From [Phialemoniopsis] sp. UDSM-2020 (lineage: Eukaryota; Ascomycota; Sordariomycetes; Thyridiales; Thyridiaceae): 64,000 bases of DNA. Below are positions 1 through 64,000 of this stretch, piece by piece. Numbering within the stretch: position 1 is the stretch's first letter; each line of letters starts with the position of its first letter. Where the stretch lies: assembly GCA_018873225.1 (NCBI GenBank), contig JAEILZ010000007.1, forward strand, positions 1,488,001-1,552,000. The letters are read 5' to 3'. The notes beneath the pieces are model-generated. The model had not been told where the DNA came from. It ran no database searches and saw nothing but the letters and a program-made list of their open reading frames with translations. The position numbers and the translations under genes are program-made.

Positions 1-1416
1 TTTTCAATAAGAGGTATCAAATACACTAGGTTGACAAGAAAAAAGAGTCCTACCAGATCTTGAGGGTAAGCACAAATGCCAATCGTCTTGAGACTGAGCC
101 ATGGAAGCAGAGTGCCCCGCGGGAGTGGAACGTCGTCGTGGCACAATTCCCGGCTATTGACCCCGCGTCGTTGATGATAAACGAGCCGTTGAAGCGTGGG
201 ATGACAGAACACAAGAATTTGTCCTAGATAGCCGACAGGTTCCGGCGAGGTACCGTAGAAAAACTCCTCAAGTCCAGTGAAGCTCTCCAAGAAGTCTTCG
301 ACCACTCTTCTCTCACGGGCACAGATAGCATACTTGGATTCTTGGATGGTCAGAGACTTGAGCAGCGTTGTATTTGTACGGTTGGCCTGTGTCCAAAGCT
401 TGAATAGTGTGTACCAGTTGCGACAATTGCGTAGCCGAAGAGACTCGAGTGAGTGGAAATCGATGACACCGAAGAGCTCGCGCGGGATTCGACAGTATGC
501 TGATGAGAAGGATAGACATTTCAAGGCAGGGTATGAGGCGGCACCCCCTTTGTCAATCTTGAATACTTTGGCCCCCAGCTCGTAGTCATCTTGATCAACC
601 CCAAAGCCAGAATGGGGAATTTGGTCAAAGTCCAGATCGAGCTGCTGGATCTGCGGAGCTATTCTCTGCAAAGTGAGGGCGAGGGCCTTGACAGTGTGCT
701 TTCCCCACGATCCAGCCCATGAGAGAACCTTGAGAAGCGGAAATTCTGTCAGACTGGGTGCATACTCTCGAGTTTGACTCTTGGGACAACGAGCATCCCC
801 AACTACTTTGATGGCTTCCAGCCCGCGCTGGGTGGTGGGAAAGTAACCCTCTGGTCCCATCAGGGATCGCGGCATACAAGCTCCTACATACCAGCTGAAT
901 ATAGGTTAAGACAAGGGTCAAACTTGGCAAAAGACCACAGTGTGCGCGCTTACTCGAGTGTCTTGATGGAGTCGACCTCAAAGCTATCGAGGACCATTCG
1001 CAAATCTATGCCGAGAGTGATGATCGACGGCCCAATGCCCGCGACACTATCGCTCCCTAGATGAGGGCATCGTGCATCTCTCGTTCGGTTATTGGTGAAG
1101 AAGTCAGACTCAATTCGAAGATGACGGGTGTGTTTAAGACGTCTCCTGCTTCCAGCGTGGAGGAACCCAAAAACGGTAGTGCTTGCGACATCGTCATCTC
1201 TCGCCCGGATACACACCGTCTCGTAGAGGTAGGGGCATGTCTCCCTGTACATCGCTCTGCATGTCATAGAGAGATTGATCAGATCGCGGGGTTTGGTCAA
1301 CTTCCTATGGTTAGAATGAGATGAACCTGTAATCCCTAGTCTAGGATGGTACTAACGCTCCTGATGATGCTGCGCCGCAGACCGTAAGGCAGAGCAAAAA
1401 GGCTCTTCGAACCCAT
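1..1416 (-). CDS. F-box / leucine-rich-repeat-like protein, 3' end cut by window edge
   Basis: Three exons read leftwards. Exon 1 starts at the ATG at 1416-1414 (MGSKSLFALPYGLRRS) and ends at 1357. A 56-nt intron with a CTAAC branch leads to exon 2 (1300-954), which completes the F-box (LTKPRDLINLSMTCRAMYR). A 59-nt intron (953-895) leads to exon 3, which stays open to base 1. Exon 3 has loosely spaced leucine-rich stretches (YPALKCLSFSS, HSLESLRLRN) as in fungal F-box/LRR proteins. Such proteins hand substrates to the SCF ubiquitin ligase through Skp1; the substrate cannot be predicted. The acceptor of intron 1 (GAAG) is weak, so the first junction is the least certain part. The C-terminus lies outside the window. 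Confidence 0.72.
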
Positions 1417-2035
1417 TTTCGCTCTGGCGGGGGTGACGATGGACGGGTTCAGATGTTTGCTGTGCACAGGTGATGGGGTCTGAGAAAGTTTTGGTTGAAA
1501 AGGTTGTGAGAGATGGGATTGGGGCCTGAGGTGCAGTGAAGGAAGTTTCTGTTTGCGTGGGATACCTAGTGATCATATGGAAGCACCGACTGACTTAATG
1601 TCGTATGGATTATGTCACCACACACGAGGTGAAAAACCAAGCAAGGACGCAACATCCTTATGTGTTCCTTCCTGGCAGACATATCAAAAGTGGATCTGGA
1701 TCGGAGGTTTGGATCATTTTGTGTCCGCACTCCCAGGACCAGTCAGTAATCCAAGGGCCCCAGGCTTTCTAAATACCCAAGCCTGAGCAAGATTTCCCTA
1801 CTTGATAAAAGGATTCCCAGCTCCTGATCAAGCCCAGCAGAAGGAGTGACTGATGCAGCCGCCGTTACAGTTATCCCGGCCTAGGTAGAGTGAAGTTGGC
1901 GGTGCCCCACATGGTTTCCCGATGCGGAACAGGCAACTCTCTGATTGGGCGTCCTTTGCTCGTACTGATCAACGAAACACCTCTACAAGGCCTAGCCCTT
2001 CTAGACTTCTTCTCAAACGCGATTCTGATCAGTAT
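1417..2035. other. Intergenic region, divergent promoters
   Basis: No supportable gene. It lies between the divergent F-box gene and the first zinc-knuckle gene. A CCAAT-type box (CTGATTGGGCG) lies near 1941-1951, upstream of the shared element at 2036. Confidence 0.5.
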
Positions 2036-2059
2036 TTGACAACTCAGTTTTTCGTCAAA
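2036..2059 (+). promoter_or_regulatory. Inverted-repeat element TTGAC-N13-GTCAA upstream of zinc-knuckle gene 1
   Basis: The sequence opens TTGACAACTCAG, then a T run, then CGTCAAA. The same arrangement is found at 6751-6774 before the paralogous gene. The 5-nt arms TTGAC/GTCAA are exact inverted repeats with a 13-nt spacer. It lies about 30 bp before the ATG at 2089, so it is either a core-promoter/5'-UTR element or an operator. Function is inferred only from its conservation between the two paralogues. Confidence 0.45.
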
Positions 2060-2088
2060 TCCCAGACAGTACCCAGAGACATCCGGCT

Positions 2089-3156
2089 ATGATGGAGGGA
2101 GACCAGAGATCCGCAAACGCTGCACCGCAGCAGCCACAACAGCCACGACAAGAGGGTAGCGGCGCACAGAGACAGGATGGCGATCGGAAGCGACGGGCCG
2201 GAGCGGAGCCCGAGGGACATGAGCAGGCATTTGCTCAACGCTGGGAACGGGCCCAAGCGGCTTTGGAAGAGATGGCCGAGAACTTCCCTGGTCCCATTGA
2301 TCTACCCGGTCGAAATCAAGGTCAACTTGAGCCTCAACAAGTCGTTTCGAACCGCAATGGCAGGGGAGACGGAGACAAGACCAACTTCGGCGAGTACTTC
2401 ACCACGTACGGCAGTTACTGTATAAAGTTCGATCGCAATGCCGCCGGCACAGCGGCGATGCACCTCACCGAGACCTGTGTCGAGGTTGTAAAGCAGGATC
2501 GAGTAGCAACAATCAGTGTGAATCTACAGCACCGAGATGTTGAGAAGTTCCGCCGCAACAGGCAGATCGAAGTGATCCCCAAGGAGGAGATGGTCCAGGA
2601 GCTCCCTTGGCCGCCGCTCATGCCCACAAGGTGCGAAAACCCTGCGTGCCCTGAGAACAAGCGAAGCACGCACACCCTGGCAGACTGCGCCGGACCGCCG
2701 CTTCGAGAGGGGGACATGCCAGGTTGCTTCATGTGCGAAACTACGCAGCACTATTTCGACAACTGTCCATTCCGGGAGAAGTGGAGCATGGATCAGATCT
2801 GGCGAAACATGGTCGCTAGAAGGGCTTTGCTGCCGCCCTTCAGAACACGAATCGATTGGGCAGAGATCGCGGCAAGATACGCGGCTGTACCGGACCAAAT
2901 CCTCCCTCTTACGAAGTCATTTGTGAGGCAGTATTACGTTCCGGCAAGGCCCTGGACACGGTACATCTACGGGACCAAGGATAAGAGCTTCCTAGCCGTG
3001 GATGCAAGGACACAAAACATCCAGAAGTTGTGGCAGAGTTGTGAAGACAGGCAGGACTTGTGGAACGAGACTTATGAAGGTCTACCTTTACTACAGAGAT
3101 TTCCGGATCTCGACTGGGAACAGATCCTCGCCGTGGATCCTCGCGTTCGACTCTAG
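2089..3156 (+). CDS. Tandem zinc-knuckle protein, paralogue 1
   Basis: Single exon, 355 residues, starting at the tandem ATG ATG at 2089. The N-terminus is Gln/Arg-rich and polar. The core holds two knuckles: a variant C-x4-C-x7-H-x4-C (about residues 183-201, ending HTLADC) and a canonical C-x2-C-x4-H-x4-C (about 216-229, CFMCETTQHYFDNC). A conserved block containing LPPFRTRIDW follows. The paralogue at 6818 shares both knuckles, the LPPFRTRIDW block and the PARPW segment downstream. CCHC knuckles usually bind single-stranded RNA or DNA, or mediate protein contacts. Together with the degenerate helicase next door this suggests an RNA-related role, but that is inference. I do not recognise a named family. 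Confidence 0.8.
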   Translation: MMEGDQRSANAAPQQPQQPRQEGSGAQRQDGDRKRRAGAEPEGHEQAFAQRWERAQAALEEMAENFPGPIDLPGRNQGQLEPQQVVSNRNGRGDGDKTNFGEYFTTYGSYCIKFDRNAAGTAAMHLTETCVEVVKQDRVATISVNLQHRDVEKFRRNRQIEVIPKEEMVQELPWPPLMPTRCENPACPENKRSTHTLADCAGPPLREGDMPGCFMCETTQHYFDNCPFREKWSMDQIWRNMVARRALLPPFRTRIDWAEIAARYAAVPDQILPLTKSFVRQYYVPARPWTRYIYGTKDKSFLAVDARTQNIQKLWQSCEDRQDLWNETYEGLPLLQRFPDLDWEQILAVDPRVRL

Positions 3157-3940
3157 GGCGATGGGACTGGAGCCTGGACGATGGGCGTGTATTCGGCTGC
3201 AACAGAGCGCGGCATTGAGACGCAAACATGGTGTATGATGATCAACGGGACAGAGCATCGAAAGATGCGGAAAGACGAGTTTTGGTAACGTTAACAGGCC
3301 TGTCAGAGGAGGCCTGCAGGTGTTTTCCGACATATCGAGGGGGGAGGGTCGATGAAAGGAGGAAAACGAGCAAAATCCGGGTCGAGAGCTCGGACGAATA
3401 TCATCGTCATTATCAGTTGCCAAAGTCCTGGGTAATGCAGAGCATTTTAATCGTTCTCGAGCTTGGGGATGACATGTACTTTACTATTGTATTAATACAC
3501 AATTTGGTCCAGGCTTTGGTCGCGTGCCTTGGTGCGATTATTCTTTGTCTGATATGCCTGCAATCATGTCTGATTGCTTGATTTTAATGACTCTGGAGAG
3601 CTAGCATTGCTAAACAGGCTCATAGAATGGTGGGAATCATCTGCAATTCAAGTACTCGAGTCGGTACGTAAGATTTTGCAGCGTTCGGTGAACTACTTGA
3701 TCAGCCTAAGTGGTATTCCCTGAGGATATTATTTTATCTAGGGACGCGAAAACACCCACCTTCATCTCATCAAAACAGCTTCACTTTCATGTCTCTTCAC
3801 CTTTGCATCCCTCAATTTCTCAGTTTTTGCAGTCTCCCAAGAATTCCCCCCCAAACGCTACACCAACATCACCAAATTGGCGAGGATACCTCGCCTATAG
3901 AGGACCCTGACAGTAGAATTCGGGCGATTTCCGTCTCGTA
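3157..3940. other. Intergenic region
   Basis: Only weak open frames, none with convincing coding character. A pyrimidine-rich stretch from about 3760 to 3880 resembles a fungal promoter/5' leader for the gene at 3941. Confidence 0.4.
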
Positions 3941-6268
3941 ATGTCGGCAGCACGTTCGACACGGGCTCAAGCCCTTTGGGAGCCTGAGCTGATCAAGGAT
4001 ATACCGTTGGTTGGCCGCAATTCCGTCAGGCTGAGCGGAATACACTGCACTCGCGGCATCTTCTCGCGAGTCAAGCTTCTTGCAGAGATATTCCAAGTGG
4101 CGAATGCGGACAAGACTCATTCCATCCTTTATGTCGTCGGTTCGGAGGCAGAGATGGGTTACATGCAGTACGCCTGGCGCGACTCGCTTGAAGAGCCATT
4201 GAATGCGGCGATCTCGACAGGCTGGGAGACGAATGGCCAAGCACCGACGGATGTTGTGCGCATTATCACCTACGAAATGCTATTCGACGCCTTGAAAGCT
4301 GGAGGGGCTGGACTGGCCGCCGACCTTATCTTGCTCATGGAATTAGAGGGCGATCGAACAGTCTCTATGGAGATGTCGTTCAGTCTTCTACTCGAATGGG
4401 CTCGCAAAGCCAAGAACGAGCGCAAGCCGTCATTACATTTCGTCCTTGTGTCCAACTGCAGGGAGACAAAGGCATGGGCTAGCAAGATGGCTGAGACGCA
4501 CTTTGGCCTGAAATATGACACTGGTTCATTCACCTGCCCTCTTCCCCGCCTTGAAACCCAAGAGCTTCAGAACTCGACTCCAGTCTACATGGCAAGAAGA
4601 CTGTGGAACCTCTTGGGCCGAATTGCATTGTTAAAGGACGAAGGAAAAGGACTGGAAGTAGCATTGTCTTCGTACAGGACACAGAACGAGGAGCCAGATG
4701 CCAACGATACAAGGGACGGACAACCTCGGAGGAATGAAGAAGAGGTGACACCAGCAAGCGCGGAAGAACAAGTACCAGAGCGGCGGCCAAATGACCCTGC
4801 CATTGCACTTATCATGGGAGAGGACCAGTTCGATGATGTCGTGGATGCATTAGATGGTCTTGGCCTATTCAACCCCATCCGGGTCGAGATGCACCGGAAC
4901 TCGAAAGCCAAGCTCGTCTACCACAGCTGCACAAGCGGTGTGGGACTACGGATTCTGCATGTCGCCCCCGAGGCGGCCTTGGTTTGGTCCAAGGTCGCTG
5001 GTCTCGTACACGTAATCATTGGTCACCATCGGGATGGAGTAGTCTGGAACACCGCCCTGAAACAGCACATCCATGAAAAGATGCTCCTGTCGGAGGCAGA
5101 GCTCTGCAACATCAAAAGCATGGCGGAAGGCACCTCCTACACTGATCCCAACAACCAGAACGTAAGCTTTAGTATGAAAGTTCAGTATACTAGGGGCCCG
5201 GGACGTCTACACGATATTCCACAGCCTTCTCTGTCAAGGGCGCATCAGCTGCAGCATTTCGTATTCGAGATGGCGAGGGCTTGGCCGCATACACCACTCG
5301 CCGAGATGCCGGTACACGATCTTTCGTGCGTTGATGAGCTGGATGAAATACTACGACGGCTGCACGAGACTGGCTGTATCGAGAAGAGCACAGTTGCCGT
5401 GGTGGGAGACCGGGAGCAGACCGGATACACAGTGCCGGACACCTTGCGACGGGCTATTGATCGACCTCTACAGAAACTCCGCCAATTCCAGCCGGCACAT
5501 TTCCTCGCCCTCATGCCCCGCGACGCTTCTGTGACCATGAAACAAGTGATGGTACGAATGGCAGCCCTGATGCTGCTCCGACGCGGGCCGGCCGCCCTGG
5601 TCGAGTTCGACTGGGAGAAGTACACCCACACGGTACCGCCAAACCAAGTCTTCGAGATCCTCTTCCCGAAGACACCCGCCATGACCCATGCAACCCGGTC
5701 CATGCTATGGCTGTGCGTGGTGCTATTCGACGGCCTCGGACAGTCGAGTGATGGAGTTGCCGACCCTCTCGAGACAGAATGGCTGAATGGAGGGATCCGC
5801 GCGAATCCCCACGCCTACGCCCAAGCCCGAGAGGCTGTGCAGAAGTTTGAGCTCCGTGGCGGCCTGGGCGGCCTCCCTTACGAATATGGCGAACACGCAA
5901 GATTGACTGCAGGGGAGGTACTGACAATCGAGAAGTGTCTGGTGCGAGCCTACCTGTTCAACTTGGTGGAAGTGCACCCCAACTATAAGGCGTTTGACTA
6001 CGCGTCCGGGCAGGAACTCATTGTCACCAAGGCCCGCACACTGCAGAAGCTCTCGCCGAGCATCAACGGAGAGGTGCGCCTCGCGGTTCAGTTTGGCATC
6101 ACCAAAGGCGAGTTTGATGGAAAGGGGGCGATGCTTGTTGATGTCATTATCTTGGTATCGAGAGAGGCGGTTGAGCAGGTCGTTGATGATCTTAACGAAC
6201 TGAGGTGGAAGCGGGGCTACCGGGGTCCAAAGGCCACGCTCAAGGAGATTGTAGCTCCTAGCCACTGA
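3941..6268 (+). CDS. Degenerate DEAH-box helicase-like protein (probable pseudoenzyme)
   Basis: Single exon, 775 residues. The overall order follows DEAH/RHA helicases with the catalytic signatures eroded. RIITYEMLFDAL sits where motif Ic (YMTDGMLL type) belongs. LILLMELEGDRTVSMEMS replaces the DEAH box and its ERT extension. LHFVLVSNCRETKAWASKM sits at motif III (MSAT). LRILHVAPEAALVWSKVAGL sits at motif V (ATNIAETSLTI). SLSRAHQLQHF replaces the QRxGRxGR motif VI. The C-terminus (about residues 655-700, IEKCLVRAYLFNLVEV) resembles the ratchet/OB-fold tail. No Walker A GxGKT is visible, so ATP hydrolysis is unlikely. A disordered acidic insert of about 50 residues separates the two RecA-like halves. 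It is flanked by the two zinc-knuckle paralogues. The family assignment is by eye. Confidence 0.65.
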   Translation: MSAARSTRAQALWEPELIKDIPLVGRNSVRLSGIHCTRGIFSRVKLLAEIFQVANADKTHSILYVVGSEAEMGYMQYAWRDSLEEPLNAAISTGWETNGQAPTDVVRIITYEMLFDALKAGGAGLAADLILLMELEGDRTVSMEMSFSLLLEWARKAKNERKPSLHFVLVSNCRETKAWASKMAETHFGLKYDTGSFTCPLPRLETQELQNSTPVYMARRLWNLLGRIALLKDEGKGLEVALSSYRTQNEEPDANDTRDGQPRRNEEEVTPASAEEQVPERRPNDPAIALIMGEDQFDDVVDALDGLGLFNPIRVEMHRNSKAKLVYHSCTSGVGLRILHVAPEAALVWSKVAGLVHVIIGHHRDGVVWNTALKQHIHEKMLLSEAELCNIKSMAEGTSYTDPNNQNVSFSMKVQYTRGPGRLHDIPQPSLSRAHQLQHFVFEMARAWPHTPLAEMPVHDLSCVDELDEILRRLHETGCIEKSTVAVVGDREQTGYTVPDTLRRAIDRPLQKLRQFQPAHFLALMPRDASVTMKQVMVRMAALMLLRRGPAALVEFDWEKYTHTVPPNQVFEILFPKTPAMTHATRSMLWLCVVLFDGLGQSSDGVADPLETEWLNGGIRANPHAYAQAREAVQKFELRGGLGGLPYEYGEHARLTAGEVLTIEKCLVRAYLFNLVEVHPNYKAFDYASGQELIVTKARTLQKLSPSINGEVRLAVQFGITKGEFDGKGAMLVDVIILVSREAVEQVVDDLNELRWKRGYRGPKATLKEIVAPSH

Positions 6269-6750
6269 GACGTGGCTAGGTAGGGAAGTCTGTAAATGTC
6301 ATTGTCTTATGTACTTTACTGTATACCTTCTATGTCAAATAGATATGATCTAGCACCAGGTGCTTCGCGTTCAACTCCGCAATACATGGTGCAGACGCAG
6401 AAGCTGCCGGCTGTGCTCTGGAGCCTAGCCAGCTGACAGTGATAGGAACCTTGTCAAACTTCGGAAAACAATGATAGAAGTTGTGATGATGAAGGGTGGC
6501 ATAATTCAAACGTAGCAATCCAATCATTCCTCTGGCCTTGCTCACGGTGCTTACTATGGTGACTCGGAAGTGCATGTAATAGCTGTAAAAGAGGTGTTGT
6601 CGAACGCGGCTAAGGCCCCACATGCTGAATGCAGTAATCTGAGAATCGCATGCAATTTTCTGATTGGCCAGCCCTACGTGACCCACAAAACAACAGCACG
6701 TCCCTCCATTTCCCATTCTCCTCTCTCCAGACTGTTTTAGTCACTAATTA
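6269..6750. other. Intergenic region
   Basis: No gene supported. It contains a CCAAT-type box (TCTGATTGGCC, near 6659-6669), matching the arrangement upstream of the paralogue at 2089. Confidence 0.4.
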
Positions 6751-6774
6751 TTGACAACTCACATTTTTGTCAAA
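6751..6774 (+). promoter_or_regulatory. Second copy of the TTGAC-N13-GTCAA element
   Basis: Opens TTGACAACTCAC, then a T run, then GTCAAA. It matches 2036-2059 in sequence, arm length and spacer length. It ends 43 bp before the ATG at 6818. Confidence 0.45.
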
Positions 6775-6817
6775 GCAGAGTTTCCAAATCAGAACAGCAT
6801 CGCGAGCGCCAGTGGCC

Positions 6818-8533
6818 ATGGAGCGAGATCAGGCACAGCAACACGGCGCAGAAGCCCAGGACGTGGGCGCTGGTGTCCTGTCTCAGAATGTTGGTGCCGG
6901 AGGAGGAAATGGGCAGAGCAACGAGGTTCAAGATTCTGCCGCAGCTGTTGCTTCGGGACAGGGCAAGATCTGGAGACGTCCATCTGGGGATCAGCCGGCG
7001 GGAGATGAACAGACGGACAATGGGCGTCAACCGTGGCTCGGCCCGGTTTTTAGTTCTGGAAATTTGAAGGCGAAGACATATGGCCCCATCGGAATTATTC
7101 ATGATGGAAGCCTACGAGATCAGAAGCAGGGAACCCTGGTCATGGAGTGGAGAGCGGGCGCGGATGCTCAGGTTTCCGAGACGGACAACAACAAATTCGG
7201 CATTTTCCTGGCCAATTTTGTTACGAGCCGTATGAGAAATATGACGCCGAACCAGCACGCTACGCTCACCTTGAACGTGGGGGACTGGCCCGATTTCGGT
7301 ATGCGGAGCCGCAACCGAGGCATCCAGGAGGAACCGAGTCCGCCCGCGCCGTACCCGCCACCAAAGGCTACACGCTGCGCCAATTTCAACTGCAAGCAGC
7401 AGGACAGCCACACGCTGGCGGACTGTGCCGGACCGCCGTCGGCCTACGGCGACATGACGGGTTGTTTCATGTGCGAGGTTATGGAGCATCGCTTTGAGGA
7501 ATGCCCGTACAGGGAGCAGTGGTCGCTCGTCGACATGTTCGAGAACATGATCACCAGACGGGCGTCGTTACCGCCATTCAGGACGCGGATCGACTGGGTG
7601 GAGATCGCAGTGGCAGTTTTCGGGGATAATCTTGGCGAGAGAGCGTACCCCTTGCGGAAGTTCTTTGTCAAGCAGTTCTATCTCCCGGCCAGGCCTTGGA
7701 TGGGGTACAACTACCACACCAGGGACAAGCTTGGTATGCCCCTCGATCGGGGTACTATGGCCACCAATGCGCTGTTCGCGACCGTGACCAACACGCAGCA
7801 CAAGTGGAACGAGGCATTCAAGCGTCGTCCTCTAATCGTCCGATTTCCCGGTCTTATTCTCGACGAGATGATGAGCGCGGATCCTCGAGTGCACGAGCGA
7901 CAGGACAATGGAGGCGTGGCTGGCGGCAACGGAGCTGGTGGCAATGGCCCGCGCCTCTTTCGCTATCAAGCCGGAGGAAATGCGGCTCGAGGAAACGCAC
8001 CCGTGGCCAACCCGTTTGGTGGCATGGGGCGGTTTGGACAGCGAGCTGCAGGCAATGTACAGGGTGGAAATGCTGCCCCGGCCAACCCGGCTGCTGGCAA
8101 CGCAGCACCGGTCAACCAGGCTGCTGGCAACGCAGCACCGGTCAACCAGGCTGCTGGCAACACAGCACCGGTCGCCCCGGCTGGCGGCAACGGCACGGGA
8201 CTCTTTGGGCAGACAGCTGGTAACGCACCGGCGGCCAACACTGCTGGTGGAAACGCGCAAGCGGCCAGCACGGCTGGTGTAAATGCGCCGGGAACTAGCA
8301 CTGCTGGTCGGGGTTTGTTCGTGTTCGGAAATCAGGGTGGTGGAAACGAACACGGGTTCAACTTTGCGGCTTCGCTCGGTGCCACTACCGGTGCTGGAGG
8401 TCAATTGGGAGGTGGAGGATCCGGCTCCAATATCCGGGTGCCTCCAGGTCCGCTGGGTGCTGTTCCGACAAAGAAGTCTACACGCCGCGACAAGAATCGC
8501 GCTACTGAAAACCCCGGTTCTAACGGTATGTGA
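6818..8533 (+). CDS. Tandem zinc-knuckle protein, paralogue 2, with Gly/Asn/Ala repeat tail
   Basis: Single exon. The first true ATG in frame is at 6818 (MERDQAQQHG), giving 571 residues. The core matches the paralogue at 2089: knuckle C-x4-C-x5-H-x4-C ending HTLADC, then canonical CFMCEVMEHRFEEC, then LPPFRTRIDW. The last 200 residues or so are a low-complexity tail absent from paralogue 1. It has AAGNAAPVNQ repeats with scattered FG pairs (FGGMGRFGQ, GLFGQTAG), reminiscent of FG-nucleoporin or phase-separating sequences. The tail ends in a basic patch (KKSTRRDKNR). Nucleic-acid binding by the knuckles is family knowledge; the role of the tail is inference. The DNA repeat inside is listed separately. 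Confidence 0.78.
   Translation: MERDQAQQHGAEAQDVGAGVLSQNVGAGGGNGQSNEVQDSAAAVASGQGKIWRRPSGDQPAGDEQTDNGRQPWLGPVFSSGNLKAKTYGPIGIIHDGSLRDQKQGTLVMEWRAGADAQVSETDNNKFGIFLANFVTSRMRNMTPNQHATLTLNVGDWPDFGMRSRNRGIQEEPSPPAPYPPPKATRCANFNCKQQDSHTLADCAGPPSAYGDMTGCFMCEVMEHRFEECPYREQWSLVDMFENMITRRASLPPFRTRIDWVEIAVAVFGDNLGERAYPLRKFFVKQFYLPARPWMGYNYHTRDKLGMPLDRGTMATNALFATVTNTQHKWNEAFKRRPLIVRFPGLILDEMMSADPRVHERQDNGGVAGGNGAGGNGPRLFRYQAGGNAARGNAPVANPFGGMGRFGQRAAGNVQGGNAAPANPAAGNAAPVNQAAGNAAPVNQAAGNTAPVAPAGGNGTGLFGQTAGNAPAANTAGGNAQAASTAGVNAPGTSTAGRGLFVFGNQGGGNEHGFNFAASLGATTGAGGQLGGGGSGSNIRVPPGPLGAVPTKKSTRRDKNRATENPGSNGM
8091..8180 (+). repeat. Intragenic 30-bp minisatellite
   Basis: Two identical 30-bp units (8091-8120, 8121-8150) and a diverged third. 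They encode the AAGNAAPVNQ-type repeat in the tail of the zinc-knuckle protein and are a multiple of three, so copy-number change would keep frame. Confidence 0.85.
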
Positions 8534-8816
8534 GGGAATCGGCCTAGAAAAAAAGGTCGAGTGGTGCACTTGCTTGTCAGACTTCCGGTAGAGAATTGAA
8601 TCCACTGCGGTCTGGCTACATCTTCCATCTCCTGCGCGTGATAAGTGACTTGACGTATGTTCGTTGGAAAAGATAACCATGCAACTGTGACCCTGATCGC
8701 ATCCTGTAGCTGTACCCCTTTCTCGTGGTTTATCACTTTACCTCAAGCGGCGCTTCCAACCAGATCTCCAGCCATTCCATCCATCTCCGCAAACGCCCTG
8801 GTACAGTGGCAATGCT

Positions 8817-9005
8817 ATGGTTCGAAGCAGCCTCTTCATACTTTGTGGCGTTGTCCTTGTTGCTGCCACACTTACACTCGCTCGAAATTCTGGGACCACC
8901 CAAGATATAGATGAAGAGCCGAATGCAGAAAGCAAAGGGGATTGGGTTGATCAAGGCATCTTTAACGAGTGCTTGACAGCAGCATGCATCCTGTCGTACA
9001 AGTAA
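8817..9005 (+). CDS. Possible small secreted peptide
   Basis: An open frame of 62 codons. The first 22 residues look like a signal peptide (MVRSSLFILCGVVLVAATL, then a small-residue site). The mature part is acidic with two cysteines (ECLTAAC). No splice sites or homologue are recognised, and a longer frame covers the same bases on the other strand. It could be chance. Confidence 0.25.
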   Translation: MVRSSLFILCGVVLVAATLTLARNSGTTQDIDEEPNAESKGDWVDQGIFNECLTAACILSYK

Positions 9006-11789
9006 CCTAGTTGTGCTGTTGAACCCCCCTAGGTGGGCAAAGTAGCGTGATAAATCTCCATCTCGGAATCGGCGCGTAGCATATGGGAGAAGAAGAGACT
9101 TAACCTGCAGACCTCCTAGACTTGCGACCAGGCATCGATCAAGTGAAGAGAGAACGGGCTGCGGGGGCGGGCAACGGTCCAATCCAGCATAAACGCTCAC
9201 CCTCCCAATCTAGTTACGCCTCCACACAGCTGAAGATACGCTACCATTGCATCGCACGTCACATGAGATTCTCGTCACTGCCGGCTACATGTGTCATGTC
9301 GCCAGAGCTGATCGGCCTCTTCCTGTCAATCTTTCGCCTTACGACAAGCCACCCCCCTTCGTTCACATTGGCGCCCAGGCTGCGACAGGGCCTGAGCCGC
9401 CTGCACACCTCGTCGAGACTCTCGCAGACCGTCGTGAAGGAGAATATGAGATCAGCCGAGCAATCCAGATTCGTGAGCCCTCTTTACGCAAGTCAGAATC
9501 GGCGGCTTTTCACTACCGACCTTGTTTGCTAGAGCCCCAACGGTTTCACTCGTGTCGGAAACGCCCTGGCTTGGAATGACACACCCAACACTCGAGGGAA
9601 CCCGTTTGGGTTCCCATAATCTTGGGGTTCGTTTTACTAGGCATTGACCTCCTGTCTTGGATGCTAATTCCATAACTAGCACGCTATGACTATGTCTCTA
9701 TCGGCGTTTGCAAACACGAATACACCATGCCCGTGTCCCGAAAGACAGATTGAACTTCCCGAGACTGGAAAGGACAGCTATAGTAAGTTAATCCTGTCAC
9801 TCGGCTTGAGGGCTTGATCTTTGCTGACCATATATCTTGACACCGGACCAGATCAAGAGAGGGCGTCCCTACCACAGGAAATGACCGACTCCCGCGGGCG
9901 GGTGCAGAAAGCTGGAGTTCGACACGATTTGAAGCCTGAAATCAACCATGGTAGGCACTGCTCCTTTATCGTCGCGCCTCCCCTGCCAAGGTCATTTATT
10001 CGAGGCCAAAGTCAGTGGCAAGCAGAGAACCAATTCCTTGAGTGTCTACCACCGACTCGTCGGATCCAAGCTTCTGTGGCCAACATCCACGAACCCGTTA
10101 ACGGGAAGGGTTGACACCAGGCGAGCGGCGGCGCCCATAATCAGCAATGGAGAGCATACTCATCGACGTAGCTCGATTTGCCGAGCTGTCGTGGCGCAGC
10201 CGCAAATGGCTTCAGACCGCACAAAGTTCTGGACTGGACGAATGCCCGAGAAATGATATTAGGCAGGAAATTCGAGGCATGGCTACGCACGGCGGCGACT
10301 AAAGCTCACCAGGAGTCTTGGTGGTGCAAAAGTTCGCTCGACTGCGCTCGAAACGGTTCTAGACTACACGAGCGCTCTGGACTGGGCGAATGCCCCAGGA
10401 GATGCAGGTCGCGGGTTCGAAGCATTGCTTCGTGATCGTGTGTGGGGTTCATGTCAGGCTGCTTCAACGGTATCGTCGCGACGGCTGAAGCTCACCGGAA
10501 GACTCAGAGGAGTAGATACCTATGCTCGATTGTACTCAGCGCAGGTCTAGACTGAACAGCCGACGGATGCTATAGAAGATACAGGTGGCGGTGTCGAAAT
10601 CTTGCTTCACGCGCCACACCGACTGGTCTTCATCTCAAGGCATAGAGGGACAAATGCGCTCCACTGTCATCGGTCATGGCTGTGGTCCAGGAAAGTCTAC
10701 TCTCACGAGCCTTGGGGACACCGGAGCCCACGACATGGTTGCGAGCCTCGACTTTCTCGACGATACCAAGGACGATAGGCCGATATAAAGCGGGATTGAT
10801 GGGCGCAAAGTGCCATGGGGAGAGGTGCGCCAAGCAGTTGGCATGTTGTCCGCATCGCGGGTTGCAAGGCTGGGCCTCGGGGCGGGCAAGAGGGTTCGAA
10901 CTGGTTCATTGACCAGTTTTGGAAAGAATTGTCAATTGTCTAAGGTCAAATTTGAAGGGCCTAGTAGCTTTGTCTCTCACGATAACCACGTAGCACAATG
11001 TCAAAGCACTTTTATGTTTCCGCGTAGATGATCGACATGCTGATATTATTGTCAGCATCTTGCCGTCTCCATCCACACCGGTCTATCCCCTGGTAGGCAC
11101 ATCATCCTTATCCTTATGCCCGAAATGTCAACATTGTGCCATGATGGGCTATGCCTGTACGCAATCTGTGGGCTCGTCCAGAAACCAGTGTAGAGCGGCC
11201 GCTGAGGCTGCCATGACGGCCAGCGCCAAACGTTGTGTTTGCCCGTTCAAGATTAGTTATCGGGAGCCACAGTATCTTTGATACTTTTACTTAGACAAGC
11301 ACAGTAAAATGACAGTGTTCGATGCTCTAGCCCAAGAACGCGTGCTAATCATAGCCCCGGAGATATTGCTGAACGTCGTCGGCCGCCTCCAGGTAGGTAC
11401 CTAAAGTTGGCTGCACAGGTGGTGGCCTGCCGGAGAGAGTTCCAAACCCTGGAGCTGCCTGTAAAAAGCGCTTAAGGGCCTGGTGTGGCCAGTCATAGGA
11501 CATGCTACAGCGTCTGGCTACAGGGCCTATTAGCCCCTTTTCTCACCATAATTTAGGTACCTAAGAACTATCTAGATAGGCAGGTTAGTTGAGGTGGCGC
11601 CACCAGCGAGAAAAAAGAGAAAAAAAGAGAGAGGCCCGTGCACTGACAGCCTTTGGATTCTTCTGTTAAAGTAAAGTAGACTAAGGTACCTCAGCAAATC
11701 AACCAAGGTCGGAAGCACCTAGGTATCTCACCCGGCTCAACAACAAAATCATTCTCACCTTTTCATCAGATTCAAAAATTGAAAATAAA

Positions 11790-11790
<1 letters not shown>
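9006..11790. other. Gene-poor relic region
   Basis: No intact gene. Several short frames look like broken coding sequence: one around 9247-9579 (contains PPPFVHIGAQAATGP) and a short in-frame stretch near 9685-9752 (YDYVSIGVCKHEY). One near 11310-11392 resembles the start of an F-box (IAPEILLNVVGRLQ). Around 11390-11720 the palindrome core AGGTACCT recurs (near 11395, 11553 and 11683). The short string GAGAGAACGGGCTGCG near 9149 recurs at about 11871, just before the next gene. Confidence 0.4.
10165..10600 (+). repeat. Degenerate tandem repeats of about 150-170 bp
   Basis: Three successive diverged units share landmarks: a GCTCGA-type start, a CTGGACTGG.CGAATGCCC core (near 10229 and 10377, weaker near 10547) and AAGCTCACC further on. 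Translation gives repeated LDWANA-like segments interrupted by stops. It may be the relic of a repeat-protein gene, ankyrin being one possibility. Confidence 0.4.

Positions 11791-11863
<73 letters not shown>
11791..11863 (+). repeat. (ATCA)n microsatellite, about 18 units
   Basis: A perfect tetranucleotide array that ends about 30 bp before the ATG at 11895, so it probably lies in the 5' leader or core promoter of that gene. Confidence 0.95.
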
Positions 11864-11894
11864 GCGAAGAAGAGAGAACGGGCTGCGTGTCAAG

Positions 11895-12724
11895 ATGGCG
11901 GACCTAGCCCACATCCGGTTCCCTCGCGTGACGGCGAGATCGGCGGCCGCGGAGGAGAGGGCTACGGTGATGGCAAAGAAGCTATCGGACGGCCTGCTGG
12001 CGCAGGGTCTGCAGGAGTGGACGTTTGATAGGGCCCGCGGTATGATAGACACCTACATGTCGAACGCGTGCACAGATTTGTGGGACGACGGGTTTTGCCA
12101 GCCGCAGTACAATGCTGAGCTGTTGCATCTGGCAAACGACGAGTATGTGTGGCGCGTCTGGTGTAAGTTCCCGCCCCTTGCATCACAGGATGTCTTGAGT
12201 TTTGACGCTTACACATACGGATAGTTGATCAGGAGGGTTTTCCCTGGGCGGATCAGTGGCCGGCCGGGATTGAGGACGAGACGAAGGAGCCCTGGTCCGC
12301 AGAGTGGGCGGAGTACTTTCATTGGCGGGTAGGTCGCACTCTCGGCCACCCAAATCCGAGATACGATGCCGATTGTGTCCACACTCGGGATTTCTTTGAA
12401 AATCTCAGCGGCTGGAAAGAGGAGCAGGTGGTGGAGCGAATCACGGAGGCGGAACAGATGGGAAGCTTAGAGACGCTGCAGAAGTTGCAGCAGGAGGCGG
12501 AGACACTGGCACGCGAGGTCGAAGCTCGGGAGAAGGAACTGGAAGACGCAAAGGCAGACTCGCGCAAGATTGGAGAGCAACAGGCGGCCGCCGACAAGGC
12601 AACGGAGACTGCTCGACAGGCGGCCCTTGATGCGCAGAGGCGTCAAGCTGAGCTCAAGAGAAAGGTCGCCGAAGCCGCTGAGACTGTCGAGGACGTCAAA
12701 CCTGCCAAGAAGGCCAAGCACTAG
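11895..12724 (+). CDS. Coiled-coil protein of unknown function, 255 aa
   Basis: Two exons, 11895-12162 and 12225-12724, joined across a 62-nt GT-AG intron (12163-12224). The N-terminal 90 residues are globular (ADLAHIRFPRV..., RARGMIDTYM). The middle is Trp-rich (GFPWADQWPAG). Residues from about 175 to 245 form a long Glu/Lys/Ala coiled coil (LQKLQQEAETLAREVEARE). The C-terminus KPAKKAKH could be a nuclear-localisation signal. I do not recognise the family. Splicing is well supported: the reading frame continues across the junction with good coding character on both sides. Confidence 0.75.
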
Positions 12725-12962
12725 AACCGTGTATGTTTCTGTATGAATACATGTAGCATAGAAAACCAATCATGTCAAGATCACGATTGGTCCTCTCAAA
12801 ACTCAGGGATTCTGACTCGGTCACTGCATCAGAAGGTTTCGATGTTCAGCGTAAAACTCTTTTAGTTGCCTGTGCTACTAGTCCTCCAGTAGAGCAAACT
12901 GTCATCTCTCTAATTCACACGACCAACGACAGTCGATTTGGCGGTCCTATGTCCATATTAGT

Positions 12963-15941
12963 TCAATGGTTGACTTCAATTGCATCGGGAGGTCTTACTG
13001 GTGGCTTATCACGAGGCTCCCCCTTGACGTATCTCACCTCGCCACTGTGCGTATCCCAGTCGCCGACCTGGCAGTGCGGCAACTTTGACGTATCTCGATC
13101 CTTCGTCGACCACCGCGTGTCACCGGCAGTGATCTCAATGTCGTAACCCAACGCCCCATCGCCACGCTTCTTCGCCTTCGGCTTGGCCTCTCCCTCCAGG
13201 AAGAGCAACTCGATCCCGTACGGTAGAGGGTCGTTGTGGGGAAGGACCAATTTTTCGCCATAGTTCCTAGGCGTCTTGTTCTTATCGTCGAACATGTAGA
13301 GGAGGGTGTCCCTGCTGTCGTAGATCGTAATCTCGGCGTACCACTGGTGACCCTTACCTTCCGAGATGGCCTGCTCCTTGATGTGGATTCTGCACTGCTC
13401 AGTTGGCTTGGGCGGCGGGGGCGGAGCGATGTCCTTACCCGAGAGGGTCGGGCCGATGCACATCGTGGCTCGAATACCTGCATAGACGGCGGTCGAGAGA
13501 GATGTGCAGAGCTGCACATTGCCAGCGAGGTCTGTGGTGGTGAATGGCAGGGGTGGCTCGGTCGGCTTTGCGGGTGGAGGAGTGATTGTCGACGGGCTGT
13601 CCGTTTTGCTAGGCGCCTCAGTCGCTGTCTTTTCCTCGGTAGCCGTTGGTTGGCTTGTCTCCGGCGCCGAGGACTTATTGTCTTGAAGCGGGCACGCGTC
13701 GCGAGCGTTCAAGCCCCCAGGCTGTCCAGGTGTGAAGATCTGGTTCTGAGCTGGGTCCCACTCTTTTTCACTCCGAGACCCGTCCTCTCTGTTCATCAGC
13801 CGTCCCTCAAACCATATTCGATATTTGGCTTTGCCTTTGCAGTCGGCGGCCGGCTGATACTGTACCAATAGCTTCCCGTTTGCAACTTCATAAGCATAGT
13901 CTGGCTTGTTCTCATCTTCGATCGGCGCATATGGGGAATATCTGATCTCGTGGATGGGGACGTTGTACGGCTTAAAGACAAAGTCCTTCAGTTCCTTGAC
14001 AATGTTGCTTACGCGAGGAAACTTGAGCTCCATGGTCTGCGCTTCAACAATGCCCTGCCCCTCATCCATAGTAGGCGTCACTATATAGACCTAGATAATA
14101 ACTGTCAGCGTGTGAAGGTATCTAAGAATCAAAACTGAAGATGTACTTCTGGCGCTGCGTCATCATTCAACATTTTTGACAGGTTTTCGAGACCTGGTAT
14201 GGGCTGATACCCGTCGGGGGTGTCTTCTCGAAGGTTCAGAATACCCATCTTATGAGCTGGACCTATGCCGTAATAAAGGGGCGTGATTGCGCCTGCTTCG
14301 AAGTCGGCTTCTGAGGACGGTGGTGCTTGTTTAGTGATCTTGTCGACTCGATACTCGAAGGTAGGCAACTGCCAGATATGCAGTGCGAGGACCTGACAAG
14401 TATATATAGTCAGCGTTGTCGAGAGAAGAAAGAAGGGCAAGAACAACACTCACGCCTCTTTGAGAAATGACCACCAAAGCTGTGCACCCATAAAGTCCTT
14501 GCACCGCCAGTGTGTCCGGCACCCCCCGAAAGGGGAAGGAATTCGACGTGGTCTGAGGGAAACGTATGTTCACATGCTGATTCCTCGAGTATGCCAGAGC
14601 AACTTCACCGCGGAAGAAATCCTTGTCTGTTCCAATATAGTTCGCCGGCTCGGCCCAGGAGCCAGCAGCCGGCGGCGTGTCGCGTTGCGGGGCGCGGGCT
14701 GGCTCCGGCTCAGACGGTCGCTGCTGTTGCTCGATCCTCGGCGCAAGGTTCTATACAATCAGTTAGCGCACACTCGTTGCAATCTTCAAAGAGTCTGGAT
14801 CAACCTGAGAGTTCAGGTCAAGTTATTGACTCTAACTCCGACTAACTAGTCTAGGCAGTGGGATAGTTCGGGTGAACAGAGTACCTACCTGAGACTTGTC
14901 GGAATGTTCAAAATCCCTCTTTCGCTGAGGACAAACAGCACCTCCAGCACACGGCCCACCTACTTCGCATTGTAGCGGGTAATATGTAGCTGTCGCAGAC
15001 GCCGTAGAGGTGACGACGCTTGCTGTAGCCGAGCATCCGGTGACGGTACGGTATGCGAGGGTGGAACAGTCCTTGTCCCGTTTCTGTAAAGCTGGCTGAG
15101 ATGCTGCTGCAGTGATGGTGGTGACGGTAACAGTACAGAAAACACTCTCCCAGGTGGCAGTCACTGTTTCGGCACAGGAGTCAGATGAAGTGGATGTCGA
15201 GGTTGTGGATTTGCTGGCTGTCGAGGTCGGTTCCTCTGACTTTGAATCGTCATCATCATTCTCATCTTGATCGTCCTTGTCGTCCTTGTCTCCATCTTTT
15301 TCTTTGTCGTCTCCCTTCTTGTCGTCTCCGTCTTTACCACCACCACCACCACCGCCGCCACCGCCGCCACCGCCGCCGCCGCCGCCGCCGCCTCCTCCAC
15401 CTCCTTCTCGACTCCCTCCACCACCACCGCCGCCACCTCCCTCACGATCACCTCCGCCACCTCCTCCGCCGTGATCTTGATCTCCATCGCCGTCATCATG
15501 TCCACCGCCGACAACACCCGGTGGACCCGTACTGGCAGGCCCAGACGTTGTGAAGGTCTGCGGTGGGTTTATGACTTCGGTCGGTGTGACAACTTCTGGG
15601 GGCAAAGATGGGGTGCTCGGGTCAGTTGGTGCAACAGGAGGACCAGTGTCCGTCACGGGGCTGGAGCCGATGAAGCTTGGAGTTGTTGCACTGGGCGCAC
15701 CTTTTGTCGTATCTGCCAAGGTGGGTGGGTTTGTGCCGATAAGGGGGTTCGTGTTGGTGATTGCAGTAGAGCCCAAAACTGAGCCAGGGAGGGTGTAGTT
15801 GGAGGAACTGTTGCTTGGGAAGGGGACATCTCTTGGGATATGGCGTGATAGTCGTGGTGCTTGGAGGGCATGACTCTCAGTCTTGCCATGTTGAACAAGG
15901 GTGAGGGCCAATGACCAAAGCAGCAGATGAGCCAACGCCAT
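12963..15941 (-). CDS. Large secreted protein with poly-glycine linker and conserved fungal C-terminal domain
   Basis: Four exons on the minus strand: 15941-14889, 14750-14454, 14392-14147 and 14090-12963. All junctions are GT-AG and frame-consistent, giving 907 residues. The chosen start (MALAHLLLWSLALTLVQHG) is a clear signal peptide; an upstream non-ATG extension is ignored. Next come a Ser/Thr/Pro-rich stalk, a run of about 23 glycines, an acidic KDGDDKK block and a cysteine-containing segment. The domain starting near residue 380 (DKDFFRGEVALAYSRN, FRGVPDTLAVQGLYGCTALV, APEVYIVTP) resembles one I associate with the C-terminal part of fungal GH18 chitinase-like and related secreted proteins. 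No chitinase catalytic motif is present. A cell-wall or extracellular role is inferred. Confidence 0.75.
15336..15404 (-). repeat. GGN tract encoding about 23 consecutive glycines
   Basis: A GGT/GGC/GGA repeat in the linker of the secreted protein. Its mirror on the plus strand gives a spurious poly-proline frame. It is likely to vary in length between strains. Confidence 0.9.
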
Positions 15942-16717
15942 GCTCAATATCAAGTCAGTCCCCGAAATCAAATTGAACTGGTCTAGAACCAAGAGCCAAA
16001 TTGCACTGAGAGTAATTGTGCGTAACACACTTTGAATAATTCATTTCAGTCTACGAATTGAACATTCCTTCGACGTGTCTTATATGCATTTCGGACCTCA
16101 AGGACTTCACTAAAGCATGGGTCGATCCTACATTGCAATATTTTGAATCACCAACATCACAACCAGGTAGGCTGTGCTTTGCGTTGTCTAAGTTGGCCCT
16201 GAGATGTTTGTTGACGACTCCACATTGATGACCAACAGTCGAGTGTTGGTGTTTCAGATCAAATCCGCCCCCAATCGGTGAAGGTGATCCCAGCAATGCA
16301 TAACCAACAATCGGAATATTTCAGCATATCGCCGATCATGGCCGCCGGAGGATGGACGGCACAGCTGGTCGACTGATGTTGGCCTGTATGAAATGTAATT
16401 AAAGTAATTGGTGGCCACGGCCCTGGCTACCGAGATTGCTGCAGTTACATTAGCAGTTGTCTCGGCGCTTATGCAGCGCGCGCCAAATTATTTTTAGGCG
16501 CCCGCAGATACGTCAAGCCAAGCCCGAGCCCTGGAGAGCCAACATGAATTGATCAAACACCAACAACCAAGAACCGACACACCATCGTTGCCTAAGCACA
16601 GAATCTCTTTGACTTTCTGAGGTGTAGGTGTGTCCAGCGTAGCTTCCCATTCTTCATTAACGTCATTGCTCAGGGTTCATTTTGGATTTGATACCGCATC
16701 GTCTTTACTACTTTCAA
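15942..16717. other. Intergenic region, divergent promoters
   Basis: No gene supported. It holds the promoters of the secreted-protein gene (left) and the ankyrin gene (right). Confidence 0.4.
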
Positions 16718-18019
16718 ATGGATCAACACGGCTCCTCCACAGCCCAAAGGCCCTTGAATCAGGATGAAGGACTTTTACGCAGGACTAAAAGAATTCAAGA
16801 GCAGCAACTCAAGGCCCAACAGATGCAGATGGCCTACCAAGAACAAACCCAACGACTCCGCGCTCAAGAGAACCAGATGCTGGAGGCAGAGAACGCTGCC
16901 TTCCCGCCTCTGCCGTCGCCTCTGCCCGCTGACAAGTCCTTTCGCGACGGGACCACCATTGAGAATGACCCACCGGCTCTCCAGCAGTTCTATCGCGATT
17001 GCGAAGCCGGCCAGCTCGAGGCTGTGAAAGAATGCATACAAACTCTGAGACCCGCGCCAGAGTTTGTCCAGTACGGCATTGTGTCTGCTGCAAAGAAAGG
17101 CCGGGCGGACATCGTCAAGTACCTGCTTGGAGCCGGCGCTGAGCTGACTGGTGCTGTTCTCTTTGAAATGTGTAGAAATGATCCGCCATTGGACTTTTTC
17201 AAGTATTTGGTCGAGGAAAAGGGGTGGCATCCGAATCAGGCTTCAGACATTGGCACCGTAGCGCTGGAGTAAGTTATCCCCCAGACGGGCAGTGCCATCA
17301 CTTCTTGGATGCCCCATTGCCTAAATCTGTTTCTTTTCGACTGCCTCTAGCATCTTGGCAAACATGCCTTGGCTAACACTGTGGTGAACAGGGATGTGAT
17401 GAAGTATAGCAATGAAGACATCATCCGGTATCTCCTCCAACATGGGGCGGACCCAAATCTAGGTACGAGGGGGACAGGGCTACCCTTAAACCGCAAGTCT
17501 GGTTCGACAATTCACAAGGCAGCTGTTTGGTGCCCGCCTAGCACGATAGACTTGCTCCTCTCGCATGGGGCCAAGCTAGAACACACTGTACCGATTCACG
17601 GCGCCGTGTGGGCTCATTCAATCCCTCGCAACCTCGATCGGGGCCCAATGATCTCTCACCTCGTTGATCTCGGGGTCGACATCAACGGATCGGACGCGAA
17701 TCACCGCATGGGCTACTATCAGTTGAGAGGAATACCTCTGATGTATTGCGTTGACCATGACAAGCGCATAGGAGCGGAGCTACTCCTTCAACTGGGTGCT
17801 TACCCGATGAAGCGGACGCAGCCTCAGTGGTACGTTGATCTAGTTGCCAAGGTGAAGCAAGAGAAGGGCGAGAAACAATTCTGGAAGGACGTCCGGACTG
17901 CAGCCGACAAAGCACTTCCGCACTGGCTTAGTGACGAGTCAAATATTGGCTGGGTGCAGAAGCTCGTCCCATCCGACGTGGAGATAAAGCAAACACATCA
18001 GGATGGAGGAGGGGACTAG
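16718..18019 (+). CDS. Ankyrin-repeat protein, 392 aa
   Basis: Two exons, 16718-17268 and 17392-18019. The 123-nt intron ends CTAACACTGTGGTGAACAG. The start ATG has a good context (TCAAATGG). Residues 20-70 are a Gln/Glu-rich helix, probably coiled coil. Ankyrin units follow: KKGRADIVKYLLGAGAELTG, NEDIIRYLLQHGADPN, PSTIDLLLSHGAKLE and HLVDLGVDINGSDAN. The units are loosely spaced, as in fungal ankyrin proteins. It is probably a protein-interaction module; no enzymatic domain is visible. Confidence 0.82.
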
Positions 18020-18145
18020 TGTACGATGCGATGTCTCTTATTTCTGATCATCAGAACCGTTATGGCATTCCGAGATTTTTCCAGTTAACGTTCCCAGGAT
18101 CAGTGTGACTATGGTCCTCATGTTTTGGAAGGCTGTGAACCGGGA

Positions 18146-20068
18146 TCATTCGAGTGTGCTGCTTTGAGCAGATCCACTGATCTCAGCAGTCCCCTCGGCT
18201 TTATCGCGAGCCTCCTCCCTCTTCGCAAACCATCTAATGATGAAAATGCTGGCAAACTCCAACACGCTGATGCCGCACATGATGCTGTAGCCCATGTGGA
18301 ATCTGGGCGCATATTTTCCAACGTCGAGGATGAGCACTGTATCCTTGTTAGTCTAGTTGACATCGGTGGTGTATGAGGGTTGGAATTTTACCTGGAACCC
18401 AGGCAATGAAAGCCTGACCGAACGTCTGAGCTACACCAATAACGATGGCTCGCTCCTCCATATCCTTGTGTAGGATCTCGATGGCCCAGGCCTGCACCTG
18501 TATTAGTCAAGTGGGAGATAGTAGCAGGCATTGGATGGACTTACATAGAGCACTGGCCAGAATCCCCACGAGGCGGCATTGAGCAGATAGCCAAAGAATG
18601 TCACGCCGTAGCTTGGGCCGGCTGCGACAATAGCCATTCCAATCAAATTGATGGTCTGGGCGGTACGGTTAACACTGACTTAGAGATTCCGGACAGGGGA
18701 GGGCTTACAGCTGGGATCACCAAGATCTGCCATCTCTTCTTGAACCCGTCCGAGAACCAAGCATAGAGCAAGGTCGTGACCATGCCTACCGCCTGAGCAG
18801 CAGTGGGAAACAAGTTGATTTGATAGACCGTAAAGCGATTGAGGGACTTTAGCCACACATTAAAGTAGTTTAGAGGCTGTGTCACTACACAATGGCAGCT
18901 TATCACGAAAGCACGTTAGCTGGTCATTCGAGCCCCAAGCGGTCTGGCTCGGAGACACTCACATCAATGTAAAGGTAAAGACATAAAGCGGCCAGTGTGT
19001 AGCAATCTTGCGGACCTTTGCCCAAGTCAGGGGCACCGGCTTGCGTCGGTCGACAGCGTCCATGCGAGCAATGTGCTTCTCCCTCTCCCCCTCGCGCATC
19101 CAGCGGGCTTTTGTGATGTACGGGTTGTCGGGGACGGCGAAGAAGCCCCAGATGGGACCCCAGATGGAAATGATGCCGCAAAAGATAAACAGCCAGCGCC
19201 AGCCGGCGAGACCAGCGGTACCGTTCATGCCGCGGTAAATTGCGGCTTGTAGGTACCCGCTAAACATGCTCGCGGCGTAGCTGGCCGAGTAGAAGATTCC
19301 GATGCGCTTGCTAAGTTCTAAGAGCAATGAGTCAGATCCGATCTATGATAGCTCAGCTGGGCGGAGACTTACCTCTAGGTGTGTACCAACTACCCATGAG
19401 TGTCAGGACACCCACTGCGAAAGGGCTTTCCAGCATTCCAAGTATGAATCGAAGAGCGAACACGGTTTTGACATTTTGAACGGCGGCAAAGCAGAAAGTG
19501 ATGATTGTCCAGAGCAACTCGGCCATGGGGAGGTATATCGAGGGTCTCACTGTAATACCAGTCAGCTTTGCACAGAGTCAATTCACGGAAAATACTAACC
19601 TCGAGTCAGGATGAACTGTGATGGAATCTGCCCAACCAAGTAGCCGCAAGTAAAGAAGGTTGCGAGGAGATTGTATTGGTTGCCCTGGAAGTTGAGGTCT
19701 TCTTTCATGCCGCTCACGTATGCGTTGTCTGTAAAGATGTTGGTCAGCCTTTGGAAACAGGACTGAGGTAGCAGAACAACTCACTGATGTTACTGGAGTC
19801 GAGAAGTCGGACGAAGTACCCAAAAGTTGCCCAACTCCTGAAAGAACCATCAGCATTGGCCAAGTAAACATTGCGAGAGAGCAACTCACATGATAAAGAG
19901 ATCCAGACGCTGCACCAGCCGCTTCTCCTCCTTGCTCCTCTTCCCATCCCAAATGACCTCGCTGATCTTTTCCCATCTCGTCAGCGGCGCGTGCTGGCTC
20001 TCGACGTCCGAGGGAGTGGAGTTGGCCGTGTAGACGGCTTGCTCCTTCGTTGTGATGTCTGTAGCCAT
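18146..20068 (-). CDS. MFS transporter, anion:cation symporter (Dal5/allantoate permease) type
   Basis: Nine short exons on the minus strand from ATG 20068 (GCCATGG context) to the stop at 18146, with eight GT-AG introns. The hydrophilic N-terminus ends in [12 protein letters not shown], typical of this family. About 12 transmembrane segments follow ([51 protein letters not shown]). The loop [19 protein letters not shown] is the usual Dal5/Tna1-type central loop. Such proteins import small carboxylates, ureides or vitamins by proton symport. Its position at the edge of the oxidoreductase cluster suggests uptake of the cluster's substrate, which is inference. Confidence 0.85.
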
Positions 20069-20540
20069 GGCTCGTAACAACACAGATTGACCGACAGGAT
20101 GTATTGAAAAGGGGATGGAAACCGATCTCTTTCTCAGCTTGAAAAATTCTCATGATAACAAAGATTTATAGATACCGACATGGGCTTTTTGGGTGGGTCT
20201 GATTGCCCTTGCAGTGCGGATGGTGATACCACTTAAGCATGGCTGACGACATCTCAACCCTGGCTTGAAGGAGTTAGTTGGACCCGGCTGTCAACCACCA
20301 GTCCTGCCAAAAGTGCAGGCTAGGATGGAAGACTCCGAAAATCGGTTCCAGCGATTTGTATCAGTTTCCTTCAGGACGCCTTCTAGATCTATTGCGAAAC
20401 TCCCCGGCGAATTGCATATCAGCGCTATCGAGGTGTGGCGTCTCTGAAGATGGATGGTATCACACCTTGGCATGGTCACACTGCAAAACCCGCCACCCTG
20501 GATGTCGGTAATGTAATGGATTCACTTAATTTAATTGGCC
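20069..20540. other. Intergenic region
   Basis: Promoter of the transporter at 20068 and 3' region of the monooxygenase gene; nothing else seen. Confidence 0.4.
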
Positions 20541-22151
20541 TTATTCTGTCGGATACACATCGTATCTGTACTGGCTTCCCACGTGGTCATCACGCAGCCG
20601 CGCCTGGCCGGGTCCGTATACCCTTTCCCGAAGCGTACCTGTCTCGGTGTCTACAGGGTATCGCCCACGGCGCTGCAATTCAGGCACCAGAAGATCTACC
20701 ACCTCCTCAAAGGTACCAGGGGTCACTACATAGCCGACATTGAAGCCGTCTACATCAGCCACCGAGATCCATTCTTCGAGGATGTCAGCAACACGCGCGG
20801 GTGATCCCACTGGAACAGGGCCGTTGCCACCGATGGCGTAGTGCTTTCCAATGTTACGGGGCGTCCAGGCCGGCAGGTCATCGCCTCTATACTTGAGGCT
20901 GTTGACTAGCGAGTGCACTCTTCCGTCTACAGTCGCATCATCCGCCTTGATCTCGGCGTCGAGGTCAAACTTGGAGAGATCGATTCCTGCGTTGCCAGAA
21001 AAGAAAGCCAAGCCAGCCTCGGCACTGGCATATTTCAGTGCCTCTTTATACTTTGTCTGGGCCTCCTCGTCTGTTTCTCCAATAATGGGGGTGATGACGG
21101 CGAAAATCTTTACGCTCTGGGGGTCTCGGCCGAATTGCGCGGCTCGTTCCCGGATAGCCTTGACACGAGGTGCAACGACGTGTGGAGAGAGTCCTGAGAG
21201 CATGATGGCTTCGGCATGCTTTGCAGAGAACTCGATGCCAGCACTGGCCTGTTAGTAAGTCAACATCGAAGGTAGCGAAATCAAGTCTTACGATGAGGTG
21301 CCGGCCTGGAACAAGAACGGAGTCCGCTGCGGTGATGGGTCCAGGATGTGGGGAGCATTGACCGAGAAGTTCTCCGACTTGTGTTTGATCCAGCGAATGC
21401 GATCGAAGTCGGTGTATATGTCATTTGCCGCGTCTTCCTTGAGTGCGTCGTCGGCCCAAGACCCTTCCCAAATTCTGATTTAGTCATATGGTCAGCCCAC
21501 TAGTCCTTGGACTGTGCTTGTTGCTTCCCCAAACTCACTTGTACAGCAGCTCAACGTATTCATCGGCAATCTTGTAACGTTTGTCGTGCTCCACCAGAGG
21601 AAATCCGACCGCTTGCGCGGCAGACTCTTTGAACGATGTCACGATGTTCCAACCAAATCTTCCTTTTGTGAGGTGATCGAGCGTCGAGAATCGCTTCGCG
21701 ACAACAAAGGGCGATTCGTAGCTCGTGCTTGTGGTGATGACAAACCCCAAGTTCTTCGTAACCGATGCCATTGCCGTGACGGGCTTGGTAAGTGTCAGTC
21801 ATCAGTCATGCGTCACAGTTTATCTGAGGAAGTACCTACAATCGCAGGGTCCCCCATGGGGAACTGTACTGCCCTCCGGATGGTGGGTTCGGGGCTTCCC
21901 TTGTAGACATCGTGCTGGCCAAAGGTGTCGGCAATGACGAGGGATGTGATCTTGCCACGCTCGAGGATCTGCGCGAGATTCGTCCAGTATTCGAGATCCC
22001 TTCTCTTGGTCGACGACCTGTCCTCCTCGCGACGCCATTGTCCAAAGCTCAAATGATTTGGAGTAAACATGTCAAAGGCATTGAGAAAGATGCGCTTCTG
22101 CCCTGAGACGCGTTGCGCCTCGGCGCCATTCGCGTTTGCTGTGTCAGACAT
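20541..22151 (-). CDS. LLM-class FMN-dependent monooxygenase (NtaA/SnaA/DszA type)
   Basis: Four exons: 22151-21840, 21783-21539, 21474-21292 and 21243-20541; 480 residues. Signatures of the family are PVTAMASVTKNLGF, then TTSTSYESPF and ITKGRFGWNIVTS-like HLTKGRFGWNIVTS, LFQAGTSSAGIEF across the last junction, and AKHAEAIMLSG. These TIM-barrel enzymes use reduced FMN from a separate reductase to oxygenate amines, sulfur compounds or heteroaromatics. Fungal homologues are common in catabolic clusters. The gene is divergent from the Baeyer-Villiger monooxygenase at 22733, so the two may share control. The substrate is unknown. Confidence 0.88.
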
Positions 22152-22732
22152 GGTCGCAATTACTGATGAGCACCGACTCGAGGGGTTCGGGGCGAACAAT
22201 GCGTGCCATGGTGAAAGCTCGCCATGGATATTTGAGCGCAACAGCCGCCGACAGCATGTCGCGACAATCCTTGAAGCCAGTGAATAATGTGCCTTGGCAA
22301 ATACCGGACGAAAACGACATATCGATCTAGTATGTCGTCCCCTGGTGACGTGCGAGAAGCGGGTCCGGCGCAATGCGGGGCCCGGCCGAGAACATCCCTC
22401 GGCCTGGTATGTCCGGAAGACTAGAGCAGGCCTTTTGCAAGCTGACAAAAGCGCCCTATCCAAGTGGCAGGGACGCAGATCATTTCTGATACAAGCGGCA
22501 CCGAAGTCGGCATTGTGCAGAGGGCCGGTTCACCATTTCCATCTTCATGGCGATCCACGACATCGACCCCTAGCATGGCGTGCGTTGATACACCTCGATT
22601 GGGGCAAGTGGCTTTGCGTGATGGCATGTTGACCGATACCATCTCCAATGTGCAGTATTAGTATTCTAGGACAGAAGAATCAAGTGTACGGTCCTAAGAG
22701 GACATTGTTTTCCAGAATTTCCTACTACCAAG
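22152..22732. promoter_or_regulatory. Divergent promoter between two monooxygenase genes
   Basis: A 581-bp gap between head-to-head monooxygenase genes, suitable for co-regulation by the cluster regulator. CGG-containing stretches (for example GGGTCCGGCGC near 22359) are compatible with a Zn2Cys6 factor, but no repeated operator is demonstrable by eye. Confidence 0.4.
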
Positions 22733-24656
22733 ATGGCCCCTGGAGCTCTTGTTGTTGAAGACGCGACGACACCGCCGCTCGGCGAGATCAAGAAGAATCT
22801 CATTGCGGCTGATCTGCCACAATTGAGAACGGTCTGGCCACCATTAGAATTGGAGGAACACCCTGCAGACGAACACCCGCCAGTTCGTGTAGTAGTTGTC
22901 GGAGCGGGCCTCTGTGGTATTACGGCGGCGATTTTACTCCCAGCCAAAGTCCCGAACGTAGATCTTCAGATATACGAAAGACTGGATGACATAGTGAGCC
23001 GCGTTCTAATTGACCTGGATTCGTGGGAGGTGTAGACTGACTGCTTGTTGTAGGGAGGTGTCTGGCAAGCCAACATCTATCCCGGGGTGCGATGCGATGT
23101 GCCAGCACACGCGTACCAAGCGACGTTCTCGCCGTCCACTACCTGGACAGAGGCGTATGCGCAAGGAGCCGAGATCAGAGAGTACTGGCATCGCATCGCA
23201 GACAAGTATGACGTGCGCAAGTATGTCAAGACGAAGCACCGGGTAACACGCGCCGAGTGGTCGGATGAGAAGGGCAAGTGGCTGTTGACCGTCCAGACCG
23301 AAGGCGGCGAGTTTATCGACGAGGCAAACTTCTTGGTGACCGCGACTGGTCATTTCAGCGACCCAAGACTGCCCAACTATCCAGGAATGAAAGACTTTCA
23401 GGGCCATCTGCGACACACCTCCAACTGGGATGCCAACTTTGACCCGGCCGGAAAGCGGATCGCGGTCATTGGCAACGGCGCATCCGGGATTCAAGTGTTG
23501 CCTCAGCTCCAAAAAGTCGCAGCACGAGTTGACCATTATGCACGCAGCAAGACTTGGGTTGCCTCTCCGATAGGTGGCGAGGATCTTGCGCAGTTTGTTG
23601 CCGACAGCATCGAAGAGGCGCGAGCTGGCCCTGAAGAGTATCTTAAGTTCCGCAAGTCACTCGAGAATCGCCTCTTCAGTAGATATGGTAGTATTTTCAA
23701 AGATGGGGACAAAAGTCTGGCGACCCGCAAAGCCATCACCGATCAGATGGCGGAAAGGCTGAAAGGTAATCCCGAGCTGGCAGAGAAGTTTGTGCCAGAC
23801 TTTTCTCCTAGCTGTCGCCGGCTCACGCCCGGGCCCGGGTATTTGGAGGCGTTGACGAAAGAGAATGTGGAGTACGTGACTACCCCTATCGAGCGGTTCA
23901 CTGCGACTGGTATTGTAACGAATGACGGTATGTCGGTGGCTGTGTTCCCCTCTATTGCGAGAAGATGCTGACACTCGAACAGGTATCCACCGTGAAGTCG
24001 ACGCAGTCATCTGCAGCACCGGACACGACATCAGCTTCAGCACCCAGTTTCCCGTGATACACAAAGGCAAAGACTTACAGTCCGCTTGGCGTCCTGGTGG
24101 CGATCCAGGCTTCCCGGACACATATCTCGGCATGGCCGCGCCCGGGGTGCCAAATTTCCTCACAGTCGTCGGTCCCAATGCCACGGGCCCGTCAGGCACC
24201 CTCTGCCACGCCGTCGAACGGCAGCTCACGTACATCGCCAAGGTGCTGCGCAAGGCGGGGTCGCAGGGCATCCGCAGCATGGCCCCGACGCAGGCGGCCA
24301 CACGTGACTTCCGGGCCTACTGCGAGTCCTTCTTCCCGCGCACCGTGATGAGCGAGTATTGCAGCTCGTGGTACAATGGCGGCATCAAGGGTGGGCGCAT
24401 CCACGGGACGTGGCCCGGCAGCGCGGCGCACGCGGATTTGGTTCGGAAGGACCCTCGGTGGGAAGATTTCGAGTTCACGTATTGGAATGAGCAGGGAAAC
24501 CGGTTTGGGTGGCTGGGGAATGGGTGGACGAAAAAGGATGTCGCGGTCAAGGGTGGCTTTGAGGGCGTCGATGTCGACTTGACGCCTTGGCTCAGGCCGG
24601 AGGCGTTAGAGGACAAGGTTGATCTTAGGGGGTATCATGAGAGGTGGTGGATCTAA
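22733..24656 (+). CDS. FAD-dependent Baeyer-Villiger monooxygenase 1
   Basis: Three exons: 22733-22993, 23054-23927 and 23983-24656; 602 residues. The FAD-binding Rossmann motif is VVVGAGLCGITAA. The Baeyer-Villiger fingerprint F-x-G-x3-H-x3-W-D is intact as FQGHLRHTSNWD. The NADPH-binding motif is AVIGNGASGIQ. GPNATGPSGTLCHAVE and the CRRLTPGPGYLEALT segment are typical of fungal BVMOs. The enzyme inserts oxygen next to a ketone to give an ester or lactone using NADPH and O2. It is transcribed away from the LLM monooxygenase. The actual ketone cannot be predicted. Confidence 0.9.
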
Positions 24657-25001
24657 GCTTCCTATGTATTCATCTACTGTTGTGCTAGGCAGGTGACACA
24701 TCACATTGGCACGTCACATCAGATTGAATTCCACTTCGCTCTTTCCTCTCCGTGCCGAGCATCAACCCGTCATCTCCCCCAACCCCGCATCACAATCCTG
24801 GAATCATCTTGCCTTCACTTGCGTAGTGTCTTTTCTTCATCATTCTCTGGACAAGTCTGAAGAGTAGCGACAACAGGCTTTGAGCCCGGTTATCCCACTG
24901 CCTACAGACAGTTTACACGCGCTCACATTTGAGATTAAAGCAGACCGTACGTGATAACGCTTTGAGTCACAACATTAAACCAATCTAATCAGCTACCATA
25001 G
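24657..25001. other. Upstream region of micro-exon locus A
   Basis: A pyrimidine-rich leader-like stretch at about 24730-24850. No ATG is present between 24720 and 25001, so no start codon can be assigned to locus A. A possible phase-0 exon ends at 24948 before a GTACGTG donor. Confidence 0.4.
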
Positions 25002-25861
25002 TGCTACAACTGCGGAAAGCCGGGACACCTGTCCCGGGACTGTTTTGCCGTAAGTTTGAGTACACCCTCCAGTAACCAGGTTCACCGTACTGATATTATC
25101 ATAGCCTCGCCGGGTACGCCATCGATATTCCGTATGCACAGAAGAGTATTGACATTATGACCCTGTGTGATAGGTTTCTACGTTCCGCGTAAGTGGAATT
25201 TCCCTGCTTCAAAGATGTTGTTTTGGCTAGCTAATACTGGGCAGCAGAACAATCGGGTTTGTGTCCAGATCATCGTTTAAGAAAAGCATTCGATTGTGCT
25301 GATTTCAGGAATAGGACTTCTCCCCGAGATTCCTGCCGCCCGGCCCTGCGGTAAGTACATGTGACTTCTCAATGCTTGAGTATACCGAGTGTCAACCTAG
25401 AACTGACCATAAAACAGATGCGCCAGGTAGGAACTCCTCGTCTTGCACATATAGGTAACTTCACTGTCGACTGACACTGCCAATTGATAGACTACCGCTG
25501 TAAGTAGTCTCGGACAGTACGATCATTCATATATATTACATTGCAGCTAACTTCACTCAAGCTCGCCCCGCCCAAGGCCGCCGACAAGCCTTCGGGCAAA
25601 GTAAGTTGCATTCGATGGACCTGCCTACGGCACTGTATTACTAATCTACGACAGACTACCAAGGAGAAGGCCGAGGTAAGCATAGTTCTGGCCAGATCTA
25701 GTTGAGACTTCTATTCTGGATAACCAAGCTGACCGCGGATTTGTACATAGGAACTCCGAAAGGAGCATTCCGTGAGTGGTTTCAATCGTTGTACGTATTC
25801 ACAAGAAACTAAACTCAGTCAAACGCAGCTCATTGAAGACGAGAAGGCGGCGGCACTTGCC
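25002..25861 (+). pseudogene. Micro-exon CCHC zinc-knuckle locus A, apparently incomplete
   Basis: Eleven phase-0 blocks lie between GT and AG signals, all separated by 47-75 nt introns. They are 25002-25049 (CYNCGKPGHLSRDCFA, one CCHC knuckle), 25105-25113 (PRR), 25174-25188 (VSTFR), 25248-25256 (NNR) and 25315-25350 (DFSPRFLPPGPA). Then come 25418-25426 (MRQ), 25491-25499 (TTA), 25547-25600 (LTSLKLAPPKAADKPSGK), 25655-25675 (TTKEKAE), 25751-25771 (ELRKEHS) and 25829-25861 (LIEDEKAAALA). The last three align with exons 4-6 of the gene at 50023. No in-frame ATG is found upstream. The donor that follows the 33-nt exon in the paralogue is absent here, and the frame runs on to 26167 in unrelated sequence. 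It is therefore probably a broken or remodelled copy. Preserved internal splice signals and frame argue that decay is recent or that an unseen start exists. Confidence 0.55.
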
Positions 25862-26286
25862 CATCACTTAGGCAGTGGGTTAATCTCATTCCAGGAACTA
25901 ATGCCTGGCAGGGGAGCGGGTCGTCACAGGTCTTCGACCTTCGTGCTAGCATGCCCTCCATGGTTACCCATGAGCTGTACTGGAATCACTAGCGTCACGA
26001 ACTGGGTCCTGAGAAGAAATGTGCCACATTACCCGGCGCTATCCTATTCGACCTTGTGTGGGGAATTTGATTGGGAATGGCGACCTTGCAGACTCCAGTT
26101 TAGTGCCTTTTGCTCTCCGTGCTCGGAGTGCGTGGCATCAATCGCAGTCTGCTCCGGGAGGCATTGACGAGCTTATCTGGCTGCGGGCTCATAAGAAAAG
26201 AGATCGATATCATTCCTTGCCGTTCATTGGGAATCGTCTTGGCTGTCACAACCTGTAGGGCAGTACCCCCAAGTCACCGAGCAAAC
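25862..26286. other. Tail of locus A and promoter of SDR gene
   Basis: The open frame of locus A continues to 26167 without similarity to the paralogue. The remainder is leader for the gene at 26287. Confidence 0.35.
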
Positions 26287-27209
26287 ATGGATCAATCATT
26301 CGCCAACCAGACGATCGCCATCACTGTAAGTGCTTCTGTCGCCCCTAAGGCTAGGCCCCTGCTCATCGGGCCAGTCCACTGACATATGAACGCAGGGCGG
26401 CGCTTCAGGCATCGGTCTAGCGATCGTCAAGGCCCTCTCAGCGAGAGGCGCCAATGTCTACACCTGTGACATCGTGCCTTCGCCTCCCCAGGCGCTGGCG
26501 GAGCTCAAGAACGTCCACTTCACCGGCAAGTGCGACATCACCTCGCGCGAGGCGTGCAAGAGCTTCGTCGCGTCCATCCCCGGCAGGCTTGACGGCCTGG
26601 TCAACTGCGCCGGCATCTGCCCCGCCGAGAACGGCATCGTCTCCGACGCGCTGTTCCACAAGATCATGGACATCAACGTCACGGGCTCGTGGTACATGGG
26701 CACCGAGGCCATCCAGCGCATGGTCGGGCAGGAGACGAGCGAGGCGGAGGGTCTGAACCCCGGGTCCAAGAGGACACTGCCGGCCGGCTACGTCGTCAAC
26801 ATCACGAGCGGCGCGGCGTCGCGCGGCATCAAGAACCTTGCGGCCTACTGCACGTCCAAGCACGCCGTTCTGGGCATGACCCGCGCGTGGGCAAAGGACT
26901 TCCCGACGCTTCGCATCAACTCTGTCGCTCCAGGTCAGTGCTCTCCTCAGCCCATTCGCGAAGCTGTATCATACTGACAGAGGCTCTTTTCTCGCAGGCA
27001 CTACGGACACACCCCTTGCTCAGGGCGACGCGTCAACGAGCGGCAGCAAGGAGGAGATCCAACAGCGCATCGCCAGCTTTGCTGCTCGCATCCCCTTGGG
27101 CCGAGTAGCATTCGACACCGACATTGCCGATGCCGTCTTGTTCATGCTGTCTCCTGCAGCAAGCTACATCACTGGGCAGACGCTTTCGGTGAATGGCGGA
27201 TCTGATTAA
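26287..27209 (+). CDS. Short-chain dehydrogenase/reductase 1
   Basis: Three exons: 26287-26325, 26396-26933 and 26998-27209; 262 residues. The cofactor motif TGxxxGxG is split by intron 1 and reads TGGASGIG. The NAG motif is replaced by NCAG ([11 protein letters not shown]). Active-site Ser (NITSGAAS) and Y-x3-K ([12 protein letters not shown]) are present. The C-terminus [11 protein letters not shown] is typical of classical SDRs. It likely interconverts an alcohol and a ketone or aldehyde with NAD(P). Position between two BVMO genes suits oxidation of an alcohol to the ketone substrate, or of the hydroxy acid released from a lactone; this is inference. Confidence 0.88.
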
Positions 27210-27492
27210 GGCAGCATTTCGTAATCAATAACAATCAGAGTTCAAGCCCAATGAATTGCTTTTCACAATTCTCGTCTACATAAAACGAAAATGAAATGCA
27301 CAGTGTGAAGTCTGAAGGCTGTGCGCTGCTGCTGTGATCTGTATGTACAACGTCATTCTTCGGGACGGACTCATGGCGATGCCTTTAATTATCGCCCGAC
27401 AACTCAGACTCTGGAGCGCGAGTCCCAATGATCACACTGCCTTGGAGAATTGTGTGTATCAACTTCATTTTCTATGTCCTCTACATGATGGT

Positions 27493-29680
27493 TTATGCAG
27501 CATGGTTTCCGTTTGTAATCCCCTTCAACTTCTTTTGAGCTTTTTCTATCAACTTACCCGGCTTATCCTCGTCCAGGTAGTAAGCCAGATCGCCTCCCTC
27601 AAACTCCGTGGTACTAAACCCATTGCCGAGGAAAGCAAACGTGTTGCCGCCGCGGTAGTCGATCTGGTAGTCCTCGTACCGAGGGTTGCTCAACAAGCCG
27701 AAGAAGACCAGGCGTGAGCCAGGGAAGATGGTCAGCTTGCCGTCCAGACGCCCCTGCTTGAACCAACTCCGACAGTCTCCCGACCAGGCTGTGCGCTGCA
27801 GAAAGAGGTCGGCGTGCTCAGCAAATGCCTCGCAGGCCTCCTTCTTGGGACGGACGGACTTGATGTTCTCAAACTGCATCTTCTTGGCGACGCTCACGAC
27901 ATATCTCGCGACGTGCTCGATGAGCGGAATGAAGGCACCGTGGCCCAGGGGGCCGTACGGTCCACTCGCCATCCAGTAGTTGGGAACTGTCACTACGCGT
28001 CAGATACATCGCTGAAGAGAGTGTATATCAGGCTTGCTTACTCTCGGGCATTCCGACGGCAAGGTAGGACACAGGCTTTTCCCGGAGGATGTCCTGGACG
28101 TTCTTCCCGTTCGCAATGATGGGAATTCGGGGAATCCAAGTTGTGTCGAACCTGTATCGTGTCAGATTCTTATCCTCGTTCGGAACCTTGAAGACTTACC
28201 CTGTCGCGCAAATTATAACGTCGACTTCGCTCACCGTACCGTCTTCGTTCATGACTCCCTTGGGCGTGAGTTTCTTGATGCCCTGGGTATAGGTTGTAAC
28301 GTTCTCACGGGTTAAAGCTTCCAGGAAACCATTACCAGGCTACGATCGTCAGTTCCTGCGCCATCATATGGAGGTAATCTCTCAACTCACCGTTGGCCTC
28401 CTGCAGCCGACATTGAAGTTCTTCGGGATCAGTTTCTCTGCCAGGTCTGACCTTCCCTTCAACCTCTTGGTCATCTGATCAATGGAGAACTAAATACGGA
28501 CAGGTAAGTATGCTTCTCCGATAGAATATTAAGGTCTGCCACAATCTTACTTGTTTTGATTGCTCAGACGGCTCTGTGCCGTTGAGGATGAACTTGAACC
28601 TCCCATTCAGCTCGCTCTCAATCTCCTTGCAGTACGCAAGATACGAGTCAGGGTCCCGTGCGAAAGCCTCCTTTTGTTCTTGAGAATCTGTTCATGAGAT
28701 TAGTTTACGGCCCTCTCAGTAACTCCATCGCGTGGATCTTACACTCAAAGTTCTGTCCGTCGGGTCCCGCATGGCCCTGAGCGAAGCCGGCGGTGATCCA
28801 CGTCGGCGACCTGATCCAGGTATACAGCTGACCCACGTACGAAGCGATCTCAGCGGTGACTTGGATACCACTACTACCCATACCGATGACTGCGACGCGC
28901 TTGCCCTTCAGGTCCAGGCTTGTGTCGTAGCGGGCAGTGTGGCAGATTGTGCCTTCAAAGTCGTTGATGCCCTCGATGTTTGGCATCTTCCAGTTGCTAA
29001 GTCACGATCAATACCTAGGTTCGACGACCCCATGCACATCTCAGTGATCACTTACTTGAGCAGTCCACTGCCATTGACCAGAATCTCGGCAGTGTCGACA
29101 AACTCCTCTCCAGTCAGGAGGTTGGTGACGGACACGTTCCAGACACCATGTCCCTCGTCCCAGACCGCGCCAGTGACCTTGTGGCTCAGCTTCATGTACT
29201 TCTCAAGGTCATATTCGTCGACGACGTCCCGTAGATACTGCCAGATCTCGCCGGCGTACGAGTAGAAGTGCGTCCAGTTCGGATTCCTGGCCCAAGTGAA
29301 CTGAAACGAGTCAACATGGGGTCGCGTGGGGCAAGATGCGAGCGACGTACCTGGTAGTTGGCAGATGGGATATCGCAACCACATCCTGGGTATCTGTTCT
29401 CCAACCACGTCCCTCCAATATCATTGTTCATGTCATAGCATACAAGAGACGCGTTCTTCACGGACTCGGGAAGAAATTTCGACATGGTAATGCCGGAGAT
29501 GCCACAGCCGATGTGAATGACCCGGATAGGTCTCTCGTACCCAAACAACTCCTCTTGTATCCTGTATCCGCGCTCATTCTGTCTGGGCCATCCCGACTTC
29601 TCGGCGAGCTCTTCGAAGCTGCTGACTCCGAAGGCGGCGGCGAGCCGTGAAGCTGGTGTATCCATATCGAGGGATCCCAT
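27493..29680 (-). CDS. FAD-dependent Baeyer-Villiger-type monooxygenase 2
   Basis: Multi-exon gene on the minus strand from ATG 29680 (MGSLDMDTPASRLAAAFG) to the stop at 27493, with roughly seven to eight exons split by GT-AG introns. Recognisable are the FAD motif IHIGCGISGITMSKFLP, the Rossmann motif AVIGMGSSGIQVTAEIA, CRRPTPGNGFLEALT and the conserved C-terminal half of StcW/CpdA-like fungal BVMOs. The fingerprint reads FEGTICHTARYD, so the usual Trp of F-x-G-x3-H-x3-W is Tyr. It should still oxygenate a ketone or related carbonyl, but the change may alter substrate or reaction. It is head-to-head with the SDR at 30350. Confidence 0.85.
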
Positions 29681-30349
29681 GGTGATTGACAAAGATACAG
29701 TCGCTTCGCAGATGCTTAACTATGTCAAGTGTATGCACCGTATGGGTAGGTACTGATCGTCGACTCGAGGGGCGGTAAAAGTGAAGGTATATATGAACAG
29801 CGCGCGCAGGGTCGCGACAAAGTCAGGGTTCGATCAGTCGATCATCCGGGGGGGCTAGATCCGAATCGAGAATCTCCGCCGCGTCCACCCCGTTCATCGC
29901 TCCGAGTCAGCATGGCCGCGCTCGGCTCTTCGGTTTGCAGTGGTTCCATTTCGGTGTTTCGGTACTTGCGGTATTGACATGGATTCGTGATCTCGTGCCC
30001 ATCAACATCGTCCGATAGCAGCGGCAATGGTGGTATATACCACATCTCCCGTCCCCGCCCGAGAGCAACACCAAGTGGAGAATGGCATGTGGCAAGGTTG
30101 CTCCGCATCGTCAGGTGGGCTGCAGGAACAAATTAGTCTTTGCATGCCAAGGAACACGAATTGGAGATGATACGAACACGTCGAGATTGAGTCGTGTAGC
30201 CATCAGCACCTGAAAAGACTCCGGGGCCAGTCACAATCCAGCTGCGAGAGACTACCAAGAAGCGCAGTTTGCCACCCACTTGCATCTAGAACAATGCCTG
30301 TTCAACCACACGTTATGCAAGGGTAGAGCCTCCCTTTCCTCACTTCTCT
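29681..30349. promoter_or_regulatory. Divergent promoter, BVMO 2 / SDR 2
   Basis: Shared 669-bp upstream region of two divergent cluster genes. No other gene seen. Confidence 0.4.
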
Positions 30350-31282
30350 ATGTGCGAAGCTGATGACCAGTACAGCGTTGCCTTGATCACGGGATCAGCC
30401 TCAGGTATCGGCAGAGCCGTAGCCCACGTCTTTGCTGAGGAGGGATGCACCCGCCTGATCTTGGCCGACCTCGATGAAGCTGGTCTGCGCAAGGTCTCTG
30501 ATGAGTTGAAGGCGCTCAACCCGGAGGTGCAGACGTGTATCTGCCTCTGTGATGTCTCCTCCGAAACCGACGTGCAAAAGATGGTTGATGACGGCGTCAA
30601 GGCCTTTGGGGCCATCCACTATGCCGTGAACAATGCGGGCGTGACCAACTTTCCTCGAGTGAAGACGCATGAGATGGATGCTTCAGCATGGGACCGAGTC
30701 CAGAACATCAACGGGCGTGGCGCTTGGCTCTGCCAACGGGCCGAGATCAGGCAAATGTTGAGTCAAGAGCCAAGTCTTCGAATGAGGACTGGTGCACCCG
30801 CGCAACGAGGAGCCATTGTCAATCTATCTTCAATTTTTGCTTTCGCGACAAGTAGCACAACTGGTGCAGTAAGTATCACTTGAGGTAAAACTTTGAGCAT
30901 CAAGTTGACAGCCGGTGCTCCAGTATTCATCATCCAAAGCTTCGGTTATTGGCATGACAAAGACAGATGCAGTCGCGTACGCCAAAGAAGGCATTAGGAT
31001 AAACTCTGTCTGCCCTGGGTCAACGCTAACGCCGCGTAAGTGTCTGTCCTCTTCGCACAAATTTCCTTTAGCTGATTTCTTCTGTTGCTCCTAGTCCTTG
31101 AGATTGGTCTCAAGGCGGGCACCTATCCACCGGACATGATGAAAGCAATTCCAATGGACAGGTTGGCAAAGCCAGAGGAGATCGCGCAGGGGATTGTCTT
31201 TCTCGCCAGTGAAAGAGCGAGCTTCATCACCGGAGAGTCACTCAACATAGACGGCGGATCGCTATCATATTATCATTTCTAG
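30350..31282 (+). CDS. Short-chain dehydrogenase/reductase 2
   Basis: Three exons: 30350-30868, 30924-31035 and 31095-31282; 272 residues. The glycine motif is ALITGSASGIGRAVAHVFAE. NNAG is present (HYAVNNAGVTNFP). The catalytic Ser is in IVNLSSIFAF and the Y-x3-K is YSSSKASVIG, just after intron 1. The C-terminal FITGESLNIDGGS is standard. The acidic residue after strand 2 (LILADLD) suggests NAD(H) rather than NADP(H). It probably acts on an alcohol intermediate of the cluster. Confidence 0.87.
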
Positions 31283-31451
31283 ATAGACTAGATGGCATCT
31301 GGAGTTATGAGCTTACGAAGATTACAAGCTGAAGTTCCGATCCCCCTCTAAGGTATCGGGTGTTGAGTAGAGGGCTATCCCACAGCCTAATTCCTTGGAG
31401 GTCAGTACCTCGAAGGGATGTGTTCTTTACCCCTAACACCTCTGTACATCT

Positions 31452-33097
31452 CTAAATCCCTTGCAGGGGTCGTCCCATGCCGCCCAATGTGACAGTCTTG
31501 ATGGATAGATACTCGTCAATCCCATACTTGCTGCCTTCGCGACCAAAGCCGCTCCATTTAACACCCCCAAAGGGCGATGCGACATCGCTGATTATCCCAG
31601 TGTTTACGCCAACCATCCCAACTTCCAGTGCCTCTGCAACGCGGTAGCACCGCTGGATGTCTTTGCTGAAGAAGTAGCCGGCAAGACCGACTTCGGCCTT
31701 GTTAGCCAAGGCCACAACTTCGGCTTCCGTGGCGAAGGGGAAGAGGCCCGCAACCGGGCCAAAGGTCTCGTCCTTGGCCAGAAGCATGTCGCTGGTCATG
31801 TCTCTGAGAACGGTCGGGGCAAAGAAGTTGACGCCGAGATCTGGCAGCTTCTGACCTCCGACAAGAACCTTTGCGCCGTGCGCCTCCGCGTCTTTGACGT
31901 GGGACTCGACCTTTGAGACAGCGCGATCATGGATGAGCGGGCCGTGCGTGCTGGACGTGCCAAAGCCATTGCCGACTTTGAAGGCCTTGACCCTTTCCGC
32001 AAATGCCTTGCAGAAGTCTTCATAGATCCCCCGCTGGACATAGATGCGGTTGGCGCAGACACAAGTCTGGCCACTGGAGCGAAACTTCGATGCAATGGCA
32101 CCAGCAACGGTAGAGTGAAGATCTGCATCATCGAAGACGATGAACGGCGCATTGCCACCCAGTTCAAAGGAAAGCTTCTTGAGGGTCTCGGCGGATTGAC
32201 GCATCAAAAGCTTACCTACGCCAGTTGAGCCGGTAAAAGATACCTTTCGCACCACGTCCGAAGACGTGATGGCCTGGCCGACCTCGGCGGTATTCTTGAG
32301 CGCGGTGACAATATTTATCACTCCCTTGGGAATACCAGCACGAGAAGCCAACTCGACGAGTGCGGCAGCGGTGAAGGGTGTCTCTCCGGGGCTCTTGGCT
32401 ACCACGGTACAGCCAGCGGCGAGGGCAGGACCGATCTTGCGTGTGATCATCGCGGCGGGGAAGTTCCACGGCGTGATAAGGCCGGCGACACCAATCGGCT
32501 CCTTGACGGTGAAGACCCGATTGCCCTCGACGCTGCTGGGAATGGTATCGCCGTAGACACGGGGAGCCTCCTCGGCGAACCACTCGAAGAAGTTGGCTGC
32601 ATAGGTGACCTCCCCCCTTGCATCAGCCAACGGCTTGCCATTCTCCCACGTGATGAGAGTGGCCAGGTCGTCCGCATTGTCGATCATGAGCTCGTACCAT
32701 CTGCGCAAAAGTCTGGACCGCTGCCGGCCGGTGGTCTTGCGGAAGGACTTGAGCGCCTCTGATGCGGCGGCGATGGCGGCCTCGACGTCTGCTGCCGACA
32801 TATCGGGCATGGTGCCGATCAGGGCACCCGTGGCGGGGTCTAGACATATCGAATATCAGTAAGTATGGGTTTGATTAGATAGCCCTGATGCTCAAAGGTA
32901 CGGAGAGTGTGTAGACAACGTACCATGGACCTCAAAGGTCTCGCCTGACTGTGCCGCCACCCATTCGCCATTGATGTAGGCCTGACTCTTGAAAAGAGTC
33001 TTGTCCTTGAGCTGTATGGCCACCCTTGTTAGTCAATTCAGGGACAGACACTGGGTACGGCAGGGAAAAGACTTACAGTAGGGGCTGAGTGAGGCAT
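31452..33097 (-). CDS. NAD(P)-dependent succinate-semialdehyde-type aldehyde dehydrogenase
   Basis: Three exons on the minus strand. The first encodes only MPHSAPT (start 33097), then LKDKTLFKSQAYINGEW, then a long exon from about 32840 to 31452; about 498 residues. The family is clear: ITPWNFPAAMITRKIGPALA, the Rossmann loop FTGSTGVGK, general-base Glu in FELGGNAPFIV, nucleophile Cys in SSGQTCVCANR, and SGFGREGSKYGIDEYL. Closest by eye to GabD/UGA2 succinate-semialdehyde dehydrogenases, which oxidise omega-oxo acids. In this cluster it would suit oxidation of an oxo acid after lactone opening. Confidence 0.92.
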
Positions 33098-33613
33098 GGT
33101 GTGGACAAGCCTTTCCTAGCTGGGATTGCTATGTGTGTGTTCGTACTGTGTCCTTCAAGCTAAGGACCCCGAGACTGGACTTCACTTCCATTCTAGATCT
33201 GGCCCCATGATCTCTATAAAGTCATTGGAGAAAGGTCTCCTGTGGGGAGCTCGTCTCAAAGAACCCAGAAGACGACCACGAGCCAAAGGTCTGGGCCCGA
33301 CACTGAGATGTTGTCGGTTATGGTGGCCATGTGCTGGAGATTACCGGGTGGGTTGCTGATGGATGATGGAGCTATTGGAAATAGCATAGGTGCTAATAGA
33401 CTCAGATAACAGTGGAGACTGATAGTGTAGCTTCTCAAGGGGTGATGGCTGTCTAACACACCTACCAGGGGTCCAAAAGTCCAAGAGAACAGCCATCTTG
33501 AGTAGCGTCTTCCGTGGATCTGGATCGAAGTCACACCATTTTACGATCTTGTGTTATTGAGTAGTACTCCCGGACTAAGCTTTAGCCAGCTATTATTCTT
33601 TGTCTACTGCAGT
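33098..33613. other. Intergenic region
   Basis: Promoter of the aldehyde dehydrogenase and 3' side of the acyltransferase-like gene; nothing else seen. Confidence 0.4.
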
Positions 33614-34703
33614 CTAGTTACACCTCAGCTCTAAGACTTCATCGGCCGCCACTGGCCTGCCCACCTTCACCACAGCTGTCTTGTTACTCAAGTTCATGAC
33701 AATGTTGAACAAAGTCTCAGCAGTGCTCTCTCCTTCTGTCTTGCGGCATATAGAGGCAGGGAAGTTGGTCTGATCCTCGAACAGCTTCCCAAACTCCTGA
33801 AGTGTTGGGTCGGGGGATGTCTTGGCCAGGTCGCTTGTCAGCTTGGTCATCACGTCAAGCCTGATTGGCGAGTCCTTCAACCAGCCAGCCTCGTTGATGC
33901 CCGGATGAGCTACGAGCAGATGATTCGAGTGCACGACGCAGTTGTTCGCATCCATGGGCAATCTTGCCGTTGTTGTTGACGTGAACTCGAAGCCGATAGC
34001 CTCCTTCTCATCAGCAATCAGCATGTGAGATGAGGCGGCCATTCCGACAGCCTCTAGCCTCTCGGCTGCCTCGGCCGCAGAGCTGGACTCCATGACCATC
34101 CTCAAGCCAAAGTGTACCGGGAGCTTCTTGGGGTCACATCCCTGCGTCTTGATAGCGTTGAGACATACGCCGACGCCTCTGGAGTTGAAACCGATCTTGC
34201 CGATGATGCCGGCCTCAGTGACCATGGCGATGCTCGGCCTGTCGCCCTCGCCCTTGATGTTCAGGACAAGGAGGTTCGGCTTCTGCTCTGCCATCCAGTC
34301 CCAGTTCTGCCCCAGTATGGCCCTTTCTTTGCCGTGCCAGCTCAGACTCGTGCAGCCGTCGTCGAAAAGACCAAATGCAATCTCGGTGCGGACGTTCAGA
34401 GCCAGGATATCGAGCAGGTCGCGCCCAGAGCCGTCGGCAATGCCGCGGATCTCCTCATGATAGCGAGGCCATGTTGCCTTGATGTGGCCCTCGAAGCTTT
34501 GGGCCAGCTCCCGGACCTGCGGCCACGATTTCTTGCTCTGCGTTAGAAAGAGACCAGCGTAGTAATCCAGGCACCGGACAATGTGTTCTTTGGCGGCAGA
34601 GCCGTGAGATTGGCCAATCTGGGAGGCTATTAGGCATGATCTTGTTCGAGTTGGACTACCGACCTACCTCGTACGGGGTGCCGGAGCAGTTAACGGTAAG
34701 CAT
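33614..34703 (-). CDS. Peptidase C45 / acyl-CoA:6-aminopenicillanate acyltransferase-like Ntn-hydrolase
   Basis: Two exons, 34703-34668 (MLTVNCSGTPYE) and 34618-33614, with a 49-nt intron; 346 residues. The family shows in YEIGQSHGSAAKEHI at the N-terminus. The autoprocessing/nucleophile site is FDDGCTSLSWHG, where cleavage before Cys would create the catalytic N-terminal residue. ILGQNWDW and GKIGFNSRGVGVCLNAI follow. These enzymes hydrolyse or transfer amide-linked acyl groups; the prototype is penicillin side-chain exchange. No NRPS or isopenicillin N synthase is nearby, so a penicillin role is not implied. An amide-hydrolysing step on a nitrogenous substrate is a reasonable guess. Confidence 0.85.
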
Positions 34704-35294
34704 GGCAACGATTGGTCCGGGCTCAGATTGCCTAGTATTCCCTTGTTGAGTCTTTGCTATCCAGGCCTAGGCGCTATCAAGTGTGGGTAGTACGCGGAAC
34801 AGCCCCTTCGAGATAGGACTATGACCCTTATTATCTCTTTTACTCATGAGAATCAGATTGGAAGTGTGAGCTAGTAGATTCTGGGGTCTTTAGTCATATC
34901 TCTCCATTCCATTATTGGCATATGACCGACGCAAAGGGTCCAGCAATTCGAGATAACAGGCGGATCCTCGGTGGCAAGCAATAGTTTCTCGCCGGTTAAT
35001 GTGGTATCATGGTGACCACCAGATCCCCGACAATCTCTTTCTCCGGGTTCTACCCCGCTAAGCTAGCATGGCTGGACTGGGGAGAATGTTCACTAGCGGC
35101 CTGATATCTGGGAACGCGAGTCGCTGAACTGATAAGTAAACTTTTTCTCTAGGCGCGGTTTCTTCGTCTTGGGCTGGGCTGCTTGTTTATAAAATCAGGC
35201 AATTGACTTCCCCCGGATTGTTTCCCCTGGGAGATCGACATGCTCATGCAACTTCACTCTCCTTTGTTTGTCTCTTTATCATTGACACGCAGCC
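34704..35294. promoter_or_regulatory. Divergent promoter, C45 hydrolase / transporter 2
   Basis: A 591-bp head-to-head gap between two cluster genes. A pyrimidine-rich leader precedes the transporter ATG. Confidence 0.4.
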
Positions 35295-37014
35295 ATGGAC
35301 GTTACCAACGCCGAGGGGCCCAATAAGGAGGCCAAGTCCGTCTCTCAGAACAACCAGTTCGAGGACATCGAGTCGAGCAAACCCTCCGAGGCCACTCAAG
35401 CCGTTCACGATGATGAGGGCATGAAGGTCGTTGCGGCCTACTCTGGTGAGACAGAGTGGACTTCGGAAGAGGAGAAGAAGGTCCTTCGCAAGATCGACAA
35501 GAAGCTGTTGACTCTTCTCACGGCGACTTATGGTCTGCAGTTCTACGACAAGACCATGTTGGGCCAGGCGGTATGTCCTGCGACACTCCCCTGAAACATT
35601 TTGTTGCCCCTTCTAACACATGTACCAGGCCATCTTTGGTCTCAGAACGGATCTTGACCTGAACGTTGGCGACCGCTACTCGTTCTCGTCTGCCATCTTC
35701 TACCTCGGGTTCATTGTCGGTGCGATTCCCGCCATGTTGATGGCTCAGAGATTCCCCGTCGAAAGGGTCGTCTTCAGCATCGTCTGCCTCTGGGGCGCTT
35801 GCCTCATGACAACCGCCGCCTGCAGTGGCTGGCAGGGGTTGTATGTGCAGCGTTTCTTCCTCGGCCTGCTCGAGTCCGGTGTCTCCCCCATGTTCCTGCT
35901 CGCTGTCGGCTCCTTCTACACCAAAGAAGAACAGGCCGTCCGCCAGGGTATCTGGTACTCTAGCAGTGAGTAGCTCCAGAGTCTCCTATCACGTTGTAAT
36001 ACCGGCAGTACTGATCGTCATCAGCCGGATTCGTCTCGATCTTCTCACCCCTGATCAACTACGGCCTGGGCCACATCAACTCCAGTGTCATCAAGTCCTG
36101 GCGCATCATGTTCCTCTTCGCCGGCGGTCTCACGGTCGCCTGGTCTTTCGTCCTGCTCTTCTTCTTCCCGCCTGATCCCGTCCGCGTCAAGGGCTTCAAC
36201 GAGCGCGAGCGCTACATCGCCATCGCGCGCCTGCGCGCCAACAACACGGGCGTCCGAAACACTCACTTCAAGTGGCACCAAGCCTTTGAGCTCCTGCTGG
36301 ATATCAAGTTCTGGACCATCTTCGCGATCGCGTTCCTGGCCCAGATCGCCAACGGCCCCGGCTCGACTTTCTTGCCCATCATCATCAACGGCTTCGGTTT
36401 CAGCGCCTTCAACGCCCTGCTGCTATACATGCCCTATGGCTTCTGTGCCGGCATCGGGTGCTTCGCGCTGCCGTACCTCGCGTCCAACTTCCACAACAAG
36501 CGCTGTCTCTTGGCTATCTCGACCTTCCTCACGACCATCCTGGCTAGCGCGCTTCTGTGGAAGCTTCCGCGGAACAACCAAGGCCCCCTGCTCTTTGCTT
36601 GCTATCTCTTTGCCTTCTGGGGCGGCAGTTTCTCGGTAGTCATGGGGTGAGTCCAACTTAACAACAGGTTTTGCAGAACAACCCAGCTAACGTCAATGCA
36701 GCCTGGCAACTGCCAACAACGCCGGATACACTAAGCGATCCCTAGCCTCGTCTGGTCTCTTCCTCGGCTACTGCGTCGGCAACGTCGTTGCGCCCCTGCT
36801 CTTCAAGTCGACCGAGGCGCCCTTCTTCTACAACGGCTGGACCTCTGTGCTCTCGTGCATCTGCGCCGCCAGCGGCCTCCTCCTCGTGTACCGCCAGCTT
36901 TGCATCTGGGACAACAGCAAGCGTGACAAGGCCGGACATGTCGAGGCCTTTGACCACGCGTTCGAGGATGACTTCACCGACAAGTCAAACCCGCAGTTCC
37001 GCTACATTTACTGA
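35295..37014 (+). CDS. MFS transporter 2, anion:cation symporter type
   Basis: Four exons: 35295-35570, 35629-35965, 36025-36646 and 36702-37014; 515 residues. The start lies in GCCATGG. A 90-residue polar N-terminus ends KVLRKIDKKLLTLLTATYGL, followed by about 12 transmembrane segments (FYLGFIVGAIPAMLMAQRFP, FLGLLESGVSPMFLLAVGSF, WRIMFLFAGGLTVAWSF). The layout FFPPDPVRVKGFNERERYIA in the central loop is typical of Seo1/Tna1/Dal5-like permeases. It is probably an importer of an organic acid, vitamin-like or nitrogenous compound used by the cluster. Confidence 0.88.
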
Positions 37015-37894
37015 GTTGCTGGAAAGTCACGGTGGAAACAGTGGAAGTGTGTACAAAGGCGAATGGGAGTGAGACTCTCGGCTCTGGACAATCCTGTGGA
37101 AAGTCTAAGTTGCCTTGGCTGGTGATTCTTATCAGAGACAATGAGGTGTTGCAATTTCTTCGCTAGCTGAATCAGAAGAGTCATGATTCCGCATAGAACA
37201 ATCATCATTGTTGAACACATATCCTCCCACGCGACTGTCCTAGGTAATGGGATAATCCTCGGTCGGATATCTCGGTCGAGGCCTCGAGGTCGGCAAGCGT
37301 AGATGGGACGCCAGTACCCGAGCTGGGCACAAGACTACCTCCCCACGATCGACCAACATGCAGATTGTAGTTCTGGAAGCACTCGAAGTGAACTTCTGGT
37401 ACGTAACGCGCAGCGTGCTATCTCCCAAGCTCAACACCCTGGGATTATTTGACCCACACGCACTTGTGACTAAGTTGGTAGCTCCGGATAATGTGGTCAA
37501 GCAAGCTCCACTGCGCCCACAACAAGGCGTTCGTTCCACACAGGGGGGCCATGGACCACTGATGGCAATCCGCCATACTTTGTGTGTCTGTCCTCCCCAG
37601 TATGAGCCCCCCAGGAAAGCAATTCCGGGGTGGCCGAAGGGCATGCCGGCAAGCATGCATGGAGGGGCACGGATCCTGAGGTCACGATTATCCCAGCCAG
37701 ATACTCAGGACCTTGGCCGGCAATCAGGTAATGTTCTGTGCATTGACTCGATGGTTGGCGGGTCACGGACAAGCAAATATGAATGTCTTGATGTTTGTTG
37801 GACTTGATACTGTCATTCAGATTATTGAATTTCCACCGAGTTGAAAGTGCACGCTATCTGCTCAAAAGAAAGAATGCACTTATTCTTCTCGTGG
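37015..37894. other. Intergenic region
   Basis: 3' regions of two convergent genes. A 149-codon frame at 37358-37807 lacks convincing coding character. The motif GGTAATGGGATAATC (37243-37257) recurs at 41517 and 59994 in closely similar form, and an inverted GATTATCCC lies near 37686. Confidence 0.35.
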
Positions 37895-40579
37895 CTATCG
37901 CACTGCCGGGCCAACTTCGTCCGGGAACGGTATGGTCATAAGACTCTTCGTAGCCTGCGCAAAGGACGACGACTTTCCAGGACTGAGCACGTCCAAGAGA
38001 TCTCCGATCGAATTGAGAATTTCTGCCGTGTTCTGCCGGTTGACGACACAGTCCGGCAGAGGTTCTCTATTGCGAAGCACCAGCGCAGGTCCGTGAGCGC
38101 CGCCTATCTCGCTGCTCGAAACGGTGCTGGCATAAGCCCACAGTAAGACAGCAGCATCGTGCAGTCCAGCAAACGCGACAAGATTGAAGTGAGCGCGGTC
38201 CTGCTTGGGCTTGGCGCACTCGCCAGCGATGAGCGACCATATAGATACCGCTCTCTCGGCAGCGAATCGAGCGCGCGGGGAGTGCAGCCACCGCGCGATG
38301 GAGCCCATGGAACTGGTGTCAGATGACCGCCCATCAATTAGGCCATACTGTAGCTCGTGTAGGTCTGTAGCTGGCGCGGACAGACGCAGGTGAACTAAGT
38401 GATAGACAATCAGTCCGCTCATCAGCAGCGTACGGTCTCGCCGCGAACGTGCAAAGGACTTGACCAACGGCAAGCATTGCTCCCACTTCTTCAGAGCTAG
38501 GAGCAGCCGCTTGTATCCAGAATGCAGATTGACCATTTTCCTGGAGGTCCTGTCAAGCTGATCGTAATCGCGGATATCGTAAGCGCGGCGCGTACTGAAA
38601 GATAGTGTGGAGTGAGGAGATTCTGCGAGGGTTCCTGCCGGATCGACAGAAGCTGCATCATTCAGTTCATCCGGCACAGACATTTCTTCGCCGCAGAGTC
38701 TTGACAGTAGGCCTGGGTTCCGAGAATATTCCCATGTAGGCCAAAGTAGCCCAAGTGCTAGCAACTCGTAGCCGATGGGATCCATCGGGGGCAAGACTTC
38801 CTCGCCGTCCAGTGCGATGTGGTAGAATTCCGAGGCGTAGAGATCTCTGCCCGGTGTCCGGTCGTTCTCAATGAGTTGTATGCACACCGACGCAGGCATC
38901 TTCTCGCCATTCCAAACCGCATCGCATGACGGGAAAGACAGGTCGATCTCTCCAAGGTAGAAGAGCGGCTTTGACTGCAGCAGAAGACTGGTGTAGGCCT
39001 CAGAGCGGTATATGCCGAAAGCTAGTCTCCGTCTGCTTTCGAGTCGTAGCCAGATTGTTAAACGTTCTTGGTCTGTCAATGACCCGTTCAAGTTGCGGAA
39101 CTTTTCCATGCTAGTCTTCGAGTAGGCGGCGGAGAAGAGCTCCATACGTCTTGCCTGTGCAGCAAGTAGGGTGCCCAGGTGATGTGCATGCGATATCGCT
39201 CTTGACTGACCGAAATACAATGCCGCTATCCGTGAATGACAGCGAGTTTGGGCGAGCCAAGGAGTGTCATATGCTGGATCCCTCAGCTCCAGTGGTTCGA
39301 CGAGACATGCTTGAACTCGAGCATGCAATTTCGTCCCAAATGAAGTTGATTGGTTGTCGCCGTACATGGCACCAATCGAGGTCAGAACGAGATAGAGCAG
39401 TGGATGTAAGCGGTTGATGACAAGGTTTTGGGAGGAGAACATGGGCCACAGAGGTTCGAAATGTTTGAAGAACAAGTGCACAAAGTAACCCAAAAGGGGT
39501 CTGTTTTCGCTGTCCGGGGCATGTGTAATCTCGAAGGCGTTTGCGACCTTGGCGGAAAATGTGTCCCAGGAAAGAGTATGGTCGCGACTCGTGTTGCCAT
39601 CGCTTCGTACAGACAACGCAAATGTCATAATCTCGTCCAGAACCTGTGCTTGTTCAATGCTAGGCTCAAGATTCGATCGTCCAGCAAGTGTCAATGATGT
39701 CTTTTCGTAGTTGCCTGAGATCTGAGAAGCGGACGAGGACGGAGGCGCGGTCTCGTCATCCGCATCGGTGATGAGTTGTGTATGCCGGAGGTTGTCGGGT
39801 TGGAACTGGGGCTGAGGCTGTGCCTGTTGCAATACGTTCGAGGTCTGATCAGTGAAGTCCATGGGTTCTGGGCCAAGGAGATATGATATCTCGTGGTGCC
39901 ATGGCCAGGATAGTGAATCAAACATGACTGGGTCCAGAATCATGTTGATGCCGCTTGGACTAGTCCCTGAGTGGGAGCCGGTGGTGAGAAGATCCGGCGG
40001 ATCAGGACCAGTCATTGTCAAATCAGCCCCATCAAAAATCGGGAATGTGTTGTGTATGGATTGCTGGGCGGGAGAGACATCTGATAAAGAGCCGAGGTCG
40101 TGTATGGGAGCCGCTGAAGGGTTCTCGCTTCGTTGGGGAGAAGGCAAGGCTTGCTCCGATTGGGGTTCATAATCCTGGCTCTCAAAAGGCATGGTTTCTG
40201 CCGAGGCCCCTTCGGGCTGATCTACTAGATCTGCGAGATGGCTGATACGACTTGTGGAGGTGGTGAGGCGGCAGGGCTTATTGAGCCTGGTGCAGTTCTC
40301 GCACGGCGCATTGCCGCTGCACTTGACCTTGAGCGCGCGGCATTCCAAGCAGGCAGTGTGGCAGCGCTTTCTGTTGTCCTGCCCTTCGCGACCTACATCG
40401 ACTGATGGAGATGAGGCGCGCTCGTGAGATCTCAAGTGCCTTGCGAGCAGATCTCGTCGGTAGAAGACGACGTTGCAGTGATGGCAGACGTGCTGCTTTG
40501 TCCTGCGGTGGTTGTGGGAATGTCTAGCCAATGAAGTCCGGCTTGCGTATGCCCGGCCACACTTATCACAGGGGAACAT
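37895..40579 (-). CDS. Transcription factor with two C2H2 fingers and a Zn2Cys6 domain
   Basis: A single open frame of 894 residues. Two C2H2 fingers at the N-terminus fit C-x2-C-x12-H-x3-H (CDKCGRAYAS...; CHHCNVVFYR...). A fungal Zn2Cys6 cluster at about residues 77-103 fits C-x2-C-x6-C-x5-C-x2-C-x6-C (CLECRALKVKC...). A Gln/Pro/Ser-rich linker and a large fungal-specific middle-homology region (GYFVHLFFKHFEPLWPMF, RLESRRRLAFGIYRSE) follow. It lies at the edge of the oxidoreductase cluster and is the obvious candidate for its regulator. Which DNA site it reads cannot be derived from sequence alone. Confidence 0.9.
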   Translation of the reverse strand: MFPCDKCGRAYASRTSLARHSHNHRRTKQHVCHHCNVVFYRRDLLARHLRSHERASSPSVDVGREGQDNRKRCHTACLECRALKVKCSGNAPCENCTRLNKPCRLTTSTSRISHLADLVDQPEGASAETMPFESQDYEPQSEQALPSPQRSENPSAAPIHDLGSLSDVSPAQQSIHNTFPIFDGADLTMTGPDPPDLLTTGSHSGTSPSGINMILDPVMFDSLSWPWHHEISYLLGPEPMDFTDQTSNVLQQAQPQPQFQPDNLRHTQLITDADDETAPPSSSASQISGNYEKTSLTLAGRSNLEPSIEQAQVLDEIMTFALSVRSDGNTSRDHTLSWDTFSAKVANAFEITHAPDSENRPLLGYFVHLFFKHFEPLWPMFSSQNLVINRLHPLLYLVLTSIGAMYGDNQSTSFGTKLHARVQACLVEPLELRDPAYDTPWLAQTRCHSRIAALYFGQSRAISHAHHLGTLLAAQARRMELFSAAYSKTSMEKFRNLNGSLTDQERLTIWLRLESRRRLAFGIYRSEAYTSLLLQSKPLFYLGEIDLSFPSCDAVWNGEKMPASVCIQLIENDRTPGRDLYASEFYHIALDGEEVLPPMDPIGYELLALGLLWPTWEYSRNPGLLSRLCGEEMSVPDELNDAASVDPAGTLAESPHSTLSFSTRRAYDIRDYDQLDRTSRKMVNLHSGYKRLLLALKKWEQCLPLVKSFARSRRDRTLLMSGLIVYHLVHLRLSAPATDLHELQYGLIDGRSSDTSSMGSIARWLHSPRARFAAERAVSIWSLIAGECAKPKQDRAHFNLVAFAGLHDAAVLLWAYASTVSSSEIGGAHGPALVLRNREPLPDCVVNRQNTAEILNSIGDLLDVLSPGKSSSFAQATKSLMTIPFPDEVGPAVR

Positions 40580-42093
40580 AGTGCGCGATGGCCACTGCGC
40601 GGAATAAGGAATGAGATCGATTGTGATTTAGATGCAAGGGAGTAGGCCGTGACTAGACTTGACGTGACGTTGGAAAGATAAGGCCCGGAACAATCTGGGA
40701 CCCACTAGACTGACTCGGCCCCGCACCCGAACGAACCCTTCAGCACTGGAGATTCCAGTCCGACGATAATCGTTAGACTAGCACGCTTGCTAACTAGCCT
40801 CATTTCGACATGCTAAACATCATTCTTCGTTGACTAACCCAATACCTCAGATGAATTATCAGATAAATGTTTGGAACATAAGACGAAAGTTGAAGTGACA
40901 AAGCACTGAAGGGGGCACTCACGTTCACACCTCGAGGCAGTCGACAGGTCCTCTTCAGCCATGCAATAAGGCATATGAAAGTTGTGATTGTTCCCCAAAG
41001 TTGAGGACATTGCATAAAGCCATGCCAGACCACTGGAAGTGGTGAAATTCCATGACCCACTCGTGTACGAGCTGCTGCTCAGATGGTACTGGGTAAGTCA
41101 TGGTGTCGGTAGTTCGATGCGAATTTTGTATTGTTTGCTGTCGAGCAAGGGGTGGTGCCATGGTCAATCAAAGCAGTTGTGGGGAAGATGAAGGGTTTAA
41201 ATAGGTTTCCAGCTGCAAAATGTATCATCAAAGTTCGAAGTATCTGTGGTCTACAAAGAAGTCAACCAGAAGATGATCAATTCATATGCCATGGTAGCTC
41301 AACTGCGCAGCGAGTTTGACTTCCAAAGGACCATGGATCTTTTCCCCCACCAAGACGTTTCCTCGTTCTGGACACGCACTCTCATCGAGCCATATCACCG
41401 TCATCGGCACTGGGAATTCATTGATATGCCTTGGCAAGTGGGTGTCAGAAAGGTTGACGGTTTTGGATCAATCTCTACCCAAATTGCTCACAGACTGAAT
41501 CATCCATTCATGCTTCGGTAGTGGGATAATCCTGGTTGATCAGTTAATGATCGAGGTTCACTCACACAAGGAAATCGTCAACCATTATGACACCCACTTG
41601 CTTGGGTTAAAAGCAGCAGTCAATGATCAAGCTTCAGCACAGACCGGCCCGCTTGCGGATCGGGGAATCGATCTTTGGGTCTTGGTGGCTAAATGCTACC
41701 TTTCGCCACCAATCACCTCTGTGGGAATGGGACTTAGCTGCAGCAAAATGCAGTTTATGCGATGTCACCAGGTGCCTTGATTCGCGGGGCGGCTTGCGTC
41801 GGAGCACCTGGGGAGGGACGACCGTCGCACGGACTCGGCAATCATTGGCTTTCCTGCACAGTGAACACTGTAACATCCAATGATCAGGTCCAGCCCATGG
41901 CCAGTGAGGCTCAAATAGATTGCGCTGCCTTGGGGCCAGGCCAGCCACTCCTGTTGGCCTTTGCGCTGGCCTGCAGCGTGTCTCGCTGTCACATAAAGCT
42001 GCGGCGCCCGGAAAGTGCTGGGTTCCTGGTCGTCATCCTCAACCATGTTCTTGCCCCCTTCACTTGCGAAAGGTCCAAAACACCTGGGCAGTC
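40580..42093. other. Intergenic region
   Basis: About 1.5 kb with only short frames (for example 41246-41521 plus, 40955-41167 minus) that I cannot support as genes. It contains the second copy of the GGTAGTGGGATAATC motif (41517-41531). Confidence 0.35.
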
Positions 42094-42557
42094 ATGAGCC
42101 ACCTCGTGTACATCAGAGCATATCGTCTGAATGAGACGTTGCTCAAGCAATACTTGGAGACACAATTTCCCGATAAAATATCCGAGATTGAAGTCACGGT
42201 ATGTATACACCCCTCCGCTGGGCCTCGGCGCGCGTGGTGTGAGTGGCGGAGCACGGCGGTCAAACCCTGTGTGAGCCCGACTGTGCGCCGTTCCGTGGGG
42301 ACGAGGCATTTGTGCAAGGCGTTTTTTCTTGCCGCCCGTCCTTTGTCATTTGATATGCTCTGACGTTTGCAATGCGTTAGCTTGGGGGCAACGACCAGTA
42401 CTCGGTACGCGTACCCCAACGCCTGAGCAACGTAGGTCGCATCCTTTGTCACCCAAGACGACGCAAATGAGCTAGCCCTGACATGCGTTTGATACTTACT
42501 CAGGATCAATTGGCACACATCGACAATAGGATTCGTACCCCAAGACGGCGGGGCTGA
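42094..42557 (+). CDS. Small three-exon protein, 69 aa, unknown
   Basis: Exons 42094-42198, 42381-42431 and 42504-42557 join in phase 0. The introns (182 and 72 nt) have GTATGT/GTAGGT donors and TTAG/CAG acceptors. The product starts MSHLVYIRAYRLNETLLKQY and continues EIEVTLGGNDQYSVRVPQRL across junction 1; it ends RTPRRRG. Coding character continues smoothly over both junctions, which is the main evidence. A 171-codon frame on the opposite strand overlaps it but looks like a shadow. I do not recognise a family. Confidence 0.5.
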
Positions 42558-43198
42558 GGCGGAGGACATGGGCAAATTGAATGGCTGATTCTTGGTGATA
42601 TTTGGCGAAGTCGGGCTGATGTTTTTGCTTCATTTGATGGTCCAGATTGCTCCAGCTAGAAACTCAATTGACGCAGGGGAAAGGCTTCCTCCAAGGATGT
42701 TCCTGAATGCCGGCAGGGTTCACATTTCAGCCGCATACCGTCTGTGCCTTTCTACAGTGCCGATGTTGACCTTCTTCATGCTTGCAAACACAGGTCTAGG
42801 ATTTGCAGCCTGTCGGGCTTTAGGGCTCTCTTGCCACTCCAGTTGGGCGTCTAAGCCTCCCAGCATCACCTGCACAATTGTGTCTCACTGCCCACCTACG
42901 AACACACCCTCACCCCCAAAACTAATCATACACATTGATGCCCTCAATCATCGCCTCCTGGCATGAACTTTTCGACAGTGAGTGTCACTCCCGTATAAGC
43001 CTGCCACCTACAAGCCTCCTTGCCCGAGATTACAATCGCTGTTGCCGAGCGAGGTACACTCGAGTGCGAGATCTGATGTGATTTCCAAGGCAGTTTTGTC
43101 TTGCTGGCTCCCATAAATATCAACCTGTACGTTCACCTTTTCTGAGCTATCAAGACCGCTCACTCGCTTTAGAAGCAGCGGCACGTCGTCAACTGAAT
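42558..43198. other. Intergenic region
   Basis: Leader and promoter of the CorA-like gene, with a C-rich stretch near 42890-42930. No gene supported. Confidence 0.4.
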
Positions 43199-45203
43199 AT
43201 GTCGACATATCAATTCGACCAGTACAGTAATCTGGAGCGCGTCTGCTCCGACGCTGCAAATTACCCTAGCAATGGCATCCGTACCCGTCTTTTCGGGCAC
43301 ACTCTCGCTGCCTACAAATCCGAGCTCGAGAGTCGATCGACTGATCTCTTTCAGGCCGTGCAAGAGTATCCCATCGACTTTCTAGAGGCATTTGAAGGGG
43401 ATGATTTCCAGAAATGGGCTTGCAAAACCGCGTCGGAACTAAGGCAGCATTACAAAATCCATCGCCACGAGCCGCTCAGTCGTTTCATGTAAGTAGTCCA
43501 GCGCCTGTAATTAACTCCCTTCTCACTGGATTTCTAGATGTCTTCAAGCAGAGACTTCTGAGACCCCATTGGATTGCACCAAAGACGTGTTTACCCTGCT
43601 ACTTTCATTTCATCATGTCATGCCCCGTTTCCTTGATCTCGTCTTTGCATTTGGCCGACGGACAGCTGCGGCCTCCGACCTCCACTACACTGCTTTTCAC
43701 CACGAGAATTTCCTCGAGCTGGACGATGCAGGCCATAGTATACCGCGTCTTGGCAGGTCCGGAAGACAATTACAAAATTGTTACAACTTGTGGGGCGTCG
43801 AGAAGTCCGATGCCAACGGGCAGTGGTCTTTCCGCCAGACCGCAGTGTATCACTCTTTCGACGTCGAAAGCTGCCGTTCGCTCTGGATCAATATCAAAGC
43901 CAATGAATTGATTAGGGATAGAATTACGGATGCCGCCACCACGCCAGGGAGGCGAAACTACAACATCAGTTCCAGTCCATCTTCCCGGTTCGCAGCCACT
44001 CTCATCAACCACATGATATTCTTCGAGTGGTGCACGGAGGGCTGGAGATCATTCATCACATCCTTGGAGAAGGAAGCTCGGGAAATCATGACGAAAGTAG
44101 AGAATGCCCCATTGGAGGATGTCGAAAAACAACTTACTTTGGATTATGAGACTATCATGCCCACATTCTCACCTGCACCACCTCAGCAGACGTCGACTTC
44201 ACCTCGGATTGGCCAATCGCGCATATCCTCTGGCTTCAGACCTTCCGGTCCCAGAATCACCTTCAGTGGCAGGAATACAATGCCCGAGCCTGCCCAGGCG
44301 TCTGCTCCTTCTACGGTCCATGCGCCAGCTACTTCCGAGCCGCTCCCTACCGTATCTGCGAAGCATCTGACTGTCCTCGAGGAGTTCTCGATCAAGAGCT
44401 TGCAGCGTCTGGGCGGCATTGGCTCAAAGCTTCAACATGCAACCCTGATCATGAAGCTCAACGCTCAAGTCATAAATAGTGCTGTTGCTTATTACGACGC
44501 ACTGATAGATGGCAAAGCACTATCTGACAGTTTAAAGAGCGGCTGCGGGCCAGAGATGTCCACGTTTAGAGAAGCAACCGCGAGCTGCATCCGACAGTTG
44601 AACATGGAGCAGTCACGGATCGCTGCTCTGGAAGGCATTTTGAGAGACGGTCGAAACCTTCTAAATACCATCCTACAGTATAAGAACACCGCAATCAACA
44701 AGATTCTTACGGTGAACGCCCAGGAGACCTCGCAGCGAGTCGAGGAGATGACGGCGGAGATGCATCAGTCGGCCCTTAGAATGGAGTCGCTGACGAAATA
44801 CACCGGAACGATCGCGGAAAAAACAGAACGCGAAACATCGTCGATGCACATTATTACACTGGTTACGCTTGTGTTCCTACCAGGTACTTTTGTGGCTGTA
44901 AGATACGGACTGCCGCAGATTTGGCGACTTCTGACTGATCGACAGACACTGTTTGGGAGCGGGCTTTTCCAGTGGGATCAGAACCATCCCGAGATGGAAT
45001 TTCCCATGTGGAAAGAAAAGTATTTTTATTTATTTGCCAAGATATGTTTTCCTTTGATGTTCTTTGTCATTGTGGTGTGGTACGGCGTCTACTGCTGGTC
45101 AAAGTGGAAGGGGAAGAAGAGAGGCGGCGACGAGGAAAGCCTACTTCCAGGTGGTGACGAGGGCGCACTGATGGATGAGAAGAACGAGTCTGGAGGGAGC
45201 TGA
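43199..45203 (+). CDS. CorA-like transmembrane protein
   Basis: Three exons: 43199-43488, 43538-44897 and 44946-45203. The second intron (44898-44945) is 48 nt and stop-free, so the unspliced frame also reads through. Splicing restores FLPGTFVATLFGSGLFQW, the hallmark membrane segment of fungal CorA-like proteins; 635 residues result. The long soluble part has a Ser/Pro-rich insert at about residues 300-370, then helices (AQVINSAVAYYDALIDG, ERETSSMHI) leading to two C-terminal membrane segments. The tail is acidic. True CorA magnesium channels carry a GMN motif, which is absent here, so ion transport is not assured. Confidence 0.8.
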
Positions 45204-46197
45204 ATGGTACTCAATCATCAGGCTACAGGGGGGCACTTAGAATAAAAATTGACGGGCCAATCTCTCGCTGTGGACAAAACATAAATTACATCGACAATGT
45301 ATCATTCACCTATTTCCCAGATCCCAGCAATCCCCCATTGATGTCCTCACTGTTCATCAGGACAGCCGTAAAACCCCACCATGATGCTCAGCTGCCGATG
45401 AATCACATTTCAGCGACCGGCAGCAGCGAACTGCTAACCAGGCCCCCAAATTGCCACCCTCCCTCGACTGTCTTTGGGGAACAATGGTGGCCGGGCCGTG
45501 AGGAAGGCGCCAATCACGGTCGTGTGGCTTCATGCACGAATGCTGTGCTTGACGCACAGCCAGCGCAAATAGGCCAATCCAGTGCCTTCCTTGCCCGTTC
45601 GTCTGACCATTCTGCCCACGCCATGGCAGCCTTCTCGACGCCTTTCGAGTCTGGCTGCAAACCACCATTGTCGTCCACGGATCGGGAATGTATCCCTCCC
45701 CGCCGCCCCTCATGGGCGAGCCTCTGCTGCTCGAAATGTGCCTCGTCGGCTGCCAATGACGGATGACATACCTCCCTTCAGAGTACTTTACCCTGCCCTC
45801 TCCACCGGCCAAGGTCCCATAGACTTTCAAGTCAGCGAGAACGACGAGGCATTGAATGCGACTGAGTGACGCAATTTCGAGCCCCTCTCTACAGCCTGAT
45901 CAGCTGCTTATCTGCGTGGCCGCCTAGGTCGCTCGCTCGGTGTGCCGGCCTACTGACAATCGTTCGCGCAAGCTTGCCATCAGGCTGCGCTCTTCAATTC
46001 TCCTTCACAATCTTTACGTCTCGTCGAGGTTCATTCCACACATCGCCAACATCATTCGCACGAGCGCTTGTTTGCGCCAAGCCGCGTCGATCTTTTGCGC
46101 CTACTTCACATCAAGTTTTGCTGCCTGCTGTGGTCTTGTGCTCGATTCAACACCATACGCCAATCACAAGACTCGCGCAGTCACTGCAGCTGTCAGT
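45204..46197. other. Intergenic region
   Basis: Long leader/promoter region between the CorA-like and kinase genes; the open frames on either strand look non-coding. Confidence 0.4.
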
Positions 46198-49100
46198 ATG
46201 GTCTTCGACCTGCGACGAGCGCTCCACGAATACCGTCAATGGGTTGACGGCGTTTGTAAGCGCAATTTGGGCACCCAGATATCCGCAAACACCTTATTAT
46301 CCCACGGATACGTGCCTCTGCAAGATTTGAAGGACTACTTTAACCAGGACGACTTGGTTCGCTCTATCGCTCTGGCTGACAATGGCAACATACCCATAGA
46401 CCAGGACCTTATCATGAATCATTACCTCAGGATATTCGCCACTCTTGTATACATATCGAGCCCTCAGGATCCCATGGTCGGGTATCTGGGCACCTTCGCT
46501 CGCAAAGCTCGCACTGATGCTAAACTACCGTTCCACAAGATTGAGGACCTCGACGACATCTTTGGGGCCACAGACGCGGACAAATATGCCAAGGAGGCCT
46601 TTTACAGATCGCACTTCAAATTCAGTCCTCAACAATTGGCCGAGGGCACAAGCACGAGTCTCAATGAAACAGAACTTGCTCCTGAAGTTATTTTGCCCTT
46701 GAAGCATGTCAAGAACTTGTACGATGGCCATGGACCAGACGCCGAGCTTAAGTTATTCGAGTTATCAGCGTCTAGCGGGCTTCAGACTAAAACGGCAAGT
46801 CAATTCATTCCTGCCCAACCTTGTTGTCCCAGAGGTGTCTAATGATTCTCCTCCACCACAGTCAAAAGTCGTCGCGAAGATATACCCTCCCACCGAACTT
46901 CACTATACCTTCCGCGCCGAACTTGAGGCGTATTCAGCCTTGAAGTGGCAAAACAGCGCCGAAAACAATGCCGACTACTTCCTCCAGTATTATGGCTCGT
47001 TTGTCCAGGGCACACGAGGTGTCATACTACTCGAGTATGCTGATCAAGGTAGTCTGTTGGACTTCTTCCAGAAGGGACAAGTACCTTATACGCGCGAAGA
47101 GATGTTCCTCTTCTGGGAACGTCTTTCCAGTCTTTTCCTCAGTGTCGCGACGATTCATGGTGTTCGAGAAGTCAAAATCCCGAGAGTCCGGGGTCTTCAT
47201 CAGGACTTGAAGCCGTCAAATATCTTTGTCTTCTCCGAAGGCGATCCGTCCGAGTCCAAATATCGATTCAAGATTGGAGATTTTGGCCTGAGCAGTTTCG
47301 AAAAGACCACCAGCGCGACCGAGTCAGCACTGCCAGATCACAAGAGCACGAAGGTCTACGGGGCTCCTGAGCTGATGTCTTGGCATCATAGTCTGGAGGA
47401 CATGGATCTTAAGATAACCCCGGCAGTAGACATGTGGTCTCTCGGCTGCGTGTTCTACGAAGCTGCTGTTTGGTCTGTATGTGGGGAGAGAGGCCGTGAG
47501 GAGCTTGCGAAGCTGCGACAAGGGGAGCCCGGTCCACCTCAAGCGCGCGGTCGCTTTCATGATGGGTTACGGAGATTGAAAGCACTCGACACGATGACTG
47601 AAAGGCTATATGAACGACGACGCCATTACGATAACCTTACAGATGATTTATGCAAGTGGATCTGCGAGTATTTGTTGGTCTCGCAGCCAGCACACCGAAC
47701 ATCTGCTGGCCAGGCTCATTACCACGTTGCAGAGATGCTGAGGAAGCATCGAGTAGAGGCGGCAAGGCTGTCCATTCAGTCAGCTCCCTCCCCTCAATCC
47801 TTCAATTCACCAACTGGAGATGTCCACGGTCCCCAGGCGACGCCAGGGCGTCCAGTTCCAACATCTCCTTCCCCAATACCACAGTACTCGCCTGACAGCA
47901 GTGCTGGCCAATTTAGTGGCAGTTTCACCACTCCAAGGCCCCCGCCGCCATTCCACATGAATCATAGTGCTCCTGATCCTCCAACAATTGCGGTCCCCTC
48001 ATATCCGAGCGAGGGATGGCTTCCAAGGCCTGCCACTGTCACCCAGCCTAGCTCAGAGATCCAGCAGACAAGGCGCCATACCCATCACGAGACTAGGGGC
48101 ATAGGTGTTGCCAGTTTTCAAAATCATCGCTTCTCAGCGCTCCCAGAAGGAGAAGAAATACCATCAGTGGAAAATTTCTCAAGGCAGTCTCGCGGAGATC
48201 TGCCAGGAATGTTTGCGGGAGGTGAGCCGCCCGCTGGAGAGGAAGGAACACGACTTGGTACAAGGACCCCTAATCGCACGCGGTCAATAACGCCGACACC
48301 CTCCAGAAGTTCCAACAAAACTCCCCACAGCCACAGGCTACCAGACATCACGATAGATGAAGTATTGGCATGGAAGAAAAGCGGTCAAAAAAGGTCTGGG
48401 CAACTTCCGAGCGCATTGGCAGAGGTACCACATGCGCTTGCTGGAAGAGACCAGGTAAGCCCTTGCATTGCATTCCTACGCAGACTGTTTCAGAAATCAT
48501 CTAACCCATCCGATAGGTCTTTCTCGTCGATGACTCAAAAAGTATGATCAGGCACTGGTCCGATGTGAAGAAAGTAATAGAAGCGCTCGTGTGGGTAGTG
48601 AAACGAGTCGATCCGGACGGGGTTGAACTACGATTTACATCGAAACCAACGCAGAAGTTCAAAAGCGATAATTCGAGCAAATTGATCGAAAAGGTCGAGC
48701 TGAATCCGCCTCAGGCGGACTCTTGCATGATGCAATCAGCTCTCAATATCTTGATCAAAGATCTTGTGCCCGCGTCATCCAATCCTTCGAGGCGACCTAA
48801 ACTTTTCCGAGGGAAAGAGGCAACAGGGATCAGCATCTATATCTTGACTAATGCAGTCTGGAGTGGCACCAGCGATTACTCTGCCGGACAGACTGCGTCT
48901 TCTAGCTCAGACACAAGCGTGCCTATGTGCGGCGTCGACTCGGCTGTCCACACACTGATAGATCGACTGAGGAGAGGAGATCACCACAGCACTTTTGTCA
49001 CGTTTCAGTTCATCCGGTTTGGTCATGATTCGGTGGGCAAGAGGAGGTTGCGCTACCTCGACAACGAGATTGAGAGCGATTGGGACATTGTCGACCGTCG

Positions 49101-49203
49101 GTACTTCAAAAGAGGTGTGCGCGCAATGTTGATAGGCGCCATGAACGAGGACGACTACCCTTCTGACGATAGTGATGATGAGCAAGTGAGTGACGGGAGG
49201 TAA
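46198..49203 (+). CDS. Protein kinase fused to a C-terminal vWA domain
   Basis: Three exons: 46198-46794, 46862-48454 and 48517-49203; 958 residues. Intron 1 (46795-46861) uses a GC donor (GCAAGT) with AG acceptor. The N-terminal 200 residues form a helical domain found before fungal kinases of this type. The kinase (about residues 170-510) has its ATP-site Lys in VVAKIY, the catalytic loop HQDLKPSNIFV, DFG in KIGDFGLSS and APE in YGAPELMSW. A disordered Pro/Ser linker follows. The last 230 residues are a vWA-like domain whose first strand is VFLVDDSKSMIRHW, carrying the DxSxS metal-binding (MIDAS) signature split from the linker by intron 2. The kinase should be active. The partner bound by the vWA part is unknown. 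Confidence 0.85.
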
Positions 49204-50022
49204 TCTTTTGGCGGACTAGACTACATTCATTGGGGCCGACGACAGGCGCGCTCAAAAGGATCTACTCTGCAATTTGGGATCAGTATATATGTGTAGGAAA
49301 CTCAGAGGTTTCATGTACATATCCATTTAGATATTCTTGTATATACCTTCCCAAGCTTCTTTGATGAAGTCACAACTTAAATAAGAGGATGACCTTTGTC
49401 ACTCCTGTCTGTGATACCTCCTCAGTACCCCATATCTACCCGAGACAAACACTACATTCTGGCAAGGACGGTGCTAGTAAACCAGGGTTGTCGAATTCCA
49501 GGTACCACTCCGAGCTTCGGCCCCCAAGAGCCTCGAGTGTTTGGCCTTTCAAGGTCTCTGAGGTTATATATCTACAACTGGCCAGAGGGAGAATCCCTGG
49601 GCTGTTGTCTCAAGGTTCCATGTACCAGAAGCACGACGTAAACAAGTGTCAGGGGCTAGGCCAGGTAAGTCGCCACTTTTTTCTCCATGTGCCGGCACAG
49701 AAGGTAGGGATTGGAGGAAAGACCTGTTGTATCAATAAACTGGAAGCCGCCAACCAAGCAGGTCACGGGATTAATGACGATCGTAATGGTAAAGCGCACT
49801 CAATCCTCTGTTCTCACCAGTTTAGTGTGTGTTTTTTTTTCTTTGAAAAAAATTTCATTTTATAAACTGCGGTATGCTACCTACTTAGCTTCTTATCTCT
49901 AGATGGAATGCTTGACTGACTTGAATAGAAACCCCTGATCAACTTCGTAGGATCCCACATCTTGCAGGAATGGCTCACAGAAGCTAACTCGAAGATTGAT
50001 TCTCCAGAACAAAGCCAATACA
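49204..50022. other. Upstream region of micro-exon gene B
   Basis: No certain gene. Further small blocks bounded by splice signals lie just upstream of the assigned start: 49929-49946 (KPLINF) and 50008-50028 (21 nt, NKANTMP). Both are in phase 0 with the gene, so the 5' end may contain more micro-exons, coding or untranslated. A T run lies at 49832-49840. Confidence 0.4.
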
Positions 50023-51035
50023 ATGCCGGTAAGTTAATCACTGTCCTAGCATATATGTTGAATATTTTCTGACCTGTACGTTTCAGAAGACTGTATGTGA
50101 CAGAGATCTGTGTACCAGTATTGAATAATTCTGACCCGTCATGGTAGTGCTGGAACTGTGGCCAAGCCGGGCACCTTGCCGGTGTCTGTCGTTTGGTAAG
50201 TGCAACTACTTTCAAATAGGGTCTACGACTCAACTAAGTGATAATTTGATAGACAACTGCCGAGAAGGCCGCCGTAAGTGTGATCCCTGGATGTGATCTC
50301 ACTGCTATTTTCATATAAATTGACGACAGAGTTGCACATAGCTCCTCAGAAGGGAGTATACCGTAAGCTCATACTGTCAGTGGATGTCGACCAAAAGCTG
50401 AACACCATTGTCAACAAGATCCTCCAAGAGAAGCAGGCCGCGGTTGTCGCGGTGAGTTTTCAATTCGTCCTATCCTCACAAGATGTCTCGATACTAATCT
50501 TTGTTCTACTTAGGAATATGACAAGAAGCTGGCCGTAAGTTTAGAGCATACTACCTTGAGTCTCGATTATGTGCTCATTCTCTCTAAGGATCTGGCCAAA
50601 AAGATCGCCGTATGTGTAATCCTCGATCATTCCACATGGCCATATACTGACAAGTCTGATTGCAAAGGACCTCGATGACTACCTGGCTGTAAGTAACAAT
50701 GCAACATTTGACCTAGGCTATGTGCTGTGTGCTAATAACATTGATCATATCTAGGGTCAAGAAGTACGTTCAACAACTTGATCGCTCAGTTGAAAATAGT
50801 TTGTATTGACGCGTGTAAACGAAGGAACGAGATGCACGACGAGAGGTTAGTATTGATTACCCCTTCCAGTAATCAATGGATCCATCGGAGCTGACTGTCT
50901 ATATGTGCGCAGGCTTTGATCCAAGCCTACCGTGTAAGTCTCCCTTCTTGCTTTAAGTCCAAATCTGTCAAGAACGCCACTGACTTGAATGTCTAGGACG
51001 AGAACGCTGCCGTTAGAAACCCTTGCCTTTTGTAA
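50023..51035 (+). CDS. Micro-exon CCHC zinc-knuckle / coiled-coil gene B
   Basis: Thirteen coding exons and twelve introns of 54-68 nt in 1 kb give 95 residues. Exons are 50023-50028 (MP), 50087-50092 (KT), 50148-50195 (CWNCGQAGHLAGVCRL), 50253-50273 (TTAEKAA) and 50342-50362 (LLRREYT). Next are 50419-50451 (ILQEKQAAVVA), 50514-50534 (EYDKKLA), 50589-50609 (DLAKKIA), 50668-50688 (DLDDYLA) and 50755-50763 (GQE). Last are 50825-50845 (ERDARRE), 50913-50933 (ALIQAYR) and 50997-51035 (DENAAVRNPCLL, stop). Every intron is phase 0 and GT-AG. Seven exons are exactly 21 nt, so one intron falls per seven-residue heptad of the predicted coiled coil. The 48-nt exon is a complete C-x2-C-x4-H-x4-C knuckle. 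A nucleic-acid-binding, oligomerising protein is inferred. The acceptor of intron 5 (50363-50418) is the least certain. Locus A at 25002 is a paralogue. Confidence 0.72.
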
Positions 51036-51243
51036 CTCGAATTGTCTGCACCGGTATTAACTTGACTGATAGAAACGACGACGAGTGGAGTAGACTTTTT
51101 GGGGGGCAAAGGGCCGAAGATCGAGAATTTTTGGGAGCATAATTAAATACAACTCAGTTTTGTCCACAAAGTCGTGTGCCTCGCTCTTTTGCAATAATCC
51201 TTGGGCTTTTCTTGTTTTCGGAAAGTCTCTATACATTGAGACT

Positions 51244-52248
51244 TCATTGTTGATACCTCTCGCAAGCCAGCACACCCGAGATCCACGCCGTATTCACCCC
51301 CCAGCGGTCATCGACCCTGTTATCCATGTCGTCCCAGAACTTGAACACATTATACGGGGTGTCCTTCTTCGACCATGCATGATCACCCCTCTCGCTTTGA
51401 ACATAGAAGTCCTTGATCAGCCAGCCCGCATCTCCTTGTCGAACTTCCACAAAGCGACAACCATGACCGGCAAACTCCACCCTATTCCCGGTAAGAGGCA
51501 TTTCACTCTGCCGCTCGATGCTGTAATCAATGAGCCATATTTCGTTGGTCCAGCAAAGGTCATCCTTCAGGGCTCTTTTCAAGTTCCATATTGCTTTATC
51601 GTTGCGATTTTCTTTCCAATCTGGGTCTGCAGCCCACGAAGGATCAAATTCGAGGGCCACGTGCTTCTTAGAGTCCCAAGAGTAGTTGAAGAAAGGGACC
51701 GAGGCCAGAACCCCCCCACACCAGTCAATACTCGCGAGGTCGAATGGCTGTATGCAGAAGAGATCGAGTGTCGGCACAACTGTGAACGCCTGAAAACGGA
51801 CACTGTCCTTCGACGGGATCAGTCCCATCGCCGGCGCGCCCTTGATACCCATTTCTCTGGTCCCCCACCAAGTTATCTTGCCAGCTAAGTCTCGACGTTC
51901 TTTCCACTGCTGCATCTTCCATCGTTTCTCCATGGCTTCCCGGGACTCCTTGCATGCCGTCCAGAGGCCAGAGTCTATGATGTATGCAGACATGTTTGAG
52001 GATCCACCCCAGTCGAACTTTCTGCCAGCACTTGTTGTCCGGGATGGCGCGGCCACACAGCACTGGACGTAGGTCTCCTGGTGGGCCAAGGCGTACGGTT
52101 TCATGGCCTCCAACTCGGCTTTGTTCTGTTCTTCGAAGACGGTGAAGAAGTGCGCTCCTGGCCGATCTGGTCGCATGGCGAAGTTCCAGATCATATCACG
52201 GAGTTCTCGCGGGAGATAGGGGAACAGATGAAACGTCTCCAACGCCAT
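51244..52248 (-). CDS. 2EXR-domain protein, 334 aa
   Basis: Single exon. The first ATG in frame is at 52248 (MALETFHLFPYLPRELRDMI), giving at once the FPxLPxELRxxIW signature of the fungal 2EXR domain. The rest continues with family-typical segments (SGLWTACKESREAM, ALEFDPSW, ND-rich central part). The molecular function of 2EXR proteins is unknown; they are numerous in filamentous ascomycetes. An upstream extension lacks an ATG. Confidence 0.85.
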   Translation of the reverse strand: MALETFHLFPYLPRELRDMIWNFAMRPDRPGAHFFTVFEEQNKAELEAMKPYALAHQETYVQCCVAAPSRTTSAGRKFDWGGSSNMSAYIIDSGLWTACKESREAMEKRWKMQQWKERRDLAGKITWWGTREMGIKGAPAMGLIPSKDSVRFQAFTVVPTLDLFCIQPFDLASIDWCGGVLASVPFFNYSWDSKKHVALEFDPSWAADPDWKENRNDKAIWNLKRALKDDLCWTNEIWLIDYSIERQSEMPLTGNRVEFAGHGCRFVEVRQGDAGWLIKDFYVQSERGDHAWSKKDTPYNVFKFWDDMDNRVDDRWGVNTAWISGVLACERYQQ

Positions 52249-52629
52249 TATTGCTTCCAGAAGGTAGTTCAATCGCTTTGGAAAAGTGCTGTAAGCTGCT
52301 TTAAAATGAGGTTGAAGAAAGGGATATTGCAGGGAGAGCAAGCTGGAAGATTGGAAAAGGGAGCATCGTTGGCTTTATATAAAGAACCCAATCTTTTCAG
52401 ACATCATTAAGTTTGCAACACCTATGGTTTTAAAATTGGCTCCTATATCTAAGGTAACTTGGTTGTCTTTTGTGTGGTTCAAGTCCTCGGAACCTCAAGC
52501 TTTCCCTGCGCCTAATACGGCTGAGTATGAGTTTCTCAAACGACCTTGAATGCGAAATTGCCTAGGTAGTGGAAGATCCCTTTAAGTTGATCGCTCTCGT
52601 CATATTTCTCGCCATTCGATCGATGTTCA
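52249..52629. other. Intergenic region
   Basis: Promoter of the 2EXR gene and 3' side of the rhodanese gene; nothing else seen. Confidence 0.4.
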
Positions 52630-53232
52630 TTACGTTCCTTGATGCCATACTGCTTCGTCATACCCGTCGACCCAATCCACGAATTCCGGTCCGGCGTTGG
52701 CCCATCCTTTTATGCCTCCAAGCAGAACCAAGCTTTCCATGTCCGTGTCCCCAACTTCCTCGAGATAATCTGCGAACCATCCCGCAGCGCGGCTTCCTCG
52801 GCCCCGTGAGGATCCTAACGCAGCCGTCAATCGTCAAGCGAGAACGTGGGCAGTGAAGAATCTTCTTACCGCAGTACCATATTACTCGATGCACTCCGGC
52901 AGCTTTGAGTAGCTTATAGACGGTAGGTATTGTGGGAAAGAGGCTCTGAGCTGGTAGATTTAGGGATCCGCGGATGGTTCCGCCCTGGATGGGAGTCTCG
53001 CATCAGGATCCTGAGCATATCAAGGTCGGACGATGTTGGTGTTACGTGCCTCATAATCAATTCGACGTAAATCAACAAGACAAAAGTTCTGCGAGATGGT
53101 ACTATGCCCTTGGCGAAGCATGGCTAGAACCGTATCACGATCGATCGAATTGGCCTGCTTCGTCGGAGCTGGATATGCGGCATGCCAAGGAATAGGGTCG
53201 GCCTCATCGACTTTCGGAAGAGATATCATCAT
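52630..53232 (-). CDS. Rhodanese-domain protein of the arsenic cluster
   Basis: Three exons: 53232-53050, 52984-52870 and 52814-52630; 160 residues. Intron 1 (53049-52985) has a GC donor (GCACGT); only this junction keeps the frame into GGTIRGSLNLPAQS. The N-terminus (LPKVDEADPIPWHAAYPAP) and the active-site loop VIWYC-GSSRGRG, with its Cys at the exon 2/3 boundary, fit the single-domain rhodanese/Cdc25-like proteins found in fungal arsenic clusters, often described as arsenate-reductase-like. The C-terminus LVLLGGIKGWANAGPEF is also characteristic. Reduction of arsenate to arsenite is inferred from context. Confidence 0.8.
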
Positions 53233-53713
53233 GAAAGTCAATAATCTCGATTCGGGAGGCTTTCATTCTATGATGAACGGATGAAATTAACGAGAATGGC
53301 CTATTTCCATCATATTTGACAAGTCAGATGCTGTTTTTCAGTCGCGTTGTGGGAGTGTGTCACCCCCTCGTTCTGATTGGCTGGACGGTGAATCTTGGCA
53401 CGCCGCCACTTTTTCTCGATCCCGAGGCGGGAAACTTCCTACGATCTCTGGTCACTTACGAAAAGCTTGGGTCCCTCACGAAATTCCTTACTTCTGAGTA
53501 TTCGACAGGCTGAACACCGCTCATTGGCTTGTTCATGAGCCTCCAAACACGTGCGTCCGCTGTATTAAACCTCGACAACGTTCGTCTCCCTTGCTCGCAA
53601 GGCCACCTCTGCTTCCCTGCTCCTCGACACTGCTTGACTACGCACTCCAGTCAATTGTTTCAGTATCTTTTATTTGTGTTTATATCTCGATCAAGATTCA
53701 AATATCGACCATC
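53233..53713. promoter_or_regulatory. Divergent promoter, rhodanese / ACR3
   Basis: A 481-bp head-to-head gap between two arsenic genes and a likely place for the cluster bZIP to bind. I cannot point to a convincing operator by eye. Confidence 0.4.
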
Positions 53714-55088
53714 ATGGCTTCGAGAGCCCAAGCCGACGACGTCGGTTCCGGCAAGGGAGATGCGGTCAGCCGTAGCAATGACTTCCAATCCGCCACCGTC
53801 CCAGACCTCGAAGGCCAGACGCAACAGGGAGAGGAGGAGAAGTCCTCCAGCAAAGTATCGGCCTTCAAGTCTCTGGGGCTATTAGATCGCTTCCTCGCAG
53901 TGTGGATTCTGCTTGCCATGGTCGTAGGTGTCCTACTGGGCAACTTTGTCCCAGAGACAGGCCCGGCCTTGCAGAAGGGCAAATTTGTCGGGGTCTCAGT
54001 CCCAATTGGTATGTAACCAAGTTGTTGCACGACACCATGTTGATCGTAGTCACTGACGAGTTGTAGCAATCGGGCTTCTCGTCATGATGTATCCGATACT
54101 CTGCAAAGTTCGCTACGAATCCCTACACGAACTGTTCGCGCACCGCGGCGTGTGGAAGCAGATTGCCTTTAGCATCTTCGTCAATTGGATCATCGCCCCG
54201 TTCCTCATGGTGAGAAATTCCTGTTAATATCTGGCATTGAAAGAGAGTCAACTAACATGAGCAATTTTTGTAGCTCGGCCTAGCGTGGGCGTTTCTTCCC
54301 GACAAAGACGAACTGCGAGCTGGCCTGATCTTAGTCGGCCTGGGAAGATGCATCGCAATGGTGTGCACTTTACCAATCTGATACCCCCGTCCACGATGCA
54401 AACACATACTGACTGCCTCGTCTATTGCCAGGTGCTAATCTGGAACAACATGGCCAACGGCGACGCCGAGTACTGCGCCATCCTCGTCGCAGTCAACTCA
54501 ATCCTGCAGATGATCCTCTTCGCCCCGATGGCCGTCTTCTTCCTGCGCGTCATCTCCCACGAGACCGGCGCCCTCGACATTTCCTACTCGGTCGTCGCCA
54601 CGAGCGTCGCCGTCTTCCTCGGCATACCCCTCGGCGCCGCGGTCATTACCCGCTTCGCCCTGCGTGCGACCGCGGGCCCAGCCTGGTTCGACCGTGTCTT
54701 TGTGCGCTGGGCCTCGCCGTGGTCGCTTATTGGTCTGCTCTACACCATCTTAGTGCTCTTCGCGTCGCAGGGCCACGCCGTCGTGCACCAGATTGTCAGC
54801 GTCGTGCGTGTGGCGGCGCCGCTCATCGTCTACTTTGTGTTGATCTTCTCTGTAACTCTGTGGGTGTCCTACAAGCTCGGCTTTGGATACAAACTAGGAG
54901 CTACACAGAGCTTTACGGCCGCGAGCAACAACTTTGAGCTCGCCATCGCCGTCGCCGTTGCCACTTTCGGCCCGGAGAGCGACCAGGCGCTTGCGTCGAC
55001 TGTGGGCCCTCTGATCGAGGTTCCCGTCTTAATTGCACTAGTCTACCTTGTTCGTTGGGTGGGCAAGCGATGGTCATGGAAAGATTAA
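53714..55088 (+). CDS. ACR3: Arsenite efflux transporter, ACR3 family
   Basis: Four exons: 53714-54008, 54067-54209, 54274-54360 and 54432-55088; 393 residues. A polar N-terminus of about 45 residues is followed by about ten membrane segments. Family signatures include LLVMMYPILCKVRYE, ILVGLGRCIAMVLIWNNMA with the conserved Cys, and GDAEYCAILVAVNSILQMI. TAASNNFELAIAVAVATFG near the C-terminus is nearly universal in ACR3 proteins. It exports arsenite, and sometimes antimonite, across the plasma membrane using the proton gradient. Neighbours (rhodanese, methyltransferase, bZIP) support the assignment. Confidence 0.95.
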
Positions 55089-56164
55089 TCTTATCAAGTT
55101 TCTTAGGTGATGACCGGGTCCCGCGCGCGCATGGTAGCCTGTGTGTCATGTGCGGCTTGGCATGTTGCTCGGTTTCTCTGCCAATTAAATAGCGTACCAG
55201 AGAGGATATAGTATCGTAGAATATAGAAATAGTATAGAAGTCAAGATATCTCGAGTAGTCCCTGTCCTACGTCTTCTTCTGGCCGCCTTGTCTGAATACA
55301 TCAAAAACTCGGTCCCTCGATGAGGTGACATAGTGTGATTCTGAATGTGTTCCACTGATGAGATAACCCCCACAACCCCGACCTAGTCCATCCCCCCCCC
55401 CCTGGTAACACCCCGACCCTACTTCCGATTTCGTGCATTCGAGGCCCGCCGATGGGTATCCTCAAGGAAAGCCATCTATTCCTCGCAACCACACAGATAA
55501 GGCTCTATCAGAGCTGAAAGCTCTGTATCCTCCGCGACCTGGTCTTCGATCCAACTAAGATTATCGACTGGCTTGTCGGCGTTTTGAAGGATATAGTATC
55601 CAAAGAGGAGTAGTTCGATTCGACTATCTTGCTAAAGGCTCCTAGTATAGCTATAGAGCTTTTTAAGGACTGTCTTTAGACGTTTAAAGGTTTTGATAAT
55701 AACTTCCTTCTTCTTTTTAGTCCTCTTAACTGTAGGGACTTTAAAGGTGTTAGTCTTATTCTTTGTTATTTTTGTCGTGGTGAACTTAAGGATAGAGGAT
55801 AAAAAGGTTGAATATATAAGGTTTGATCTGCTTGGTGCCTAGCGAAGGAATAGGAGGGCTTTTATGTGTGAATTTTCCTGGTGACTAGCTTAGCTATAGG
55901 AGTCATCTCTGACCTAAGGTTTAAAAGTAGCTTATCCTAGAGAAAGCCCTTTTTAGGTCTAGCTAAAGATAGGGGACTAAGGTTCAGGATGTCCTAAGGT
56001 CCTGGGGATGTGGATATCTTCTCATTGTGCTAGTAATCTAATATTAGATACCATCACAGTGTATTCTGAACACAGGTATAGTGTTCATTGTGTCTTCTCG
56101 ACAGTGTCATGAAAAGGAAGTGTACGAACTCACCTCCATCGTGGAAGCTGAGGTTCAAATATAT
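55089..56164. other. Intergenic region with AT-rich, RIP-like island
   Basis: A C run lies at about 55390-55401. From about 55560 to 56000 the sequence turns AT-rich with many TA dinucleotides (CTATAGCTATAG-type stretches, TTTAAAGG), unlike flanking coding DNA. It has no open frame. This is the look of an old repeat mutated by repeat-induced point mutation, but no element family or terminal repeats can be named. Confidence 0.4.
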
Positions 56165-57366
56165 TTAAATAACATCAAAAACTCGGATGTGGGCAGAGGC
56201 TTCAGTTCCCTTGTTTCTCACGCCTTCACCGCAAATATTTTGAAAGATCCTGAACCGTTGTAAGTCACATTGGCCAAAGGTCTCGACGGGGAGCCACTCA
56301 CCAACCCACTCGTTCAGGTCGACATCTCGTAGTTCAGTGGCCAGTCTAGCCAACTCAGGATCATCAGCGCTGATATCCTGGGACTGACAGCAGCCACCTG
56401 TCTTCAAAGAAGAGGATGTGGTTGAGGGACCGCAGCAACTCCCTGTCTGTTGGTCGGTCATGCTAGCCTTGGCGTCGCGTCTCGAGCCATCTGGCAAGGT
56501 ATCGATGTAGACATTCAGGTCATTGTTGGTATCTTTGATGAGCACATCTTGTTCTCTAAATTAGCGTATGGGTTCTTTTCAACCCTTTGGCGGAACCTTA
56601 CCAGAGAATCCAGCCTTTTGAAAGTACTCCTCGTACTGGCTTACCAGACTGGCGCCAGCAATGCACCCAACATATGCGGCCACAGACTTTTGCAGGCTCT
56701 CGGGCAGGACCTTCTTCGCCAATATGTCAGACAAAGCAACTCGGCCGCCGGGCCTCAGCAGGCGGAACATCTCGTTGAAGACCAGTTGCTTCTCGTTTTC
56801 GGGGACGAGGTTTACGACGCAATTCGACATGATGACGTCCGCGACGCCGTCTTCGAGAGGGATGCTCGTAACCTTGGCTTCGATGAACTCGACATTGCTC
56901 GCTCCAGACTTGGCTTTGTTTTTCTCTGCCCGTGATAGCATATCCTAAGCAAATGATTAACGATTGTACAGTGGCCGGCAATGTTAGGTGCTCAAGTGTC
57001 TTACTTTGTTCATATCGACCCCAATGGCGCGGCCAGCAGAGCCTAGTTTCTTCGACGGAAGGAAGATGTCGAATCCAGCGCCTGAGCCAAGATCGATGAC
57101 CGTCTCTCCCTATAATTCGATCAGCAAAAGATGTCGAGTCGAGAGAGATGATGACGACTCAGTACTTCATTCAAGCCGGCGATAACCAACGGGTTTCCAC
57201 AGCTGAGACCGAGGTTTGAGTCAGCTGGGATGCTGTCGAGGTCTTCCGCGGTGTACCCAAATGCCTGTGCAACGGTCTTGCTGTAGTCGTTTCGCGACTG
57301 CGTAGCGCTGGATCCCAGAGAGCCATATCGTTCCATGACCGCGTCGTAGACTGCTTGGTTGTCCAT
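56165..57366 (-). CDS. arsM: Arsenite S-adenosylmethionine methyltransferase (ArsM/AS3MT type)
   Basis: Four exons: 57366-57166, 57109-57005, 56944-56602 and 56553-56165; 345 residues. The SAM-binding motif I is [15 protein letters not shown]. Arsenic-binding cysteines of the family are seen in [21 protein letters not shown] and [10 protein letters not shown]. The C-terminal part adds vicinal pairs (GSCCGPS, GGCCQSQ) typical of fungal forms. It methylates arsenite to volatile or less retained methylarsenicals. The last intron's acceptor is the AG of TTTAGAG, set by frame. Confidence 0.93.
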
Positions 57367-57650
57367 GGTGTTCTTCCGTGATGTCCGGCGAGGGAGCAGA
57401 AGGGACGAGCCGAGTGTGATAGAAGAGTAGGACTGCAATGGCAGGAGATCTTCTTGCGATAGCGAGCAGAATGAAGGAATGAGAAGCAATCTGAAATACA
57501 AAGACCTTCAAGCTGGTTCAAAGAGATTCAGCTGGACATAAAAGAGACTCAGGCAAGTCGCCCCTGCAAGTGATATGTCATTGCGAAATTGCCTGATTGG
57601 GCTACGCTGCACAAAGATCGCCACTAGGACAGGAATGGCAAGACGTTGAT

Positions 57651-58502
57651 ATGTCATCGCTTCCCCCACCCACCCTTCCCCGACGACCCCATCTCAAACC
57701 ATCGCAAGAAGTCGAGGTCCACGTTCTGCTTGTCTCTGTGTCCACATTCACCTCTGAATCTATGACTACGGCTATGAACGCAACCGACTTGATGGGCAAG
57801 TGGTCCTCCAAACCAAAGGACCATCGAGCGACCCGAGTCCGCGAGAATCAACGCCGCCATCGCGCAAAGACAAAGGCCTACATCGCCAGCCTCGAGCGCC
57901 AGCTACACGCAGTCCAAGCGCGCCTTGACAAGGCTTTGACCGACAATGCTTCTCTCATATCTCAATTGGAGCAACTCCGGGCTGGCAATTCTAATTCATC
58001 AACTACTAGCAATCTCGCATCGGAACCCATCGTCAGCACTTCATCAACTCCTCTCAACGGCAGCGCCTCGGTCTCGTCAATGATTTCTATATCATCGTCC
58101 GTGTTCGTGCCGAATTCAGAATCACCGACTTCTCTGCCATTTTACCCTAGAGAGGCCAATGCTCTGGACGTTCCCTCTACACCACCTTTACGGGACGAAA
58201 GTCTAGCCGTGCTCCAAAGCGAGTGCGCTGACCTCCCACCGCCAGCGCGTGGCGAGTCGACCATCACTTGTGAGATGGCATATCAGATGATTAGACAGCA
58301 GAACATTCACGAACACAACTTGGAGACGCTTGAAGAGTACCTGAAGCCAGGGTTTCGGGGTCCTCTCAGCTTCGGCAGCGGATGCCGGGTCGACAGTGCT
58401 CGTGTCTTCTCGGTGATTGACAGTCTCAGCGCACCAGTACCTCTAATGTCTCCCACCGGGTTGCGATTTAGTTCTTGTGCACAAAGGAATGGCCCTTCTT
58501 GA
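57651..58502 (+). CDS. bZIP transcription factor of the arsenic island
   Basis: Single exon. ATGs at 57651 and 57762 are both possible; the second (MTTAMNATDLMGKW, 246 aa) places the basic region near the N-terminus as usual, and the stretch before it looks like leader. The basic region is RVRENQRRHRAKTKAYIASL, followed by a leucine zipper (LERQLHAVQARLDKALTDN). The C-terminal part (CEMAYQMIRQQNIHEHNLE, PGFRGPLSFGSGCRVDSARV) matches a domain that recurs in fungal bZIPs sitting next to stress genes. It probably controls the arsenic genes beside it. Cys residues in the C-terminal part could serve as an arsenite or redox sensor, by analogy to yeast Yap8; this is inference. Confidence 0.8.
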   Translation: MSSLPPPTLPRRPHLKPSQEVEVHVLLVSVSTFTSESMTTAMNATDLMGKWSSKPKDHRATRVRENQRRHRAKTKAYIASLERQLHAVQARLDKALTDNASLISQLEQLRAGNSNSSTTSNLASEPIVSTSSTPLNGSASVSSMISISSSVFVPNSESPTSLPFYPREANALDVPSTPPLRDESLAVLQSECADLPPPARGESTITCEMAYQMIRQQNIHEHNLETLEEYLKPGFRGPLSFGSGCRVDSARVFSVIDSLSAPVPLMSPTGLRFSSCAQRNGPS

Positions 58503-58763
58503 TGAATATGATCTAGCGCGCTTCATTGAAAAGGTGTGATGCGCCCGCTCATACAAACACATGGCCCGCGGGGTATGCCACGTGCAATATCTTACGCACT
58601 CGCTACCGAAGATGGGACCTTAGGGTTAACACATGGGAAAGCCGCGTCCTGTGTAGCATCATTGTTTTCCCTGCATCTATACACGAGAAACGGTTCACAG
58701 TTGCTGCCAAGCTTAACAAAACTGTCCCAGAGGCGAATCCAAGGGTGTCCCTTGCATTCCACG

Positions 58764-59945
58764 ATGGAAGCCGCTCGACATAGGCAGGATGATGCCTGCT
58801 CTCAAACGGATGTGGACGTTGACGGCCCGAATATCAAAGCGCGCGTCGACAAAGACACATCCAACTACAGCCCTGTACCTGGTTGCCAGCGAAGTCGACT
58901 CCTGCAACAATCAGTTGACATTATCAAGATGATAGCGGACTATCTACCGCCAGAATCGGCCGCAGCTCTCGCCCTGACCTGTACGGCCTTGTCGGCCATC
59001 CTGCTCCACCAGACCTCCCCTCTACTCCCTCCTCTCTCCATATCACGAGAAAGATTTCTCGAGTATCTTGAAAGAGACCTGGGGGGCCGTTTCTATGTTT
59101 GTTACGCATGCGAGAAGCTCCATAGGTTCTGCCAGGGATGGTCCCCTCTAGACACACTCATCCTCACACATGATCAAGGTGTGCTGGAAGGTATGTGTTA
59201 TTACAATGACATTACCACCCGGCGACTCGCGGGGACGCGCCTTGCGCGTCGATACCTCCGCCTCGCCACGGACCGCGTCTTACTTGGCGACTTCAGCGGC
59301 ATACCTGTGAGAGCCCTTGACATTCCACCCCATGTCATTGGATCCCCATCGGATGCTCTGCCTGTGGCATGGAAAGTAGGGTATACGGCTAGAGTACTCG
59401 ATGGCGAGGTTTTTCTCCGCGGGAAGCATGAAGTCCAGTATCTCCCCGGCACAGATCACCATGAGCTTCGGCGAGGAGTGGATGAGCGTCCACACTGGAT
59501 CTGCTCTCACGTCGGGACGCAGTCTTTGCCATTCGATGAACGCTGCCACAGCGACCGGGCCAAAGACCTCTGGCCTGGGCGGTGGTACCTTCGCTGGGCT
59601 ACGCTCCCCCGGCCAGGGCCAGACTCTCTTCCTTTTATTCCTGTCCGAGAAAAGTTGGTATCGTGTGACCGGTGCCTGACGGATTACGTGGTCACCATCG
59701 ACTGGACCGGTAGAGACAAGGATCCATATGGTAAAATTTGGTTAGGTGGGGTCTTACGCATCGTCATCCAGTCGTACCATCAGCTCGGCCATGGTCGGGC
59801 GGATCGCGACTGGAAGTGGAGGAGCTTCGCGGGTAAACCTTTTGCGTTGTCCAAGTGGTCGAGAGATTGGAAGATATGGCCTGTAGGAGTCGTGAGGGAC
59901 AAGTGGCGGGCCAGCAGCCCACGCGAAGATGAGGACGAGGGCTAG
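58764..59945 (+). CDS. F-box protein, 393 aa
   Basis: Single exon from ATG 58764 (MEAARHRQDDACSQ). Upstream in-frame codons belong to another possible ATG at 58539, but coding character begins here. The F-box is VDIIKMIADYLPPESAAALA with LTCTALSAILL. The following YVCYACEKLHRF segment, with paired cysteines, and CDRCLTDYVVTIDW near residue 310 are common in fungal F-box proteins of this size. It is a presumed SCF substrate adaptor with unknown target. Confidence 0.8.
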   Translation: MEAARHRQDDACSQTDVDVDGPNIKARVDKDTSNYSPVPGCQRSRLLQQSVDIIKMIADYLPPESAAALALTCTALSAILLHQTSPLLPPLSISRERFLEYLERDLGGRFYVCYACEKLHRFCQGWSPLDTLILTHDQGVLEGMCYYNDITTRRLAGTRLARRYLRLATDRVLLGDFSGIPVRALDIPPHVIGSPSDALPVAWKVGYTARVLDGEVFLRGKHEVQYLPGTDHHELRRGVDERPHWICSHVGTQSLPFDERCHSDRAKDLWPGRWYLRWATLPRPGPDSLPFIPVREKLVSCDRCLTDYVVTIDWTGRDKDPYGKIWLGGVLRIVIQSYHQLGHGRADRDWKWRSFAGKPFALSKWSRDWKIWPVGVVRDKWRASSPREDEDEG

Positions 59946-60136
59946 TGGGAACACACTTCAAAGCTAGACTACAGAGCTGCCCAGGGTAATTTAGGTAGTG
60001 GGATAATCTCTCGATTCAGGCGCGGTTATCTGGCAAAGAATCAAGCTGCGATGCGAGTGACTCAAGTCTGGGAAGTCCAAAACTTTCATTGATTCTTCTT
60101 ATGCGATGTCCACATTATTCTAACACTACCATGCCA

Positions 60137-61746
60137 TCATGGGCGCATCTTCCTCAGCTCCTCTCTGACAGTCTCGATGTCGATACGGGTGGATGGATTC
60201 AGGTCTAACATTCTCGTGATGATGCCTTGTACCGATCCCTGATCTGGTGTGCCTCGGAGACAGATCTGGCCAAACGTCTCCATAAAGTACACCGACTCCC
60301 ACGCAATAACACAAGACCGTAGCTCCTTCGTGTTGGTAACCGAGGCCCACAGCGCGTCACAACCAGCCTTGCCATCGATAGAAACTGCCAACACTAGGGC
60401 GAAGCAGCAGCCAAGCTGCCAAACATCCGACTTGAGCGAACTCTCCTCCTTATTCAACTGCTCCAACGACAACCACTGGTAAGTGCTTTTGGTATAATTG
60501 GTGACGCCGCCCACTGTGTATACTTTGCTGTGGCCAACATCCGCAATGACAGGGATCACGTGCTTGTTGCCTTCACCACGGAGAAGAATGTTCTCGGGTT
60601 TGATGTCCTTGTGCTTGATCGACATGCCGTGGAGATATCCTAGTCCATCGGCGAGTTCCTGGAGAATGCGGTAGATGACCTGATCTGATTCTGGATCGCT
60701 GGGGCAAAACCATGGGCAACTCAACCGCCGAGCGTAATTAGCGCTTGACAGGAAGTCCTCTAGTGTGTAAGGCGCATACGGATACATCACGATCTTGATG
60801 ATATCCTTTGCTCCACACACATCGAATGCGTCAACAAGCTCCACGACGTTCCGGTGAGAACATAGCTCCATGATGGCGACCTCCCTGAGTGCCTCCTCTC
60901 TTTGCTCTGGTTTGTTGATCTCGTACACTTTCATTGCGTACACATCACCACGATTCTTGCAAGTCGCCTTGTATACCGTCCCATACCCGCCTTTCCTGCT
61001 GCGAGTGCTATCGATATGAAACGGCGTGTCGTCTTCGGAGGGGTAAGTGTGGATATATCTTGGACCGAACTGGGCTTGCGTGTGCTCAGCCAATTCCATC
61101 AAGGTCCGGCTATATGATACAGAGAGAATATTAGTATCAAAACGGCATTATGTACAGATGGAGTGTAATACTCAAGCTCTTCGAGAATGAAATCCGGTGC
61201 CTTGGCATTGGGTTGTCTCCAAGTTCTATTATCAACAGCACAGAAGAGACCAAACACAGGCGCAAGAGTATTGATGGCTTCCCTATTCAATCGGCGTGTT
61301 TTGATCTCCAGATGCTCGTGCTCGACAGGTCCCTCCTCGGGCCCAGCATCCTCAGAAGATCGCTCGTCAGGAATCAGGAAAAGCTCTGCGTACTTGGCAT
61401 CCAATGTTATGTTATCGACGTCCTGGTCAACTCTTTTGCAGTAATCTAGCAAGGTAAGGGTCCGGAAGAGAGTCATTTTGACCTCCACTAGCTGGAGGTA
61501 AATCTCACTGTATGGCGAATCCTGGTCTTCATCGAGCTCTTTCGTAGAATGCGGATTATAGGCGTCGACAAGGGTCTCCGCAAAGTCTTGTACTTGGGTC
61601 ATGAGCTTCTGCACTTGAGACGCGCATAGGGAGCGTAACGGTGGCTTTTTGAGCTTCTCCACGAGCGGCTGCACGTCCTTGCACTTCTCAAGGATCAGCT
61701 GGAGGAACTCAGCGAGATCGCTGGGGCAGTGGCTTAAGGCGTCCAT
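60137..61746 (-). CDS. Protein kinase with N-terminal helical domain
   Basis: Two exons, 61746-61172 and 61109-60137; 515 residues; the 62-nt intron joins LEEL to DRTLMELAEHT. The first ATG in frame is at 61746. Residues 1-190 are helical (LAEFLQLILEKCKDVQPLVE), similar to the N-domain seen in fungal kinases near heterokaryon-incompatibility-type genes. The kinase has a glycine loop KGGYGTVYKA, Lys in YAMKVYE, catalytic loop HKDIKPENILL and DVG in place of DFG (VIADVGHSKV). The APE-like SLEQ and SDVWQLGCCFAL follow. HKD and DVG are permissive changes, so activity is likely but not certain. Target unknown. Confidence 0.83.
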
Positions 61747-62208
61747 TCTGGCCGCCTCACCGTTGTTGCGGTAGCCGTCTGAGAGAATACGACGATTGCT
61801 CGTCACATTGAGATCGAAGGCAACCACTGGTCTGGGAAAAGGTGAAGAGGCTAGCTCGCGTTTTTAAAGGATATGTCCTCTCTGTTTGTGGCTGATAATC
61901 CCTGTCAAAACATACAGGCCCAAGGCCAACACATCACATTTTCGGTTGGCTCTAAGTGGTTGCCTGAGCGCGACAGCTGAGTCTTACGCTGCAGGATCCT
62001 TGAACATGTCAAATCATTTGTCCATTTCCATTCTGGAATGCTATTCGCTTAGGCAGGGTTTCCTGGAGCAGTGAAGGCAGACCAACCGTGTTTCTCAGAT
62101 CAGTTGAGATGACACAGAGGTGTTAAACTTTTGAACAAACACAGGCCAATGGTGGCAGAACGTCCATTAATCTATACTTCGTCTATAAAAAGCATTCTTT
62201 GCAACCCA
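61747..62208. other. Intergenic region
   Basis: Promoter of the kinase and 3' region of the reductase gene; no gene supported. Confidence 0.4.
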
Positions 62209-63487
62209 TTAAGACCGGCTGATGATCTTGCCGCCCTCGACAACGGTACCGTGGTTCTTGTCCGGGAAGCCAAAGTTGATGCCGAACGGCGGGTACACGT
62301 AGCGCTCGTGCTTGCCCTCCTTGCCCAGCTTGTCCGAGTAATCGTCGAGCAGCTTGCTGTCCTCGGCGGACAGGTCGACGAGCTTCAGGTTCTCCTTGAT
62401 GCGCTCCTCAGTGACCGACTTGGCCAGCACCGTGCTTTCGCGGGGAACTACGAAGGAAAAGACATCAGCAACCAAGGACGCAAAGGGTTTTGAGGGGGGT
62501 TATGGCTTACTGTGGTAGCTGAGCAGGATCGACGCGGGGCTGACCTTGTACTTCTCGGCCAGCTTGACGACGGGCTCGGCCTTGAACAGCGGGCCGCCCG
62601 TGCTGCCGAGCGGGCTGTAAGCCATGATGTGGATGCCCTTGGCCTTGCAGAGGTCGACGACGTCCTGCTGCGGCAGCGCGGGGTGGTTCTCGATCTGGTT
62701 GACGGCGGGGACGATCTTGGCCTTGGCGAGCAGCTGCTCGAGGTAGCGGACAGAGTACTGCGAAGCAAGATGTCAGTATAGCACGCGGATCTCCGGGGCC
62801 AGGGGGCTAGCCTACATTGCTGACACCAATGGCCTTGACCTTGCCGGTGGCAACGAGGGCCTCCATTTGCGCCCAGGTGTTGGTGTGGTCGTGCTCCCAA
62901 ACGAGGTCGCGCTCGCCGTTGGGCAGCTTGGGGAAGCGGTCGTGGTTGCCGTTGGGGTTCATCGCCACAGGCCAGTGCTGCACATCGCATTAGCCCAGTC
63001 TCCTCACAGTCCTGTCAGGGCCATGCTCGACTTACCACAAGGTACAGGTCAACGTAGTCGAGACCCAAGCTCTTGAGCGACTTGTCCAGGCACTCCTCGA
63101 CGCGCGTGCTGTACGTGCCCCACACCTTGCTCACGACGAAGACGTCCTCACGCTTGATACCTGAGTCGAAGCCGGCCTTGAGGCCCTGGCCGACCTCGTC
63201 CTCGTTGCCGTAGCAGTAGGCGCCGTCAATGAGGCGGTAGCCGGCCTTGAGCGCAACCTCGACGGCCTTGCTGACCTGGCCCGGGTCGGCTTGCCATGTG
63301 CCTGCAGTGGCGGGTTAATGTTTGGCGGCGGGGTAGAGGTAGAGGGGCAGCGCATACCGAAGCCAAGCTTGGGAATCTTGGTCCCGTTGTTGAGGGTATA
63401 CGTCTCGTCAGCCATTGTGGTGGTAAAGTAGCGTCGTACAGCAGGTACGGCGGCGGATGTGAATCTCGAAAGTGGGCGCAAGACCAT
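62209..63487 (-). CDS. Aldo/keto reductase (glycerol dehydrogenase-like), possible dual start
   Basis: Five exons on the minus strand, stop at 62209. The inner start at 63415 (MADETYTLNNGTKIPKLGFG) gives the usual AKR beginning. An in-frame ATG at 63487 adds 24 residues (MVLRPLSRFTSAAVPAVRRY) that are basic, Ser/Ala-rich and free of acids, like a mitochondrial presequence. The catalytic tetrad is visible: Asp in YRLIDGAY, Tyr in CYGNEDEVG, Lys in VFVVSKVWG and His in YLVHWPVAMN. VPRESTVLAKSV is the cofactor phosphate-binding segment for NADPH. It resembles fungal GCY/GldB-type reductases acting on glyceraldehyde or dihydroxyacetone and other carbonyls. Confidence 0.9.
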
Positions 63488-64000
63488 GCAGTTCTTTGCG
63501 CGTACTGGTTTGTTCCTTCGAGCTCTTTTCTAAAAGCACCTCTGATCGATGATCCTAGCTTCTCGTTTCGACTTTAGGCAGAATGTGCGGTACCGGCGTC
63601 TGTTTCAAGACTTTCTACGTTTTCTCTTCCTTTCTTTGGAGGCGGGGTGGAGGGGTATCTTATGAGATCACAGCAATGCAGGAACACTTTCTAGAAAACT
63701 ACCAGAATCCCGGAGGCGACGAACCGGGCAGTCTTAATAGACAAAATAGAAAAGCAGCTACCCCAATTCGCGCGGATAATCTTGGATCATTCTCCGCACG
63801 GCCGCGCCAAGTGTCGCAGATGTCACGCCTCGACGCCCTCCATCACGTAATTCCCGCGAGGAGCGAAGGCCGATCGGGCGGCCGTTTTTGGTGGCACACC
63901 ACCACACACCCCACGTTTAGCCTCTCCTCGAGCACCCGCCAGTCCCCGCTACCTGCGCTCGTGGATGTGCGCCGGCCTATCGGTCGGGACAACCTCCGGG
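63488..64000. other. Intergenic region at the right edge
   Basis: Promoter of the reductase gene. The last 250 bases are GC-rich and hold no supportable frame. Confidence 0.4.

Follow-up and report, generated by a model that had tools for sequence, protein, structure and literature searches.

Two loci on the forward strand of the window (the whole stretch of 64,000 nucleotides analysed here), designated genes A and B, appear to represent a kind of micro-exon gene outside the described families. They are probably a pair resembling the micro-exon genes (MEGs) of schistosomes, which would encode zinc-knuckle proteins with charged tails and would be spliced by intron definition. We infer from the sequence that both loci are transcribed and spliced, that they share a common descent and that their products have a binding function. 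In the scheme that we favour, genes A and B would be protein-coding and descended from one gene, and their pre-mRNAs would be cut into many exons, mostly of 6-48 nt, by introns of 54-76 nt lying between codons. The spliceosome would take these short introns as units (intron definition), the size of the exons being of little weight, and the tail of gene A would have changed its length through the loss, gain or duplication of symmetric exons.

Predicted exon-intron structure of gene A

Gene A is located at positions 50023-51035 (+), and its best model consists of 12 exons, whose lengths are given in order in Table 1, with a joined protein of 111 aa. All 11 introns of this model are of the GT-AG type, in phase 0 and 54-76 nt long; eight of the ten internal exons are no longer than 21 nt, and all ten are symmetric (3n). 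A preliminary description of this DNA had proposed 13 exons encoding 95 residues. A layout of 13 blocks with 12 GT...AG gaps of 54-68 nt is indeed possible at 50023-51035 (+), although two of the gaps are doubtful, and the 12-exon model is the better one. A YTRAY branch-site match is present in nine of the 12 gaps of the 13-block layout and is lacking in its introns 3, 5 and 7. Its intron 5 (50363-50418) lies within an open frame and is read through in every run of our program, and its exons 5 and 6 (laid out at 50342-50362 and 50419-50451) are probably a single exon of 102 nt at 50350-50451. What the same description had said of a micro-exon coding gene that is coherent on joining and carries a CCHC pattern was borne out, and no match was found among annotated proteins.

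The gene model was calculated with a dynamic program in which donor, branch-site, acceptor and codon scores are combined, without the exons being supplied beforehand. The splice consensus was a general one rather than one trained on this genome, and the codon usage was derived from 4,406 codons in eight long open reading frames of the window. When the isolated locus (49950-51100) was analysed in any phase with introns of up to 400 nt, the full 12-exon chain was obtained at an intron penalty of 2, the same chain with exons 6 and 7 fused through 50535-50588 at penalties of 4, 6 and 8, and the fused chain with the additional loss of exon 10 (50825-50845) at a penalty of 10. An any-phase run on a slightly longer stretch added a 3' exon by splicing from 51031 to 51094-51142. 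In the any-phase mode on the whole window, where gene ends are poorly modelled by the program, gene A was fused with its neighbours into a spurious 21-exon gene, in which the knuckle exon was read in another frame.

The donors of gene A are mostly consensus, and the gene has a start, a stop and an open frame across the 11 junctions. The weak points in its splice signals are AAG at three of the 11 acceptors, one GTTAGT donor and introns 3 and 6, which have no good branch site. The sole reason for taking the stretch 50535-50588 (intron 6) as spliced is its full GTAAGT donor, and the protein would have 129 aa if the stretch were kept. Note that this 54-nt stretch (+), which is stop-free, a multiple of three in length and without a branch site behind its full donor, is a candidate for regulated retention.

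Table 1. Predicted exons of genes A and B and one doubtful intron (positions in the window)
Feature	Positions	Strand	Length (nt)	Residues	Remarks
Gene A exon 1	50023..50028	+	6	MP	Start codon; donor GTAAGT; start-free run extends upstream (run cannot judge start)
Gene A exon 2	50087..50092	+	6	KT	CTGAC branch sites in both flanking introns
Gene A exon 3	50148..50195	+	48	CWNCGQAGHLAGVCRL	CCHC zinc knuckle; zf-CCHC 19.4 bits, cut-off 20.8
Gene A exon 4	50253..50273	+	21	TTAEKAA	Matches gene B exon 25655-25675 at 14/21 nt (marginal)
Gene A exon 5	50350..50451	+	102	KGVYRKLILSVDVDQKLNTIVNKILQEKQAAVVA	110 or 122 nt, with other acceptor, in some any-phase runs
Gene A exon 6	50514..50534	+	21	EYDKKLA	Separate only at penalty 2 on isolated locus
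Gene A intron 6, doubtful or optional	50535..50588	+	54		3n, stop-free; AAG acceptor; no branch site
Gene A exon 7	50589..50609	+	21	DLAKKIA	Acceptor AAG; separate only at penalty 2 on isolated locus
Gene A exon 8	50668..50688	+	21	DLDDYLA	Acceptor AAG
Gene A exon 9	50755..50763	+	9	GQE	
Gene A exon 10	50825..50845	+	21	ERDARRE	Acceptor AAG; dropped at intron penalty 10
Gene A exon 11	50913..50933	+	21	ALIQAYR	
Gene A exon 12	50997..51035	+	39	DENAAVRNPCLL	Stop; from isolated-locus and phase-0 runs
Gene B 6-nt exon	24941..24946	+	6	QT	Counterpart of gene A exon 2; AAG acceptor; start-free run, both modes
Gene B knuckle exon	25002..25049	+	48	CYNCGKPGHLSRDCFA	zf-CCHC 36.4 bits; length, phase and boundaries as gene A exon 3
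Gene B exon	25105..25113	+	9	PRR	
Gene B exon	25174..25188	+	15	VSTFR	
Gene B exon	25245..25256	+	12	QNNR	Or 9 nt from 25248; next donor GTTTGT weak
Gene B exon	25315..25350	+	36	DFSPRFLPPGPA	
Gene B exon	25418..25426	+	9	MRQ	
Gene B exon	25491..25499	+	9	TTA	
Gene B exon	25562..25600	+	39	LAPPKAADKPSGK	By eye, alternatively 54 nt (from 25546)
Gene B exon	25655..25675	+	21	TTKEKAE	
Gene B exon	25751..25771	+	21	ELRKEHS	
Gene B putative exon	25829..25873	+		starts LIEDEKAAALAHHLG	Any-phase runs only, end there 25874

Splice-like motifs in intergenic DNA can align by chance, and such alignments were frequent in order-3 Markov sequences, in which internal exons not exceeding 30 nt were counted as micro-exons. 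Phase-0 models with an ATG start contained at least one of them in 553 of 600 synthetic windows of 64 kb (four in 1 window, three in 4, two in 77, one in 471 and none in 47), and any-phase models contained at least three in 63 of 300. The scores of these models, however, did not reach that of gene A. In the phase-0 null, the single window with four micro-exons scored 9.9 and the best score among genes with at least four exons was 36.2 (a smaller set of 60 windows had a maximum of three micro-exons), whereas gene A has six internal micro-exons and a score of 85.3 in this mode. In the any-phase null (300 windows), up to five micro-exons were found and the leading window scored 44.1, as compared with 85.3 for gene A on the isolated locus. 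In the start-free null, for which the splice thresholds were laxer, the best score among 4000 blocks of 2 kb was 26.3, with at most five micro-exons; the start-free scores were 97.8 for gene A and 77.9 for gene B, with nine micro-exons each. The real window was divided into 126 overlapping 2-kb blocks over its two strands, and outside genes A and B the highest score of any block was 40.8, with no micro-exon. Gene A was thus reached by none of the three nulls and half of the start-free score of gene B by none of the 4000 blocks, and when some 183 kb of real sequence out of 44 Mb, comprising the window, the surroundings of nine knuckles, flanking DNA (40 kb) and 30 kb elsewhere, was scanned in the phase-0 mode, only genes A and B had at least three micro-exons. 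Chance alignment is hardly credible as an explanation.

The program alone is no proof of micro-exons, since in the any-phase mode it also gave four exons of 14-19 nt to a real gene at L044 on the - strand. This gene (L044:6061-7667), which has a HAD-like frame by eye and 13 exons in the any-phase model, is possibly a further micro-exon gene or else a modelling artefact.

The codon log-odds of the joined frame of gene A was +27.4, as against -15.6 and -37.4 in the other frames (stop codons contribute about -6 each), and that of gene B was +16.8, positive in the joined frame only. The GC content of gene A was 53.9% in the exons versus 39.6% in the introns (44.8% in the highest single intron); intron GC lies below exon GC by 14 points in gene A and by 20 points in gene B. 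Phase 0 was found in all 21 listed introns, 11 from gene A and 10 from gene B.

In snoRNA host genes, short introns alternate with numerous short exons, and the layout of both loci resembles theirs. A non-coding host transcript with its function in the introns, such as a snoRNA host gene, is nevertheless very improbable: the highest-scoring Rfam match, to a riboswitch model, reached 20.8 bits (E 0.15) where the cut-off is 35, with 10.5 against 70 at the other locus, the RTGATG C box is found in 0 of the 21 introns, introns of 54-76 nt offer little room, and the exons are in frame and codon-biased.

A second predicted gene of the same build

Gene B (approximately 24941-25873, +), which has the same micro-exon build, lies about 24 kb upstream of gene A. 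It was found through a zinc-knuckle search of its own genome (51 matches), with the knuckle match at 24999-25043. As in gene A, its knuckle exon of 48 nt begins at the first Cys codon and ends two codons past the last Cys; the knuckle exons of the two genes are identical at 29 of 48 nt. The two genes have a head in common, namely a 6-nt exon (KT in A, QT in B) followed by the 48-nt knuckle exon, and the nine gene B exons after the knuckle, of 9 to 36 nt apart from one of 39 (or 54) nt, are listed in Table 1. All gene B exons up to 25771 are in phase 0, symmetric and identical in both modes, and the modes diverge downstream.

The gene model found no ATG path to the knuckle exon of gene B, the first usable ATG being at 25418. 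From this ATG, gene B has three micro-exons, a number reached or exceeded in 63 of 300 any-phase null windows, and a score of 48.3, just above the 44.1 of that null; in the phase-0 mode, four micro-exons were counted, one of which is a doubtful 3-nt exon. The case for gene B rests on its start-free score and on the head in common with gene A. Gene B was absent from the preliminary description, and it strengthens the proposal made there of an undescribed gene class.

The missing ATG path, the lack of a clear end and the weak donor GTTTGT are features that a decaying gene might show, and the search of 5.8 billion proteins yielded no annotated homologue. One or both genes may accordingly be relics, once coding and now untranscribed or decaying, and this could apply to gene B alone. 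We regard this as decidedly unlikely, because gene A has a start and a stop, its frame is open over the junctions, its codon usage is biased and most of its donors follow the consensus, and the exons of gene B are likewise open.

The searches of 5.8 billion proteins for homologues of genes A and B gave 14 candidates, none at E<=1, and 4 candidates, none at E<=10. The method requires 5-residue words in common and a similar length, so that distant or misannotated relatives can escape it. As a control, the neighbouring 2EXR protein (51244-52251, -) yielded 81 relatives, the named ones being fungal and the best from Thyridium curvatum (62% over 92% of the query), so that fungal proteins are represented in the collection. 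The named relatives are presumably sordariomycetes; Thyridium belongs to the Thyridiales (Sordariomycetes), and by this single protein the source of genes A and B is likely to stand close to that order. No homologue of gene A or B was found in viral contigs, and none of gene A in prokaryote genomes.

Within the source genome (44.18 Mb in 11 contigs, of which the window occupies C9:1488001-1552000), the search with gene A gave three matches, two of which were gene A itself and one of which was at E 3.2. Among the eight matches with gene B, three were gene B exons, three were other zinc-knuckle loci, and the remaining two (E 0.24 and 2.1) were without micro-exon chains. No further phase-0 micro-exon chain was detected at the other zinc-knuckle loci (30 loci on both strands, together with 49 kb round nine places); the stretches covered take in 42 of the 51 zinc-knuckle matches. 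Likewise, none of the flanks (40 kb) and three 10-kb stretches elsewhere had at least three micro-exons in phase 0.

Probable splicing mode and the tail of gene A

The pattern CX2CX4HX4C is present in both genes. The score against Pfam zf-CCHC (PF00098; cut-off 20.8 bits) was under the cut-off for gene A (19.4) and over it for gene B (36.4). CCHC knuckles bind single-stranded nucleic acid or protein, and the product of gene A is most likely a small RNA-binding or protein-interaction adaptor with a charged tail. Its N-terminus, MPKTCWNCGQ, is polar and contains no hydrophobic stretch by eye.

The tail following the knuckle is probably helical in the predicted product. It had been described earlier as a charged coiled coil, and of this the charge stands; the coiled coil is weakly supported, since heptad periodicity was nominal in one of the five stretches tested. 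That stretch, EYDKKLA-DLAKKIA-DLDDYLA, spans three exons and would form a nominally regular amphipathic helix (53 of 5000 shuffles). Elsewhere, the periodicity was reached by 958 of 5000 shuffles for the 68-residue tail of gene A, by 667 for the tail with intron 6 retained, by 1890 for the tail of the 13-exon layout and by 3815 for gene B. Helix periodicity was dropped as an argument for the splicing of 50535-50588, given the values for the retained and the spliced tail (667 vs 958).

A survey of 42 eukaryotes, in the part cited here, assigns intron definition to all ascomycetes (PMC2397502). Introns of 54-76 nt should therefore be recognisable as units at any exon size, and the earlier suggestion that exons of this kind challenge the limits of exon definition does not follow. 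According to the same part of that survey, the common variation under intron definition is intron retention, not exon skipping (PMC2397502). Abundant exon-skipping isoforms are thus disfavoured, although symmetric exons would permit skipping. Being symmetric and in phase 0, the internal exons of gene A could be removed, added or duplicated without a frameshift, and isoforms of gene A that differ in tail length through modular alternative splicing are possible.

The six 21-nt exons of gene A have on average 7.47 identical bases, versus 5.42 for random coding 21-mers (0.0005 of simulations). When the codons of gene A were shuffled across or within exons, this likeness was reached in 56 and 41 of 5000 shuffles, respectively, and the best exon pair between genes A and B (14/21 nt) was reached by 289 of 5000. 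No likeness was found among the introns of gene A (two of 55 pairs above z 2.5). Exon duplication in the tail of gene A is therefore a possibility on marginal figures. Duplication of exons together with their introns was not supported, the introns being unlike one another. A more specific proposal appears rather doubtful. In it, each 21-nt exon in phase 0 would encode a single heptad of the helix, and exon duplication in evolution and skipping in the cell would both alter the tail, which follows the zinc-knuckle binding module, by whole heptads with frame and register kept.

These observations also bear on whether genes A and B are ordinary, intron-dense small genes, in which introns were gained in a longer exon, splicing is constitutive, and the 21-nt spacing and the phase have no function. 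The expectation of intron retention over exon skipping under intron definition (again in the cited part of PMC2397502), the mutual dissimilarity of the gene A introns, the resemblance among the 21-nt exons, which is marginal against shuffles of their own codons, and the confinement of the nominal periodicity to three exons would all agree with this view. It does not account as readily for phase 0 in every listed intron of both genes or for a build common to two genes, and we consider it unlikely; our preference remains with the MEG-like pair of zinc-knuckle genes.

Comparison with known micro-exon systems

The schistosome MEGs, as far as the cited passages describe them, encode small proteins mainly from short symmetric exons, the skipping of which leaves the frame intact, and homology searches for them can fail (PMC5825161). 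In the same passages, approximately 80% of their coding region is in exons of 6-36 bp, and almost all of the products are secreted or membrane-anchored (PMC5825161). Genes A and B likewise have symmetric short exons. In contrast, gene A has 147 of 336 nt (44%, stop included) in exons of 6-36 nt, as against the approximately 80% given in those passages, and, unlike the products described there, its own has no hydrophobic N-terminus (by eye) and carries a zinc knuckle. Exons of up to 51 nt contain 234 of the 336 nt of gene A in the penalty-2 model.

The bicycle genes of aphids, in the cited part of PMC9168663, have many micro-exons, with about 17 exons on average and internal ones almost all in phase 2. 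They are described there as putative salivary effectors whose divergence hides their homology (PMC9168663). Genes A and B resemble them, on that description, in having many micro-exons in nearly one phase, but differ in that the phase is 0, the products have a zinc knuckle and the genes are fungal. We set genes A and B apart from these described families because gene A differs from the MEGs in its share of micro-exons and, by eye, in lacking signs of secretion, and both genes differ from the bicycle genes in phase.

Very small exons are also known from filamentous ascomycetes. The NACHT-ankyrin (nank) genes of Tuber melanosporum, in the parts cited, have serial 3-bp microexons with frame-preserving variation (PMC3689799, PMC4986451, PMC10197012). 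On this account, Tuber and the source of genes A and B are both filamentous ascomycetes with serial microexons, whereas the nank exons are codon-sized and belong to NLR receptors, and those of gene A measure 6-102 nt; no NACHT or ankyrin match in Pfam was found in gene A at E<=1. A regulated microexon in Xlr2 of Trichoderma (PMC11121469) and a 1-nt exon in CYP621A of Fusarium (PMC12940212), as reported in the passages cited, also indicate that very small exons are spliced in filamentous ascomycetes. In the cited passages, however, each of these is a lone micro-exon within a gene of ordinary structure, while genes A and B are made of them. The open-access literature contained no fungal micro-exon family of the gene A/B type among the matches listed.

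If transcripts confirm the predicted structures, filamentous ascomycetes would own micro-exon genes separate from the schistosome and aphid ones, and fungal annotation would probably have missed such genes. Genes A and B would then also provide an easy experimental system for the way in which an intron-defining spliceosome handles serial exons of 6-21 nt, and a test case for whether symmetric micro-exons originate through the duplication of exons or through introns gained repeatedly.

Some other open frames of the window were noted in passing. Those at 2089-3156 (+) and 6767-8533 (+) have a Cys/His-rich core in common (DCAGPP...GCFMCE...LPPFRTRIDW) and look by eye like a diverged duplicate pair, flanking a frame of 775 aa at 3941-6268. 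A further open frame at 14832-16028 (-) contains long glycine runs and an Asp/Lys-rich stretch.
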